The notes under the pieces: model-generated
Databases searched by the model: none
What the model was told of the DNA's origin: nothing
What the model saw: only the letters and a program-made list of their open reading frames with translations
Position numbers and translations under genes: made by a program
Shown: piece by piece, positions 1 to 64,000 of the stretch
Layout of the letters: each line of letters begins with the position of its first letter
Position numbering within the stretch: position 1 is the stretch's first letter
Source: Nicoletella semolina
GTDB lineage: Bacteria; Pseudomonadota; Gammaproteobacteria; Enterobacterales; Pasteurellaceae
Assembly (NCBI RefSeq): GCF_004345745.1
Contig: NZ_SLXJ01000003.1
Span: 62,001 to 126,000 of the forward strand
DNA: 64,000 bases
Direction of reading: 5' to 3'

Positions 1-537
1 TTGACACTCACTTAAATTAGGGTCAACTATCGCATCAGCATTTGGCAGTACTTCGGCAGGTAAATGGTGATCGGTTACCAATACCTTAATTCCGTGTGAT
101 TTTAATAACTCGATCCCCTCAAAAGATGATACGCCATTATCCACGGTAAGCACTAGATCTGCTCCCTTTTCTCGTACACAATCTGCCACGCTAGTGCTTA
201 AGCCATAGCCTTGCGAAAAACGATCTGGAATTAAATAATCAACAGAATTAAAACCAAACTGACGTAATGCAATCATCGCCAATGCCGTGCTCGTTGCCCC
301 ATCAGCATCAAAATCCCCCACAATCACAATGTGTACTTGACGTTGATAACAATCAATCAACAATTCCACAGCTTGATCAATATTCGCCAGCAAATGAGGC
401 GTTAAAAGATGCTGAAATGTCAGCTCCAGTTCTTGAGGAGAAGATACTCCTCTATTTTGATACAGACGATTGAGTAGCGGATTTTCTGATAAATATTGAG
501 AAGAAAGCGGCGAACGAGACTTGATAATTTTCTGCAC
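1..537 (-). CDS. recJ: RecJ single-strand 5'-3' exonuclease, N-terminal part (runs off the left edge)
   Basis: Reverse-strand translation gives 179 residues that read as the N-terminus of RecJ, the 5'-3' single-strand exonuclease of recombination and mismatch repair. Visible are the DHH-family motif I (VGDFDADGATSTA), the TVDNGVSS block and the DHH signature itself (VTDHHLP). I chose the GTG at 537 because an in-frame TGA lies two codons upstream and the following residues (QKIIKSR) match where RecJ proteins normally begin. The Shine-Dalgarno is weak. The frame is open to base 1, so the remainder lies outside the window. Family assignment is firm; the exact start is less so. Confidence 0.93.
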   Translation of the reverse strand, partial: MQKIIKSRSPLSSQYLSENPLLNRLYQNRGVSSPQELELTFQHLLTPHLLANIDQAVELLIDCYQRQVHIVIVGDFDADGATSTALAMIALRQFGFNSVDYLIPDRFSQGYGLSTSVADCVREKGADLVLTVDNGVSSFEGIELLKSHGIKVLVTDHHLPAEVLPNADAIVDPNLSECQ

Positions 538-680
538 GAATAATCACTCAAAAGGTAATAACTATGAAATGGTTGCCATTTTAGCATAAAATAGTATGCT
601 GTTTTTACAAAGTTTAATACTCACTTCAATAAAAGATAATACATAGCTACAAAATACTTTTGCAACGATTTCAGAATTTG

Positions 681-911
681 TTACTGTTTACGGTCTTTGT
701 TTTGTACAAATTGTTTAAAGTTTTCAAGGGCAATTTCAAAATAGCACAAGAGGTCAAAGGCGATATTTTTACAAGGCAAACAGTGTAATTCATCGCCCTT
801 AGAAATCACTAAACCACGGCATTTTTGCCAAAACGCAATTCACAGCTAAGCAGATTGAAACTTAGCTTTTTCAAACACTAAGGTAATAGTGAATTTTCCT
901 AAACCACTCAT
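681..911 (-). pseudogene. small ORF interrupted by two in-frame stops
   Basis: An ATG at 911 with a good ribosome-binding site (GGGAGAAAAT) opens a 77-codon frame ending in TAA at 681-683. It is broken by TAG at codon 22 and TGA at codon 24. The rest reads continuously and contains a CLPC motif and a charged tail ending KDRKQ. One frame spanning both stops, with a real-looking start, suggests a recently decayed small protein rather than noise. I do not recognise the family. It lies beyond the terminator of the 133-aa membrane-protein gene and probably belongs to the same prophage relic. Confidence 0.45.
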
Positions 912-923
912 ATTTTCTCCCAT

Positions 924-958
924 AAAAAAGCCGTTAGGTCTATTTCCTAACGGCTTGA
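924..958 (-). terminator. Rho-independent terminator after the 133-aa gene
   Basis: AGCCGTTAGG and CCTAACGGCT form a perfect 10-bp stem around a 7-nt loop. On the minus strand it is followed by a run of six T, just downstream of the stop codon at 982. Confidence 0.85.
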
Positions 959-981
959 GTGTCTCTCATTGAACGACTATA

Positions 982-1383
982 TTATTTCACTCGAATATAT
1001 TTCACACCATTGCTATCTACCTCATAATCCACAGACTTCATTGGCTTTTTTACCTCTGGCTGGTCAAAGTGTACGCTGTTTTTCTTAATAGTAGATGAAA
1101 TATTCGGTGGTTCATCATATATCCCAAAACTCCGACGCCATTTTTGGGCTGTCGTTAAATTTGTGTTGAGCCAGATACTTATCAATCCATACACCGCCAT
1201 CAACAGTACGCTAAAGCTGAATACCATCATAATTGATATCGTATTCAGTTCGCCATATCGGTCTATGAGAAAAATATAAATGAACGCAGGCGAAACCAAT
1301 AGCAAAGCAAACAGCATAAATTTGAACAGGATTTTCAAGATATACCCAAAAATCCCTAATAATTCACACACTTCTTTAAACAT
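982..1383 (-). CDS. hypothetical two-helix membrane protein (133 aa), probably prophage-derived
   Basis: The start is the ATG at 1383, preceded by a near-perfect AAGGAGGTG ribosome-binding site; an upstream in-frame TTG has no such site. The protein has two hydrophobic segments, about residues 16-39 and 48-74, the second ending near IWLNTN, then a polar C-terminal half of about 60 residues ending VDSNGVKYIRVK. I recognise no family or catalytic motif. Immediately upstream on the same strand is a fragment of a lambda-type tail assembly protein, so this is most likely a survivor of a siphophage tail module. It has a strong terminator of its own and appears intact, so it may still be expressed. 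Confidence 0.7.
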   Translation of the reverse strand: MFKEVCELLGIFGYILKILFKFMLFALLLVSPAFIYIFLIDRYGELNTISIMMVFSFSVLLMAVYGLISIWLNTNLTTAQKWRRSFGIYDEPPNISSTIKKNSVHFDQPEVKKPMKSVDYEVDSNGVKYIRVK

Positions 1384-1435
1384 TTTTTCACCTCCTTTTT
1401 CATCTTTCGTAAGGCAATAATAGGGAAAAATCAAG

Positions 1436-1606
1436 CTATCTCTTCGCCAAATAATCCGTCACACTGCTCTGTTCTGTCTCTTGCGTGTCTATTTTTTGGT
1501 GAAAAGGCAGAAAATCAGCAAGCGTCGGCACACGTCCTTTTGTATCACGGTTTATCATTGCCAATAAATGACTAATTTGGGCAGTGCGATAATCTTCATA
1601 ACTCCA
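1436..1606 (-). pseudogene. C-terminal fragment of a phage tail assembly protein (lambda gpG/T type)
   Basis: A 56-codon open stretch begins right after a TGA and has no start codon or ribosome-binding site of its own. It reads WSYEDYRTAQISHLL, then INRDTKGRVPTLADFLPF. That pattern (EDYR..QI...L.NINR....P..L.DFMPF) is what I associate with the C-terminus of the tail assembly chaperone encoded before the tape-measure gene in lambda-like prophages. The N-terminal part is missing; the sequence upstream to infB shows no phage reading frame. Assignment is from the motif pattern only. Confidence 0.55.
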
Positions 1607-1768
1607 TCAATATCAAAACCTTAAATCTGATCGATGAAGGGTAATACTATTAAGATAAGAAACCTCAATCCCATCTTTGTTGATTGAATCATAATTTGTG
1701 ATCGTTTCTCACTAACAACTTGCCATGTGGTTTTATGATTGCCTGTTAAAAGTAGCAAGAAGTATATA

Positions 1769-1830
1769 AAAAAACAGCGGTTAGATCCTATCTAATTTTT
1801 GCAAAATAAGATAAAAAACTAACTGCTGTT
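1769..1830 (-). terminator. probable terminator of the rimP-nusA-infB operon
   Basis: On the minus strand AACAGCAGTTAG and CTAACCGCTGTT form a 12-bp inverted repeat with one mismatch and a long AT-rich loop. It is followed by seven T, 18 bases after the infB stop. The loop is longer than usual. Confidence 0.6.
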
Positions 1831-1847
1831 CTACAAATTAAATCACA

Positions 1848-4391
1848 TTAAATACTGCGTTTAATCTCAACAATTTCAAAGACTTCAATTTGATCGCCGA
1901 CTTTCACATCATTGTAGTTTTTCACGCCAATACCGCATTCCATACCGTTACGCACTTCGGCTACATCGTCTTTGAAACGACGAAGCGATTCGAGTTCACC
2001 CTCAAAAATCACGACGTTGTCACGTAGTACTCGGATTGGGTTGTTACGTTTTACAACTCCTTCTGTTACCATACAGCCTGCGATTGCACCAAACTTAGGG
2101 TGACGGAAGACATCACGAACTTCTGCTAAACCAATAATTTGTTGCTTAAATTCTGGTTGTAGCATTCCACTCATTGCCGCTTTAATTTCGTTAAGTAGTT
2201 CATAGATAATGGAATAATAACGTAAATCAATATTTTCATTTTCGATGACTCGGCGAGCAGAAGCATCAGCACGCACGTTAAAGCCAACCATAATGGCATT
2301 CGACGCTGCGGCTAAGGTAGCATCAGTTTCAGTAATACCACCAACGCCTGATCCAACAACTTTTACTTTTACTTCGGCTGTAGAGAGGTCTTGTAAAGAT
2401 TGAACAATCGCTTCGACTGAACCTTGTACGTCCGCTTTCACAATGACATTTAATTCTGCTACATCACCTTCTGCCATATTGCTAAACATATTTTCCAGTT
2501 TCGCTTTTTGTTGACGAGCCAGTTTCACATCACGGAATTTACCTTGTCGATATAGTGCCACTTCACGAGCTTTTTTCTCATCACGCACCACTGTTGCTTC
2601 ATCACCTGCAGCAGGTACGCCTGATAATCCTAACACTTCAACTGGAATTGATGGTCCAGCAGATTCAATTTCTTTACCATTTTCATCACGCATTGCTCGA
2701 ACACGTCCGTATTCAAAACCACATAGCACAATGTCGCCTTTATTCAATGTACCTGATTGGACTAAAATAGTCGCCACTGGTCCACGTCCCTTATCAAGAT
2801 AAGATTCAATGACTACACCACTTGCCATACCTTGCTTAACGGCGGTTAATTCCAATACTTCAGATTGCAACAAAATAGCTTCAAGCAATTCATCAATCCC
2901 CAGCCCTTGTTTAGCTGAGACTGGCACAAATTGTACATCTCCACCAAATTTCTCTGAAATTACATCATGTTGAAGCAATTCTTGTTCAACTCTGTCAGGG
3001 TTCGCTTCAGGTTTATCAATTTTATTCACTGCAACCACTAAAGGCGCTCCTGCGGCTTTGGCATGCTGAATCGCTTCTATCGTTTGGGGCATAACACCGT
3101 CATCAGCAGCGACCACCAGTACTACGATATCGGTTGCTTTCGCACCCCTTGCACGCATAGAAGTAAAAGCAGCGTGTCCTGGAGTATCTAAAAAGGTAAT
3201 CATTTTGCCATCATCAGTTTCAACGTGGTATGCACCGATATGCTGGGTAATACCACCAGCCTCACCTGCTGCAACCTTAGCCTTACGGATATAATCAAGT
3301 AACGAAGTTTTACCGTGATCAACGTGTCCCATAATTGTAACAACAGGTGCTCGAGTAACCAATTCTGCGTGCAAATCACGATCACTCATTAATGCTTCTT
3401 CAAGCTCATTTTCTTTACGCAGAATAACTTTATGTCCCATTTCCTCAGCAACTAGCTGTGCCGTTTCTTGGTCAATAACTTGGTTAATCGTTACCATTTC
3501 ACCCATTTTCATCATTGTTTTGATGATTTCGGTGGCTTTAATTGCCATTTTCGCTGCAAGTTCTGCAACAGTAATGGTTTCTCCAATAACCACATCAGCT
3601 TTTGCAACTTGAGCAGGTTTATTAAAACCTTGCTGAATAGTCGAACCTTTTTTCGAATGTTTACCTTTACCTTTTCCATCTTTTTGACGGCGATCGGATT
3701 GACGTTCATTTTTACTATCATCACGCCCACCTTTTTTAGCCTTCACAACAGCAGGTTTACTACGCCCACGAGTACTGTCTATACGGCGTTCAGAATCTCG
3801 TTCCGCTTCACGAGCATAATTTGAGGTAAGATGTTCATCTTCAAACTCTTCTGCAACGTTTACGTTTTCCTCGCTCGCTAGCTCTGCCAAACGGCGAGCA
3901 TTTTCTGCTGCTCGTTTCGCTTCTATTTCGGCTTTTTGCAATGCCACTTCTTCTTGCTTACGACGTAATTCAGCCTCTTCTTTTTTCTTCGCCTCTTTTT
4001 CTACATCAACGACTTTTTCTTGTTTTGGTTGAGCTTCTTTCTTGTCTTTTTCTTGTTTTGGTTTATTGTCTGATTTTGCTTTGCTATTAGGCATAACAGG
4101 TGGCTGAATAGTCGCTTTACTAGCGGTGCTTTCTTCCGATTTTTTTGCAATTTTGTTTTCAGCTTGCTCTCTAGAGGCTAACTCTTTAGCCTCAGCTTCT
4201 TTTTGAGCCTTTAGCCTTGCTTCTTCCGCTGCTTTTTTCGCAGCTTCAGTGTCAATTTTACGAGACTTACGCACTTCGACTTGTACTTTTTTTTCTTTAC
4301 CGCCAGCCGTTGTCCCACTTACTGTTGTTTTCGTTCTTCTTTGAAGGCTTAACTTTTTCGGTGCTTCATTTTTAATTTCATTATCACTCAT
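1848..4391 (-). CDS. infB: Translation initiation factor IF-2
   Basis: IF-2 is the GTPase that delivers fMet-tRNA to the 30S subunit and promotes subunit joining. The 847-aa product has the expected order: an N-terminal IF2-associated domain, a long Lys/Ala/Glu-rich linker (to about residue 270), a second IF2_N-type domain, then the G domain with GHVDHGKT near residue 354, DTPGH near 400 and NKID near 454. The domains that contact the ribosome and initiator tRNA follow. The length is normal for gammaproteobacteria. It follows nusA by 16 bp in one operon. The usual downstream neighbours rbfA and truB are absent from this window; a prophage relic and recJ follow instead. Confidence 0.98.
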
Positions 4392-4407
4392 ACTCTTCTC
4401 CTACATC

Positions 4408-5922
4408 TTAGCTAAACCAACAAATTTGACGTGCGGTCATAATTAACTCACCAGCACTCTCAGCGGTTACCCCTTCAATATCCACTAAATCATCAACCCC
4501 TTGTTCGGCTAACTCTTCAAGGGTTTTAATTCCTTTCTCTGATAATTTTAGAGCAATATGATTGTTTATGCCGTCTAAATTAAGTAAACGTTCTTCGATC
4601 GCTGCTTGTTTTAGTGCTTCTTCCTCTGCAAGGGCTTGTTGTGCTAATACTGCCTTAGCACGAGTTTGTAACTCAACCACAAGATCTTCATCTTCTAAAC
4701 CATCAATCGCTGTAAGTTCATCAACAGATACATAAGCGAGTTCAGCTAAACTAGTAAACCCTTCATCAATCAAAATTTGTGCAAACTCTTCATCAATTTC
4801 CAAGCTGTCTACAAATAAATTAATCACTTTCTTATCTTCTGCTTGGTGTTTTTGAGCAAGATCTTCTATTGTCATCACATTTAATGTCCAGCCAGTTAAT
4901 TGTGTTGCTAAACGAACATTTTGCCCATTACGCCCAATTGCTTGAGCCAACGTCGTAGCCTCTACGGCAAGATCCATTGAATGGTTATCTTCATCAACTA
5001 CAATTGAACTCACATCGGCAGGTGCCATCGCATTAATCACATATTGTGCTGGATTATCGTCCCAAAGTACGATATCAACTCGTTCGCCACCGAGTTCATT
5101 GCTAATCGCTTGCACACGCGCACCACGCATTCCTACGCACGCTCCAACAGGATCAATTCGCTTATCATTGCTTTTCACCGCAATTTTGGCACGAGATCCC
5201 GCATCACGAGAAGCCCCTTTGATCTCAATCAACTCTTCACCAATTTCTGGCACTTCCAACTTGAACAATTCTTGAAGCATAATTGGTTTAGCACGAGTAA
5301 CAAACAATTGCTGTTCTTTTGATTCAGGTTTAATCGCATACAACACACCACGCACTCGATCTCCTGGGCGGAAATTTTCTCGAGGTAGCATATCTTCACG
5401 CATAATTACCGCTTCAGCTTGATTACCTAAATCCAAAATAATTTTATCACGGCTTACTTTTTTCACAATTGCTGTGATAATTGTGTCTAGCTGCGAACGA
5501 AATTGCTCAATCACTTTATTACGTTCTGCTTCTCGAATTTTCGTGGTAATGACTTGGCGTGCAGTCTGCATTGTAATCCGATCAAAGGCAATGGATTCAA
5601 TCTCATCTTCAATATAATCCCCTAGTTGAACAGTTGGATCGTCAAATTGTGCCGCTTCCAATGTGATTTCACGAGTGTGGTTACTGACACTCTCAACCAC
5701 TAACCAACGGCGGAAAGTCCTAAATTCTCCTGTTTTACGATCAATAACCACACGCACATCAATATCAATGCCACTGGCTGCTTTACGATCTTCTCGCTCC
5801 GATAATGCTTTCTTTTTGGTAGAAATGGCCAGCGCGATCTCTAACGCTTCAAAAATTGCGTCTTTTGGTAATAATTTCTCATTAGAAACAGCTTCTGCGG
5901 CTAATAAAAGTTCTTTACTCAT
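4408..5922 (-). CDS. nusA: Transcription termination/antitermination factor NusA
   Basis: NusA binds RNA polymerase and modulates pausing, intrinsic termination and antitermination. The 504-aa protein carries the N-terminal polymerase-binding domain, an S1 domain (about residues 135-200), two KH domains (about 230-345, including VGACVGMRG and [11 protein letters not shown]) and two acidic C-terminal repeats rich in Asp/Glu and Leu. It ends in ARQICWF, as in enterobacterial NusA. The start ATG at 5922 has AGAAGG upstream. It lies between rimP and infB in the conserved operon, and as a known terminator modulator it may act on the terminators in its own leader. Confidence 0.98.
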
Positions 5923-5977
5923 CTGTATGATACCTTCTCTGTTTTACAGCTTAGAAATAGTTATGCCCTAAAAATGT

Positions 5978-6439
5978 TTAAAAATTAAAAACGGGGATTA
6001 AATTTGCTTTTTGAATATTGCCTAACGCAAATATATGTTCGTTACCCTCAACATTTAAGGTGATTAAATCTCCATCAATATTTAAGAGTGTGCCTTGCCA
6101 TTTACGGCGATCAAGTACTGGAATTCGCAAATGAATAACAATATCACGCCCCACAAAACGTTGGTAATGTGCTGAGGTAAAAAGCGGACGGTCAAGACCT
6201 GGCGAAGAAACTTCTAATGTATATTTATCTGCAATCGGATCTTCTACATCAAAAATCGCACTCACCTGATGGCTAACCTCGCCACAATCATCAATGGTTA
6301 CACCGCCTTCTTTATCAATATAAAGTCGGACGGTTAAAAAACGCCCTGTTCGCTGACATTCAACGCCGACGAGTTCAAATCCCATCGCTTCAATTGAAGC
6401 CTCCACAAGATCTTGTAATTTTTGTTCTAACGTTGCCAA
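5978..6439 (-). CDS. rimP: Ribosome maturation factor RimP (TTG start)
   Basis: RimP assists late 30S assembly. The 153-aa product shows the family hallmarks [24 protein letters not shown] and NIQKANL. I place the start at TTG 6439 rather than the ATG at 6451. The bases of that ATG region (ATGGAGGTTTCC) contain the GGAGG ribosome-binding site at ideal spacing before the TTG, and from the TTG the protein (ATLEQKLQD) aligns with the Escherichia coli start STLEQKL. First protein gene of the rimP-nusA-infB operon. Confidence 0.93.
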
Positions 6440-6505
6440 GGAAACCTCCATTCAACACTGATATGTTTTGTTTTATTTAACCGTTCACGGTCAATGTTAC
6501 AGATA

Positions 6506-6532
6506 TAAAAAAAGAGCTAAAAAGCCCTCTTA
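6506..6532 (-). terminator. leader terminator 3 (closest to rimP)
   Basis: Minus-strand hairpin AGAGGGCT-TTTT-AGCTCT with one bulged G, followed by a run of seven T. It lies between tRNA-fMet and rimP, about 70 bp upstream of the rimP start. Confidence 0.7.
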
Positions 6533-6557
6533 TAACACAATTAAAGCTGACTACGCT

Positions 6558-6590
6558 GTAAAAAAGCCCCAAACAACAGTTTCGGGGCTT
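6558..6590 (-). terminator. leader terminator 2
   Basis: Minus-strand AAGCCCCGAAAC and GTTTGGGGCTT form a GC-rich stem closing a TGTT loop, followed by a T run. This is the strongest of the three consecutive terminators upstream of rimP. Confidence 0.8.
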
Positions 6591-6649
6591 CTACAAGCAG
6601 TGCGTTTTATCAAGGATTCTGCAAAAATCCTTTACGAAATTTATTGCTA

Positions 6650-6690
6650 GATAAAACAAAACCCATCACCTTAAACAAGATGATGAGTTT
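6650..6690 (-). terminator. leader terminator 1, directly after tRNA-fMet
   Basis: Minus-strand AAACTCATCATC and GGTGATGGGTTT form a stem with G-T pairs and a short loop, followed by TTTTGTTTT. It begins about 9 bases after the CCA end of the tRNA. Confidence 0.65.
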
Positions 6691-6698
6691 ATAAAAAC

Positions 6699-6775
<77 letters not shown>

Positions 6776-6788
6776 TCTGATGTGGTGC

Positions 6789-6816
6789 ATTATAGATAAT
6801 ATAAAAAACTTAGCAA
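6789..6816 (-). promoter_or_regulatory. sigma-70 promoter of tRNA-fMet / rimP-nusA-infB
   Basis: On the minus strand TTGCTA (-35) and a perfect TATAAT (-10) are separated by 16 bp. The -10 ends 13 bases before the mature tRNA 5' end. I see no other convincing promoter before rimP, so the operon may depend on read-through from here. Confidence 0.75.
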
Positions 6817-6880
6817 GCACTTTTTTCGCATTATAACAACAACATTATTCAACCGCTTTATTTTTAGGCATTGTGCTATA

Positions 6881-7885
6881 TTAAACAGCACAATCTGTTT
6901 TTTTATTCCCCAAATAAGACGATTGCATTTTATGTATTGAATTCGTCTCACCACAAATGAGCAACGTTTCCGTAGTGAACATCTTGTTATTGTATTGAAT
7001 GCCCTTTACTAATTCACCATGGGTAATACCTGTCGCAACAAAAGTAACTTCATCATTACACACCAAATCATCTAGCTTCAATATCTCATTAACAGGTACA
7101 TTTAATGCTTTACAACGTGCGATTTCCATTTCTGCTAACCTTTGAGTTTCAACAGAATTTCCTTTTACTTGATTACGAGGAAGTAAACGAGCCTGCATAT
7201 TTCCACCCAATGCTCTTACAGCTGCAGCTGCAATCACTCCCTCTGGCGCACCGCCAATACCATACAGCAAATCAATATTGGCATTCGGCAGACAACATTG
7301 TACCGCTGCAGCAACATCACCATCAGGAATACTAATCACACTGACTCCTAACTGCTGCATTTGATTGATAATTTCACTGTGGCGAGGTTTATCTAATATA
7401 GCAACTCGCAAGGCTAATAAGGGTTTCTTTTTCGCCTTAGCAATCTGATGTAAATTCTGATCTAAAGGCAAAGCAAGATCAATAACCTCTTTCGCTTCTT
7501 TTCCAACAATCAATTTTTCCATATACATATCTGGAGCTTTTAGAAATGCACCTTGCTTCCCTACCGCTAACACTGACAATGCATTTGCTTGCCCCATTGC
7601 CGTCATTCGAGTGCCATCAATGGGATCAACCGCAATGGACACTTCATCATCGCCAGCACGGTTTAACCCAACGCTTTCTCCAATATACAGCATTGGTGCA
7701 TCATCAATTTCCCCTTCTCCTATCACAATTTCCCCTCGAATTGCCATCTGACTGAGCAAATCACGCATCGCCTTCACTGCCGCATCATCGGCTGCATTTT
7801 TATTGCCTTTCCCCACCCATTCAAAAGCAGCCAATGCTGCCATTTCAGTCACCTGAGAAAATTCAAAAGAGAGTCCTTTTTTCAT
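6881..7885 (-). CDS. glpX: Class II fructose-1,6-bisphosphatase
   Basis: GlpX hydrolyses fructose-1,6-bisphosphate to fructose-6-phosphate in gluconeogenesis, metal-dependently. The 334-aa product has GEGEIDDAPML (about residues 56-66) and the metal-binding DPIDGT (87-92), both diagnostic of class II. I start at the ATG at 7885, giving MKKGLSFEFS, which aligns with the usual GlpX start and sits 9 bases from GAGG; an ATG six bases earlier is also possible. It is divergent from glnS and ends just before the promoter of tRNA-fMet. Confidence 0.95.
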   Translation of the reverse strand: MKKGLSFEFSQVTEMAALAAFEWVGKGNKNAADDAAVKAMRDLLSQMAIRGEIVIGEGEIDDAPMLYIGESVGLNRAGDDEVSIAVDPIDGTRMTAMGQANALSVLAVGKQGAFLKAPDMYMEKLIVGKEAKEVIDLALPLDQNLHQIAKAKKKPLLALRVAILDKPRHSEIINQMQQLGVSVISIPDGDVAAAVQCCLPNANIDLLYGIGGAPEGVIAAAAVRALGGNMQARLLPRNQVKGNSVETQRLAEMEIARCKALNVPVNEILKLDDLVCNDEVTFVATGITHGELVKGIQYNNKMFTTETLLICGETNSIHKMQSSYLGNKKTDCAV

Positions 7886-8088
7886 TATCATTTACCTCTA
7901 ACAAGCATTTTCATTTACTAAATGAGTCTGCCTATTTTGTATTTTATTTAATTATTGTACAAGCATATTATAAACTTCAACGAGAACGTTCTTTAAATAG
8001 ATTAAATTATTTAAGTTAATAGCGATACCGTGTAGAATAACCAGTTATTTTCTATTTTCCTTAACAAAGCAAATAAAGAGCAAATAAT

Positions 8089-9765
8089 ATGAACAACGAA
8101 GACGCACTTAATAGCGAAAAAAATGACATTCGCACCAATTTTATTACTCACATTATTGATGAAGATTTAGCCTCAAAAAAACATACAGCCGTACAAACAC
8201 GCTTTCCACCTGAGCCAAATGGCTATTTACATATTGGACACGCAAAATCTATCTGCCTTAATTTTGGCGTTGCCGAAGATTATAACGGCTTGTGTAACTT
8301 ACGTTTTGACGATACCAACCCTGTCAAAGAAGATGTTGAATATGTCGATTCCATTAAAGAAGATGTGCAATGGCTTGGTTTTAAATGGAATGGGGAGCCT
8401 CGTTATGCCTCTGATTATTTTGATCAACTTTATGAGTATGCCGTAGAATTAATTCAAAAAGGCTTAGCTTATGTTGATGAACTTTCACCTGATGAAATGC
8501 GAGAATATCGTGGCACATTAACAGAAGCTGGCAAAAACAGTCCATATCGTGATCGTTCAATCGAAGAGAATCTCGCATTATTCGAGAAAATGAAAAATGG
8601 CGAAGTCGCTGAAGGTAAAATGAGCCTTAGAGCAAAAATTGATATGGCTTCGCCATTTATGGTAATGCGAGATCCTGTGATTTATCGGATAAAATTTGCT
8701 AGCCATCACCAAACAGGCGATAAATGGTGCATTTATCCAATGTACGATTTTACGCATTGTATTTCTGATGCGATCGAGCGAATCACTCACTCACTTTGTA
8801 CACTAGAATTTCAAGACAACCGCCGTTTGTATGACTGGGTGCTTGATAATATTTCGATCGAACGTCCATTACCACACCAATATGAATTCTCTCGTTTAAA
8901 TTTAGAAGGTACTCTTACCTCAAAACGCAAGCTATTAAAATTAGTGGAAGATAAGATTGTTGATGGCTGGAATGATCCTCGTATGCCCACTATTTCAGGC
9001 TTACGTCGCCGTGGTTATACACCTGAATCATTGCGTGAATTTTGTCGTCGAATTGGCGTAACGAAGCAAGACAATGTTGTGGAATACAGTGCGCTTGAGG
9101 CTTGTATTCGTGATGATCTTAACAACAACGCACCACGAGCAATGGCTGTCATCAACCCAGTTAAAGTAGTGATTGAAAATCTGCAAAAAGACGAAATTCT
9201 CACTGCCCCAAATCACCCAAATCGTGAAGAACTCGGTACTCGACAACTCCCTTTTACTCGTGAACTTTATATTGATAAGGCTGATTTCCGTGAAGAAGCA
9301 AATAAACAGTATAAACGCTTAGTGCTGGGTAAAGAAGTCCGTTTACGCAATGCTTATGTCATTAAAGCAGAACGTGTGGAAAAAGATGCAAGCGGTCAGA
9401 TTACAACTATTTTTTGCAGCTATGACCCTAATACGCTTGGTAAAAACCCTGCTGATGGGCGTAAAGTAAAAGGCGTCATTCATTGGGTTTCAGTCACACA
9501 AAGTAAGCCTGCTGAATTCCGCTTATATGACCGCTTATTTACGGTGGCCAATCCAAGTGCAGAAGAAGATCTTAATGCGGTTATCAATCCAAACTCATTG
9601 ATTATCAAACGTGGCTTTGTCGAACCAAGTTTAGCAAATGCAAAACCAGAACAAGGTTATCAATTTGAACGAGAAGGTTATTTCTGTTTGGATAGCAAAG
9701 ATGGCTCATCAGACAATTTGGTCTTCAATCTCACGGTTAGCCTCAAGGAAAGTGTTACATTCTAA
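8089..9765 (+). CDS. glnS: Glutaminyl-tRNA synthetase
   Basis: Class I aminoacyl-tRNA synthetase that charges tRNA-Gln. The 558-aa protein has [13 protein letters not shown] with the HIGH motif at residues 48-51. A KMSKS-type loop (LTSKRK) lies near residue 277, and the DDTNP block that follows the ATP site is also present. The C-terminal half forms the two anticodon-binding beta-barrels. Length is close to the Escherichia coli enzyme, with a slightly longer N-terminus. It stands alone between glpX (divergent) and a convergent tusA-like gene, with a terminator after the stop. Confidence 0.98.
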
Positions 9766-9780
9766 AAATACTTGGCATAA

Positions 9781-9814
9781 AAAATAAAGTAGCAAATTAA
9801 AGCTGCTTTATTTT
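9781..9814. terminator. bidirectional terminator between glnS and the tusA-like gene
   Basis: AAAATAAAGTAGC and GCTGCTTTATTTT form a 13-bp stem with one mismatch and T-rich flanks on both strands, in a convergent gap. Confidence 0.75.
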
Positions 9815-9824
9815 TATCTTTTCT

Positions 9825-10034
9825 TTAACGATAAATGATAAGTTTTCTCTCATCTAGCGATATAGCTTGATAGCCGTATTTTTCACATAGCAGCTGAAAA
9901 TCAGTGAACGAAGTTGTTGCATTAATACTTATGACTAATTTCTGCCCATTTGCTAATTTCTCCATCACTTTTTTTGTGATTAAAATCGGTTCAGGACATA
10001 GATAGCTCGATAAATCTAGCTCAATATCATTCAT
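9825..10034 (-). CDS. TusA/SirA-family sulfur-carrier-like protein
   Basis: A 69-aa protein of the TusA fold. It has the family Cys-Pro motif (LCPEP, Cys13) that carries persulfide in TusA, followed by the usual helix and strands. Members relay sulfur to tRNA thiolation, molybdenum cofactor synthesis or other acceptors. It overlaps the upstream hemerythrin gene by four bases (ATGA), so the two are translationally coupled. Because of this pairing it may be a TusA paralogue with a redox or metal role rather than canonical TusA, which is inference. Confidence 0.8.
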   Translation of the reverse strand: MNDIELDLSSYLCPEPILITKKVMEKLANGQKLVISINATTSFTDFQLLCEKYGYQAISLDERKLIIYR

Positions 10035-10546
10035 TTTACTTTTCGGCGATTGGACATCATTTTTCCCATAGCTTGCAGATTTTCTTGCTCTAAATGCTCA
10101 CGACCTAACTCAAATAAGGGTTCTTCAATGGCGATATGCTGCTCATAACCCACTACAAAACGAGCAACTAAATCCCGATTAATCGTCTCTCGCTCGCCCG
10201 CTAATAAAGCCGTTAATTGCTCAGATAAGCTATCCCAATTCTGGTGTAAATCAATGTGCTGTGCTTCTAACTTATCGACCGCTGACTGCACGTCTGGTAA
10301 TCGTTTAATCAATGCTGGGAAAAAATCTTTTTCTTCATCATCGTGGTGTAACGGAGCAGAAAAATTAAAGTAATTAAGTATCTGCTGAACATCATTTTTC
10401 ACCGCTTGGTTAATGCCATTTTTTTCCAAGTAATCAGGTAAAATTTGCAACTGCTGGCAAAAACGCTTCACTTTACTATGACAAGCATAAAGCATTTCAA
10501 TAGGCTCATTCCAACTTGCAAAAGTTTGAGGTTGCAATTGTTCCAT
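10031..10546 (-). CDS. Hemerythrin HHE-domain protein
   Basis: A 171-aa, mostly helical protein with the His/Glu pattern of a diiron hemerythrin-like domain: LHHDDEEKDFF, then AQHIDLHQNW, then YEQHIAIEEPLF. Such proteins bind non-haem iron and are linked to oxygen or nitric oxide sensing and iron-sulfur repair in other bacteria. The start ATG at 10546 has AAGGAG upstream. Its coupling to a TusA-like sulfur carrier suggests a joint job in sulfur or iron-sulfur homeostasis; this is inferred from position only. Confidence 0.82.
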   Translation of the reverse strand: MEQLQPQTFASWNEPIEMLYACHSKVKRFCQQLQILPDYLEKNGINQAVKNDVQQILNYFNFSAPLHHDDEEKDFFPALIKRLPDVQSAVDKLEAQHIDLHQNWDSLSEQLTALLAGERETINRDLVARFVVGYEQHIAIEEPLFELGREHLEQENLQAMGKMMSNRRKVK

Positions 10547-10650
10547 TTTATCACTCCTTAATTATCAATCATGATGAAAAACTCTCCCCATCAAATTGAA
10601 GAAAACTTGCTAAAACCGACCGCTTAGCGACGTTTCTGCTCGCTTTCGTC

Positions 10651-11832
<1,182 letters not shown>

Positions 11833-11849
11833 TTAAATTTTTTGTTATC

Positions 11850-12434
11850 CTACCGTTCCTCATTAATTCGACTCGAGATAACACTTTGTTGATTTTTGTA
11901 TTTGGCGTCTTTACGGACATTATAAGGGCGTTGTGCAACACCGCTTAGGACTTCAAAACTTAATGCACCAATCGACATATTCGGTCGAAGAGCAAGAGGA
12001 AGCTTGCCTGCGTTATAAAATTCCAGCACAATCTTTCCTTCCCACCCTGGGTCAATTCGGTGAGCAGTAACGTGAACCATTAGCCCTAGTCTTGCAAGAG
12101 AGGAGCGTCCGTCCAACCAGCCTACGATGTTAGCAGGCAATTTGACGGATTCGAGCGTTGTAGCCAGTGCAAGCTCACCAGGGTGGAGAAAAAAGGCTTC
12201 TTCATCGTTAATGATAATTTCCTCACTCATTACACGCTCAAGTTGTGCGGTAACTTCTTCTCTTGGACCACTTAAATCAATATAGGGGGTTGAATGCTCA
12301 CGAAAAACACGAAATGAGTTACCTAAGCGAACATCAACGGTTGCACCATTGATTTTATCGCTTGCAGGACGTGGGGTAATTTGGATTTTATTTTGGTCTA
12401 AATAATCTTCAATATCGCTGTCGCAAAGACGCAT
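11850..12434 (-). CDS. dcd: dCTP deaminase
   Basis: Dcd converts dCTP to dUTP, the main source of dUMP for thymidylate synthesis in gammaproteobacteria. The 194-aa protein begins [12 protein letters not shown] and has the trimer active-site block [22 protein letters not shown]. Its start is preceded by AGGAAGGAAAT. It ends 32 bp before tgt and follows udk by 9 bp, so udk-dcd form a nucleotide-metabolism pair that may extend into tgt. Confidence 0.97.
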
Positions 12435-12443
12435 ATTTCCTTC

Positions 12444-13106
12444 CTATTTTTGTTTAAGCAGTTGTTTGATTTGTGCTTTTAAAATATTGATGGCAATACG
12501 GTTTTTGCCGCCTTTTGGTACGATAATATCGGCGTACTGTTTTGATGGTTCAACAAATTGTAAAAACATTGGACGAACCGTTTTGCGATATTGGCTAACC
12601 ACAGATTCTAAACTTCTACCACGCTCTTGCATATCTCGTTTTAGGCGACGGATAAAACAGATATCCAGTGGAGCATCAACGAAAATAGATACATTAATTT
12701 CGTTGCGAATTTCTTCATCAGTGAGAAGTAAGATTCCTTCTAAAATAATAATGCGTTTAGGCGAGAAATGAGTAACGGTTGGTTTACGGTTGTGTTCGGT
12801 GTAATCGTATTCTGGAATATTGACCGATTGACCTTGTTTGAGTGCTTTTAGCTGCGAGACTAATAAGGCGTGATCCATAGAGCTTGGGTGGTCATAATTC
12901 GTCTTTATTCGTTCTTCCATTGCAAGATGTGTTTGATCTCGGTAATACGCATCTTCAGAAATAATACCAATATCATCTTGTCCTAATTCCTCTTTTAATT
13001 CTTTATAAATCGTAGAAGCAATAAGGCTCTTACCTGAAGCGGACGCTCCTGCAATAGCAATCACAATACAAGATTCATTTTCAGTGAGTTGGGATTGTCG
13101 AGACAT
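12444..13106 (-). CDS. udk: Uridine/cytidine kinase
   Basis: Udk phosphorylates uridine and cytidine in pyrimidine salvage. The 220-aa protein carries the P-loop GASASGKS near its N-terminus, the EDAYYRDQ substrate-binding block and [12 protein letters not shown], all typical of the family. I start at the ATG at 13106, which has AAGGAA six bases upstream; the in-frame TTG six bases earlier lies inside that spacing and is unlikely. Confidence 0.97.
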
Positions 13107-13141
13107 AGTCAATTCCTTAAACTTTTCAAGGGAGGGAAATT

Positions 13142-13171
13142 TTGTTGATTATACCCTAAATTCTGTATAAT
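13142..13171 (+). promoter_or_regulatory. promoter of the ArgO-like gene
   Basis: TTGTTG and a perfect TATAAT are separated by 18 bp, about 50 bp upstream of the ArgO-like start, in the divergent gap with udk. Confidence 0.55.
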
Positions 13172-13220
13172 CTCATTCTCCCTATGATAAAGATTTATGC
13201 AGTATGTAACAGAGGGTTTT

Positions 13221-13853
13221 ATGGCAACTTTTTTTCAAGGCTTTATAGTCAGCTTTGGCTTGATTGTTTCAATCGGTGCACAAAATGCATTTATACTAAA
13301 GCAAGCTATTCTTAAACAACATATCTTTTGGGTTGTATTCATCTGTTTTGCTTGCGATATTATTTTGATGGGCGTTGGTGTGCTTGGGTTAGGCACATTA
13401 CTTTCTCAATCATCTTTAGCTACCTTACTTTTATCATTATGTGGTGCAATTTTTTTACTTGCTTATGGTAGCCGTTCTTTTATTAGTGCCTATAGAGGAA
13501 ACTATGAACTGATGTCTGTGGAAAAGAATAAGCAAACTAGTCTGAAAAAAACGATTCTTATTACTTTTGCTATCACATTACTCAATCCTCACGTTTATAT
13601 TGATACGATTGTTATTGTTGGCGGAATCGGTAGCACGCTTAGTTTTGACCAAAAAGTTTTTTTCCTCTTGGGGGCTTTGGCCTGTTCATTTACTTGGTTT
13701 TTTGGGTTGGGCTATGGGGCTGGGTTCCTTACCCCTTATTTTAAAAAGAAACGCACTTGGCAAATTTTGGATATCCTAACAGGTTTTTTTATGTATTTCA
13801 TTGCAGGCAGTTTGTTTATTTATTCAGCAAAATTAAGCGGTCAGATTTTCTGA
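13221..13853 (+). CDS. LysE/ArgO-family amino acid exporter
   Basis: A 210-aa inner-membrane protein with about six hydrophobic segments and the family motifs IGAQNAFILKQ near the N-terminus and ITLLNPHVYIDT in the middle. Both are shared with Escherichia coli ArgO, which exports arginine. The ATG at 13221 has AGAGGG six bases upstream, better than the one 24 bases earlier. Basic amino acid export is the family expectation; the substrate cannot be read from sequence. It is divergent from udk. Confidence 0.88.
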   Translation: MATFFQGFIVSFGLIVSIGAQNAFILKQAILKQHIFWVVFICFACDIILMGVGVLGLGTLLSQSSLATLLLSLCGAIFLLAYGSRSFISAYRGNYELMSVEKNKQTSLKKTILITFAITLLNPHVYIDTIVIVGGIGSTLSFDQKVFFLLGALACSFTWFFGLGYGAGFLTPYFKKKRTWQILDILTGFFMYFIAGSLFIYSAKLSGQIF

Positions 13854-14223
13854 AAATTTTGCAATTGTCTTTTGAATAATTTCTTTATTTAAATATATTC
13901 CCTTTTTTTGAACAAGTTCACATTTTTACGAAAAAAAATGTTATTAATTTGTAAAAATTAGATTTACATCACAGTTTTATTTTTAAGTTTCTGTCATAAT
14001 GGCGGCTGTTTGCGAACACTTCATCAAGGCTCACGACTGTCGGTGTTGCAAACTACGAAAAAAAGAAAACCTTGTGTTTCATTTTGCTTTGATGACTACC
14101 TATTGTAGCTATTTTATCTGTTGTAGTTATTTCAATAATGGTTAAATGTCTGTAAGCAATGGTTTTCTATAAATAATCGTTTCTTGTAAACAATAATTGA
14201 TTAAACTAAGGTTAGGTCTTTTT
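13854..14223 (+). promoter_or_regulatory. sucA upstream region with CRP-like site, promoter and 5' hairpin
   Basis: This 370-bp gap holds no gene. A CRP-like site (TTAGA-N6-TCACA, 13958-13973; strong right half, 3/5 left half) is followed by a -10-like CATAAT at 13995-14000. With a start near 14007 the CRP site is centred at about -41.5, the class II activator position. The transcript would begin at or next to a hairpin made of GTTTGCGAACAC (14008-14019) and GTGTTGCAAAC (14043-14053), one base bulged. A further 170-nt leader runs to the ATG. Confidence 0.5.
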
Positions 14224-17031
14224 ATGCAACATAATAATTTTGATGACTGGTTTGCCTCCACTGCATTGGGCGGTGCAAATCAATCTTATGTTGAAGAAAT
14301 CTATGAGCAGTATCTTACAGATACTGAAAGTGTTGATGAAAGTTGGCAAGCTATTTTTTCCAAACTACCTAAAACGACTGACGTAGAGCAACCGCATTCT
14401 GGTGTACGAGATTACTTCCGCCGTTTGGCTCGGGAAAGTCGTGCCGAGGCAATCACGGTGATTGACCCAGCAGCAAGTGCTAAGCAAGTTAAATTACTCC
14501 AATGGATCAATGCTCATCGCATTCGTGGTCATCTTGAAGCAAATTTAGACCCACTTAATTATTATCGTTGGAAGACGTCCTCTGTGCCAGAGTTAGATTA
14601 TCGTTATCACGGTTTTAGCGAAGCTGAATTAAATGAAACAGTCACAGTCGGACGCTATGTTTTTGACAAAGAGCAGATGAAGCTGGGTGAGCTCGCTGAG
14701 GCACTTAAAGGCACATATTTAGGCACGATTGGACTTGAATTTATGCACATTCAAGACATAGACCAGCGTAATTGGCTGCAAGCTAAAATGGAAAGCGTGC
14801 TAAATAAACCGTTGTTCAGCCACGAAGAAAAAATCAATTTGTTAAAAGAGCTGACCGCCGCAGATGGTTTAGAGCGTTATTTAGGTGCAAAATTCCCAGG
14901 TGCAAAACGCTTTTCGTTGGAAGGCAGCGATGCGTTTATTCCAATGATGAAAGAGATTATTCGCCACGCTGCACGCCAAGGAATTAGCGATGTCGTGATG
15001 GGTATGGCACACCGTGGACGGTTAAATTTATTAGTGAATGTGTTGGGTAAAAAGCCGATAGAATTATTCGATGAGTTTGCAGGAAAACACGCCGAGGTCA
15101 ATCGTACGGGGGATGTAAAATACCATCAAGGCTTCTCATCAGATTTTGCGGTAGAAGATAAAAGCGTGCATTTAACGCTTGCCTTTAATCCATCGCATTT
15201 AGAAATTGTCAGCCCAGTGGTAATTGGTTCTGTGCGCGCAAGACAAAATCGTATCCACGATACGGAACACAATAAGGTGCTAGCGGTTACTGTACACGGA
15301 GATTCTGCAGTTGCAGGACAAGGCGTAGTACAGGAAACCTTAAATATGTCAAATGCGAGAGGTTATAAAGTAGGCGGTACAATCCGCATTGTTATTAATA
15401 ACCAAATTGGCTTTACCACTTCTAATCCGAATGACACTCGCTCCACTGAATATTGCACCGATATTGCTAAAATGATCCAAGCCCCTATCATTCACGTTAA
15501 TGGTGATGACCCTGAAGCAGTTGCCTTTGCAGCTCGTATGGCAGTGGAATACCGTTGTTTATTCAAGCGTGATATTTTCATTGATCTCATTTCTTATCGC
15601 CGCCACGGTCATAATGAAGCTGATGAACCGCTTGCCACCCAGCCGATGATGTACAGTTTAATTAAAAAACATTCTACGCCACGCAAGGTATATGCCGATC
15701 GCCTGATTGCAGAAAACGTAATTAATGGTGATGATGAAATTGAAATGATGAATCTTTATCGTGATGCATTAGATAATGGGGATCGTGTTGTCCCAGAATG
15801 GCGTGAAATGAATATGGCGACCGTGGATTGGTTGCAATATCTAAACTATGAATGGACCGATAACTACGAAAGTCAATTCCCAGCCGATCGCTTTACAACT
15901 TTAGCAAAACGAGTTTGCGAATACCCTGATGCTATTCAACCACATTCTCGAGTTGAAAAAATCTATAATGATCGTAAAGCGATGTACGAAGGTAAAAAAT
16001 TGCTCGATTGGGGAATGGCAGAAACAATGGCATACGCCACACTGCTTGATGAAGGAATACACGTTCGTTTATCTGGTGAGGACGCTGGGCGAGGCACGTT
16101 CTTCCATCGCCACGCTGTAATTCATAATCAGCACGATGGGACAGGCTATGTGCCTTTAACTCAATTGCACGCTAACCAAGGTCATTTTGAAGTTTGGGAT
16201 TCTGTCTTATCTGAAGAAGCAGTACTGGCTTTTGAATATGGCTATGCGACTACTGATCCAAAAACATTGACGATTTGGGAAGCACAATTTGGTGATTTTG
16301 CTAATGGTGCCCAAATTGTGATTGATCAGTTTATCAGTTCAGGCGAACAAAAATGGGGCAGAATGTGTGGGCTTGTGATGTTGTTGCCACACGGCTATGA
16401 AGGACAAGGTCCAGAACACTCTTCTGCACGTCTTGAACGCTATTTACAACTTTGTGCAGAACAAAATATGCAAGTTTGCATACCAAGTACGCCTGCTCAG
16501 GTTTATCATATGCTACGCCGCCAAGCGATTCGTAAAATGCGTCGTCCACTGATTGCGATTTCACCAAAATCACTGCTTCGCCACCCGCTTGCGGTCTCAA
16601 CGCTTGATGAATTAATCAATGGTTCTTTCCAAAATGTGATTGGTGAAATCGACGCCCTCGATCCTACGCAGGTTAAACGAGTCGTGCTTTGCTCAGGCAA
16701 AGTGTATTACGATTTATTGGAGGCTCGCCGCCAACGAGAACAAACTGATGTCGCTATTGTTCGCATTGAACAGCTTTATCCGTATCCACACGATGAAGTA
16801 AAAGCGATACTGGCACAATATTCACACGTTACCGATTACGTATGGTGTCAAGAAGAGCCACAAAACCAAGGTGCGTGGTATTGCAGTAAGCATAATTTTG
16901 AGGCATCAATCCCAGACAATGCGAAGCTGAAATATGCTGGAAGAATGGCTTCAGCTTCGCCTGCAGTAGGTTATATGTCTCTTCATACCAAACAGCAAAA
17001 ACAGCTTGTTGAAGACGCACTCTCGTTATAG
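14224..17031 (+). CDS. sucA: 2-oxoglutarate dehydrogenase E1 component
   Basis: Thiamine-diphosphate-dependent E1 of the 2-oxoglutarate dehydrogenase complex, decarboxylating 2-oxoglutarate and passing succinyl to the E2 lipoyl group. The 935-aa protein starts DDWFASTALGGANQSYVEE, typical of SucA, and has the active-site blocks GMAHRGRLN, SHLEIVSPVV, HGDSAVAGQG and the thiamine-binding stretch GDDPEAV followed by INNQIGFTTS upstream. I use the ATG at 14224, preceded by AAGGTTAGG; a TTG 27 bases upstream is unlikely. It is the first gene of sucABCD; E3 (lpd) is not in this window. Confidence 0.98.
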   Translation: MQHNNFDDWFASTALGGANQSYVEEIYEQYLTDTESVDESWQAIFSKLPKTTDVEQPHSGVRDYFRRLARESRAEAITVIDPAASAKQVKLLQWINAHRIRGHLEANLDPLNYYRWKTSSVPELDYRYHGFSEAELNETVTVGRYVFDKEQMKLGELAEALKGTYLGTIGLEFMHIQDIDQRNWLQAKMESVLNKPLFSHEEKINLLKELTAADGLERYLGAKFPGAKRFSLEGSDAFIPMMKEIIRHAARQGISDVVMGMAHRGRLNLLVNVLGKKPIELFDEFAGKHAEVNRTGDVKYHQGFSSDFAVEDKSVHLTLAFNPSHLEIVSPVVIGSVRARQNRIHDTEHNKVLAVTVHGDSAVAGQGVVQETLNMSNARGYKVGGTIRIVINNQIGFTTSNPNDTRSTEYCTDIAKMIQAPIIHVNGDDPEAVAFAARMAVEYRCLFKRDIFIDLISYRRHGHNEADEPLATQPMMYSLIKKHSTPRKVYADRLIAENVINGDDEIEMMNLYRDALDNGDRVVPEWREMNMATVDWLQYLNYEWTDNYESQFPADRFTTLAKRVCEYPDAIQPHSRVEKIYNDRKAMYEGKKLLDWGMAETMAYATLLDEGIHVRLSGEDAGRGTFFHRHAVIHNQHDGTGYVPLTQLHANQGHFEVWDSVLSEEAVLAFEYGYATTDPKTLTIWEAQFGDFANGAQIVIDQFISSGEQKWGRMCGLVMLLPHGYEGQGPEHSSARLERYLQLCAEQNMQVCIPSTPAQVYHMLRRQAIRKMRRPLIAISPKSLLRHPLAVSTLDELINGSFQNVIGEIDALDPTQVKRVVLCSGKVYYDLLEARRQREQTDVAIVRIEQLYPYPHDEVKAILAQYSHVTDYVWCQEEPQNQGAWYCSKHNFEASIPDNAKLKYAGRMASASPAVGYMSLHTKQQKQLVEDALSL

Positions 17032-17137
17032 TAGACGAGCAATTTGATAATAAAATGGAAAATTTGCAATATTTTGTTGTAAATTGACCGCTTAAATAAA
17101 GTCATTAGAAAAAGTAAAGTATAGAAGGAAACAACAA

Positions 17138-18358
17138 ATGACAATTGAAATCCTTGTTCCAGATCTCCCTGAATCTGTTGCCGATGCAACGGTTGCAACT
17201 TGGCATAAAAAAGTAGGCGACAGCGTAAAGCGTGATGATGTATTAGTTGAAATTGAAACCGATAAAGTAGTACTGGAAGTACCTGCTACAAGCGATGGTG
17301 TACTAGCTGAAATTCAACAAGACACAGGAGCAACGGTGGTAAGTAAACAGTTGCTAGGTTTGCTTTCTATTGCACAAGCAGGCGATTTTTCGAAAGAAAC
17401 GCTTAAGCCTACAAGTGAAGCCACGCCAGCGGATCGACAAACTTCAGCAATTGAAGCAGACACAAGTGCAGCGGACGCATTAAGTCCAAGTGTACGTCGC
17501 CTACTTGCTGAACATAATATTAGCCCTGAAGAGGTGAAAGGAACAGGCGTTGGAGGTCGAATTACTCGTGAAGATATTGATGCTTTTATTGCCAAACGTG
17601 CGGTACAACACATTGCAAGCAATGTTGAAAACACGGTAAGCACGGTCGCTTATTCTGCTCGTAGCGAAAAACGTGTGCCGATGACTCGCTTACGTAAACG
17701 GATTGCAGAGCGATTACTTGAGGCAAAAAACACAACCGCAATGCTCACCACATTTAACGAAGTGGATATGAAGCCTATTATGGATTTACGCAAACAGTAT
17801 GGCGATAAATTTGAGAAGCAACACGGCGTACGCTTAGGCTTTATGTCATTTTATATTAAAGCCGTGGTTGAGGCATTAAAACGCTACCCAGAAGTAAATG
17901 CATCAATTGATGGCGATGATGTAGTTTATCACAACTATTTTGATGTCAGTATTGCTGTGTCTACACCAAGAGGGCTAGTCACCCCTGTATTGCGTGATTG
18001 CGATAAACTCTCAATGGCGGAGATCGAAAAACAGATTAAAGCATTAGCGGAGAAAGGTCGAGACGGTAAATTAACGGTCGATGACCTTACAGGTGGCAAT
18101 TTCACGATTACTAATGGCGGTGTGTTTGGCTCTTTGATGTCCACTCCTATCATTAATCCGCCACAAAGTGCAATTTTAGGTATGCACGCAATCAAAGATC
18201 GCCCAATTGCACTTGATGGGCAAGTTGTCATTCGCCCAATGATGTATTTAGCATTGAGTTATGATCACCGCTTGATTGATGGACGTGAATCCGTTGGTTT
18301 CTTGGTCTCTATCAAAGATTTACTTGAAGATCCAACTCGTTTATTGCTAGAAATTTAG
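17138..18358 (+). CDS. sucB: 2-oxoglutarate dehydrogenase E2, dihydrolipoyl succinyltransferase
   Basis: E2 core of the 2-oxoglutarate dehydrogenase complex, transferring succinyl from lipoate to CoA. The 406-aa protein has one lipoyl domain with the lipoylated lysine in ETDKVVLEV (Lys43) and a linker. A peripheral-subunit-binding domain follows ([13 protein letters not shown]), then the catalytic domain ending in [11 protein letters not shown], with the catalytic His and Asp near residues 377 and 381. It follows sucA by 106 bp; that gap contains an uptake-signal-like AAATTGACCGCTT. Confidence 0.98.
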
Positions 18359-18365
18359 TAAATCT

Positions 18366-18397
18366 AACCGCTTGTTTTGTTCTACAAGCGGTCAGGT
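18366..18397 (+). terminator. paired uptake signals forming a hairpin between sucB and sucC
   Basis: ACCGCTTGT and ACAAGCGGT are a perfect inverted pair of Actinobacillus-type DNA uptake signal cores around a TTTGTTCT spacer. The hairpin could act as a partial terminator, although the downstream T run is poor. Confidence 0.6.
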
Positions 18398-18429
18398 TCT
18401 GCTGGAATATTGTTAAACCTCCCCTAGCT

Positions 18430-18447
18430 CCTCTTTAATAAAAGAGG
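18430..18447. repeat. short palindrome between sucB and sucC
   Basis: CCTCTTT-AATA-AAAGAGG is a perfect 7-bp stem-loop within a pyrimidine/purine-asymmetric stretch (ACCTCCCCTAGCTCC before, GGGAAATCTC after). It resembles the type of small intergenic palindrome that is often dispersed. Only one copy was noticed in this window. Confidence 0.35.
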
Positions 18448-18517
18448 GAAATCTCTGCGGAAAGTTAGCAGAAAGAAATTCAGATCATTTATCCAAAACA
18501 AAGAGGATTTTCACTCT

Positions 18518-19684
18518 ATGAATTTACACGAATATCAAGGCAAACAAATTTTTGCCCAGTACCAACTTCCAATCAGCAAAGGGATTGCTTGTCAGACTGC
18601 AGATGAAGCGGTTGCGGCAATCAAGCAACTCAGCGGTGATGCGTGGGCAATCAAATGCCAAGTACACGCAGGCGGTAGAGGGAAAGCAGGCGGTGTGAAA
18701 CTTGTGCATAATGAAGCGGAGGTGCGTGAGTTTGCAGATAAATGGCTGGGACAGCGTTTAGTGACGTTCCAAACTGATGCAAATGGACAGCCTGTTAATA
18801 CCTTGTATGTTGAAGAAACAGCCAATATTGAACGTGAACTTTATTTAGGTGCAGTGGTTGATCGCACATCACAAAAAATCGTATTTATGGCGTCTCCAGC
18901 AGGCGGAATGAATATTGAAGATGTGGCACACGATACACCAGAACTTATCTATAAAGCAGAAATTGATCCACTTGTAGGCGGAATGCCATATCAAGGGCGT
19001 GAGCTGGCATTTAAGCTAGGCTTACAAGGTGATCAAATTAAACAATTTGCTTTCATTTTCACACAATTGGCAAAATTGTTTACGGAAAAAGATTTGTCTC
19101 TACTTGAGATTAATCCTCTTGTGGTGACCAAAGAAGGCAATATTTTGTGTCTTGATGCAAAAATGGTCGTGGACGGTAATGCACTTTATCGCCAAAAAGC
19201 ACTAAGTGCAATGCAAGATCCCACTCAAGATGATCCTCGTGAAGCCTTAGCAGAAGCTCATCAATTAAACTATGTTGCCTTAGACGGCAATATTGGCTGT
19301 ATGGTAAATGGTGCAGGTCTCGCAATGGGAACGATGGATATTGTCAAGTTACACGGCGGTTCTCCAGCAAATTTCCTCGATGTAGGAGGTGGTGCAACCA
19401 AAGAACGTGTCGCTGAAGCCTTTAAAATTATCCTATCAGATAACAATGTCAAAGCAGTTTTGGTCAATATTTTTGGCGGCATTGTTCGCTGCGATCTGAT
19501 TGCTGATGGCATTATTGCCGCGGTTTCTGAAGTGGGAGTCAATGTGCCTGTAGTCGTTCGCCTTGAAGGTAATAATGCCGAACTTGGACGTGAAATTTTA
19601 GCAAAAAGTGGATTAAATATTATCGCAGCAACAACATTAACAGATGCGGCAGTGCAAGCGGTTAAGGCTGCGGAGGGAAAATAA
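18518..19684 (+). CDS. sucC: Succinyl-CoA synthetase beta subunit (ADP-forming)
   Basis: SucC with SucD converts succinyl-CoA to succinate with formation of ATP or GTP. The 388-aa protein begins [13 protein letters not shown] and has the ATP-grasp domain ([12 protein letters not shown]). The dimer-side block [14 protein letters not shown] near the C-terminus is also present. It overlaps sucD by one base (TAATG), so the two subunits are made in a coupled way. Confidence 0.98.
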
Positions 19685-20553
19685 TGTCAATTCTAATTAA
19701 TCAAGAAACGAAAGTCATCTGTCAAGGATTTACAGGCGGTCAAGGCACATTCCATTCTGAACAAGCCCTCGCCTATGGTACACGGTTAGTCGGTGGTGTC
19801 TCACCGAATAAAGGCGGTACAATGCATTTGGGCTTACCTGTTTTTAATACTGTGCGTGAAGCAGTCGAAGCAACAGGAGCAACGGCAAGCGTGATCTATG
19901 TGCCAGCAGCAGGCTGCAAAGATGCCATTCTAGAAGCAATAGATGCAGGTATAGAGCTTATCGTATGTATTACAGAAGGCATTCCAACTTTGGATATGTT
20001 AGAAGTCAAACAACGTCTTAACCAAACAGACGTACGAATGATTGGACCAAATTGCCCAGGGATCATCACACCAGAAGAGTGCAAAATTGGGATTATGCCA
20101 GGCAGTATTCATAAAAAAGGGAAAATCGGCATCGTATCTCGCTCAGGCACACTTACCTATGAAGCCGTAAAACAAACAACTGATGAAGGGTTTGGTCAAT
20201 CAACTTGTGTAGGTATCGGAGGCGACCCTATCCCAGGTTCAAACTTCATTGATATTTTAAAACTGTTCCAAGACGACCCACAAACTGAAGCCATCGTAAT
20301 GATTGGTGAGATAGGCGGTTCAGCGGAAGAAGAAGCCGCAGCCTTTATCAAAGCTAATGTAACCAAACCTGTTGTCAGCTACATTGCAGGGGTTACCGCC
20401 CCAAAAGGTAAGCGTATGGGACACGCTGGTGCAATCATCAGCGGAGGAAAAGGCACTGCGGATGAGAAATTCAAAGCACTTGAAGACGCAGGTGTAAAAA
20501 CCGTGCGTAGTCTAGCAGAAATTGGTTCAGCATTGCGTTGTTTGTTAGGTTAA
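19684..20553 (+). CDS. sucD: Succinyl-CoA synthetase alpha subunit
   Basis: SucD binds CoA and carries the phosphohistidine intermediate. The 289-aa protein has the CoA-binding Rossmann start ([15 protein letters not shown]), the PNCPGII block and the active-site loop [11 protein letters not shown] with the phosphorylated His near residue 247. It is the last gene of sucABCD, followed by a very stable terminator. Confidence 0.98.
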
Positions 20554-20605
20554 ACTTATTATTCTCATTAAATTATAAGTGATTAAGTTTCATAGTAGTG
20601 GGATT

Positions 20606-20638
20606 CCCTCAAGCTTCGGCTTGAGGGTTTCTGTTTTT
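20606..20638 (+). terminator. terminator of sucABCD (cUUCGg hairpin)
   Basis: CCCTCAAGC-TTCG-GCTTGAGGG is a perfect 9-bp stem closed by the extra-stable UUCG tetraloop, followed by TTTCTGTTTTT. It lies in the convergent gap with icd. Confidence 0.9.
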
Positions 20639-20654
20639 GGGAAAATATATTTCC

Positions 20655-21920
20655 CTACATATTCTCCACAATATCCGCTGCGAATTCATCTGTGGAGCGT
20701 AGGGTTGCTCCGCCTAACATTTCCGCAAAATCAAAGGTAACCGTTTTATTTGCAATTGTTTTAGACACTGCATTCACCACTAAATCTGCCGCTTGTGTCC
20801 AACCTAAATGGCGTAACATCATTTCACCACTCAGAATAATTGACCCTGGATTGGCTTTATTTTGCCCTGCAATTTTAGGGGCTGTGCCGTGCGTTGCCTC
20901 AAAAATAGCCGTATCTGCACCAATATTCGCCCCAGGGGAAATACCGATACCGCCTACTTGTGCGGCTAGTGCATCGGAAATATAATCGCCATTCAGATTT
21001 AAGGTGGCGATCACATCATAATCTTTAGGGTGCAACAAGGCTTCTTGTAGAAACGCATCAGCAATACAATCTTTGATGATGATTTCCTTGCCTGTTTTAG
21101 GATTAGTCAATTTATGCCAATCGCCACCATCAATAGGCTCCGCACCGAATTCTTTTGCCACTTGATAGCCCCAATCTTTAAAGGCTCCTTCGGTGAACTT
21201 CATAATATTGCCTTTATGTACCAATGTCAGAGAATTTCTGTCATTATCTAGCACATATTGTAATGCGGCACGAACTAGACGTTGCGTGCCTTGTTTTGAA
21301 ACTGGCTTAATGCCTATTCCACACTCTTCAGTAAAGCGGATTTTAGTTACACCCATTTCATTTTTTAGGAAATCAATAACTTTTTCAGCTTCTGGTGAGC
21401 CTGCTTTCCATTCCACGCCTGCATAGATATCTTCAGAATTTTCACGGAAAATGACCATATTTACTTGCTCTGGGTGTTTAACAGGACTTGGTGTCCCTTC
21501 ATAATAACGAATTGGACGTAAGCAATTATATAAATCTAGCCCTTGACGCATTGCAACATTAAGAGAACGAATACCGCCTCCAACTGGTGTCATTAATGGT
21601 CCTTTAATTGCAACGTGATACTCTCGAATTAATGCCATTGTTTCATCAGGCAGCCAAGTGTTTTCGCCATATAGTTGATTTGCTTTACTGCCAGCATAAA
21701 TTTCTAGCCACTCAATTTGACGCTCGCCACCGTAAGCTTTTTGCACTGCCGCATCAATCACCTTCTGCATAGCAGGCGTAACGTCCACGCCAATCCCATC
21801 GCCCTCAATAAAAGGAATGATTGGACACACAGGCACGTTGAGTGTGCCATCATTATTCAATGTGATTTTGTTACCTATGGTTGGCTGCTTGACCGCTGAC
21901 TGCATTACTTGAGATTGCAT
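20655..21920 (-). CDS. icd: Isocitrate dehydrogenase (NADP-type fold, unusual cofactor residues)
   Basis: Icd oxidatively decarboxylates isocitrate to 2-oxoglutarate, feeding the adjacent sucABCD. The 421-aa protein has [14 protein letters not shown], containing the substrate-binding Ser (about residue 162; Ser113 in Escherichia coli), and [14 protein letters not shown]. Aligned by eye to the Escherichia coli enzyme, Lys344 is kept but Tyr345 is Ile, Val351 is Ala, Tyr391 is Phe and Arg395 is Glu. NADP preference is therefore uncertain. Start ATG 21920 follows AAGGGGGAG. It is convergent with sucD. Confidence 0.95.
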
Positions 21921-22004
21921 AAACTCCCCCTTGAGTGTTGTATTTGGTTAAATCTATGCCATTTTAGCTAATTTTTTATCATTTTGTTAGTTAAATGTTA
22001 AAAA

Positions 22005-23558
22005 TTAGTTTTTAACCGCAAAAAGAGCATTCAACGCCTTGAATTTTTCAGACTTGTCATAGTCTTTACAAGCAACCTCATTAACCGCTAACAACAACTG
22101 AGACTGATGTGTATCGGTTTGGAATGTCAGGGTTTGTCGCTGAAACAGTTGTGCAATGTAAGCGGTCAGTTCTTGTAATAATTTTACAATTTCAGGTTGA
22201 TCGTGATGTAAAGCGAATAAATTCTCCAAAATGGGGGCGATTTCTTGTGCTTTTTGAGCTAATTGCTGATAGCAATATTTCTGCCAACGTACTTGTTCAG
22301 CTCGAGTAAGCGTATCAGGATAGTGGCGAGCTCGATAGTGAAATAACAATTTTTCAACTCTCGGATCAGCAAATTTCAAGCCGTGATTCGCTAACTCTTG
22401 GGGCGGCAACGTTCTTAAAATGACCATATTATTTTTATCTGCTGGCGAAAAAAAATCTTGATAGAGCGTTGTCTCCACATTTTCTGACGCTTCAAAATAG
22501 CGAACTTCATCAAATATATCACTGACCGTTTCCCGCACTCTATTTTTTTGTGCTTTTAATTTTTTTAAGTTCTGTAGACAGAGTTCTCTATCAATCCCTA
22601 AACGAGCAGCATTCTCTGGCAATAAGGTTTTAGCAGGAGCAAGAATCGGACATTTATTAATATGTACCAACTTTAATGGCACACTTGCCGTATGCTGCTC
22701 TGCTAAAACGCTTTTTTTCGTATATAAACGCTCTCTCAGAGTTTCGCTCGTTTCAGACAACAGCGAATCAATATCTCCCATTAAATCACACACAATAACT
22801 GCATTGCTATTTGTTGGGTGAAACGCTAACGGCACAACCCACGTTGTATTCCCTCGATAATTGCCCAGCATACCCGAAACGTGAACAAGTGGGGTCATTT
22901 CGGCCGTATCAATCATTGCCTCAACCGCCTTTTTTCCTCGATGAGCAAAGAAAAACTGAAATAACTTAGGCTGTTTTTCTGCAATGAGTTTTGCCATTTC
23001 AATAGTGGCATATACATCAGCCATCGCATCGTGGGCGTTTTGGTGTGCAATACCGTTAGCCTTAGTCAAATTTTCTAACTTAAAACTGGGCATACCTTCG
23101 TCATCAAACGCCCACTCAATACCCTCAGGTCGTAAAGCATAGCAAGCTCTCACTACATCAAGCAGATCCCAACGAGAATTGCCATTCTTATAACTATATT
23201 CATAGGGATCAAAAAAATTACGAAAGAAAGTATAGCGTGTCATTTCATCGTCATAGCGAATATTGTTGTAACCGACGATACAAGTATTGGGTTGGCTAAA
23301 TTCGGCTTCAATTTTGGCACTAAACTCGGGTTCTGGTAGACCTTGTTGATTACACAATTGCGGTGTAATCCCCGTTACCAGCACAGCTTCAGGGTGTGGC
23401 AAATAATCTGCAGTCTGCTGGCAATAAAACATAATCGGTTCGCCAATAATATTGAACTGGCTATCGGTGCGAATACCTGCAAACTGTGCAGGGCGATCGG
23501 TCGCAGGATTAACGCCAAAACTCTCGTAATCATAAAAAAAGAAGGTTGGTTGATTCAT
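22005..23558 (-). CDS. sbcB: Exodeoxyribonuclease I
   Basis: SbcB degrades single-stranded DNA 3'-5' and acts in recombination and mismatch repair. The 517-aa protein starts with the DEDD-type exonuclease motif FFFYDYESFGVNPATDRPAQFA and continues with VGYNNIRYDDEMTRYTFFRN and the AHDAMADVYATIEMA motif. The SH3-like and helical C-terminal domains follow. It is about 40 residues longer than the Escherichia coli enzyme. It is a single gene on the minus strand with a weak ribosome-binding site. Confidence 0.96.
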   Translation of the reverse strand: MNQPTFFFYDYESFGVNPATDRPAQFAGIRTDSQFNIIGEPIMFYCQQTADYLPHPEAVLVTGITPQLCNQQGLPEPEFSAKIEAEFSQPNTCIVGYNNIRYDDEMTRYTFFRNFFDPYEYSYKNGNSRWDLLDVVRACYALRPEGIEWAFDDEGMPSFKLENLTKANGIAHQNAHDAMADVYATIEMAKLIAEKQPKLFQFFFAHRGKKAVEAMIDTAEMTPLVHVSGMLGNYRGNTTWVVPLAFHPTNSNAVIVCDLMGDIDSLLSETSETLRERLYTKKSVLAEQHTASVPLKLVHINKCPILAPAKTLLPENAARLGIDRELCLQNLKKLKAQKNRVRETVSDIFDEVRYFEASENVETTLYQDFFSPADKNNMVILRTLPPQELANHGLKFADPRVEKLLFHYRARHYPDTLTRAEQVRWQKYCYQQLAQKAQEIAPILENLFALHHDQPEIVKLLQELTAYIAQLFQRQTLTFQTDTHQSQLLLAVNEVACKDYDKSEKFKALNALFAVKN

Positions 23559-23640
23559 AATGGCTAAAAATAAAATAGCATTGAGGGAAGTTGGTAAGAT
23601 TGTAACATAAGGAAGAGTCTAAAACAGCGGAAATGACAAC

Positions 23641-23675
23641 CTGCTTGTAGCAGAAAAATTTGTTGTAGCAAGCAG
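23641..23675. repeat. imperfect inverted repeat between sbcB and glycerate kinase
   Basis: CTGCTTG (23641-23647) and CAAGCAG (23669-23675) flank a 21-bp spacer in the 216-bp gap. It may fold as a hairpin in a transcript reading out of the glycerate kinase gene. No T run follows. Confidence 0.4.
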
Positions 23676-23688
23676 AAGTACTTAATCG

Positions 23689-23745
23689 TAAGCGGTCAAT
23701 TTTCAAAAATTTTTTGCAAAATATTGTGATAAATTGACCGCTTAA
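23689..23745 (-). terminator. inverted uptake-signal pair downstream of glycerate kinase
   Basis: TAAGCGGTCAATTT and AAATTGACCGCTTA are a perfect 14-bp inverted repeat with a 28-bp AT-rich spacer. Both arms match the extended uptake-signal consensus apart from the first bases. It lies 30 bp after the glycerate kinase stop. It probably folds in the transcript; the lack of a T run makes terminator activity uncertain. Confidence 0.5.
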
Positions 23746-23774
23746 GTCGATTTGCTGTTTATCCCTATTTGAGT

Positions 23775-24911
23775 TTACGGCATCTTCAATTTCATTAAAC
23801 GTGCCACGTTTTCTGCACAAGATAGCAAATTTTCTCGTCCTTGGTTTAAAGTTTCTTCAACTGAACTGACTTGACGAATGATCGGAAACACAGCATCAAT
23901 TCCATATTGATAAACAACGCCGTAATCCTCTCGTAAACTGCCAACAATCGCAATCACTGGCACGTTAAATCGCTTTGCTACCTTAGCAACACCAATAGGC
24001 GTTTTGCCTGCAATACTTTGTGCGTCCATACGTCCTTCGCCAGTAATAACTAAATCCGCCTGTTTAATATGCTCGGTTAAACAAGTTGCCTCAATCATAA
24101 TTTGTACGCCAGATTTAAGCACTACATTTGGAAGTAACAACAAGCCTCCACCCATTCCGCCTGCTGCTCCAGCACCTGCACGGCCAGCAATAGCCACACC
24201 CAATTGAGCCAATGCCACGTCTGCAAAATGAGCCAGTGCTTTATCCAAAGTTTTCACCATAGCAGGCGTTGCTCCTTTTTGCGGTCCAAATACAGAGGAA
24301 GCTCCATACTCACCACATAACGGATTATTGACATCGCAGGCAACCTCAAATTCAACATCATTCAAACGTGAATCAACATTTTCCAGCGACACTTGACTGA
24401 TGTGTTGTAGCTGCTCTGCACCAAAACCAATTTCTTCACCTTTTGCATTTTTGAAGGAAAAACCGAGTGCTTGTAGCATACCCACGCCAGCGTCATTCGT
24501 TGCACTGCCACCAATCCCTAGCAAAATTTTCTTTACACCTAAATCCAAGGCTTTCTTGATTAATTCCCCTGTACCGAGGCTGGTTGTTCTAAGCGGATTA
24601 CGCTGTGCTATCGGAACAAGATGTAACCCAGAAGCAGCCGCCATTTCGATAAAAGCAGTCTGTCTATCGCCTGAAATGCCTAAAAAGCCACTCACACGAT
24701 TGCCTAGCGGTGCGGTTACTTCCACGCCCAATAACTCCCCATTTGTAGCATCAATCAATGACTGAACCGAACCTTCTCCACCGTCAGCCATCGGTATTTT
24801 AATGTATTGTGCATCAGGAAAAATGCGTCTGAAACCGCTTTCAATGGATTGTGCGACATCAAGTGCCGTTAGGCTTTCTTTAAATGAATCTGGTGCGATC
24901 ACAATTTTCAT
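23775..24911 (-). CDS. Glycerate kinase (GarK/GlxK family)
   Basis: A 378-aa kinase of the glycerate kinase family, expected to phosphorylate glycerate to phosphoglycerate. It begins KIVIAPDSFKESLTA and contains MADGGEGSV, GIGGSATNDAGVGML and the glycine-rich AGRAGAGAAGGMGGG block, all family hallmarks. The start ATG at 24911 is preceded by AGAGGTGGAAG. No other glyoxylate or glucarate genes are adjacent, so the pathway it serves is not shown by context. Confidence 0.93.
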   Translation of the reverse strand: MKIVIAPDSFKESLTALDVAQSIESGFRRIFPDAQYIKIPMADGGEGSVQSLIDATNGELLGVEVTAPLGNRVSGFLGISGDRQTAFIEMAAASGLHLVPIAQRNPLRTTSLGTGELIKKALDLGVKKILLGIGGSATNDAGVGMLQALGFSFKNAKGEEIGFGAEQLQHISQVSLENVDSRLNDVEFEVACDVNNPLCGEYGASSVFGPQKGATPAMVKTLDKALAHFADVALAQLGVAIAGRAGAGAAGGMGGGLLLLPNVVLKSGVQIMIEATCLTEHIKQADLVITGEGRMDAQSIAGKTPIGVAKVAKRFNVPVIAIVGSLREDYGVVYQYGIDAVFPIIRQVSSVEETLNQGRENLLSCAENVARLMKLKMP

Positions 24912-24953
24912 CTTCCACCTCTTAGAATAATCTCAATACCTTCAGACTAAAAT

Positions 24954-25136
24954 CTAACTATTTTCCGTGTTCTCATTAAATTCACGCAATGGTTTGTGTT
25001 GGCAGCCGAGATAAGTATAAATCACAGGTAGCACAAATAGCGTAAACAATGTACCTATTGCAAGCCCTGCTACAATGACCATTCCAATGCTAAAACGTGC
25101 AATCGCTCCAGCCCCACAGGCTGACAGGAGCAGCAC
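24954..25136 (-). pseudogene. C-terminal remnant of an RND (AcrB-type) efflux permease
   Basis: About 60 codons read GAGAIARFSIGMVIVAG, then LAIGTLFTLFVLPVIYTYL and a short charged tail. This is the last transmembrane segment and C-terminus of hydrophobe/amphiphile-efflux RND permeases, proteins of about 1,000 residues. No further RND sequence is found upstream to ttcA, and there is no ribosome-binding site. It is the debris of a deleted pump gene. Confidence 0.8.
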
Positions 25137-25338
25137 AATCCTAGAATACTATCAAAAAGTGTATAAATTTGGCGACGTTTTATTTTCAATAAATTATAAA
25201 TTTAACCTTCCAAACTAAATCCCCTTATTATGAAATAAGGTAAGTACCTTCAAACTCAGTTTAAAACTTGAAAAAAATAGCAAAAAGGTTACTATTTCGC
25301 ACTTTTATTTTTGATGCTTCCCTGTAGATTTTCACATT

Positions 25339-26283
25339 ATGAACCAAGATACTATGCAAAACACGCAAAATAATAAAAAAGTGGCTTATAATTTTAATAA
25401 GTTGCAAAAACGTTTACGCCGAAATGTTGGCAATGCGATTGCTGATTTTAATATGATTGAAGATGGCGACAAAATTATGGTTTGCCTATCAGGAGGTAAA
25501 GATAGCTACACTCTGCTTGATATTTTACTCAATTTAAAATTGAATGCTCCAATTACTTTCGAGCTTGTAGCAGTTAATCTTGATCAGAAACAGCCTAACT
25601 TTCCTGAACATATTTTGCCTGAATATCTGCAAAGCATTGGTGTAGAATATAAAATTGTTGAAGAAAATACCTATGGGATTGTTAAAGAGAAGATCCCTGA
25701 AGGGAAAACAACTTGTTCGCTTTGCTCACGTTTACGCAGGGGAATTTTGTATCGTACGGCAACAGAGCTAGGAGCCACGAAAATTGCATTAGGACATCAT
25801 CGTGATGATATGCTCGAGACATTATTTCTTAATATGTTTTATGGTGGGAAATTGAAGTCAATGCCTCCGAAGCTGATTAGTGATGATGGTAAACAGATTG
25901 TGATTCGCCCTCTTGCCTACTGCAAAGAAAAAGATATTGAGAAATATTCACAAGCAAAACAGTTTCCAATTATTCCGTGTAATTTATGCGGCTCTCAACC
26001 CAATTTGCAACGTCGAGTAGTGAAAGAAATGCTGCAAACTTGGGATAAGTTATACCCTGGTAGGGTTGAAACGATGTTTAGTGCATTACAAAATGTAACC
26101 CCTTCGCACCTTTGTGATCCAAAATTATTTGATTTTAAAGGAATTAAGCGTGGTGAATTGCTTGAGGGGATTGAGGGCGATATTGCGTTTGATAAAGCGG
26201 AAATCAATGCTATTCCTGTTGTACAAGATGATGAATATCTTGATTTTGCTGAAAATGGAGTGATTCATTTTAAAGCGGTATAA
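25339..26283 (+). CDS. ttcA: tRNA 2-thiocytidine synthase TtcA
   Basis: TtcA thiolates cytidine-32 of certain tRNAs using an iron-sulfur cluster and ATP. The 314-aa protein has the PP-loop SGGKDS (residues 51-56), a TTCSLC pair (Cys126, Cys129) and a CNLC pair near 214-217 as expected cluster or active-site cysteines. The start follows the family length, but the ribosome-binding site is weak, and the ATG at codon 6 is an alternative. It stands alone next to the RND remnant. Confidence 0.96.
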
Positions 26284-26409
26284 TTTGTTTATTATATTTA
26301 CTCTTATTTTTCAGATAGATTGACGAAAGATAAATTAGCGATAAATAGTATGTATTCAGGCTTTCTGATACAATTTTTTAGTATTACATTTTTAAACGAG
26401 GTCAAACTT

Positions 26410-27786
26410 ATGTTATTTTCAAATGAGGTGGTCATCTCAATTATTGTGTTACTTACGCTGAGCTTATTGCGTATTAATGTGGTCATTGCGTTGATTATTG
26501 CTGCTCTAACCTGCGGTATCTTAGGCAACTATGGTAATGGTGTTGCTTTAAGTGATGCACTCACAACCACTGTAAAAACTTTTACAAGCGGGCTTGGAGG
26601 CGGTGCAGAGACAGCGATGAACTATGCCGTTCTTGGTGCATTTGCTGTAGCATTATCCAAATCTGGCGTAACTGATTTGCTCGCCTATAAAGTCATTAAA
26701 TCTTTCGGACAACGCCCATCAGGACGCTCCGTCTTTTGGTTCAAATATGTCGTATTATTTACACTAGTCGCTTTCTCTATCTCATCACAAAATGTAATTC
26801 CCGTGCATATTGCCTTTATCCCTATTGTAGTACCACCGCTGTTAAGCGTAATGAACCAGCTTAACATTGACCGCCGTGCAGTGGCTTGTGCCATCACATT
26901 TGGTTTAACTGCAACCTATATGCTGATTCCAGCAGGCTTTGGACAGATTTTTATTGAAAGCATTTTGGTGAAAAATATCAACCAAGCTGGCGAGTCTCTT
27001 GGATTGGTTACAAGCACATTAGAAGTTACAAAAGCAATGTTATTACCTGTGTTAGGTATGATTTTAGGACTATTACTAGCACTATTTGTTACTTATCGTA
27101 AACCTCGTATCTATCTTGCACAAAATCAAGCATTCGTAGTTGATAACATTGAAACTCGTGTCGCCAATGTGAAAAAGTTCCACATTGGTGTGAGCGTGAT
27201 TGCTATTTTAACTACTTGTTTCGTGCAACTTGCAACAAATTCAACGGTGTTGGGTGGTTTAGTTGGTTTGATTATTTTCGCACTAGGCGGAGTATTTAAG
27301 CTCAAACAGAGCAATGATATTTTCCAAGATGGTCTAAAATTAATGGCAATGATCGGCTTTGTGATGATTGCAGCTTCTGGTTATGCAAATGTTGTCAATT
27401 CAACAGGTGGCGTAGCGGAGCTGGTTGAAGGATTAAAAGGGGTGATTTCAAGCAAAGAAATGGCAGCGTTTTTAATGCTACTCGTTGGTCTACTAGTTAC
27501 AATGGGAATTGGCTCTTCATTTTCTACTGTACCGATTATTGCCTCTATCTATGTGCCGCTTTGTGTTGCATTTGGTTTCTCGCCACTCGCAACAGTTGCG
27601 ATTGTTGGTGTTGCGGCTGCACTCGGTGATGCAGGATCTCCAGCTTCAGATTCAACGCTTGGACCAACCTCTGGCCTAAATGCAGATGGTAAGCACGATC
27701 ACATTTGGGATTCTGTTGTGCCTACATTCATTCACTACAACATTCCACTGCTCGCCTTTGGCTGGATTGCAGCAATGGTGCTATAA
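26410..27786 (+). CDS. Na+/H+ antiporter family (NhaC-like) permease
   Basis: A 458-aa inner-membrane protein with about 11-12 hydrophobic segments. Motifs such as GGGAETAMNYAVLGAFA, PVHIAFIPIVVPPLL and GDAGSPASDSTLGPTSGLN recall the Na+/H+ antiporter family that also holds amino-acid permeases such as YuiF. I start at ATG 26410, which has GAGG upstream and begins directly with the first membrane helix; the open frame extends 90 bases further with no better start. Substrate (sodium/proton or an amino acid) cannot be decided from sequence. Confidence 0.85.
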   Translation: MLFSNEVVISIIVLLTLSLLRINVVIALIIAALTCGILGNYGNGVALSDALTTTVKTFTSGLGGGAETAMNYAVLGAFAVALSKSGVTDLLAYKVIKSFGQRPSGRSVFWFKYVVLFTLVAFSISSQNVIPVHIAFIPIVVPPLLSVMNQLNIDRRAVACAITFGLTATYMLIPAGFGQIFIESILVKNINQAGESLGLVTSTLEVTKAMLLPVLGMILGLLLALFVTYRKPRIYLAQNQAFVVDNIETRVANVKKFHIGVSVIAILTTCFVQLATNSTVLGGLVGLIIFALGGVFKLKQSNDIFQDGLKLMAMIGFVMIAASGYANVVNSTGGVAELVEGLKGVISSKEMAAFLMLLVGLLVTMGIGSSFSTVPIIASIYVPLCVAFGFSPLATVAIVGVAAALGDAGSPASDSTLGPTSGLNADGKHDHIWDSVVPTFIHYNIPLLAFGWIAAMVL

Positions 27787-27861
27787 AACATATGTGCTAA
27801 AAACATATGCACTATAAAACAATCATCTTAAAATAGTGCTGTAATCTGCAAAATTTTCAGT

Positions 27862-27907
27862 AGAATAGATCGCTTACCTCAACAAGCGGTCTATTCTTGT
27901 GTTTTTT
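27862..27907 (+). terminator. terminator containing an uptake signal, after the antiporter gene
   Basis: AGAATAGATCGCTT and AAGCGGTCTATTCT form a 14-bp stem with one mismatch, followed by TGTGTTTTTT. The right arm contains the uptake core ACAAGCGGT. Confidence 0.85.
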
Positions 27908-27980
27908 GCCAAAATTTAGCAAGATACAATATAAATATTTACCACGACTTAATTTATCCGCTTGACAAAAAAGGAAAAAT

Positions 27981-28784
27981 ATGAAATTTATCTCTTTTAA
28001 TATCAATGGGTTGCGAGCAAGACCGCACCAACTAGAAGCATTGATCAATAAACATCAACCTGATGTCATTGGATTACAAGAAATTAAAGTGGCTGATGAA
28101 GATTTTCCGCATAATTTGGTCAATCACCTTGGCTACCACGTTTTTTATCACGGGCAAAAGGGACATTATGGCGTTGCCTTACTAACTAAACAACTACCGA
28201 TTAGTGTTCGCAAAGGATTTCCAACTGATCAAGTCGATGCTCAAAAACGTATGATTATGGCAGACTTTGATACGCCTTTTGGAGTACTCACCGTGCTAAA
28301 CGGTTATTTTCCACAGGGAGAAAATCGCCAGCATGAAACAAAATTCCCTGCCAAAGTCGCATTTTATACTGATCTGCAACACTATCTAGAAAATGAATTA
28401 AAACCTGAGAACCCAATTATTGTGATGGGAGATATGAATATTAGCCCAACCGATTTGGATATTGGTATTGGCGAAGCCAATCGTAAACGCTGGTTGCGTG
28501 ATGGGAAGTGTTCATTTCTACCAGAAGAACGTGAATGGCTAGCACGTCTACAGCAATATGGTTTGGTTGATACATTCCGAGCCCAAAATCCTGAGGCAAA
28601 TGATAAATTTTCTTGGTTTGATTACCGCTCAAAAGGCTTTGATGATAATCGGGGATTACGCATTGACTTGATTTTAGCATCTCAATCGCTTGCTCATCGA
28701 TGCGTTGAAACAGGGATTGATCTTGAGATTAGAGCAATGGAAAAACCGTCCGACCACGCCCCTGTGTGGGCAGTGTTTGCTTAA
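27981..28784 (+). CDS. xthA: Exodeoxyribonuclease III
   Basis: XthA is the main AP endonuclease and 3'-5' double-strand exonuclease of base-excision repair. The 267-aa protein has [21 protein letters not shown] with the metal-binding Glu, [17 protein letters not shown] and the terminal SDHAPVWA with the catalytic His. The start ATG has AAAGGAAAAAT upstream. Length equals the Escherichia coli enzyme within one residue. Confidence 0.98.
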
Positions 28785-28810
28785 AAAATAATAAAAAAAG
28801 AAAAATAATT

Positions 28811-28859
28811 GCAGAAGTAGAAAAAGGAAATTGAGCAATTCTGTTTTTTCTACTTCCGC
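28811..28859. terminator. long-stem terminator between xthA and metF
   Basis: GCAGAAGTAGAAAAA and TTTTTCTACTTCCGC form a 15-bp stem with one mismatch in the convergent gap; the spacer ends in a T run. Confidence 0.6.
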
Positions 28860-28902
28860 CTTGTTGCCCTTAAATTTGAGAAAATAAAAGAAGCAAATAA
28901 AA

Positions 28903-29784
<882 letters not shown>

Positions 29785-29798
29785 CTATCCTTAAATTT

Positions 29799-29822
29799 TA
29801 TTTAGCCATTTAGATGGCTAAA
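29799..29822 (-). promoter_or_regulatory. possible MetJ operator upstream of metF
   Basis: TTTAGCCAT-TTAG-ATGGCTAAA is a near-perfect palindrome. It contains two tandem 8-mers (AGCCATTT, AGATGGCT) matching the MetJ box AGACGTCT at 11 of 16 positions. It ends about 20 bp before the metF start. Identification is by similarity and position only. Confidence 0.45.
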
Positions 29823-30001
29823 CTTTAAAGAAGCGTGATTATGATGTCAATTCTATTATTTTCACTTTTAGATGAATTAAATTCATATTAAAACACGTTA
29901 AGCGGTTAAATCTTATAAAAAGATTGCAGAATTTTACTTGTAATTCTGCTTATTTTTGACTAATCTCGACGGGTTATTTTGAAATGTAAACAGGTTATAT
30001 T

Positions 30002-30541
30002 ATGAACCAAGTAGAATTAATAAAATCATCAATCAAATCTATTCCTGATTATCCAAAAGCAGGCATTATTTTTCGTGATATTACATCATTACTCGAGGTT
30101 CCAAACGCGTTCCAAGCGACTGTTGATATGATCGTGGCGGAATTCAAGCATAAAGGCATTACAAAAATTGTTGGTACAGAATCCAGAGGTTTCATTTTTG
30201 GGGCACCTGTAGCTCTTGCGTTAGGCGTGCCATTTGTATTAGTTCGCAAACCGAAAAAATTACCTCGTGAAGTCATTTCACAATCTTATACCCTTGAATA
30301 CGGTGAAGATGTGCTTGAAATTCATACTGACTCAATCCAAGCAAACGATAATGTTTTGATTATCGATGACTTACTCGCCACAGGCGGTACAGTAGAGGCT
30401 ACAACAAAACTGATTCGTCGCTTAGGTGGTAAAGTTGAAAATGCAGCATTCGTTATTTATTTGCCTGATCTTGGCGGTAAAGAACGTCTTGAGCAAGCTG
30501 GCATAAATTCTTTCACGCTAGTCAGCTTTGAAGGGCATTAG
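30002..30541 (+). CDS. apt: Adenine phosphoribosyltransferase
   Basis: Apt salvages adenine to AMP with PRPP. The 179-aa protein has [23 protein letters not shown] and the PRPP-binding loop [13 protein letters not shown]. It lies 53 bp before dnaX, as in several other gammaproteobacteria, and may be cotranscribed with it. Confidence 0.98.
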
Positions 30542-30594
30542 AGATTAAATCAGTTTAATCAATCCGTTCTCTTTTTGGGAGTTAAGCCAAGTTT

Positions 30595-32697
30595 ATGTCA
30601 TATCAAGTTCTTGCACGCAAATGGCGACCACAGCGTTTTTCCGAGGTTGTTGGGCAGCAGCACGTTCTATCCGCCCTTGAAAACGGATTGCGAGAACAAC
30701 GCCTGCACCACGCCTATCTTTTTTCAGGCACACGAGGTGTCGGCAAAACCTCTATTGCTCGTCTATTTGCAAAAGGCTTAAACTGCGAAAAGGGAATTAC
30801 AGCCAATCCCTGTGGAGAATGTCCGCACTGTAAAGCGATTGAGGAAGGGCGATTTATTGATCTTATTGAGATAGATGCTGCCTCTCGAACAAAAGTGGAA
30901 GACACTCGTGAGCTACTTGATAATGTGCAATATAAACCGACAGTAGGACGCTTTAAGGTCTATCTTATCGATGAAGTTCATATGCTCTCTCGACATAGTT
31001 TTAATGCGTTACTTAAAACCCTTGAAGAACCGCCAGAATACGTTAAATTTCTACTGGCGACCACAGATCCACAAAAGCTGCCAATTACCATCTTATCTCG
31101 CTGTATGCAATTCCATCTGCGAGCTTTAGAACAAGTTCAAATTCGCACACATCTTGAGTTTGTCCTCAAGCAAGAAGCCATTCCATTTGAATTACCTGCT
31201 CTTGAAAAACTCGCTAAGGCAGCACAGGGCAGTGTTCGTGATGCATTAAGCCTGACAGATCAAGCTATTGCCATAAGTAATGCCAATATTACCTTACAAG
31301 TTGTCAGTGAAATGCTAGGCTTAATTGATGATCATCATTCTCTAGAACTGGTGCAGGCTCTTGCTAATGCCGATGGCGAAAAAATGATGAGCGTCATTCA
31401 GGCAATTGCAGAAAAAGGCAGTGATTGGCAAACGTTATTAAACGACATCGCAGAGATATTGCACCGTATAGCAATGATACAATTGCTCAAAAACCACGCT
31501 GAGCAGACAACGCATCTACATTTATTGGCTCAACAAATTTCACCTGAAGATGTGCAATTTTTCTACCAGCTAATGCTAACAGGCAAGCAAGAGCTTCTTA
31601 TTACGCCAGAACCTCGAATTGGTGTGGAAATGACAATGTTGCGTGCATTGGCGTTTCACCCCAAAAAAATTGAAGCCACTCTCTCAAGCAGCTCTTTACT
31701 TTTAACGCAATCTTCGTCTACGATAAATCCACCTCCGACTACGCAGGATTTAATAAAAGAAAATAAAGTACACGGCGGAAGTAAAGATCAGAAAGAAAGT
31801 AAAGATCAGAGAGCAGATAAAGCAACCTCAAATATTACCCAATTGCGAGAACAATTACAGCCAACACAAGCGGTCAATACAGCAGGAAAAACTGCACAAG
31901 AAACTGCTATCAATGCTGAAATGTCGTCTACCACAGAAATGCCTTCGCCAGCTATTGTAGCGATGAATGCAAGAAAGGCCTTACAAGAACAACGTTCAAC
32001 ACTGATACAAAGTGAAAAAAAAAAGCCAATAGCAGCAGAAATGCCTAACGCAGCACGTCCCCAAACAGGCTCAAAAAATCAATCTGATATTCAAACTCGC
32101 TTTGTCAATCTAGCAACTGAACAATCTGCTTCTACTGCCCCTTCCTCAATACAAAATATCAAAACTAATTCAGACGATGATTACCGTTGGACTTGGTTAA
32201 ATCCTGAATTGGAAGAACAAAATGAGACAGTAAAACCCTCCGATATTCGCCAATCCATTTTGCAAGAGCGAACGCCAGAAATTTTAGCCAAAATGATTGC
32301 AATATCGTGTGAGCAAGATGCATGGTGTAGAATTGTTGATCAGCTCCATTTAGGAGGCTTATCTCGCCAGCTTGCCTTAAATAGCTATCTCGCTGAAAAA
32401 ATCGAAAACCATTTAAAATTGGTACTTAAGCCTACTATGGCACATTTAAATAGCGATGAATCTCGCCAAAGCCTTGCGAATAGTTTGGCAAAACAAGCAT
32501 TAACATTTGATATCATCATTGGCGAAAGCGAAGCACACCTGACTCCACTAGAGTACCGTCGCAAGATTTTTGAGAGCTTAACCCAAGAAGCCAAAAATGC
32601 CCTACTTGATGATCAAAACTTAAACCTATTAAAAGCGACTTTTGATGCTCAAATTGATGAAAGCACCATAAGAGCTGTTGCAAGCGGTTACAAATAA
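30595..32697 (+). CDS. dnaX: DNA polymerase III subunits tau (and predicted gamma)
   Basis: DnaX is the clamp-loader ATPase; tau also binds the polymerase core and DnaB. The 700-aa tau has Walker A GTRGVGKTS (45-53), four zinc cysteines (64, 73, 76, 79), IDEVHMLSR, and a sensor region, then a low-complexity linker and tau domains IV-V. Near codons 474-477 a run of ten A followed by G contains A AAA AAG in the same phase as the Escherichia coli dnaX slippery site. A -1 shift would terminate at TAA 32046-32048, giving a gamma of about 484 residues. Confidence 0.97.
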   Translation: MSYQVLARKWRPQRFSEVVGQQHVLSALENGLREQRLHHAYLFSGTRGVGKTSIARLFAKGLNCEKGITANPCGECPHCKAIEEGRFIDLIEIDAASRTKVEDTRELLDNVQYKPTVGRFKVYLIDEVHMLSRHSFNALLKTLEEPPEYVKFLLATTDPQKLPITILSRCMQFHLRALEQVQIRTHLEFVLKQEAIPFELPALEKLAKAAQGSVRDALSLTDQAIAISNANITLQVVSEMLGLIDDHHSLELVQALANADGEKMMSVIQAIAEKGSDWQTLLNDIAEILHRIAMIQLLKNHAEQTTHLHLLAQQISPEDVQFFYQLMLTGKQELLITPEPRIGVEMTMLRALAFHPKKIEATLSSSSLLLTQSSSTINPPPTTQDLIKENKVHGGSKDQKESKDQRADKATSNITQLREQLQPTQAVNTAGKTAQETAINAEMSSTTEMPSPAIVAMNARKALQEQRSTLIQSEKKKPIAAEMPNAARPQTGSKNQSDIQTRFVNLATEQSASTAPSSIQNIKTNSDDDYRWTWLNPELEEQNETVKPSDIRQSILQERTPEILAKMIAISCEQDAWCRIVDQLHLGGLSRQLALNSYLAEKIENHLKLVLKPTMAHLNSDESRQSLANSLAKQALTFDIIIGESEAHLTPLEYRRKIFESLTQEAKNALLDDQNLNLLKATFDAQIDESTIRAVASGYK
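32014..32048 (+). promoter_or_regulatory. predicted dnaX -1 frameshift / slippage site
   Basis: Ten A (32015-32024) and a G encode Glu-Lys-Lys-Lys in frame. The heptamer A AAA AAG ends at 32025 in correct phase for a tandem -1 slip. The -1 frame reads seven sense codons and then TAA at 32046. The +1 frame stops even sooner (TAG at 32030-32032). I see no clear stimulatory hairpin downstream, so polymerase slippage on A10 is an equally possible mechanism. Confidence 0.6.
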
Positions 32698-32710
32698 GGA
32701 AAAATTTGCA

Positions 32711-33655
32711 ATGTCCGTACCTCAAGTTATGTCTTTGAATAAGAACAAATATGCACTCGAAATTAAAAACCTAATCAAAGAATATCCAACAGGTGTACAG
32801 GCTGTGAAAGGGATTGATCTTACCGTTAATCAAGGGGATTTTTATGCCCTATTAGGACATAACGGTGCAGGAAAATCGACAATTATTGGCATCATTAGTT
32901 CTTTAGTGAATAAAACAAGCGGTAGTGTCAAGGTATTTGGCTACGATCTTGATATTCAAAAAATGCAGTTAAAACGGCAAATTGGACTAGTGCCTCAAGA
33001 GTTCAATTTTAATCAATTTGAACGAGTCATTGATATATTAATCAATCAAGCAGGCTTTTATGGTATTGCTCGAAAAGAGGCGACCCTTCAAGCAGAAATA
33101 TGGCTAAAAAAACTAGAGCTGTGGGAGAAACGAACACATCTTACCCGAGAGCTATCTGGTGGTATGAAACGTAGAGTAATGATCGCTCGAGCGTTAATGC
33201 ACAATCCTCAATTGCTGATTTTAGATGAGCCTACCGCAGGGGTCGATATTGAATTACGCCGTAGTCTATGGGATTTTCTCACTGAACTTAACCAGCAAGG
33301 TACAACAATTATTCTGACCACGCACTATCTTGAGGAAGCTGAGAATTTGTGCCGCCACATTGGGATTATTCAAGAAGGTAAGCTGATTGAAAATACCTCA
33401 ATAAAAGCGTTACTTACCAAACTTGAAACAGAAACGTTTGTACTTGATTTGCAAATTTCTGCACAAAACTCACCGCTTGTAATTGAAAATTATGCCTTCA
33501 AATGGCTAGACGATAGCTCAATTGAAGTCGAGGTAAAACGCCAACAAGGTCTCACCCAGCTTTTTCAACAACTTAGCCAGCAAAATATTGAGGTGTTAAG
33601 TATGAGAAATAAATCGAACCGTCTCGAAGAATTGTTTATGAGAATGGCAAAATAG
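32711..33655 (+). CDS. ABC transporter ATP-binding protein (YadG-like)
   Basis: A 314-aa ATPase with Walker A GHNGAGKS (49-56), signature LSGGMKRR, Walker B LLILDEP and the H-loop TTHYLEEAE. It belongs to the DRA/ABC-2 export group and, with the next gene, matches the Escherichia coli yadG-yadH pair of unknown substrate. I use ATG 32711 after AAGGAAAAATTTGCA; an earlier in-frame start would overlap dnaX. A second ATG 18 bases downstream is less well placed. Confidence 0.93.
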   Translation: MSVPQVMSLNKNKYALEIKNLIKEYPTGVQAVKGIDLTVNQGDFYALLGHNGAGKSTIIGIISSLVNKTSGSVKVFGYDLDIQKMQLKRQIGLVPQEFNFNQFERVIDILINQAGFYGIARKEATLQAEIWLKKLELWEKRTHLTRELSGGMKRRVMIARALMHNPQLLILDEPTAGVDIELRRSLWDFLTELNQQGTTIILTTHYLEEAENLCRHIGIIQEGKLIENTSIKALLTKLETETFVLDLQISAQNSPLVIENYAFKWLDDSSIEVEVKRQQGLTQLFQQLSQQNIEVLSMRNKSNRLEELFMRMAK

Positions 33656-33674
33656 AAAAATAGGACTAGCACGA

Positions 33675-34457
33675 ATGCAAAATAAGCGGATAACCCAAAA
33701 TTGGATTGGATTTTATACCTTAAGTTATAAAGAGTCTTACCGAGTACTACGCATTTGGCGACAAACGCTCGTTCCGCCAATCATCACAACCACCCTCTAT
33801 TTCTTAATTTTTGGTGGATTAATTGGCAATCGTATTGGTGAAATGAATGGGTTTAGTTATATGCAGTTCATTGCTCCAGGGCTTACAATGATGGCAGCTA
33901 TTACAGCAGCATATATCAACACTGCCTCTTCATTTTTTCTAAGTAAATTTGTCAATAATATTGAAGAAATTTTAGTTTCTCCACTGAGTACACATACCAT
34001 TATATGGGGCTATTTATCAGGCAGTTTAGTTCGTAGCATTTTAGTAGCTATTCTAGTAACTGCTATTTCAATGTGCTTTGTTGATTACAACATTTATTCT
34101 TGGTGGGTAATTATTCTTACTTTGTTGATGACAACCATTGCTTTTGGGCTAGGTGGCTTAATTAATGCCATTTTTGCTAGGACTTTTGATGATATAGGGG
34201 TTATTCCTACCTTTGTTCTCACACCGCTTACCTATTTAGGTGGAGTATTCTACTCTATCTCATTGCTCCCAGATTTTTGGCAAAGCGTGTCAAAATTTAA
34301 TCCCATTGTCTATATGATTAACGGATTCCGATTCGGCTTTTTGGGGCAAAGTGATGTCGGTGTGTTCTATACTTTTAGCGTATTAACGTTTTTTGTACTA
34401 AGCTTGTATGTTATTGCCTACTATCTTATTGAAAAAGGGATTGGCTTACGTTCCTAG
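33675..34457 (+). CDS. ABC-2 type transporter permease (YadH-like)
   Basis: A 260-aa inner-membrane protein with six hydrophobic segments and the ABC-2 family motif region EILVSPLS followed by a long hydrophobic core and LTYLGGVFYSIS. It lies 19 bp after its ATPase and forms the membrane half of the exporter. The family handles drugs, lipids or polysaccharides; the substrate of YadGH is not known to me. Confidence 0.92.
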   Translation: MQNKRITQNWIGFYTLSYKESYRVLRIWRQTLVPPIITTTLYFLIFGGLIGNRIGEMNGFSYMQFIAPGLTMMAAITAAYINTASSFFLSKFVNNIEEILVSPLSTHTIIWGYLSGSLVRSILVAILVTAISMCFVDYNIYSWWVIILTLLMTTIAFGLGGLINAIFARTFDDIGVIPTFVLTPLTYLGGVFYSISLLPDFWQSVSKFNPIVYMINGFRFGFLGQSDVGVFYTFSVLTFFVLSLYVIAYYLIEKGIGLRS

Positions 34458-34515
34458 GCATCATCTTTAACAAAAGCTTCGTGATAAATACAACGCGAGT
34501 AGCGATAAGATAAAC

Positions 34516-34550
34516 AAAACGGAACACAAAAGTATTATGTTCCGTTTTTA
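34516..34550. terminator. bidirectional terminator between yadH-like gene and mrp
   Basis: AAAACGGAACA and TGTTCCGTTTT form a perfect 11-bp stem with an 11-nt loop, with A/T runs on both sides, in a convergent gap. Confidence 0.88.
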
Positions 34551-34568
34551 ATAAGCAAAATAACACGA

Positions 34569-35681
34569 CTATTTCACTTCACGAATCATAATTTCCGAAG
34601 GAATGACGCTTCCTTGCCAATATAATTCTGCAGCAACATTGGCAGCTAATTGCTCGTATGATTGGCTAATTTCGTGTTTTGGATAAGCCATGACTGTTGG
34701 AATACCTTTATCCATATCTTCACGCAGACGAATATGTAGCGGCATTTCACCAATCACTTTTGTTTGATATTTTTCTGCCACCTTTGCAGCCCCACCCGAA
34801 CCAAAAATTGGCTCGCACTGTCCGCAATTTGAACAAATATGTACACTCATATTCTCAATAATACCTAATACTGGGACAGAAACACGATTAAACATCGCAA
34901 TGCCTTTAATCGCATCAAGTAATGCAATATCTTGTGGTGTCGTGACCACTAATGCTCCAGTAACAGGAATTTGTTGCGAAAGGGTAAGTTGAATATCGCC
35001 TGTCCCTGGTGGCATATCAATGACAAGATAATCCAAATCTGGCCACCAAGTCTCTTGCAATAATTGGGTTAAAGCACTGCTTGCCATTGGACCTCGCCAA
35101 ATTGTGGCACTGTCGGACTCCATTAAATAACCAATTGAATTAGAAAATAAACCGTGTGCTTCGATCGGCATAATGTGCTTATTATCTGGCGAAGTCGGTC
35201 GTTGATTTGTTGCGCCCAACATATGAGGGATAGACGGACCATAAATATCTGCATCTAAAATCCCCACTTTCGCTCCTTGAGCCTTTAATGCCAATGCTAA
35301 ATTCACTGCAGTCGTTGATTTCCCCACACCACCTTTGCCCGAGCTTACAGCAATAATATTTTTAACACCATTCACAGCAGGCTGCCCATTTGCACGCTTT
35401 AAGGTTGCAATCTGGTAAGTCAAAAGCCATTTAACTGTTTTTGCTTGCACAATTTGCTTAAGTTTTTCTTCAGTTGCTTGTTGTAAAGCATTAAAACCGC
35501 TATTCCACGCAAAAGGCAGCACCAGCTCAATCCGCAAAGTTGTTCCTCCCAATTCAACTTTACGCAACGCATTGATTTCAAGCAGATTTTTTTGTAGCGT
35601 TGGGTGAGAAAAATCCGCCAAAATCGCTTTAATTTCGGCTAATAGTGGCTCTGTGAGTTGTTGTTCATTAAGTATATTCAT
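34569..35681 (-). CDS. mrp: Iron-sulfur cluster carrier ATPase ApbC/Mrp
   Basis: Mrp-family P-loop ATPases bind and transfer [4Fe-4S] clusters. The 370-aa protein has an N-terminal DUF59-like domain and the deviant Walker A SSGKGGVGKST (about 114-122 from this start). DADIYGPS, DMPPGTGD and the cluster-binding CSNCG near residue 281 follow. I start at ATG 35681, seven bases from AAGGA; an in-frame TTG two codons earlier sits too close to that site. It follows the peptide-binding lipoprotein gene by two bases. Confidence 0.95.
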   Translation of the reverse strand: MNILNEQQLTEPLLAEIKAILADFSHPTLQKNLLEINALRKVELGGTTLRIELVLPFAWNSGFNALQQATEEKLKQIVQAKTVKWLLTYQIATLKRANGQPAVNGVKNIIAVSSGKGGVGKSTTAVNLALALKAQGAKVGILDADIYGPSIPHMLGATNQRPTSPDNKHIMPIEAHGLFSNSIGYLMESDSATIWRGPMASSALTQLLQETWWPDLDYLVIDMPPGTGDIQLTLSQQIPVTGALVVTTPQDIALLDAIKGIAMFNRVSVPVLGIIENMSVHICSNCGQCEPIFGSGGAAKVAEKYQTKVIGEMPLHIRLREDMDKGIPTVMAYPKHEISQSYEQLAANVAAELYWQGSVIPSEIMIREVK

Positions 35682-35683
35682 TT

Positions 35684-37246
35684 TCAATCCTTATACCGAT
35701 ATAAATCTTTGCTGTAAATGACTTCGCTGGCATTCTCTTTTTCGATGCCTCCTAACGAGGGATCAACGCTAATACGCCGCTGGTACTGAAAGAGCGGTAA
35801 AATAACGACATCTTTCTCCAACTGAGAGAGAACCTGTTCCGCTATCTGTTTACGCCCTTGCTCATCAAACGATTGCGTCTGTAACTGTGTCAATAAATTA
35901 TCTACAGTTTGATTTTGATAACCCATTTTATTATCAGGACTATTTGAATGAAACGGCATTAAAAATGCATTGAAGTCTGCATAATCTGCACACCAGCCTG
36001 AACGAATAAGTTGAAAATTTTTCTGCTCTCGTTGCGATAATAACTGCGTCCACTCTACTTCATTGAGTGTTACACGAAATAATTCTGACTGACTTAACGT
36101 TCGCATTATACGTTCTGCAATCAGTTTATGTTGCGGCTTATCATCGTAAGTCAAAGTAATTTCAAGTGGATTTTTAACCGATATGCCAGCCCCGGCCAAT
36201 AACGCTTCAGCACTGCGATTAGAAAACAAACTATGCCATTCAGGTAACCAATTTTGTGGTAAAATATGCTGCATAGAAAGTCCAAATCCCTTACTGATTT
36301 CTGCAGAAGAGAGCATTATCTGAATGGCTTTGCGTACATCAGGATTCTGTAGTTTCGGATCTTGCACATTAAACTCATAAAAATAATGGCATAAACGTGG
36401 TAGTTTCTGTTCGTTTCTAGAGTAGCCCGTTAGAGGGTTTTCGATAAGATCAAAGCTATCAGGATTTTTAGTTGATGAAATAAGCTGATAATTCACTTGC
36501 TTAAATGGCATATCATCTTGTCTTGCTTCCAGTATTAACTGCTGTTTACTCTGCGATGAAACCTCGTAAACACCATTGCTAATAAAAGGCTGTTGTGGAG
36601 CTAGTCCTTGATAAGTTGGCAATAAAGCACTGTGGGCTAACATTTTAGGAAGTTGATAATTGGGCTGCTCAAGCTGAATTTGCAACGTATGTGGATTCAG
36701 GACGGCTACGCCTAATTCTGTTATCGCTTTTTCGCCAGCTAAAATAGCTTTAGCATTCAATATCCCCATTGAAACTAAATAACTTGCTAAAGGAGAGCCT
36801 TTTTGGGGATCACTCAATCGTTGCCAGCTTGCAACAAAATCGAGTGCCGTTACCGCTTGACCATTAGACCACGTTGCCTTATCGTCTAAAATAAACAGCC
36901 AATTTTTACCATCATCACTAAACCACTCTTTCGCCAGAGCTGGAATGACTTCTCCTTGTGAATTATATTGCAACAACCCTAACAGCAAATCACGCACAGG
37001 ACCTGCATCAGCAGCAACTTTAACAAAATGCGGATCAAGTTGTAGGTGAGCAGAATAAATGGCTCGAGTTAAAATGTGTTCATTTTTAGGCTCTTTCGTT
37101 TGGGGTAATAGCGTCTGAGAATAATTAACCTCTTCGCAGCCAGATAACACTGTCAGACAAGCGGTGAGATTGATTAATTTTTTTGCAAATCTGTGCAGGT
37201 GAGAAGCGCATAACCTAGAAATGCATAATGATGAATATCGTTTCAT
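35684..37246 (-). CDS. Peptide-binding (OppA/SBP5-family) lipoprotein, orphan
   Basis: A 520-aa solute-binding protein of family 5. The signal sequence ends in a lipobox (TVLSGC, Cys37), so it should be a membrane-anchored lipoprotein. It contains the hallmark stretch LAKEWFSDDGKNWLFILDDKATWSNG and VTALDFVASWQR, where oligopeptide-binding proteins read D.ltyTFhLR...WsdG. No ABC permease or ATPase genes are adjacent, so it either uses a distant transporter or has another role. The genes flanking it (marC-like before, mrp after) are spaced by only 1-2 bases. Confidence 0.88.
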   Translation of the reverse strand: MKRYSSLCISRLCASHLHRFAKKLINLTACLTVLSGCEEVNYSQTLLPQTKEPKNEHILTRAIYSAHLQLDPHFVKVAADAGPVRDLLLGLLQYNSQGEVIPALAKEWFSDDGKNWLFILDDKATWSNGQAVTALDFVASWQRLSDPQKGSPLASYLVSMGILNAKAILAGEKAITELGVAVLNPHTLQIQLEQPNYQLPKMLAHSALLPTYQGLAPQQPFISNGVYEVSSQSKQQLILEARQDDMPFKQVNYQLISSTKNPDSFDLIENPLTGYSRNEQKLPRLCHYFYEFNVQDPKLQNPDVRKAIQIMLSSAEISKGFGLSMQHILPQNWLPEWHSLFSNRSAEALLAGAGISVKNPLEITLTYDDKPQHKLIAERIMRTLSQSELFRVTLNEVEWTQLLSQREQKNFQLIRSGWCADYADFNAFLMPFHSNSPDNKMGYQNQTVDNLLTQLQTQSFDEQGRKQIAEQVLSQLEKDVVILPLFQYQRRISVDPSLGGIEKENASEVIYSKDLYRYKD

Positions 37247-37247
37247 A

Positions 37248-37901
37248 TTAGCCTGTTGATGTTAATGCGGGAAATAAGTTGGTTAATCCTGCAACAATAA
37301 TTTCAATGCCTAAAGCCATTAGAATTAATCCCATAATCCGTGTAACAACATTTGATCCAGTCTTACCAAGACGTTTAACCAATGGTGCAGAAAAACGAAA
37401 TAACACATAACAAGTCAGTCCAAAAATAATAATGGCTAAACTAAATCCGAGATAATCAATCCAAGAATGGTGTAATGTCCCCCACACAATCGTTGAGCCA
37501 ATCGCGCCTGGACCTGCCATTATTGGCATGGCTAACGGCACAACACCAATATTTTCATATTCTGACAGATCTTCATTTTTTTCCTCTTTATTCTGTTTAT
37601 GTTCACCTAATTTACCGCTAATCATCGTCATCGCAATACTGACAATCAAAATGCCGCCCGCTACACGAAAGGAATTTAAAGAAATGCTAAATGCGTCAAG
37701 AATCAACTTGCCAAAATATAGGCTAACAAGCAAAATAACAGATACAGAAATTGAGGTAATGACGTTAGTTCGATGGCGGTCTGCCTCATATTGGTGAGCC
37801 GTCATACTAAAGAAAATTGGTAATGTTCCAAAGGGATTAACGATTGCAAACAGCCCGATAAAAAATTGCAAATAAATAGCAAAATTAATCACATCACTCA
37901 C
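37248..37901 (-). CDS. MarC/UPF0056-family inner-membrane protein
   Basis: A 217-aa membrane protein with six hydrophobic segments and family motifs NPFGTLPIFFSMT near the N-terminus, AGGILIVSIAM and PLAMPIMAGPGAI. Escherichia coli homologues are YhgN and MarC, whose biochemical function is unknown. It heads a compact minus-strand unit with the peptide-binding lipoprotein and mrp. Confidence 0.92.
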   Translation of the reverse strand: MSDVINFAIYLQFFIGLFAIVNPFGTLPIFFSMTAHQYEADRHRTNVITSISVSVILLVSLYFGKLILDAFSISLNSFRVAGGILIVSIAMTMISGKLGEHKQNKEEKNEDLSEYENIGVVPLAMPIMAGPGAIGSTIVWGTLHHSWIDYLGFSLAIIIFGLTCYVLFRFSAPLVKRLGKTGSNVVTRIMGLILMALGIEIIVAGLTNLFPALTSTG

Positions 37902-38085
37902 ACAAAACCCATCTTATTTTATAGCTTAAACTGTCATCTATTATATAGTGAAATGACCTAAAAGGCTTGCGGAATTTAAAACTCATCTTTTGTTCTCTAT
38001 CCCTTTTTCTACAATCGTGTCATTATTTTATAAATTGTTCTATAATGCTCGTCTTTTTTACTGACTATTTAACCGAGCAACATCA

Positions 38086-38787
38086 ATGCGTTTAGATAAA
38101 TTTATCGCTGAAAATACAGGTTTAACACGCTCTCAAGCCAGCAGGGCATTACGGACAGGACAAGTGAGTGTCAATGGCATCATCGTCAAAGAGAGTGCAT
38201 TAAAAATTAGCCAACAGGATCAGGTTTGTTTTGAAGGTGAGCGAATTGAGTGGGTGAATACTGGGCAGTATATTATGTTGTATAAACCTCAAGGTTATGT
38301 TTGTAGCCACGATGACGGAAATTATCCTTCTGTTTTCCAATTTTTTGACTACCCTCTTAGTACAAAACTACATTGTGCAGGACGACTTGACGCCGATACG
38401 ACAGGACTGGTTTTATTAACCGATGATGGGAAATGGTCTCATCGCATCACTTCGCCAAAACACCATTGTGAAAAAACCTACTTAGTTACGCTTGCTGATC
38501 CGATAGAAAATGATTACACAGAAAAATTAGCACACGGCTTGTTGCTGCGAGGCGAAAAAAGGTTAACCAAACCTGCAAAGCTCGATATTCTTGACGATTA
38601 CAATGTCAATCTGACAATCAGCGAAGGACGTTATCATCAAGTCAAAAGAATGTTTGCCGCACTAGGCAATAAGGTAGAAGCACTGCATCGCTGGAAAATT
38701 GGTGATGTCATACTGGACGAACAATTATTGGAAGGTGAGTTTCGTTCGTTAAGCGTTGATGAAATAGCGTTTTTCAAAGGTAAATAA
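38086..38787 (+). CDS. rsuA: 16S rRNA pseudouridine-516 synthase
   Basis: RsuA isomerises U516 of 16S rRNA. The 233-aa protein has an N-terminal S4-type RNA-binding domain (MRLDKFIAENTGLTRSQASR) and the RsuA-family catalytic motif GRLDADTTGLVLLTDDG with the catalytic Asp near residue 104. The C-terminal EGRYHQVKRMFAALGN block follows. Single gene. Confidence 0.96.
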   Translation: MRLDKFIAENTGLTRSQASRALRTGQVSVNGIIVKESALKISQQDQVCFEGERIEWVNTGQYIMLYKPQGYVCSHDDGNYPSVFQFFDYPLSTKLHCAGRLDADTTGLVLLTDDGKWSHRITSPKHHCEKTYLVTLADPIENDYTEKLAHGLLLRGEKRLTKPAKLDILDDYNVNLTISEGRYHQVKRMFAALGNKVEALHRWKIGDVILDEQLLEGEFRSLSVDEIAFFKGK

Positions 38788-38977
38788 CACATATTGCAAC
38801 TGTAAGCATATCAAAGCAATGCGGAAATAAAAGATATTGCACGATTTCAAGCGATCAGTTTAATGGCGAATTTTGCAAGAATACTCGCTAATCTGACTGC
38901 TTGTTAAATAAGTTTTACAATACTTATCTTTTACTCACTTTGCGTTATGGATTTTAACTCACTTTTTAGGAGAAAAA

Positions 38978-39505
38978 ATGGCTCGAAAACAGCGAAATGA
39001 AATGGATTGGACTGATGATAAAGAAGAAATCATTTGGGTCAGTAAAAGTGAAATTAAACGAGATGCTGAAGCGTTAAAAAAATTGGGGGCAGCATTGTTA
39101 GAATTAACCCCAACCAACCTTGCCAAAATTCCACTAGATGATGACGTGCGTGAAGCTATTAAGCTTGCACAACGTCTGCGTTTAGAGGCTCGCCGCCGCC
39201 AAATTCAATATATCGGCAAACTACTACGCAATCTTGATCCAGCTCCTATCCAAGAAGCATTAGATAAAGTTGAAAATCGCCATAACCAACAACTCGCGTT
39301 ACTGCAAAAATTAGAATTATTGCGTGATGAATTAATCGAAAAAGGCGATGAAACGGTCAATAAAATCGTTGAACAATACCCATCATTAGAACGCCAACAG
39401 TTGCGTAATTTAGTCAGAGCTGCTCAAAAAGAGAAAGCCGCAAATAAGCCTGCTAAAAATTATCGTGAAATTTTTCAATATTTAAAATCAATGATTGCAG
39501 AATAA
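38978..39505 (+). CDS. darP: Ribosome-associated protein DarP (YjgA)
   Basis: A 175-aa highly charged, helical protein of the YjgA/DUF615 family, which contacts late 50S assembly intermediates in Escherichia coli. Typical features are [18 protein letters not shown] near the N-terminus and the C-terminal [17 protein letters not shown]. The start ATG follows TTTAGGAGAAAAA, a strong ribosome-binding site. Confidence 0.94.
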
Positions 39506-39559
39506 TCCAAATAATTAACGGCTACTTACATCAACGTCATCACCAAATAGGGGATTTTT

Positions 39560-39904
39560 ATGACAACACTTTTTTTATCACACGTGGGATTGGCTTATTT
39601 AAGCTTAGGATTACTACTTATTAGAGGGCTTCTCTGTGCAAGACAAATCAATTGGCGACAATACACATTACTCAAAATTACCCCACATCTCGTCGATACG
39701 CTCTTGCTTGGTACAGGCATTATTTTTATTGTAATGTGGGGTTACCCTATTCAATTATGGCTCATCGCAAAATTCTTATTGATTGTGCTGTATATTATTT
39801 TTGCCGCAAAAGCGTTTAAAAAATCTCAACCTTTTTCAATTAAACACTTTTTATTAGCGGTAGTTAGCTTTATTTGTGCGATGTTAGTCGCTATTTTTCA
39901 TTGA
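39560..39904 (+). CDS. SirB2-family membrane protein
   Basis: A 114-aa hydrophobic protein with about four membrane segments, matching SirB2 (invasion gene expression up-regulator) in size and in HVGLAYLSLGLLLIRG and LLKITPHLVDTLLLGTG. The molecular role of the family is not established. In many gammaproteobacteria SirB2 lies near release-factor genes; here it precedes prfB. Confidence 0.85.
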   Translation: MTTLFLSHVGLAYLSLGLLLIRGLLCARQINWRQYTLLKITPHLVDTLLLGTGIIFIVMWGYPIQLWLIAKFLLIVLYIIFAAKAFKKSQPFSIKHFLLAVVSFICAMLVAIFH

Positions 39905-39989
39905 TTTTGTTTTTCACCAATTTTACTTTTTAGCTAACCGAATTAGCCATTACAAGAAATCTCTTTTAGAAAATATTAAGGAAAAAATA

Positions 39990-41088
39990 ATGTTTGAACT
40001 TAATCCAATAAAAACACAACTTGCCGATATGACCCAACGAACCGCTACCCTTCGGGGGTATCTTTGACTTTGATCTAAAAGTTGAACGCTTGGAAGAGGT
40101 GAATGCTGAACTGGAACAACCTGATGTTTGGAACACCCCTGAAAAAGCACAAGCCCTCGGCAAAGAGCGAGTCGCTTTAGAAAACGTTGTCAGTACCATT
40201 CTTGAACTACAACGGGGAATTGATGATGTTGAAGGGCTTATTGAGCTTGCTGTTGAGGTCGAAGACGAACAAACATTCCAAGAAGCACAAAATGAAGCAG
40301 ACGAGCTTGCTAAAAAGCTAGCACAATTAGAATTCCGCCGAATGTTCAGTGGGCAGCACGATGCAGCGGATTGTTATGTGGATTTACAAGCAGGATCAGG
40401 CGGTACAGAAGCTCAAGATTGGACAGAGATGTTGTTGCGTATGTATCTACGTTGGGCAGAAAGCAAAGGCTTTAAAACGGAATTAATGGAAGTCTCTGAC
40501 GGCGATGTCGCAGGACTAAAATCTGCAACAATTAAAATATCAGGCGAATACGCCTTTGGCTGGCTACGCACAGAAACAGGCATTCACCGTTTAGTACGAA
40601 AAAGCCCTTTTGACAGCAATAATCGCCGCCACACCTCTTTTGCTGCAGCATTTGTATACCCAGAGATTGATGACGATATTGATATCGATATCAATCCTGC
40701 TGATTTACGCATAGACGTTTATCGAGCCTCTGGAGCAGGCGGACAACATGTTAATAAAACCGAATCCGCAGTGCGAATTACTCATATCCCAAGTGGGATC
40801 GTTGTGCAATGTCAAAATGATCGCTCACAACACAAAAACAAAGATCAGTGTATGAAGCAGCTAAAAGCTAAGCTCTATGAAATGGAAATGATGAAAAAAA
40901 ATGCTGATAAACAGGCGTTGGAAGAAAGTAAATCGGATATTGGCTGGGGAAGCCAAATTCGCTCTTATGTGCTAGACGATTCACGCATTAAAGATTTACG
41001 CACAGGCGTTGAAAATCGGAATACACAGGCTGTATTAGATGGCGATTTAGATCGGTTTATTGAAGCCAGTCTAAAAGCAGGGTTATAA
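39990..41088 (+). CDS. prfB: Peptide chain release factor 2, with programmed +1 frameshift
   Basis: RF2 reads UAA and UGA and triggers peptide release. Translation starts at ATG 39990 and runs 25 codons to an in-frame TGA at 40065-40067. It must shift +1 there and continue from GAC at 40066 to 41088, giving 365 residues, exactly the Escherichia coli length. The shift site GGGGGTATCTTTGAC has the internal Shine-Dalgarno-like element and CTT TGA C slippery stop. The codon-recognition SPF tripeptide and the catalytic [15 protein letters not shown] are present. Confidence 0.97.
40052..40068 (+). promoter_or_regulatory. RF2 autoregulatory +1 frameshift site
   Basis: CGGGGGTATCTTTGAC is nearly identical to the Escherichia coli prfB recoding site: Shine-Dalgarno-like GGGGG three bases before CTT, then TGA and C. 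Low RF2 favours the shift, closing a feedback loop. Confidence 0.95.
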
Positions 41089-41115
41089 CCCGTATTATCA
41101 GCTTGCATATCTATT

Positions 41116-41150
41116 CCAATGGCGGTCAATCCGCCATTGGATTTATTCCT
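41116..41150 (+). terminator. terminator of prfB
   Basis: CCAATGGCGG-TCAAT-CCGCCATTGG is a perfect 10-bp stem followed by ATTTATTCCTTT, a moderately T-rich tail. Confidence 0.75.
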
Positions 41151-41161
41151 TTATCACTCAT

Positions 41162-41950
41162 CTATTCGCTTAAAAACCGCTGAATTGCCCGAACCACGGT
41201 TTCCGCCTTTTCAGCGTGAACCCAATGATCCGCATTACTTACCACAAATAGCTTCGCATTGGGAAATTGTGCAAGTACTCGGTTTGTATCGCTTTTTTGC
41301 AAATAATCGGATAATTCACCTTTAATAAATAAAGTCGGTTTCTCAACAGCCACCGCTTGCCAACCCATTATAGTTGAATAATTATGCTTTAACGCTGATA
41401 AATTAAATTTGAAATATTCTTCACGGTTTGGATCAAAAGATTTCAACATAAACTGCTGTGTTGCTTGCGATTGAATGTACTCTGACATCAGCGATTGTGC
41501 CTGCTGTCTTGTTTTTGGTTTCGCATTTTTTACCGCAAATAATGCCTGAAAGACGGTCTCATGGCGATTTTGTGTATATTCAACAGGGGCAATATCAATC
41601 ACTATCAGCTTTGCAACTCGCTTTGGAAATAAATGCGTAAACATCATTGCAGTTTTTCCGCCCATTGAATGGCCCACCACAATCGCTTGTTCAATTTGCA
41701 GATATGTCAATAACTCATCAATATCTTGTGCCATTAGAGGATAATCCATTTCATTTGAATGAAAGGATTGTCCGTGATTACGCAAATCTATTCGTAAAAT
41801 GTTGTAATGTTGGGCAAAAGCACGAGCAATGCCACCAAGATTATTGAGATCGCCAAATAATCCGTGTAAAAGCACTAACGTCTGCGTTTGTCCACCTTCT
41901 AATCTTGGTGCTTTTTGGTATTGATAATTGAGCAGCTTTTCTTCTAACAT
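41162..41950 (-). CDS. ybfF: Alpha/beta-hydrolase esterase YbfF-like
   Basis: A 262-aa alpha/beta hydrolase with the oxyanion block LLHGLFGDLNNLG, the nucleophile elbow GHSMGGKTAM and a C-terminal His in NADHWVHAEKAE. A LIVIDIAPVEY stretch supports the YbfF group, esterases acting on short acyl or acyl-CoA substrates. It is divergent from seqA and convergent with prfB. Physiological substrate unknown. Confidence 0.9.
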   Translation of the reverse strand: MLEEKLLNYQYQKAPRLEGGQTQTLVLLHGLFGDLNNLGGIARAFAQHYNILRIDLRNHGQSFHSNEMDYPLMAQDIDELLTYLQIEQAIVVGHSMGGKTAMMFTHLFPKRVAKLIVIDIAPVEYTQNRHETVFQALFAVKNAKPKTRQQAQSLMSEYIQSQATQQFMLKSFDPNREEYFKFNLSALKHNYSTIMGWQAVAVEKPTLFIKGELSDYLQKSDTNRVLAQFPNAKLFVVSNADHWVHAEKAETVVRAIQRFLSE

Positions 41951-42062
41951 AATGGTTTACTTAAAAATTTATATAAAAGTGCAATTTAGATCCTGCAAAT
42001 CGAAAATGAAATGCGTATAATGCCTTGAAATTTTTTCTAATCAAGTTTTTTAGGGGTTATAG

Positions 42063-42626
42063 ATGAAAACAATCGAAGTCGATGACGAATTGTATCATTA
42101 TATTGCAAGTCGAACTCAAGCCATTGGCGAGAGTGCTTCCGATATTTTACGCCGTTTATTGCGTTTACCCGCCTCGCCTCAGCCTTTTGTTTTAGTACAA
42201 GAAAATATGATTAATGAGCTAAAAGATCTCGCTAAATTACCCAAAACAAAAGCTCCAGCCAATCCACAAGATAAACTCATTAAACAGATTGAATTTGTAC
42301 TTGCTTCTAGCTTGTTTAACCAAGAAAAAAAAGTTGTCAATCGCTTTTTAATGTTACTTTCCGCTATTCACCGTGCAGTTCCAGCTAAGTTTACACAGGC
42401 GACTGAAAAGGTTCAGGGTAGCGAACGAGTTTATTTTGCACGTGATGAAGCGACCATTTTAGCAACTGGAAGTGGAGCAAAAGCAAAAGCTATTCCAGAT
42501 TCACCATTCTGGGTCATTACGAACAACAATACTGAACGTAAAGGGATTATTTTGGCTTCATTAATGACGGAATTGGAATTACCCACTGAACTTATTGAGC
42601 GTATCAAAGCCTTATTTAACCAATGA
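42063..42626 (+). CDS. seqA: Replication-initiation negative modulator SeqA
   Basis: SeqA binds hemimethylated GATC to sequester the origin. The 187-aa protein has the N-terminal multimerisation domain (KTIEVDDELYHYIASRT, GESASDILRRLL) and a C-terminal DNA-binding domain ending near ITNNNTERKGIIL. Its stop overlaps the menE start by four bases (ATGA), beginning a packed operon that matches the Haemophilus order seqA-menE-mscK-aroC. Confidence 0.97.
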   Translation: MKTIEVDDELYHYIASRTQAIGESASDILRRLLRLPASPQPFVLVQENMINELKDLAKLPKTKAPANPQDKLIKQIEFVLASSLFNQEKKVVNRFLMLLSAIHRAVPAKFTQATEKVQGSERVYFARDEATILATGSGAKAKAIPDSPFWVITNNNTERKGIILASLMTELELPTELIERIKALFNQ

Positions 42627-44095
42627 TTTCTGACATTCGTTCTCATTTTCTATCCACTTATTGGGCAACTCATCAGCCGTGCTCTATCGCTATACGCTGG
42701 GACAGGGCTGATTCGTTACTTTTTGCTAATTTACCCACACAGCTGACTTGGCAACAATTTCATCAACTCATCTCTGAACTTGCCTTGTGGCTTGAACCAA
42801 AATTAGCGGATAAACAATTAATTGCATACTGTGGACAAAATCGTTTAGCCGCACTACTCTGCTATTGCACGGCAATTGCATTAGGAAAATACATTCTCAT
42901 ACTTAATCCAGCACTGACTAACACTCAAAAGCAGAACATTGTTACACAAAATCAAATCAAACAATTGCTCACTGATGACGATTTTGCAAAATTTACAGCC
43001 ATTCTGACCGCTCATTCGTCTTTTAAAACCACATTACCCAAACTTGATTATCAGGTCGCAGCAACATTTACTCTAACATCAGGTTCATCAGGATCACCCA
43101 AAGCAGTCGTGCATTCTATTCAAAATCACCTTGATAACGCTAAAGGTGTTTGTCAATTGATGGCGTTCACTGCTCAAAATAGCTGGCTGTTAAGCCTACC
43201 GCTCTACCACGTTTCAGGACAGGGTATCGTTTGGCGGTGGTTATTACAAGGTGCAACATTACAGATTACAGAAAGCAAAACAGCATTTTGGCAGCAGCTT
43301 GCAACCGTAAGCCACGCCTCGCTAGTCCCTACACAATTACAACGCTATTTACATTACATTTCATCGGTTGATCGCCCTCCACAGGATTTTGCTCAACAGC
43401 ATATTCTGTTAGGAGGAATGTGCATTCCAGCGACATTGATTCGTCAAGCTCAACAATATGGTATTCAAATCTATATAGGCTACGGAATGACTGAAATGGC
43501 ATCAACCATTACTGCAACATCAGCAAATAAACAAGAAATCACGGAAACAGACAACGTAGGAAAAGCATTACAAGGTAGAAAAATTCAGATTGTTGAAGAA
43601 GAAATTTGGGTAAAAGGTGCAGGACTTGCACTGGGTTATTGGCAAAATGGACAAATTATCTCTTTGACCAATCGCCAAGGCTGGCTTCAAACTAAAGATA
43701 AAGGCTATTGGGATAATGCCAAAAATTTAGTTATCACAGGCAGAAAAGATAACCTTTTTATCTCTGGTGGCGAAAATATTCAACCTGAAATGGTTGAAAA
43801 AGTGCTGTTTTCTTCAAATTTGCTAAAAAATGTGTGGATCTTACCAATCCCTGATCCTGAATTTGGAGCAAGACCGATTGCCATTGTTGAATTTCACACC
43901 GAATTCAATGCACAAGCGGTTAATAATTTGCAAAATTTTGCAAAAAGTAAACTCGAAAAATTTAAATTACCTCTATACTATCTCCCTTTTAATAGCCAAG
44001 ATTGGCAGGAAAATGGGGTAAAAATATCTCGCCAACAATTAACCCTTTACGCTGAAAAATGGATTGAAAAAACACAGAGAGAACGTGATGTTTAA
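42623..44095 (+). CDS. menE: O-succinylbenzoate-CoA ligase
   Basis: MenE activates o-succinylbenzoate to its CoA thioester in menaquinone synthesis. The 490-aa acyl-adenylate-forming enzyme has the P-loop-like TFTLTSGSSGSPKAVVHS, IGYGMTEMAST and the hinge ITGRKDNLFISGGENIQPE. No other men genes are in the window. It overlaps seqA by four bases and mscK by eight. Confidence 0.93.
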   Translation: MISDIRSHFLSTYWATHQPCSIAIRWDRADSLLFANLPTQLTWQQFHQLISELALWLEPKLADKQLIAYCGQNRLAALLCYCTAIALGKYILILNPALTNTQKQNIVTQNQIKQLLTDDDFAKFTAILTAHSSFKTTLPKLDYQVAATFTLTSGSSGSPKAVVHSIQNHLDNAKGVCQLMAFTAQNSWLLSLPLYHVSGQGIVWRWLLQGATLQITESKTAFWQQLATVSHASLVPTQLQRYLHYISSVDRPPQDFAQQHILLGGMCIPATLIRQAQQYGIQIYIGYGMTEMASTITATSANKQEITETDNVGKALQGRKIQIVEEEIWVKGAGLALGYWQNGQIISLTNRQGWLQTKDKGYWDNAKNLVITGRKDNLFISGGENIQPEMVEKVLFSSNLLKNVWILPIPDPEFGARPIAIVEFHTEFNAQAVNNLQNFAKSKLEKFKLPLYYLPFNSQDWQENGVKISRQQLTLYAEKWIEKTQRERDV

Positions 44096-47000
44096 ACGAT
44101 ATTATTGGATATTCTTATCTTGCACGCTATTTAGCCCAATACTGCATAGCTCAGTAGAGGATTTTGTTAGTAGCGAAGATATAAAGCAACAATTGAACGA
44201 ACTAAAAAATGTCCCTGCGACCAACGATTCTCAATTGCTGACAAAAAATTTGTCAGAAGCCTTAGCGTTCACAGAAAAATTAAAAAAACAACAAGCCGAT
44301 TTTAAAACGTTAGAAGCCAAAGTTCAAAATGCAGAGACTAACTTAAATCAGCTACAGAAAAATATTCGTGATTTAACAGAACAACTTAAACGCTCTCCTA
44401 TTTCTGAAGAAGAATTAACGAGTACAGAAATTGATGTTGAACAGAATAAGATTCAAAAAGAATTTCAAGAACTTCAACCCCTGCTAACGGAAGTCAATAT
44501 TGCATTAGCTAATTACCGCAATGCGACCGAACAATCTCGTAAACAGATAGCTGAAAATAACACACAAAGAGAAAAGCTTATTCGCTGGCGGTATAATAGC
44601 CAAGCCAGTAAGTCATTAATAGACAAATATAATGCTGAACTCAAATTCCTTGAAGAAAATAATAAATTTCAGACATTCTTAAGCCAGAATAGTGATATTT
44701 TAGTAGCACTAGAAGAAACTAAACGACACGAAATTAGTTTAAAACAGCAATTACTAGAAAAGCAGTTAAATCACTTACAGCAAGTTTTAAATGCAAATCG
44801 TTTAAAGGAGTATCGAGAGCAAGCAAAACAAGCGGAACAATTAAAAGCTGATAATAAAGTTGAAAATCCCATTATTCAGCAAGAACTCACTTTTAATACC
44901 GATTTGAGCCAATATTTGGTCGAACAAACGCACAAGGCCAATTCGCTCTCGCAAGATAATCTTCGAGCTAAAAATGTCTTAGATAGTTTAACGCAAACAC
45001 AGCGAAACATAGAAGAACAAATCAGTGCCTTACAGGGTACACTGGTGTTATCTCGCATCATCAACCAACAAAAACAGGCATTGCCAACTGATAGCTTAAT
45101 TCAAGGGTTATCAAAAGATATTGCAAAATTACGAGTTGAAATTTTTGATTTATCCCAAAGACGAGATGAACTTTACAATATTAGCCAAGCTATTAATAAA
45201 TTAGAAACTGATCATAAATTATTCTTAGATAATAGTGAAAGAGAAATACTAACCCAAATTCTTAAAGAGCGTGAAAAAATTCTCAGTGATTTAGTAAAAA
45301 CGCTAAACTCACAATTAAATCTAGCGAATCAAATAGAAACAACTCAACAGCGAATTATTACTATTAGTGATACATTGCAAAATAAATTGCAATTGCAAAG
45401 TTTTTGGGTACAAAGTAACGGTCCAATTGTACTCTCTTGGCTGGAAAATTTCCCTAAATTGGCTATTTCTCAAGTTACTGAACTGACAAAGTATATTGGG
45501 TTTAATCCAATAAACCAAAATATCTTTTCGAGCTTAAGTTTTACGCTCGTTTTACTATTACTTTATGGCATTATTATTTGGAAAAAACCTGCTATTAAAC
45601 AACGTTTAACCGCTCTCTCTAGCCAAGTAAATACACTCAAAAATGATAGCCATTGGTTTACACCAGAAGCAATGTTATGGACAATAGTCCTTTCTTTACC
45701 AAGCACATTGATGTTTTTAATGGTTTCAACCATTACATTATTTCTATTTTTTAAAGATCCGTTATCTGGCTCCATTTGGATCACTCAAGCGGCTGGATAT
45801 TGGTTATTTTTTGCAACAGTACTGTCATTATTAAGACCGAATGGGTTAGCCTATCGCCATTTTGATATGCCTCAAGCAAGTAACCAAATTTTCCAGCGAA
45901 TTATCAAGCAATCTGTTTGGATTGTAGTGCTGTTACTCGTCTCCTCAATTTTCTCTCAAGTAGAAAGCATCGGTTTCACCAACGATGTGATTGGGCAGGT
46001 AATGACAATTATTGCTCTCGCACTTTGCCTGTTTGCCGTTCGTCCTTTATTGGATAGAGGAATTCGGGAATATGAAAATACACGTAATGAAGATGGAACA
46101 AAACGCAGTGTCAGCCTATTCAAATTACTCCGTTTAGTGCTATTTATTGCACCAATTACCTTAATCGCTTTAATCGTACTCGGCTATTATTACACTGCGG
46201 TTTACTTAATTGAACACATCATCAAAAGCTATTTAATTGCATTGATTTGGGTATTCGGTCGCTATTTTGTTTATCGTTCTCTGACTATTTCTTCTCGCCG
46301 TATGGCATATAGACGTTTACAACAAAAACGTGAAAAACTTCGAGAACAAGCCCAAGAATCAGAGCAAGAAAAAATTGAGAAAGAAGAGAAAAAAATTAGA
46401 ATCTCAACAGTTAATGAACAAATTTTCCGTATAGCGGATTTGATCGCTTGGGTACTCTTATTAGGTTTTTTATATACAATTTGGTCCGATTTAATCAGCG
46501 TCGCTACATACCTGAATACCTTTATTCTATGGGAGCAAGTCGAAACAACATCTAAAGGCACAATTGTTGAATCCGTTACCCTACTAAATATTCTTCGATC
46601 AGTTATTTATGTAACCATCACTTATGTGTTAGTGAAAAACATTGCAGGTATTTTAGAAGTTACCTTTTTCTCTCGAGTAAAACTATCAAAAGGCACGCCA
46701 CACACAATCACAGCGATACTGACTTACGGCATTATCACCTTCGGCAGTATTTCAGCTTTCACTTCTCTTGGGATCTCATGGAATAAAATCCAATGGATCT
46801 TTACTGCCCTATCGGTGGGATTAGGTTTTGGTGTGCGTGAAATTTTTGGTAGCTTTGTCTCAGGAGGAATATTGCTGTTTGAGCGCCCTATTCGAGTAGG
46901 CGACAAAGTAACCGTAGGTAATTTTACTGGCGTGATCACAAAAATCCGCCTACGCTCTACAACATTGGTTGATGATGAACACAAAGAAGTTGTCTTACCC

Positions 47001-47408
47001 AATCAAGCATTTGTTACTGACCGATTCATTAACTGGACACTCAATAACACCATTACACGTTTACAAATTACAATGAAAATTAATTCAGGTGCTGATCTCA
47101 ATCTCGTTCGTCGTTTATTGCTTGAGGTAGCCAATGAAGCCCCTAAAATTATGCAAGAGCCATCACCAAACGTAAACCTGTTACATTTTGGCGATGGTTG
47201 GATAGAACACGAATTAATCGCTTATGTTCCTGAATTAAATGATAGAACAACCACACGCAATTTCTTACATCAACGAATTGATGAGATCTTTAAATTACAT
47301 CAAGTGAAAATCGCATTTAACCAAATGGATATACATATATATAATAACGATATTCACAATCGTAATACTGAAAAAAATTCTACACCACTGCTCACATCAC
47401 TCAAATAA
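44088..47408 (+). CDS. mscK: Large mechanosensitive channel MscK/KefA
   Basis: An 1,106-aa channel of the MscS superfamily with a signal-like N-terminus. A periplasmic coiled-coil domain of about 430 residues rich in Gln, Leu and Glu follows, then about ten membrane segments. The C-terminal MscS core (FGVREIFGSFVSGGILLFERPIRVGD) has the glycine-rich pore helix. I use ATG 44088, eight bases inside the end of menE, with GAGAGAACGTG upstream. MscK channels open under hypoosmotic shock, in Escherichia coli gated also by potassium. Confidence 0.92.
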   Translation: MFKRYYWIFLSCTLFSPILHSSVEDFVSSEDIKQQLNELKNVPATNDSQLLTKNLSEALAFTEKLKKQQADFKTLEAKVQNAETNLNQLQKNIRDLTEQLKRSPISEEELTSTEIDVEQNKIQKEFQELQPLLTEVNIALANYRNATEQSRKQIAENNTQREKLIRWRYNSQASKSLIDKYNAELKFLEENNKFQTFLSQNSDILVALEETKRHEISLKQQLLEKQLNHLQQVLNANRLKEYREQAKQAEQLKADNKVENPIIQQELTFNTDLSQYLVEQTHKANSLSQDNLRAKNVLDSLTQTQRNIEEQISALQGTLVLSRIINQQKQALPTDSLIQGLSKDIAKLRVEIFDLSQRRDELYNISQAINKLETDHKLFLDNSEREILTQILKEREKILSDLVKTLNSQLNLANQIETTQQRIITISDTLQNKLQLQSFWVQSNGPIVLSWLENFPKLAISQVTELTKYIGFNPINQNIFSSLSFTLVLLLLYGIIIWKKPAIKQRLTALSSQVNTLKNDSHWFTPEAMLWTIVLSLPSTLMFLMVSTITLFLFFKDPLSGSIWITQAAGYWLFFATVLSLLRPNGLAYRHFDMPQASNQIFQRIIKQSVWIVVLLLVSSIFSQVESIGFTNDVIGQVMTIIALALCLFAVRPLLDRGIREYENTRNEDGTKRSVSLFKLLRLVLFIAPITLIALIVLGYYYTAVYLIEHIIKSYLIALIWVFGRYFVYRSLTISSRRMAYRRLQQKREKLREQAQESEQEKIEKEEKKIRISTVNEQIFRIADLIAWVLLLGFLYTIWSDLISVATYLNTFILWEQVETTSKGTIVESVTLLNILRSVIYVTITYVLVKNIAGILEVTFFSRVKLSKGTPHTITAILTYGIITFGSISAFTSLGISWNKIQWIFTALSVGLGFGVREIFGSFVSGGILLFERPIRVGDKVTVGNFTGVITKIRLRSTTLVDDEHKEVVLPNQAFVTDRFINWTLNNTITRLQITMKINSGADLNLVRRLLLEVANEAPKIMQEPSPNVNLLHFGDGWIEHELIAYVPELNDRTTTRNFLHQRIDEIFKLHQVKIAFNQMDIHIYNNDIHNRNTEKNSTPLLTSLK

Positions 47409-47417
47409 GGACAAATT

Positions 47418-48500
47418 ATGGCAGGTAATAGTATTGGACAATTATTTAAAGTAACCACCTTTGGCGAATCTCACGGCATAGCATTAGGCTGTATTATTGA
47501 TGGTATTCCACCCAATATGACGTTAAGTGAAGCCGATATTCAACCCGATTTAGATCGCCGCAAACCAGGTACATCTCGTTATACCACCCCTCGCAGAGAA
47601 GAAGATAAAGTACAAATTCTCTCTGGCGTTTTTGAAGGAAAAACCACAGGAACAAGTATCGGATTAATTATCCACAATAGCGACCAACGTTCCCACGATT
47701 ACAGCGAAATTATGGACAAATTCCGTCCAGGACACGCAGATTACACCTACCAAAAAAAATACGGCATTCGTGATTACCGAGGAGGGGGACGATCTTCTGC
47801 ACGAGAAACTGCAATGCGTGTTGCCGCTGGAGCTATTGCAAAAAAATACCTTCGTGAACAATTTGGTATTGAGGTGCGTGGTTACATCTCTCAAATAGGG
47901 ACGATTAAGATTAACCCTAAAACGGTTGAAGAGATTGAACAAATTGATTGGACACAAATAAATAATAACCCCTTTTTCTGCCCTGATCCTATAGCAGTTA
48001 AACAATTTGATGAACTCATTCGCCAATTAAAAAAAGAAGGAAATTCAATTGGAGCAAAATTAACAGTTATTGCAGAAAACGTCCCCGTAGGACTTGGAGA
48101 ACCTGTTTTTGATCGCCTTGATGCTGATCTTGCTCACGCATTAATGTCCATTAATGCTGTAAAAGGCGTAGAAATTGGTGATGGTTTTGATGTCGTTCAT
48201 CAAAAAGGAAATGAACATAGAGACGAAATGACACCTGAAGGTTTTTGTTCCAATCATGCAGGTGGTATTCTAGGCGGTATCAGCTCAGGACAACCAATCA
48301 TCACACACATTGCCCTAAAACCAACCTCTAGTATAACGATCTCAGGTAAAAGCATAAACTTAAAAAATGAGCCTGTAGAACTGATTACTAAAGGTCGTCA
48401 CGATCCTTGTGTAGGCATACGAGCTGTCCCTATAGCAGAAGCTATGACCGCTATCGTCCTACTCGACCACTTACTCCGATTTAAAGGGCAATGTCGATAG
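47418..48500 (+). CDS. aroC: Chorismate synthase
   Basis: AroC forms chorismate from EPSP, the branch-point of aromatic and menaquinone synthesis, using reduced FMN. The 360-aa protein has [18 protein letters not shown], the [14 protein letters not shown] signature and [12 protein letters not shown]. It lies nine bases after mscK and ends the operon. Confidence 0.98.
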
Positions 48501-48522
48501 AATATGCAACTATTCTAATAAA

Positions 48523-48563
48523 AAATAATTAAATAGACGCTTTATGGTGCGTCCGTTTAATTA
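48523..48563. terminator. terminator between aroC and dps
   Basis: AATAATTAAATAGACGC and GCGTCCGTTTAATTATT form a long stem with a mismatch/bulge and an 8-nt loop. It overlaps the dps stop region, in a convergent gap, and may serve both genes. Confidence 0.65.
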
Positions 48564-49037
48564 TTTGCAGCATGCTGCTGAAGAAGAGAACATCCAAACT
48601 AATTTCTCTTGTTCTTTAATGTAATCACTCATTTGCGATACAGTAGATTCATCATCACTTTCCTCAGCTAATAATAAGATTTCTCGTTGATGACCGAGGA
48701 GAACACTGAATCCTTCCAATGTACCGTTTAAACACTCTTCCGCAGATGTTACCCCTGTATGCTCTGGTAAGTGCGTTTTGGTCAAGTATTCGCTGTAAGC
48801 GTTACTTGGAGTGTGGCCTAGTGTTAGGATACGCTCAGCAATTTCATCAATTTTTACAACCAAATCGTTATAAATTTCTTCAAATTTTGCGTGTAATTGG
48901 AAAAAATTAATGCCTTTAATATTCCAATGATAACCACGGACATTCATATAAAACACTTGGTAAGTCGCAAGTAATTTATTTAATTCGGCTGCAATTTTTG
49001 CTGAAGATTCAATATTTAAGCCAATTTTATTTGTCAT
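48561..49037 (-). CDS. dps: Dps-family DNA-protection ferritin
   Basis: Dps oxidises and stores iron with hydrogen peroxide and protects DNA in stress. The 158-aa protein shows the inter-subunit ferroxidase residues at conserved spacing: His37, His49, Glu53, Asp64 and Glu68, in YHWNIKG, FFQLHAKFEEIY and KIDEIAERI. I start at ATG 49037, preceded by AGAGGAATACAA; the longer open frame runs back over the promoter. The C-terminus ends in two Cys and Lys. Confidence 0.94.
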   Translation of the reverse strand: MTNKIGLNIESSAKIAAELNKLLATYQVFYMNVRGYHWNIKGINFFQLHAKFEEIYNDLVVKIDEIAERILTLGHTPSNAYSEYLTKTHLPEHTGVTSAEECLNGTLEGFSVLLGHQREILLLAEESDDESTVSQMSDYIKEQEKLVWMFSSSAACCK

Positions 49038-49098
49038 TTGTATTCCTCTTTTGGGTGAATTAAATGTTTGAACGTAATAATAACCTATTAACTGACCC

Positions 49099-49126
49099 AT
49101 TATAGACAGGTAATCCTCATTGTAAA
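49099..49126 (-). promoter_or_regulatory. promoter of dps
   Basis: Minus-strand TTTACA and a perfect TATAAT separated by 16 bp, about 60 bp upstream of the dps start. Confidence 0.65.
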
Positions 49127-49139
49127 ATGATTAAAACTT

Positions 49140-49555
49140 ATTCAAATGATAGATATTTTCTATCATAACATTTAAATTTAATGCGAATTAAATCTATTTA
49201 CAAAATAGAATTTTTATTGTAAGCAGAATAATTGATATTAATGTGAGGAAAACGCTATTTGATAAAAATGGCTTTTATGGCAAATTGTGCAGAAAATAGA
49301 ACAACACCTGCCACTTTTGAGTTTCACTTATCATTTTTAAAAAATTTTTTATATTTATAAAATATAAAAAATTCATTCTAAAAAAACATTTATCTCATAA
49401 ATAAAGATATAAAAAACCAAAAATTTTTTTTATTTAGATTTTTAATCTAAATAAAGACAAATATAAGCACAATTTGTTCTATAGACAAAATACGTTTTTT
49501 TATGCACAATTCCAACCACTATTTTATGTGTGATTAATTGTTGTTGGAGGATTTA
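49140..49555 (+). promoter_or_regulatory. AT-rich ilvI leader with several palindromes
   Basis: No gene was found in this very AT-rich 416-bp stretch between dps and ilvI. It contains a long AT palindrome (49345-49371), a perfect 11-bp inverted repeat TTATTTAGATT-TTT-AATCTAAATAA (49430-49454) and an operator-like TTTGT-TCTATAGA-CAAA (49473-49489). I see no leader peptide rich in Ile, Val or Leu, so classical attenuation is not supported. Escherichia coli ilvIH is controlled by Lrp at AT-rich upstream sites, which would fit this architecture by analogy. Confidence 0.4.
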
Positions 49556-51277
49556 ATGAAGAAACTTTCTGGTGCAGAAATGATTGTCCAATCCTTGCGA
49601 GACGAAGGGGTAGAATATGTATTCGGCTACCCAGGTGGCTCAGTATTGGATATTTATGATGCGATTCATACACTCGGAGGCGTTAAGCACGTTCTTGTTC
49701 GCCACGAACAAGCCGCTGTTCATATGGCTGATGGCTATGCACGTGCAACAGGTAAGGTTGGGTGTGTGCTTGTTACATCTGGTCCTGGAGCAACAAATGC
49801 AATAACAGGCATTGCAACCGCTTATTCTGATTCTATTCCACTTGTCGTATTTTCAGGGCAAGTACCGTCCAATCTAATTGGTAGTGATGCATTCCAAGAA
49901 TGTGATATGGTAGGGGTTTCTCGTCCAGTAGTAAAACATAGCTTTCTAGTCAAACGTACTGAAGATATTCCAGAGATCATCAAAAAAGCCTTCTATATTG
50001 CTTCAACAGGTCGCCCTGGACCTGTTGTGATTGATGTACCGAAAGATGTAGTCAATCCCGCCAATAAATTTCCTTATGAATATCCGACTGAGATGTATTT
50101 ACGTTCTTATAATCCAACGGTTCAAGGACATAAAGGTCAGATTAAAAAGGCTTTAAAAGCAGTATTAGTCGCGAAGAAACCTGTGCTTTATGTTGGTGGT
50201 GGGGTTGTAATGGCAGAAGCAAGCCTGCAGGTGACCGAATTTGCTCGTAAATTGAATCTACCTGTTACCAGTTCATTAATGGGACTTGGTGCTTATCCGA
50301 GTACAGACAAACAATTCCTTGGAATGTTGGGTATGCACGGTACCTATGAAGCCAATAATGCGATGCACGATAGCGATCTTATTTTGGGCATTGGCGTACG
50401 CTTTGATGATCGTACAACGAACAATTTAGATAAATATTGCCCAAATGCCAAAGTTATTCATATTGATATCGATCCTGCCTCCATTTCAAAAACAGTTCCT
50501 GCTTATATCCCTATTGTAGGTTGTGCAAAAAATGTACTAGAGGAATTTCTATCGCTACTTGATGAAGAGAATCTTGTAAAAAATCAATCTAATCTGACCG
50601 CTTGGTGGACGCAAATCAATCAGTGGAAAGCACGTCAATGCTTAGCTTTCAACAAAGGCAACGTGATTAAACCCCAAGAAGTTATTCAAGCTGTATATAG
50701 ATTAACTCATGGTAAAGCTTATGTTACCTCTGATGTTGGGCAACACCAGATGTTTGCCGCATTGCATTACCCCTTTGATCAACCTCGTCGTTGGATCAAC
50801 TCTGGAGGGCTTGGTACAATGGGATTTGGCTTACCTGCTGCAATTGGGGTTAAATTCGCCTATCCTGATGCAACCGTCGTCTGTGTAACTGGCGATGGCA
50901 GTATTCAAATGAATATTCAAGAGCTTTCTACTGCGAAACAATACGCTACTCCAGTCGTGATTATTAATTTAAATAATCGTTTCCTTGGTATGGTGAAGCA
51001 GTGGCAAGATATTATTTATCAAGGCCGTCATTCGCAATCTTATATGAATTCTCTGCCTGATTTTGTTAAATTGGCTGAAGCCTACGGACATATTGGTATT
51101 CAGATTACAGATCCTTCTGAATTAGAGGAAAAATTAGTACAGGCATTTGAAATCAAGGATAAATTAGTCTTTGTTGATATCCTTGTGGACGAAACTGAAC
51201 ACGTTTACCCAATGCAAATTCGAGGTGAATCAATGAAAGATATGATGCTTAGTAAAACGGAGAGTACCAATGCGTAG
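49556..51277 (+). CDS. ilvI: Acetolactate synthase III large subunit
   Basis: Catalytic subunit of acetohydroxyacid synthase, the first common step of Val/Ile/Leu synthesis; thiamine diphosphate and FAD dependent. The 573-aa protein has [16 protein letters not shown], the catalytic-Glu block [16 protein letters not shown] and the thiamine-binding [12 protein letters not shown]. Its length and its adjacent 163-aa regulatory subunit match Escherichia coli IlvI-IlvH. ATG 49556 has GGAGG six bases upstream. It overlaps ilvH by eight bases. Confidence 0.97.
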
Positions 51278-51761
51278 AACATTATCCGTCCTTTTAGAGA
51301 ATGAATCAGGAGCACTTTCTCGTGTAATTGGGCTTTTTTCTCAACGTGGCTTTAATATAGAAAGTCTCACGGTTGCACCAACTGATGACGAAAGCCTATC
51401 TCGTATGACCATTGTTGCCCAAGGTGATGAAAAAGAACTTGAGCAAATAGAAAAACAGCTACATAAACTTATCAATGTTTTCAAAATCACGAATTTAAGT
51501 CATTGTGAACACGTTGAACGTGAGATTTTATTGCTTAAAGTTCGAGCGACAGGGAGCAGTCGAGATGAACTTAAACGAATGGTTGATATATTTCGTGGGC
51601 AGATTGTGGACATTACACCAAAACAATATACGGTTCAACTTTCGGGTACTAGCGATAAACTTAATGCTTTTATTGAAGCAATTAAAGCAGAGACGAGCAT
51701 CATTGAGATCGTCCGTTCTGGTGTGATAAGCCTCTCTCGTGGGGATAAGCATTGTTTGTAG
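51270..51761 (+). CDS. ilvH: Acetolactate synthase III small (regulatory) subunit
   Basis: The 163-aa regulatory subunit has an N-terminal ACT domain ([31 protein letters not shown]) that in Escherichia coli binds valine for feedback inhibition. The C-terminal IlvH domain follows. The residues [13 protein letters not shown] that form the valine pocket look conserved. It overlaps ilvI by eight bases and needs IlvI for activity. Confidence 0.97.
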
Positions 51762-51806
51762 CATAGCTGACGAACAATGCTGGAAAATAATTTACCCATC
51801 TACTCA

Positions 51807-51853
51807 ATGGGCAACTATATCTGGTTTTTCTTGAACTAAACATAGTTGCCCAT
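51807..51853. repeat. perfect 12-bp inverted repeat between ilvH and mukB
   Basis: ATGGGCAACTAT (51807-51818) and ATAGTTGCCCAT (51842-51853) pair perfectly across a 23-base spacer containing CTGGTTTTTCTTG. CCCAT at 51794-51798 can pair alternatively with the left arm. It is in the convergent gap and may terminate one or both transcripts, though no T run follows the stem. Confidence 0.55.
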
Positions 51854-51930
51854 CAATGTGCTTAATAAGCAATACTTTTCTTTTCCAACTTCAGCTATAC
51901 CGCACTGAAAATATGAAGAAAGCATTTTAC

Positions 51931-54900
51931 TTATTTCTGCCCAAAGCCTTTTAACCCAACCACGTGAACGTATTCTTGACTATTGGCAATCTTACGCACA
52001 AGTTTATAGGTTGTACCTCGTTCTGGACTGATATTTTCAGGTGCTGCAATTAATAGCTGCATATCCAAACGTTCACATAATTCAAAGAGTGTGTTAATTG
52101 ATAACGCATCAAGTCGAGCGGCTTCATCAAGGAACAATAAGCGACAAGGAAGTATATCTTTTGCTCGCAAGCGACGACTTTCTTCCTCCCAACTTTGTAC
52201 CACCATCAGCAAAATAGACATACCTGTTCCAATGGCCTCTCCTGTTGAAAGTGCATTACTTTCTGCACGCAGCCAGCCATCTGCACCACGGAACGTCTCA
52301 ACTTCAAGGTTAAGATAATTACGATAATCTAGTAACTCTTCTCCTATCGTCTGTGGTGTACGTTGTCCCATTTCAATATGAGGATTAACTCGTTTATACA
52401 ACATTGCAAGTGCTTCAGAGAAGCTCAATTTTTGGCTCTCAAATAAATCACTGTGTTGCTCACGATCGCTTGAAAGAGCATTCAGCAAAATAGCGTGAGT
52501 ATCACGAATATTGACTACTAATCTGACCCCTTTTACTTGCCCAAAAGCGATATTCTGTAGTCCTTGGTTAAGCTGGAGAATACGATTTTGCTCACGCTGA
52601 ATAGTTTTGCGTAAAATATTCGCAACACTTTCCGCACTAATGGCTAATTTTTTCTCTCGACTAGTTAGTTCATTCGTCAAGCGAGATAATTCAATTTCCA
52701 TCTGCTCAATCGCATCGATCGGATCATCGGTTTTGATAATATCTTGACGAATTCTTTCTCTTAGATGTTGATAGACCGAAATAAAAAACGCCACTTTATT
52801 TTCTGGTTTGCGATTATCTTCAGATGCTCGCAAGCTATCACGCAGATATTCGTTATCAGCCACAGCGGTACGCAATGCACCCAATGCTTTATCTGAAATC
52901 GAACGTAATTCTTCCGCAGATTGATAAGCGAGTTCACGGCGATTTAAGCGTTTTTCCACATCACTGTTGCGTGATAAATTTTGCACCAAACACCAACTGG
53001 CTTTTGCCTGTACCACAATTTCACGCTGACTGCGGTAATGTCGCTCTGCCTTTTTGACGCCTTGTGTAAGATTGTTCATTTCTGCTTCAATCACAGCAAG
53101 CTGCTTATCAAGGTAATTTTTGCGAGTACGCAAATTTTGCAGGCGTTGTTGTAACTCATCTCTGCGAGCAGTTGCACGTTCTACTGCCCCTTCATCATTT
53201 TGTTCAATGCCATACTCTCGCATTTCTCGTTGCAGTTCAGCTAGCATCTGATTTTTCGCTTCATAGGCACTTTTTAACGAAGTCAGCACTTGGTTATACT
53301 GCGATAACTGATTTTGAGCTTGGCGTAGCCCTTCACGAGCCTGTTCACGTTCTCGTTGAGCATTGTCTAAACGCTGACGAAGCTGCTCGTTTAAGCCTGT
53401 TCCTTCGGTACTCAACGTCTCATTATAACTAAAATGTAAACGTCGATTTTTAATATCAGCCAAACTAAATACTTTCTGTTGTAGCAATTTTTGCCGTTCA
53501 ACTAACCGCTTATAGCTGTCTTGTAAGGCATCAAATTGACTTGGATCGCTTTTTAATGCTGCTGCAATCGGTTCTAATTGAGATAGATAACTACCGAATT
53601 GGCGAATATATTGCTCATCTTCTTGAGCTTCCAGCCACTGTTCGTGGCAAACTTCTACTCGTTCTAGCAAGCTATCATCTGCGAGTAAATCAAGTTGAGG
53701 CAATATTCTGTTCAATAATTGTAATTGTGATTTGCTATGTTCTAATTGATGGCGTAGTTGTTGCTCTTGCGTCGTGATTTGGTTTAGATTACGCTCAATT
53801 TCTGCACGTCTTTGTGCAATCTGTTGCATTGCTGTTTCAGGATTAGGCTGGAAGGCAAAACTTAAATGTGTCCCCACAAATTCACTCAAATGCTGATGTA
53901 AACGCTGGCATTTTTGTACTTCAAACGCACACTCTGCGTGTTCTTCTGCTGTGTTATCACGCTCTATTTTTAATTTTTCTAGCTGTTTCTCTCGAGACGC
54001 TCGCCCAAATACCGCAAATTCAGGGAATTTGGAATAACGCCACTGACGGTTCGATAATTCAACCACCACACCATCAGCCAGCTCCTGAGCATCAAACACG
54101 TTATCGTCAAAGGCATTTGGATCGCCTTCAATGAGATAAAGATTATCAGGGCAATCCTCTAACTCCACTAGCTGATGTTTAATCGCTGCTAAATCTCTTA
54201 CCACAATCGCTTGGCGAGCCTCACCATACAAGGCAGAAAAATAAGGAGCATCTTCTAACGACACATCGTCATACAGTTCTGATAAAAGCACACCACCAAA
54301 TTTTTCAGCAAGGTGGTTTAGACGACTATCCTCTGCACCATCTGGCTGGCTCAGACGGCTAATTTGATCATCTAGCCGCTGTTCAACTCGTGCCAATTCA
54401 TCTCTAGCTAATGTCGCTTCACGCTCACGTTTTAACACCTCTTGCATAAATGCCATGACAGATTGACTTGCTTCAAACGTCTGCCCACATTGCTCTTGCA
54501 AACGTGCGAGTGCAGATTGTGCAGTGTGCCACGCTGGGGCATTTTGTGCTAGCTGTTGATGCTGCTGGGTAAGCTGCTCTCGTTGCTGACGCAAGCTAGA
54601 ACGCTCTTCAACACGCTCGGATAACTCGTGTTCTAAATTGGCTAACAGTGCTTGTTGTTGCTCACAATAGCTTTCTAATTCATCTGCATTTGCCAACGCT
54701 ACTTGTGATTTCTCATTAAACTCATCAAATAGACGCTGTGCATTTTTTTGTTGTGCTAGACGCTGCTCAAGCTCTGCAAATTTTTGGCGTAAAATGACCG
54801 CTTGTTGAGCTTGTGCTTTCTGATTTGGGTAGTTATCAAGTAAGGTTTTTGCAGTTTCCCAAGCATTTAAGCGGTCTGTTTCGCCCGAAATTTTACAAAC

Positions 54901-56397
54901 CAAATGGTAGGCCTTATCGAACTGGCTTTTCGCCATATCAGAAAGCGATAAACGCTGTTCTAAATCAAAAACTTGGTCAGTAATTTCTTCAGCTTGTGCG
55001 GAAAATTCAACGTGGTAATCGTCCACATTATGCAAATCAAGGTGAGGCAAGCCGCACAGCTGCTTCGCTTTTTCCAGTGCTACAACCGCTTGTTGATACT
55101 GCAATGCACGGGTTTGTTGTGCATCAAGTGCTTGTTGATAATCAGCTAATTCCTCTCGTAACGATTCGACAACCTCTTCAGCTTCATCGGTTCGAGCTTG
55201 TGCTTCTTCAGCTTGTGCTTGTACCTCTTCCAATGCTATCTGTTGCTCTTCTAGTTTTTCGTTCAGCTCTTCAACTTCATCTTGATAACGTTCTATTTTT
55301 TCGTGATGCCGTACGGCATTCATCACCACATTTAGCTGATTAGCCGCATTGTTGTATTCTGTTTCAAGCCCAATTTCTCCCTCATTTAGCTCGGCAATCT
55401 CTCGGCTAAATTCGACAAAGCGTTGCTGCTCTGTAACCATTTTGAGTTTGGATTGATACCATTCTTGGCGTTTTTCTAAAGCTTGTTGAACATTACCACG
55501 CCGTTCATTGGCATGACGCATATAATCCGCAGAGACATAATTGGTGGACTCGGTAATAAGCTGCCTAAACATATCACGATCAGATTGCGTCACTTTAATC
55601 GCCTCTAGCGTCATACGATTTTCACGCAATGCCGATTCCATATCTTGGAATGCTTGGCGTACCCCTGTATTTTCGGGTAACAAATAATCACGCAATGATT
55701 TAGTGATGACACTTGAAATACCGCCGTATAATGAGGCTTCAATGAGTTTATAAAATTTACTCCGATCCGAGGAAGAGCGTAATCGTTTAGGAATAATCCC
55801 TAAATCAAATAATACGCTGTGGTAATCGGTAATCGAATGATATTGCTTGAACTGCACTTCGCTGCCTTCAAATGCATCTTTTAAATCTTGTAAAGACAAC
55901 ACTCGGGCATTTTTATCGCCAATTTGCTCGGTTAGAAGACTGATCACTGATGCAGAACTTGGATAATTCTGCAGAGAAAACGGACGAATATCCACTTTTT
56001 TATCTCGTCCTGCAATTTGCTGCAACCGTACCCCTGTTATCACACGTTGCTGGCGAGAATTCTCACTTTCCAACACAGCATAACAAACGCCAGCTTTTAA
56101 CTTGCCATATAGTCCTTTATCTCGGCTGCTTGATGTTGAGCCAGCTTCGGTCGTGTTGCGGAAATTTAACAAGGTCAAATCAGGAATCAATGCAGTTACA
56201 AATCCTGCCATTGTCGTCGATTTTCCCGCCCCATTTCCACCTGATAAAGTGGTGACAAGCTGATCTAAATCGAAAGTACGAGCAAAAAAACCATTCCAGT
56301 TAATTAACGTTAAGGAAAGAAATTTTCCACGAAGTACTTCTTCTTGGCGTGCAAGCGGTGCATTTTGTGTATGATTTTGCAATTCAACCTGTTCCAT
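51931..56397 (-). CDS. mukB: Chromosome condensin MukB
   Basis: MukB is the SMC-like ATPase of the MukBEF condensin that compacts and segregates the chromosome. The 1,488-aa protein has Walker [10 protein letters not shown] (53-61), long coiled coils interrupted by a hinge near the middle and the C-terminal head. The head carries the signature [15 protein letters not shown] and Walker [15 protein letters not shown]. Length is near the Escherichia coli protein (1,486). Its start overlaps the mukE stop by one base (TAATG), so translation is coupled to mukE. Confidence 0.98.
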
Positions 56398-57128
56398 TAT
56401 TCTTCCTCGCCTTGTTCAATTTCATCATCAATGCATTCTGCATTTTCATCACCAAAAGTAACCGCTTGTTCCCCCCCCCTGCTTTGCTGATTAGGAACTG
56501 TTGCTTCCCCTTCTCGAATTAAGCGTAACTGAGCCTCTCGAATATCATCACCTACTCGCACATCAGCACCAAAGCGGAAAACAGATTCAGAAATCACAAA
56601 TTTTTTACTCGTTTGATCGCCCACTCGAGTAATGATACCTATTCGTTGTAAGCGACGTAACGCACCGCCTACTTTTTCCGCTAATTTTGCTTTATCTAAA
56701 TCTGAGCCTGTTGAGCGAGGATTGACCGCTTTTAGCAATTTTGATTCATCTGCCAAATTTAATAATTCATTATACACTTCATCGTAGCTAAAAATGCCCT
56801 GCTGTGCCAGTCGCTCTGGACTCAAATAGAGGTAACATAACACTTTCCCCACGAGCATTTCCATCTCACTCATCGCACTGCGTGTAATCAATGTTGTTGC
56901 TTTAGGACGCAAATAGAAAAAACCTTCTGGAGCACGAATCAAATCCACATTATAACGGCGATAAAATAGTTCTAATTCTGTTTGATAATCCATCAAAAAA
57001 GCGTGTTCATCAAGGCTCTCTATACTGATATGCCGCCCAGAACGTAACTGGCTATCAAGTGATGGAAAGATAGAATTGGCAATCGCTTGTGCCAGTTTGG
57101 TTGGAATTACATTTTGGGAATCAGTCAT
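56397..57128 (-). CDS. mukE: MukE, condensin kite subunit (with internal G9 tract)
   Basis: MukE bridges MukF and MukB. The 243-aa protein has tandem winged-helix domains ([41 protein letters not shown]) and an acidic C-terminal tail ending EIEQGEEE. Near the end a run of nine G (nine C at 56471-56479) encodes Arg-Gly-Gly-Glu directly next to an uptake signal (GAACAAGCGGTT). Loss of one G keeps the frame open into mukB; gain of one stops about ten codons on. The start is 23 bases after the endonuclease stop, with a moderate AAGAGA site. Confidence 0.95.
56471..56479 (-). repeat. G9 homopolymer within mukE
   Basis: Nine consecutive C on the plus strand (G on the coding strand) interrupt otherwise AT-rich sequence. 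Such tracts are mutable by slipped-strand mispairing in Pasteurellaceae. The length is at the low end for efficient phase variation. Confidence 0.6.
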
Positions 57129-57151
57129 TTTTATTCTCTTAAAACTTGTAT

Positions 57152-57895
57152 TTAAATATCAAATAATTCTGTTGGATCAATTTTGAATTGCAGCATATTT
57201 GCCGTTTTTCTACCATTATCTCCACCTTTGCGTTGAATAGTAACACGTCCCAATTTAAGTGATCCTCTTGGTGAAATTTCAACACAGCCTTGTCCATAAT
57301 GCTGTAATACATCATTAATGTTTTTTAAGACCCAACGAGCGTTATCCTTTATTTTCTGAGCAACTAAAACCCACTCCGCTGAGAATTCACCTCGACCACG
57401 AATAATATCCGTTAGGACTAAAATCTTATTTTTCTCAAACCAATTAACAACTAATTTTTGCTCATTTTCTGAAAATTCACTAAAAAACATTCTTTTTCGA
57501 TTTTTAGGTGCTGAAATACTCGGCTCTAATTCTCCAGTAAAATGTTTTAATATACGACAAATCTCATCATTAAATTGCCACATTAATTGATAACTATTCA
57601 CCCATCTTTTATCTATTTGGTTAAAACCACGGCGATTACTAACCAATTTTACCTGAATATTTCTTATATCTATATTTTCTTGATAAAAAATAAAAACCTG
57701 AACATTAATATCCGCTTTATACCCTGATAAAACAACTGCTTTAACATTTTTGACCTGATCTAAGTCATATCCCATTATTTTTAGCCATTCTTGTGCCTCC
57801 AAATATTGCTCCCAATGGTTAAATCTATTAGCAATATCTCGTTCATTTTTAAAACCATTTCGAGCAGTTTTAGAACCTAATTTAATCAAATCCAT
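57152..57895 (-). CDS. Type II restriction endonuclease, HinP1I-like (predicted GCGC)
   Basis: A 247-aa protein that I recognise as closely resembling R.HinP1I of Haemophilus influenzae P1, which cleaves G/CGC and is also 247 residues. The catalytic residues fall at identical numbers: Asp62, Gln81 and Lys83 (AD-X18-QVK, where HinP1I has SD-X18-QXK). The start [11 protein letters not shown] and the C-terminal block [14 protein letters not shown] and [11 protein letters not shown] also match my memory of that enzyme. It starts immediately after the methyltransferase stop (TAA ATG). The DNA is visibly more AT-rich than its muk neighbours. Confidence 0.88.
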
Positions 57896-58867
57896 TTAAA
57901 CCTCTAATGCTTTTAATAATTGCTGTGCCAGTTTCTGAATAACAGTGACTGTCATTGCATTTCCAGCTTGAGCTAAAACTCTACTATCAGGCAAGTTGTG
58001 TTCAATGACTTTTTCAGCTATGTCTTTAGGAAAACCTTGTAAGCGTAGTGCTTCATAGCCACTGAGTTTGCGTAGTTTTCCATTTTTAGTATATAAAATG
58101 CCATGTCGCCCTGTTCGCAAAGTTGGACTTTTTCTATCATATACTCTAAAGTCGGATTGTCGCCAATCTATAATTGTGTAATCCTTTTCCAAAAACGAGG
58201 TTAAATCATATTTCCCTTGATTATATTTATTATTTAAATATTTTTGGAAGGTAGGCGAATAAATATCAAACTCATAATCTCGTTTATCATTCAAATAAAA
58301 CTGAATATCTTGCTCTTTACCTAATCCATCTTTTCTTTGGGGGAACTGGTAAGGTTTATGTTTAATATCTTTGCGAATTCCAACAAAATATGCTCTTTCA
58401 CGCATTTGTGGTACACCATAAAATTGGCTATCTAACACTTCAAAAGAGACATCGTAACCTGCATTATCCAATAAAGATAAAATGACATTAAGTGTCTTAC
58501 CGTTATTATGATTTACGATGCCTTTTACATTTTCTAAAAGAAAATAAGGCACATTTTTCCAAGTTAATATATCAACTAAGTGATAGATAATTTGCCCTCT
58601 ATCGTCATTAAAACCCGTTCTTTTTCCTGCTATCGAAAACGTTTGGCAAGGGAATCCAGCCAACATAAGATCAAAATCAGGCAATGCAGGAATATTCAAT
58701 TGAGATAAATCCCCTAAGTTCCCTTTATCACCAAAAAAAAGCTGATACGTTAAATCTGCTATGGGATCAATTTCACTATGCCCAACGCATTTCATAGCAC
58801 AAAGCTCTAAACCTAAGCGACCTGCACCAATACCAGAGCAAAAATCCATAAATGTTAATGTTTTCAT
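57896..58867 (-). CDS. DNA (cytosine-5-)-methyltransferase, partner of the HinP1I-like enzyme
   Basis: A 323-aa C5-cytosine methyltransferase with motifs in normal order: I MDFCSGIGAGRLG, IV GFPCQTFSIAG (catalytic Cys74), VI ENVKG (Glu112), VIII QMRERAYFVG, a target-recognition region of about 70 residues, IX LSGYEALRLQGFP and X AGNAMTVTVIQKLA. I use ATG 58867; the longer frame begins with TTG inside mukF. It begins four bases after the mukF stop and ends directly at the endonuclease ATG. Predicted to modify GCGC by its pairing with the endonuclease. Confidence 0.92.
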   Translation of the reverse strand: MKTLTFMDFCSGIGAGRLGLELCAMKCVGHSEIDPIADLTYQLFFGDKGNLGDLSQLNIPALPDFDLMLAGFPCQTFSIAGKRTGFNDDRGQIIYHLVDILTWKNVPYFLLENVKGIVNHNNGKTLNVILSLLDNAGYDVSFEVLDSQFYGVPQMRERAYFVGIRKDIKHKPYQFPQRKDGLGKEQDIQFYLNDKRDYEFDIYSPTFQKYLNNKYNQGKYDLTSFLEKDYTIIDWRQSDFRVYDRKSPTLRTGRHGILYTKNGKLRKLSGYEALRLQGFPKDIAEKVIEHNLPDSRVLAQAGNAMTVTVIQKLAQQLLKALEV

Positions 58868-58871
58868 TACA

Positions 58872-60203
58872 CTACTTATTGTATTGATCAATCACATTTG
58901 CCTGCACCGCTGCCCCTTCTTGATTAATTGCTTTCCATTCAGGGTAAATCGCTTGGCTATCTCGACTTGCGATGCCTAATTTGACCGCTTGATCTACGAT
59001 AATTTTAGCCACATCAAAATGTCGAGAAAGAGGGTATTTTTCAAGCTGCTCTCGCAAAATTGCACTCAAATCTAGTGGAGTCTCCTGTTCACGATAAGGA
59101 GATAGCTGTGCTTGCATAATCTCAATAATTTGCTCTTGAACTTCTGAAAGTGTTTCAAATTCAAGTTCTGAAGGCAGTTCACCCACTGCATCAGCCTCAT
59201 TTAATTCTGTCTCATCATCACGTAAATCCACTAAAGGCTCGGCTTTTGCTGTGTAGAGATACCAAGGTTGGTCGAAATAGTGTTGTATAGAATGGCGTAA
59301 GCGCTGCCCAAATACTCGATTTTTATCCATATCAATGGCAGTACGGATAAATTTATGCACATGGCGGTCATAACCGATCCAAAGGTCTATCGCCTGCTGT
59401 CCCCAGCTAATAATGCGATCCAACTTATTCTGTAAATTCACCACTAATTGATCTACAAAATCTAATTCAGCACGCCCAATTAGGCAGGTTTGAATGCGTA
59501 ATAACTGTGCTTGTAACTTATCCCCTGCTGCGTTTAAGGTATCTTGCAACTCGCGTAGGTTAGCCGATGTTTCATCTAATAATTGCTGACAACTTACAAT
59601 CGCCTCGTGCCAATTTTGGCTTAATAACAGAGCAATCCGTTCACGAATTTGTTGCTGGTTTTCATCCATCATTCGCTGTGAAAGATCAATACTATCGAAA
59701 ATTTCTGCAACAGAATATTTAAGTGGTGCAAAAACTTGGTTACGCCAAAAACGCTCATCGCCATCTTCCTCTGCTGAAATAGAAGCACGCTGAATTTCAT
59801 CAGCAACAATCGAAAGTTGAATAGAAAGACGTAAGGTTGAAAATTCTCGTTGGCGAACATAATAATCGGCAATCCCAACACCAAGCGGAGTCAAGCGATA
59901 GATGGAGAGTCCTTCAGTAAACTCACTACTGAAACGGTTTAAAAAGCGTTGTTTTACCAAGTCATTAATTGCGTAGTTTGCACGTTGAACTAGGGTTGCA
60001 TCAGACTGCTCAAACACAAGGGAAACATGACGAAAAAGATCAATCAAATCCGTCTCAACTAATTCACCGTCAGACTGTTCTGTATTATACAAAGAAATTG
60101 CTAGTAAAAAGGCAAGGCGTTCGGTTGATAGGGACAAAGAAAATTCACGGCTTTTTGTCCACGAAATTAATTCTGGCAATGTTTGTGCTAATTGATTATA
60201 CAT
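58872..60203 (-). CDS. mukF: MukF, condensin kleisin subunit
   Basis: MukF is the dimeric kleisin linking the MukB heads. The 443-aa protein starts with a winged-helix dimerisation domain ([28 protein letters not shown]), followed by the helical middle region and the C-terminal winged helix near [27 protein letters not shown]. Length matches Escherichia coli MukF (440). It is the first gene of the muk operon, with topA upstream on the same strand. Normally mukE follows directly; here the restriction-modification pair intervenes. Confidence 0.96.
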
Positions 60204-60275
60204 AACAGCCTATACAGAATGACTAAAAATGGATTCTATTCTACCGAAAGCAAGCAAAATAGGGAAGTGAAAGGA

Positions 60276-60331
60276 AAAAAGACCTATTTTTCTATAAATA
60301 GGTCTTTGCAAAAAATAGGTCTTTGCAAAAA
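60276..60331 (-). terminator. topA terminator with a duplicated arm
   Basis: On the minus strand AAAGACCTATTTA-TAGAA-AAATAGGTCTTT folds into a 12-bp hairpin followed by six T. The 5' arm lies in a perfect 17-bp tandem duplication (ATAGGTCTTTGCAAAAA at 60298-60314 and 60315-60331), so two alternative 5' arms compete for one 3' arm. Confidence 0.75.
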
Positions 60332-60358
60332 ATGTATTAAAATCACCCCTTGTAGTGC

Positions 60359-62968
60359 TTATTTTTTACGTTCCACCCATTTACCATTAATAAAATCGAC
60401 GGCCCATTTTGTTGCCTTACCATGCTTTTCAGAGGTTACATATTGACGTTTTTCCTTGCGACTAAAACGTATAATTGCATCATTACCTTCAGGATCTTGC
60501 TGTGGTGCGTCAGCTAAATAATGCAGTTTTTCAGGCAATCGAGAACGGTATTGGGCGAGTTCAGCCACTTTAGGAGCACGGCTTTCACGAGATTTCGGAA
60601 AATTATGTGCTGACATAAACACGCCACTTGCACCATCACGCAACACAAAATAAGCATCGGATTTTTCGCATTTTAATTCAGGGAAATGTACAGGCTCTTC
60701 ACGAGGTGGAGCAACTTCGCCATTTTTTAGAATTTTACGTGTATTATCGCAATGCGTACAGCCCATATATTTACCAAAACGCCCTAATTTTAAGTGCATA
60801 TCATTGCCACATTTATCACATTCGACAATCGGACCATCATAGCCTTTAATTTTAAATGAGCCTTGTTCTATCAAGTATCCGTCGCAATTTGGATTATTAC
60901 CACAGATGTGGATTTTACGTTCAGGATCAACGACATAACTGTCCATTGCAGTTTCACAAACAGGACAACGTTTACGACTTTGTAGAGCTTTTGTTTCAGC
61001 ATTCTCATCTAAGACATTCAAAAATTCAGTTTCAGGAATTAAATTCACCGTTGTTTTACAACGCTCCTTTGGCGAAAGAGCATAGCCACTACAGCCTAGA
61101 AATACCCCCGTTGAAGCAGTACGAATGGCCATTTTTCTAGAACAAGTTGGGCAAGCAATATCCGTTTCAATCAAATGATTCGGACGCATTCCTCCCTCTA
61201 ATTCATCAAGTTCCGCTTTTGTTAATTTTTCTGAAAAATCACCAAAGAAACGATCAAGCTCATCTTTCCAATTACTATTTCCCGAGGCAATTTGGTCAAG
61301 CACATCTTCCATATTGGCGGTGAAATCATAGCTCATTAGATCGCTAAACGATTCATTAAGCCTGTCAGTTACAATTTCTCCCATTTTTTCGGCGTAAAAA
61401 CGGCGGTTTTCAACTCGAACATAGCCACGCTCCTGAATGGTTGAAATAATCGTTGCATAAGTAGAGGGGCGTCCAATCCCCCGCTTCTCTAGTTCTTTAA
61501 CGAGTGCCGCTTCACTATAACGTGCAGGCGGTTTCGTGAAATGTTGTGTTGGTATAATATTGCTAACCGCTAATTGTTCATTTAAACGGACATCAGGCAA
61601 TGCTTGATCTTCAGGACTTTTGCCTTGAATTGGTAAAATTTTTGTCCAACCGTCAAAACGCAAAACTCGCCCTTTTGTTTTTAATTCGTACTCACCAGCA
61701 GTTACCGTCAAACTAGTTGAGTCGTATTCTGCGGCAGGCATTTGACAAGCAAGAAATTGTCGCCAAATTAAATCGTACAAACGCTCTGCGTCTTTTTCCA
61801 TACCACTTAAATCTGCCATTTTGACATTCACATCAGAAGGTCGAATAGCCTCGTGTGCCTCTTGGGCTTTCTCCTTACTCGCATAAAAATTAGGCTTATT
61901 CGGCAAATATTGTTCACCAAATTGTTGGCTAATATAGCCTCGAGCCATTTGCAACGCATCTTGACTTAAATTTGTTGAATCAGTACGCATATAGGTGATG
62001 TAGCCTGCTTCATAAAGACGTTGAGCCAACATCATTGTTTTTTTGACACTAAACCCTAATCGAGTGCTAGCGGCTTGTTGCAACGTTGAGGTAATAAAGG
62101 GAGGCTTTGCTTTCGAGTTAGTGGGCTTCTGCTCTATGTTGCTGACAACGAATGCAGAATTTTGCAAGATTTTAACCGCTTGCTCCGCTTGCTGTTGATT
62201 AACTGCGTGAAATTTCTTGCCTTTATAGTGAGTTAGCTCTAAAGAAAGCGAGCCATTTTGCGAGATAGCCTCTGCAAAAATATCCCAATATTCTTCAGGC
62301 TGAAACGCCTTAATTTCACGTTCACGCTCAACCAATAACTTCACTGCAACGGATTGTACACGCCCTGCAGACAAGCCTCTTGCCACTTTTTTCCATAATA
62401 GCGGCGACACCATAAACCCAACCACACGGTCAAGGAAACGGCGAGTCTGTTGAGCATTTACTCGATCTAAGTTGAGTTTTTCAGGCGATTCAAAAGCAGA
62501 TTTAATCGCATTTTTGGTAATTTCGTTAAACACAACTCGACTAAAACGGCTTTCATCACCACCAATCACTTCACGCAAATGCCACGCAATCGCCTCTCCC
62601 TCTCTATCCAAATCGGTTGCCAAATAAATATGATCAGCTTTTTTCGCTAAACTTTTCAATTCAGAGACAACCTTCTCCTTACTAGGTAAAATTTGATAAG
62701 TTGCCTGCCAATCGTGATAAGGATCAACGCCCATACGCTTGACTAACGCAGCCTGTGCTTTTTGTGATTTTAGCTCCGCTTTTTCTACAGCCGTCAGTCC
62801 TTTAGTTGATGTTGATGTGGCTTTTGTTTTTTCGGTTTTATCTGTCCCGCTACTTGGCAAATCACGGATATGCCCAACACTAGATTTCACTACAAAATCA
62901 CTGCCTAAATATTTATTAATTGTTTTCGCTTTGGCAGGCGACTCCACAATGACTAATGATTTTCCCAT
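60359..62968 (-). CDS. topA: DNA topoisomerase I
   Basis: TopA relaxes negative supercoils by single-strand passage. The 869-aa protein has the Toprim start [36 protein letters not shown] and the catalytic tyrosine in [10 protein letters not shown] (about Tyr326). Three four-cysteine zinc ribbons lie in the C-terminal third (ACPTCSRKM...CSGY, CPVC...[15 protein letters not shown]...CTHC). The start has AGGTGTAGAAA upstream. Length is near the Escherichia coli enzyme. Confidence 0.98.
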
Positions 62969-63331
62969 TTTCTACACCTGTTTCTATATCTGAACCAAAC
63001 TCAATCTGAATTAAAAGAGCTAAAAAATAACTGAATGTAATACTTTTTTACGATAGCAAGGCTGATTTCAAAATACAACTGAAAGAATAATAAAATAATT
63101 AAATGCAATATAATTTAGCTATTTGTGAAGAACATTTATTCAAAATTGTGCAACAAGGCTAAATCGCTAACAATGGTGTTACAAAAACACCTATCTTAAA
63201 AAACATTGCAAAACTTTCAGCAAAACTCACCGCTTTCTATTATACTTACCCCTGTTTTTTATATTTACTCTGTTTCCGAGTATCGCTGAACGAGTAATCT
63301 TAAATATTAGCTTATTAGTTGAGGGATTGTA
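62969..63331. other. intergenic region between divergent topA and lolB
   Basis: This 363-bp AT-rich gap should hold the promoters of both genes. A TATACT hexamer at 63241 is a candidate -10 for lolB, but no good -35 pairs with it. I see no RNA gene, open frame with a ribosome-binding site, or mobile element here. Confidence 0.4.
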
Positions 63332-63967
63332 ATGATGAATAGATTGTTGAAGGTGCTTTTATTTGGAATCACGTTATTTTTAGTAGGTTGTCAATCTGTG
63401 CTTGACGCACCTAGCGAAGCAATTGCACCGACAACCCAAATCCCGCACAGCGATACAAAATGGCAAAATCATTTAGAAAAGCTCAAACAGATTAAAACGT
63501 ATTCTGTAAAAGGTCAATTTGGCTATCTCTCTGAACAAGAACGCTTTTCGTCTCATTTTGATTGGCAGTATCATTCTGCTACTGATTTTTCATTAATACT
63601 TTCTTCAAACCTATCGACTAAATCGCTAGCATTACATCGTACAACAGCAGGTATCACAGTATCTGATAACGAAGGTCGTCATCGCACAGAAGCTGATGTC
63701 AATGCTCTAATGGAGGAGGTGATAGGCGTTTCATTTCCTATCGATCAATTTGCTTACTGGGTTAAAGGGCAACCTGAGCTGCACCTAGGTTACGTTGTCA
63801 ATGAAAAACGCCAACTCACAACCTTTAGTTATCCACTTAAAAATTCGGTATGGAAAGTGAATTTTGTGGAATACCACGAAAATCGTCAGCCAAATTTACC
63901 TAAATTGATTGTGCTAACTACGGGTTCACAATCGTTAAAAATTCGTCTTGATCATTGGGTGTACTAA
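63332..63967 (+). CDS. lolB: Outer-membrane lipoprotein receptor LolB
   Basis: LolB accepts lipoproteins from LolA and inserts them into the outer membrane. The 211-aa precursor has a signal peptide ending in the lipobox LVGC (Cys20), no Asp at +2 after the cysteine, as needed for outer-membrane retention, and the WQNHLEKLKQIKTYSVKGQFGYL block typical of LolB. Start ATG 63332 is six bases from GAGGG; a second ATG follows directly. Its stop overlaps the ispE start by one base. Confidence 0.93.
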   Translation: MMNRLLKVLLFGITLFLVGCQSVLDAPSEAIAPTTQIPHSDTKWQNHLEKLKQIKTYSVKGQFGYLSEQERFSSHFDWQYHSATDFSLILSSNLSTKSLALHRTTAGITVSDNEGRHRTEADVNALMEEVIGVSFPIDQFAYWVKGQPELHLGYVVNEKRQLTTFSYPLKNSVWKVNFVEYHENRQPNLPKLIVLTTGSQSLKIRLDHWVY

Positions 63968-64000
63968 TGCAAAATCTCACACTACCAAGCCCTGCCAAGC
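63967..64000 (+). CDS. ispE: 4-diphosphocytidyl-2-C-methyl-D-erythritol kinase, first codons only
   Basis: Only the first 11 codons (MQNLTLPSPAK) are inside the window. The PSPAK stretch is the start of the GHMP kinase fold of IspE, an enzyme of the non-mevalonate isoprenoid pathway, and lolB-ispE is the usual order in Pasteurellaceae and Enterobacteriaceae. The call rests mainly on position. Confidence 0.75.
   Translation, partial: MQNLTLPSPAK

Follow-up and report, generated by a model that had tools for sequence, protein, structure and literature searches.

A HinP1I-type restriction-modification pair between mukF and mukE of Nicoletella semolina, at a junction that looks like a recurrent insertion slot in the Pasteurellaceae

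The muk operon of the window and its additional gene pair

The stretch of DNA analysed here (the window, 64,000 nucleotides of the draft genome of Nicoletella semolina) carries on its minus strand a muk condensin operon in which two genes lie between mukF and mukE (Table 1). The order is mukF, a C5-methyltransferase gene (M), a HinP1I-type endonuclease gene (R), mukE and mukB, with all reading frames open. The final bases of mukF ahead of the cassette read AAG TAG TGTA, and M begins 4 bases after the mukF stop. M and R abut as TAA-ATG, the mukE ATG follows the R stop after a gap of 23 bases, and the mukB start overlaps the final base of the mukE stop. M is counted here from its ATG; an alternative TTG start at 58891 would extend it to 331 amino acids and make it overlap mukF. 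An earlier note, made from the sequence alone, had given the gene order, distances and single direction exactly, leaving the strand unnamed, and its statement that the operon was split without damage to any frame agrees with what is found.

Table 1. Features of the muk locus in the window
Feature	Description	Coordinates	Strand	Evidence
Terminator-like hairpin	12 pairs, topA-mukF gap	60278..60307	-	consensus scan: 4 sites vs 3.0 expected
mukF	443 aa, left slot flank	58872..60203	-	Pfam KicB, MukF_M, MukF_C
M	C5-cytosine DNA methyltransferase, 323 aa	57896..58867	-	PF00145 231.9 bits; NCBIfam dcm superfamily 266.8 bits
R	HinP1I-type restriction endonuclease, 247 aa	57152..57895	-	PF11463 349.3 bits (cut-off 25); gapless to PDB 1ynm
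R-mukE spacer	23 bases, contains GAGAATAA	57129..57151	-	sequence and terminator scan
mukE	243 aa, right slot flank	56397..57128	-	PF04288 367.4 bits
mukB	1488 aa	51931..56397	-	ORF; MukB profile at same place in the genome

The R protein covers the full Pfam R-HINP1I profile (positions 1 to 208 of 208), and its residues 1 to 247 align with the HinP1I structure 1ynm without gaps (E 1.7e-120). In that alignment Asp62, Gln81 and Lys83 at HinP1I numbering, which we take to be the catalytic residues of HinP1I, are all present, as the earlier note had read them. The M protein aligns with positions 2 to 323 of the 324 in PF00145 and has the PCQ, ENV and QMRER motifs; it is thus full length, and its gene adjoins R. 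The identity and integrity of the pair are far beyond chance, and chance open reading frames were rejected as its source. The complete HinP1I-like restriction-modification (R-M) pair that had been claimed is thus borne out by both profiles and by the structural alignment. Classified by sequence, the pair adds a member to the HinP1I family and is an apparently intact, complete type II R-M system, whose enzymes may be active.

As in the HinP1I system of Haemophilus influenzae P1, M precedes R in the same direction, R has 247 residues and the Asp/Gln/Lys site is present. HinP1I endonuclease genes occur in five of 140 family genomes. The R protein of one carrier, G137 (handles beginning with G, g, f and L denote genomes, genera, families and loci), matches HinP1I except at 4 of 247 positions when compared by eye, and the window R is identical to that of G137 at 170 of 247. 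The window M is 61-76% identical to the M proteins of the other four pairs. Among the family pairs, the R proteins share 67-81% identity, which does not clearly track the kinship of their hosts. For HsoI of Histophilus somni 2336, identities to HinP1I of 68% (M) and 72% (R) are given in the available text of a published account (PMC3339403).

The G+C content of M (34.1%) and R (31.3%) lies below the 40.4-42.1% of mukF, mukE and mukB. Judging by the hairpin that lies between topA and mukF, the muk operon may begin at a promoter of its own just upstream of mukF. In the same scan, no terminator-like site was found on the coding strand between mukF and mukE, including the R-mukE spacer, in which GAGAATAA is likely to be the ribosome-binding region of mukE. 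Given this hairpin and the uninterrupted stretch that follows, the pair is likely to be cotranscribed with muk. A promoter scan, which returned 15 sites against 16.0 expected, was uninformative. The cassette would most likely act as two extra cistrons, M and then R, read from the muk transcript; M would methylate GCGC sites of the host and R would cut unmethylated incoming DNA.

One further feature of the coding strand is a run of nine G residues near the 3' end of mukE (56471-56479), which is the sole G or C run of at least 8 in the window. Slippage at this run would alter the last residues of MukE and the coupling to mukB. Runs of seven or eight G occur at other places in mukE of three other genera.

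GCGC is a plausible target of the pair by homology, and this assignment fits the scarcity of the site in the host: 79 copies were counted in 464 kb of the window genome against 1023 expected (observed/expected, O/E, 0.08). However, the depletion is not specific, because CCGG (0.05 of expectation), CGCG (0.13), CATG (0.14) and GGCC (0.14) are similarly avoided. Among 16 genomes, each represented by 20-464 kb, the four lowest GCGC values (0.08-0.13) all belong to HinP1I carriers; the fifth carrier, G137, stands at 0.68, and the 11 genomes without HinP1I give values between 0.14 and 0.85 (one-sided p 0.024, uncorrected for kinship). We rejected GCGC depletion alone as proof of activity, since four other palindromes are depleted too and a genome without HinP1I (G012) reaches 0.14. 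The pattern fits a lineage that has long and repeatedly been subject to restriction systems of several specificities, including GCGC, and the low GCGC count argues for long GCGC restriction in the lineage without dating the present insertion. The other four palindromes are avoided although a search of the window genome with PF00145 returned only two C5-methyltransferases, one of them outside the window (G000:C3:51404-52669).

Cargo at the mukF-mukE junction across the family

Both mukF and mukE are present in 139 of 140 family genomes. The gap between them was measured in 138, the two left out being one without a mukE/mukF match (G102) and one with the genes on separate contigs (G128). It exceeds 300 bp in 25 of these genomes, which represent 14 of 43 genera, and ranges there from 679 to 4341 bp. 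Within a comparison set of 297 genomes from the order, both muk genes are present in 103 that belong to other families; none of these has a gap above 300 bp, and the largest profile-to-profile gap is 165 bp. The enrichment gives a Fisher p of 4e-7 for genomes and of 0.0006 for hand-counted genera (14/43 vs 0/26). Another family, f27, has profile gaps of 85-148 bp (measured by hand) and no inserts in 24 genomes (p 0.027 against 25/138); because these gaps are roomy yet empty, available space does not by itself account for the slot. All three p values ignore relatedness, including the fact that 6 of the 25 occupied genomes come from one genus with one cargo kind. The mukF-mukE junction thus looks like a recurrent insertion slot that is used across the family, a point that the earlier note had missed. 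The HinP1I pair itself occupies 1 of the 138 junctions, that of the window genome, and comparison across the family thereby upholds the note's view of the pair as an insertion that is not ancestral at this locus.

Open reading frames were listed for all 25 inserts, and 30 of the encoded proteins were scanned with Pfam and 13 with PADLOC. About 13 kinds of cargo were distinguished, comprising four R-M types, other defence or candidate-defence genes and non-defence genes. Besides the HinP1I-like pair, the R-M systems are HaeII with a C5-methyltransferase (G137 and G138; in G138 HaeII was detected directly and the methyltransferase was named by likeness), an EcoRII-C-like enzyme with a C5-methyltransferase (G014), and a IIG enzyme with a specificity protein (G048 and G005), a combination that we label, on our own assumption, BcgI-like. 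Other defence cargo consists of Septu PtuA/PtuB (G046, G141), AbiEi/AbiEii (G030), a YhcG nuclease (G009, G022 and G005; PADLOC candidate PDC-S02) and the trypsin-like candidate-defence protease PDC-S45 (G163). In total, 12 of the 25 occupied genomes hold a defence or candidate-defence gene at the junction.

The remaining cargo includes a SLAC1-like gene (G012, G002 and G003, and frame-split in G048, where its second half was named by likeness alone), an AlkD-like gene (G162), DUF2853 (G057, G163) and SIMPL (G013). A fusion of MFS, acyltransferase and AMP-binding domains was identified by Pfam scan in G040, G109 and G111, and by likeness alone in G058, G108, G110 and G112, which are four of the six genomes of genus g32. 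A 117-amino-acid reading frame of G111, with similar ones in G058 and G112, had no Pfam match. In G048 (L081:1473-5651), the split SLAC1-like gene is followed by the IIG and specificity pair, which is perhaps a second insertion on the mukE side.

The inserts are orderly in their arrangement. All 41 cargo frames of at least 100 amino acids, counted after removal of those overlapping longer ones, run in the direction of muk and none against it. The cargo of the window and of G014, G137 and G138 begins 4-12 nucleotides past the mukF stop and ends 3-23 nucleotides before mukE. No integrase or transposase was found among the 30 cargo proteins scanned with Pfam. Congeneric species differ in what they hold: the alleles of genus g10 are an empty junction, YhcG and Septu, and those of genus g31 are an AlkD-like gene, AbiE, DUF2853, and DUF2853 with PDC-S45. 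The junction is thus exchangeable.

At least one R-M insertion at this position may have been seen before. Stein et al. reportedly described, in 1998, a HaeII R-M system of Haemophilus aegyptius that lies between mucF and mucE; if so, this is an R-M insert at the same junction, albeit of a different enzyme family. HaeII is found between mukF and mukE in 2 of the 140 family genomes. In the titles and abstract openings listed by a literature search, with subscription papers mostly outside it, the junction is not described as a general slot. The R-M exchange of Bibersteinia trehalosi (at the aspartate-tRNA ligase/glmU site) and the R-M catalogue of Moraxella catarrhalis concern loci other than muk, and the available portions of these accounts make no mention of an insertion inside muk. 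R-M loci defined by their conserved flanks are described in the accessible text of PMC6241649.

Proposed recombination between flanking genes and competing explanations

The slot resembles the minimal mobile elements (MMEs) that were defined in Neisseria, which are described as whole-gene cassettes lying between conserved genes and incorporated solely by homologous recombination (PMC3898611, as excerpted). The genes mukF and mukE are conserved, varied whole-gene cassettes lie between them, no integrase is seen in the scanned cargo, and one relative shows a flank mosaic. The muk slot differs from the Neisseria elements in that it occurs in another family with other uptake signals, varies between species and genera, and places its cargo inside a condensin operon with every gene codirectional. 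We read it as an MME-type site, with one relative supplying the case for the recombination step.

That relative is G141 (genus g27), whose Septu cargo is 93.7% identical to that of G046 (genus g10), whereas the mukF genes of these two genomes from different genera are 78.9% identical. In all 150-nucleotide windows, mukF of G141 is 95-99% identical to its congener G026 and 75-89% identical to G046. However, the final three codons of this mukF and the bases past the stop equal those of G046, and the first 150 nucleotides of its mukE are 98% identical to G046 and 82% identical to G026. This mosaic is what would be expected if a donor fragment had recombined through mukF and mukE, and it is a clear but single case. 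The HaeII cassettes of G137 and G138 (cargo 99.8% identical, flanks 97.2-97.5%) form a weaker one.

A broader signal is found at the end of mukF. In 14 hand-picked congener pairs with differing cargo, the last 60 nucleotides were on average 6 points less alike than the gene interior, compared with a gain of 1.6 points in 8 pairs of empty junctions (p 0.002). The tail was the less alike part in 11 of the 14 pairs against 3 of the 8 controls, with 3 of the 14 showing the opposite. When only the 8 pairs whose interiors are as alike as those of the controls were used, p was 0.010; these p values are rough, because some genomes enter more than one pair and the pairs are thus not independent. The mukE part of one pair, G014/G049, was left out of the comparison. 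Comparison of the window's own mukF and mukE nucleotides with nine relatives of other genera revealed no clear mosaic.

Natural transformation would probably be the vehicle of such exchange. In 46 of 138 genomes, an uptake-sequence core is present between positions -15 and +60 relative to the mukF stop, a count that is only suggestive. No such core was found at the window's own mukF junction, and one Apl-type 9-mer lies inside its mukF-mukE stretch. In 464 kb of the window genome, the Apl-type 9-mer occurs 64 times and the Hin type 23 times. Carriage of the pair by phages or plasmids was rejected: relatives of HinP1I were absent from 50,697 phage records, and 72,556 plasmid records held only three, all distant (45-50%) and from mollicutes.

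We consider it probable, with some room for doubt, that the window holds a HinP1I-type (GCGC, m5C) type II cassette in a recurrent mukF-mukE exchange slot that operates by MME-type recombination through transformation. The cassette would most likely enter, and could leave, by homologous recombination between the flanking muk genes, with natural transformation bringing in the donor DNA, as has been proposed for MMEs.

Among the competing accounts, self-mobility is the one we would rank next, as an unlikely explanation: the pair would have moved by insertion with a long target duplication or by IS-linked transposition and landed between mukF and mukE by accident. R-M systems are reported to insert in this manner and to be linked to IS elements (PMC3031569, in the part available), and the five family pairs do lie at differing sites (one at muk, two at valS and two elsewhere). 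However, the boundaries of the window cassette, the one examined among the 25 inserts, show no flanking duplication or repeats and no clear inverted ends, unrelated cargo occupies the same slot, and the valS site is common to two genera. The earlier note had proposed instead that ties to an essential operon stabilise the system and prevent its loss, such that this position was selected. The presence of muk genes in 139 of 140 family genomes speaks for this idea, as does the cost that a polar or broken insert would carry. R-M systems can moreover resist loss through post-segregational killing. Yet congeners in g10 and g31 differ in their alleles, which shows the junction to be exchangeable, and the slot also holds non-defence cargo, so that R-M addiction is not needed. 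Selection for stability is thus an improbable reason for the position. It is the weakest part of the earlier interpretation, of which the complete pair, the intact frames and the non-ancestral position stand; the slot itself is the stronger result.

An ancestral pair that was lost elsewhere is more doubtful still. The strong depletion of GCGC in the window genome and several relatives could reflect long-standing GCGC restriction in the group, but ancestral origin at this locus was rejected, as the pair is present at only 1 of 138 junctions. The other four carriers hold it elsewhere, its G+C content of 31-34% contrasts with 40-42% in the muk genes, and R identity (67-81%) does not clearly follow host kinship. 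That an assembly artefact joined unrelated contigs is scarcely credible, even though the genome is a draft of 25 contigs, because the pair is internal to a contig of 167 kb, both junctions are exact and preserve the genes, and other genera, including ones with single-contig genomes, carry cassettes at the same point.

The exchange slot favoured here bears on a wider problem. The fast turnover of R-M systems, despite their scarcity in classical mobile elements, is described as an open question in the available text of PMC4176335, which names natural transformation as one possible route. A fixed and recognizable slot that sister species fill differently, together with a readable mosaic, makes this question directly testable. 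The mukF-mukE junction also provides a short address at which new defence systems can be sought in the family.

HinP1I pairs and enlarged junctions at other loci

The window pair lies inside mukF-mukE, whereas the other four family carriers have theirs at other places. G005 and Avibacterium paragallinarum carry the pair just upstream of valS and codirectional with it (L010:4027-5744 and L013:4031-5750), which makes this a second shared HinP1I site, common to two genera. A zeta-toxin-like gene adjoins the Avibacterium pair. In Pilibacter termitis, a firmicute, the pair is found with a GNAT acetyltransferase gene between pheS and pheT (L014:2928-9071). Two Moraxella records have it between codirectional genes, and in Helicobacter brantae (L017) the downstream neighbour is on the opposite strand. 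Judging by the eight of 19 loci that were viewed (in G048 and G137 the flanking sequence is too short for a verdict), HinP1I pairs seem commonly to be packed into strings of housekeeping genes.

Other junctions are enlarged as well. Of 137 family genomes, 3 have more than 300 bp between mukE and mukB, against 25 of 138 at mukF-mukE; G020, with mukB elsewhere, was also left out of the former count. Cargo there includes a 73-amino-acid reading frame and a zeta-toxin-like gene in G141, in which both muk junctions are thus filled, and a PADLOC-scanned YhcG nuclease in G103 (L243:171-1109, L242:201-1271). The mukF-mukE slot is therefore not unique within the operon. Enlarged junctions are likewise not unique to muk, since at least 7 genomes have more than 300 bp above the minimum (up to +524) between pheS and pheT, among 31 hand-picked from 139; these seven, in genera g40, g18 and g36, carry about 480-520 bp extra.

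These sites invite a more general reading, which we offer tentatively and hold to be somewhat less likely than its opposite. Compact, codirectional defence cassettes that lack promoters and nest in operons (M-R pairs, Septu, AbiE, YhcG and zeta) could be a general mobile form in naturally transformable bacteria, moving by recombination in their flanks. They would borrow operon transcription at sites such as mukF-mukE, mukE-mukB, upstream of valS and pheS-pheT. If true, this would explain R-M turnover without classical mobile elements.

Two minor observations concern the mukE-mukB junction. The gap in G005 is 501 bp. Downstream of mukE in G020 lies, on the opposite strand, a reading frame that appears transposase-like by eye (L245:519-1166), with mukB about 0.47 Mb away, so that the muk operon of this genome is either broken up or misassembled.
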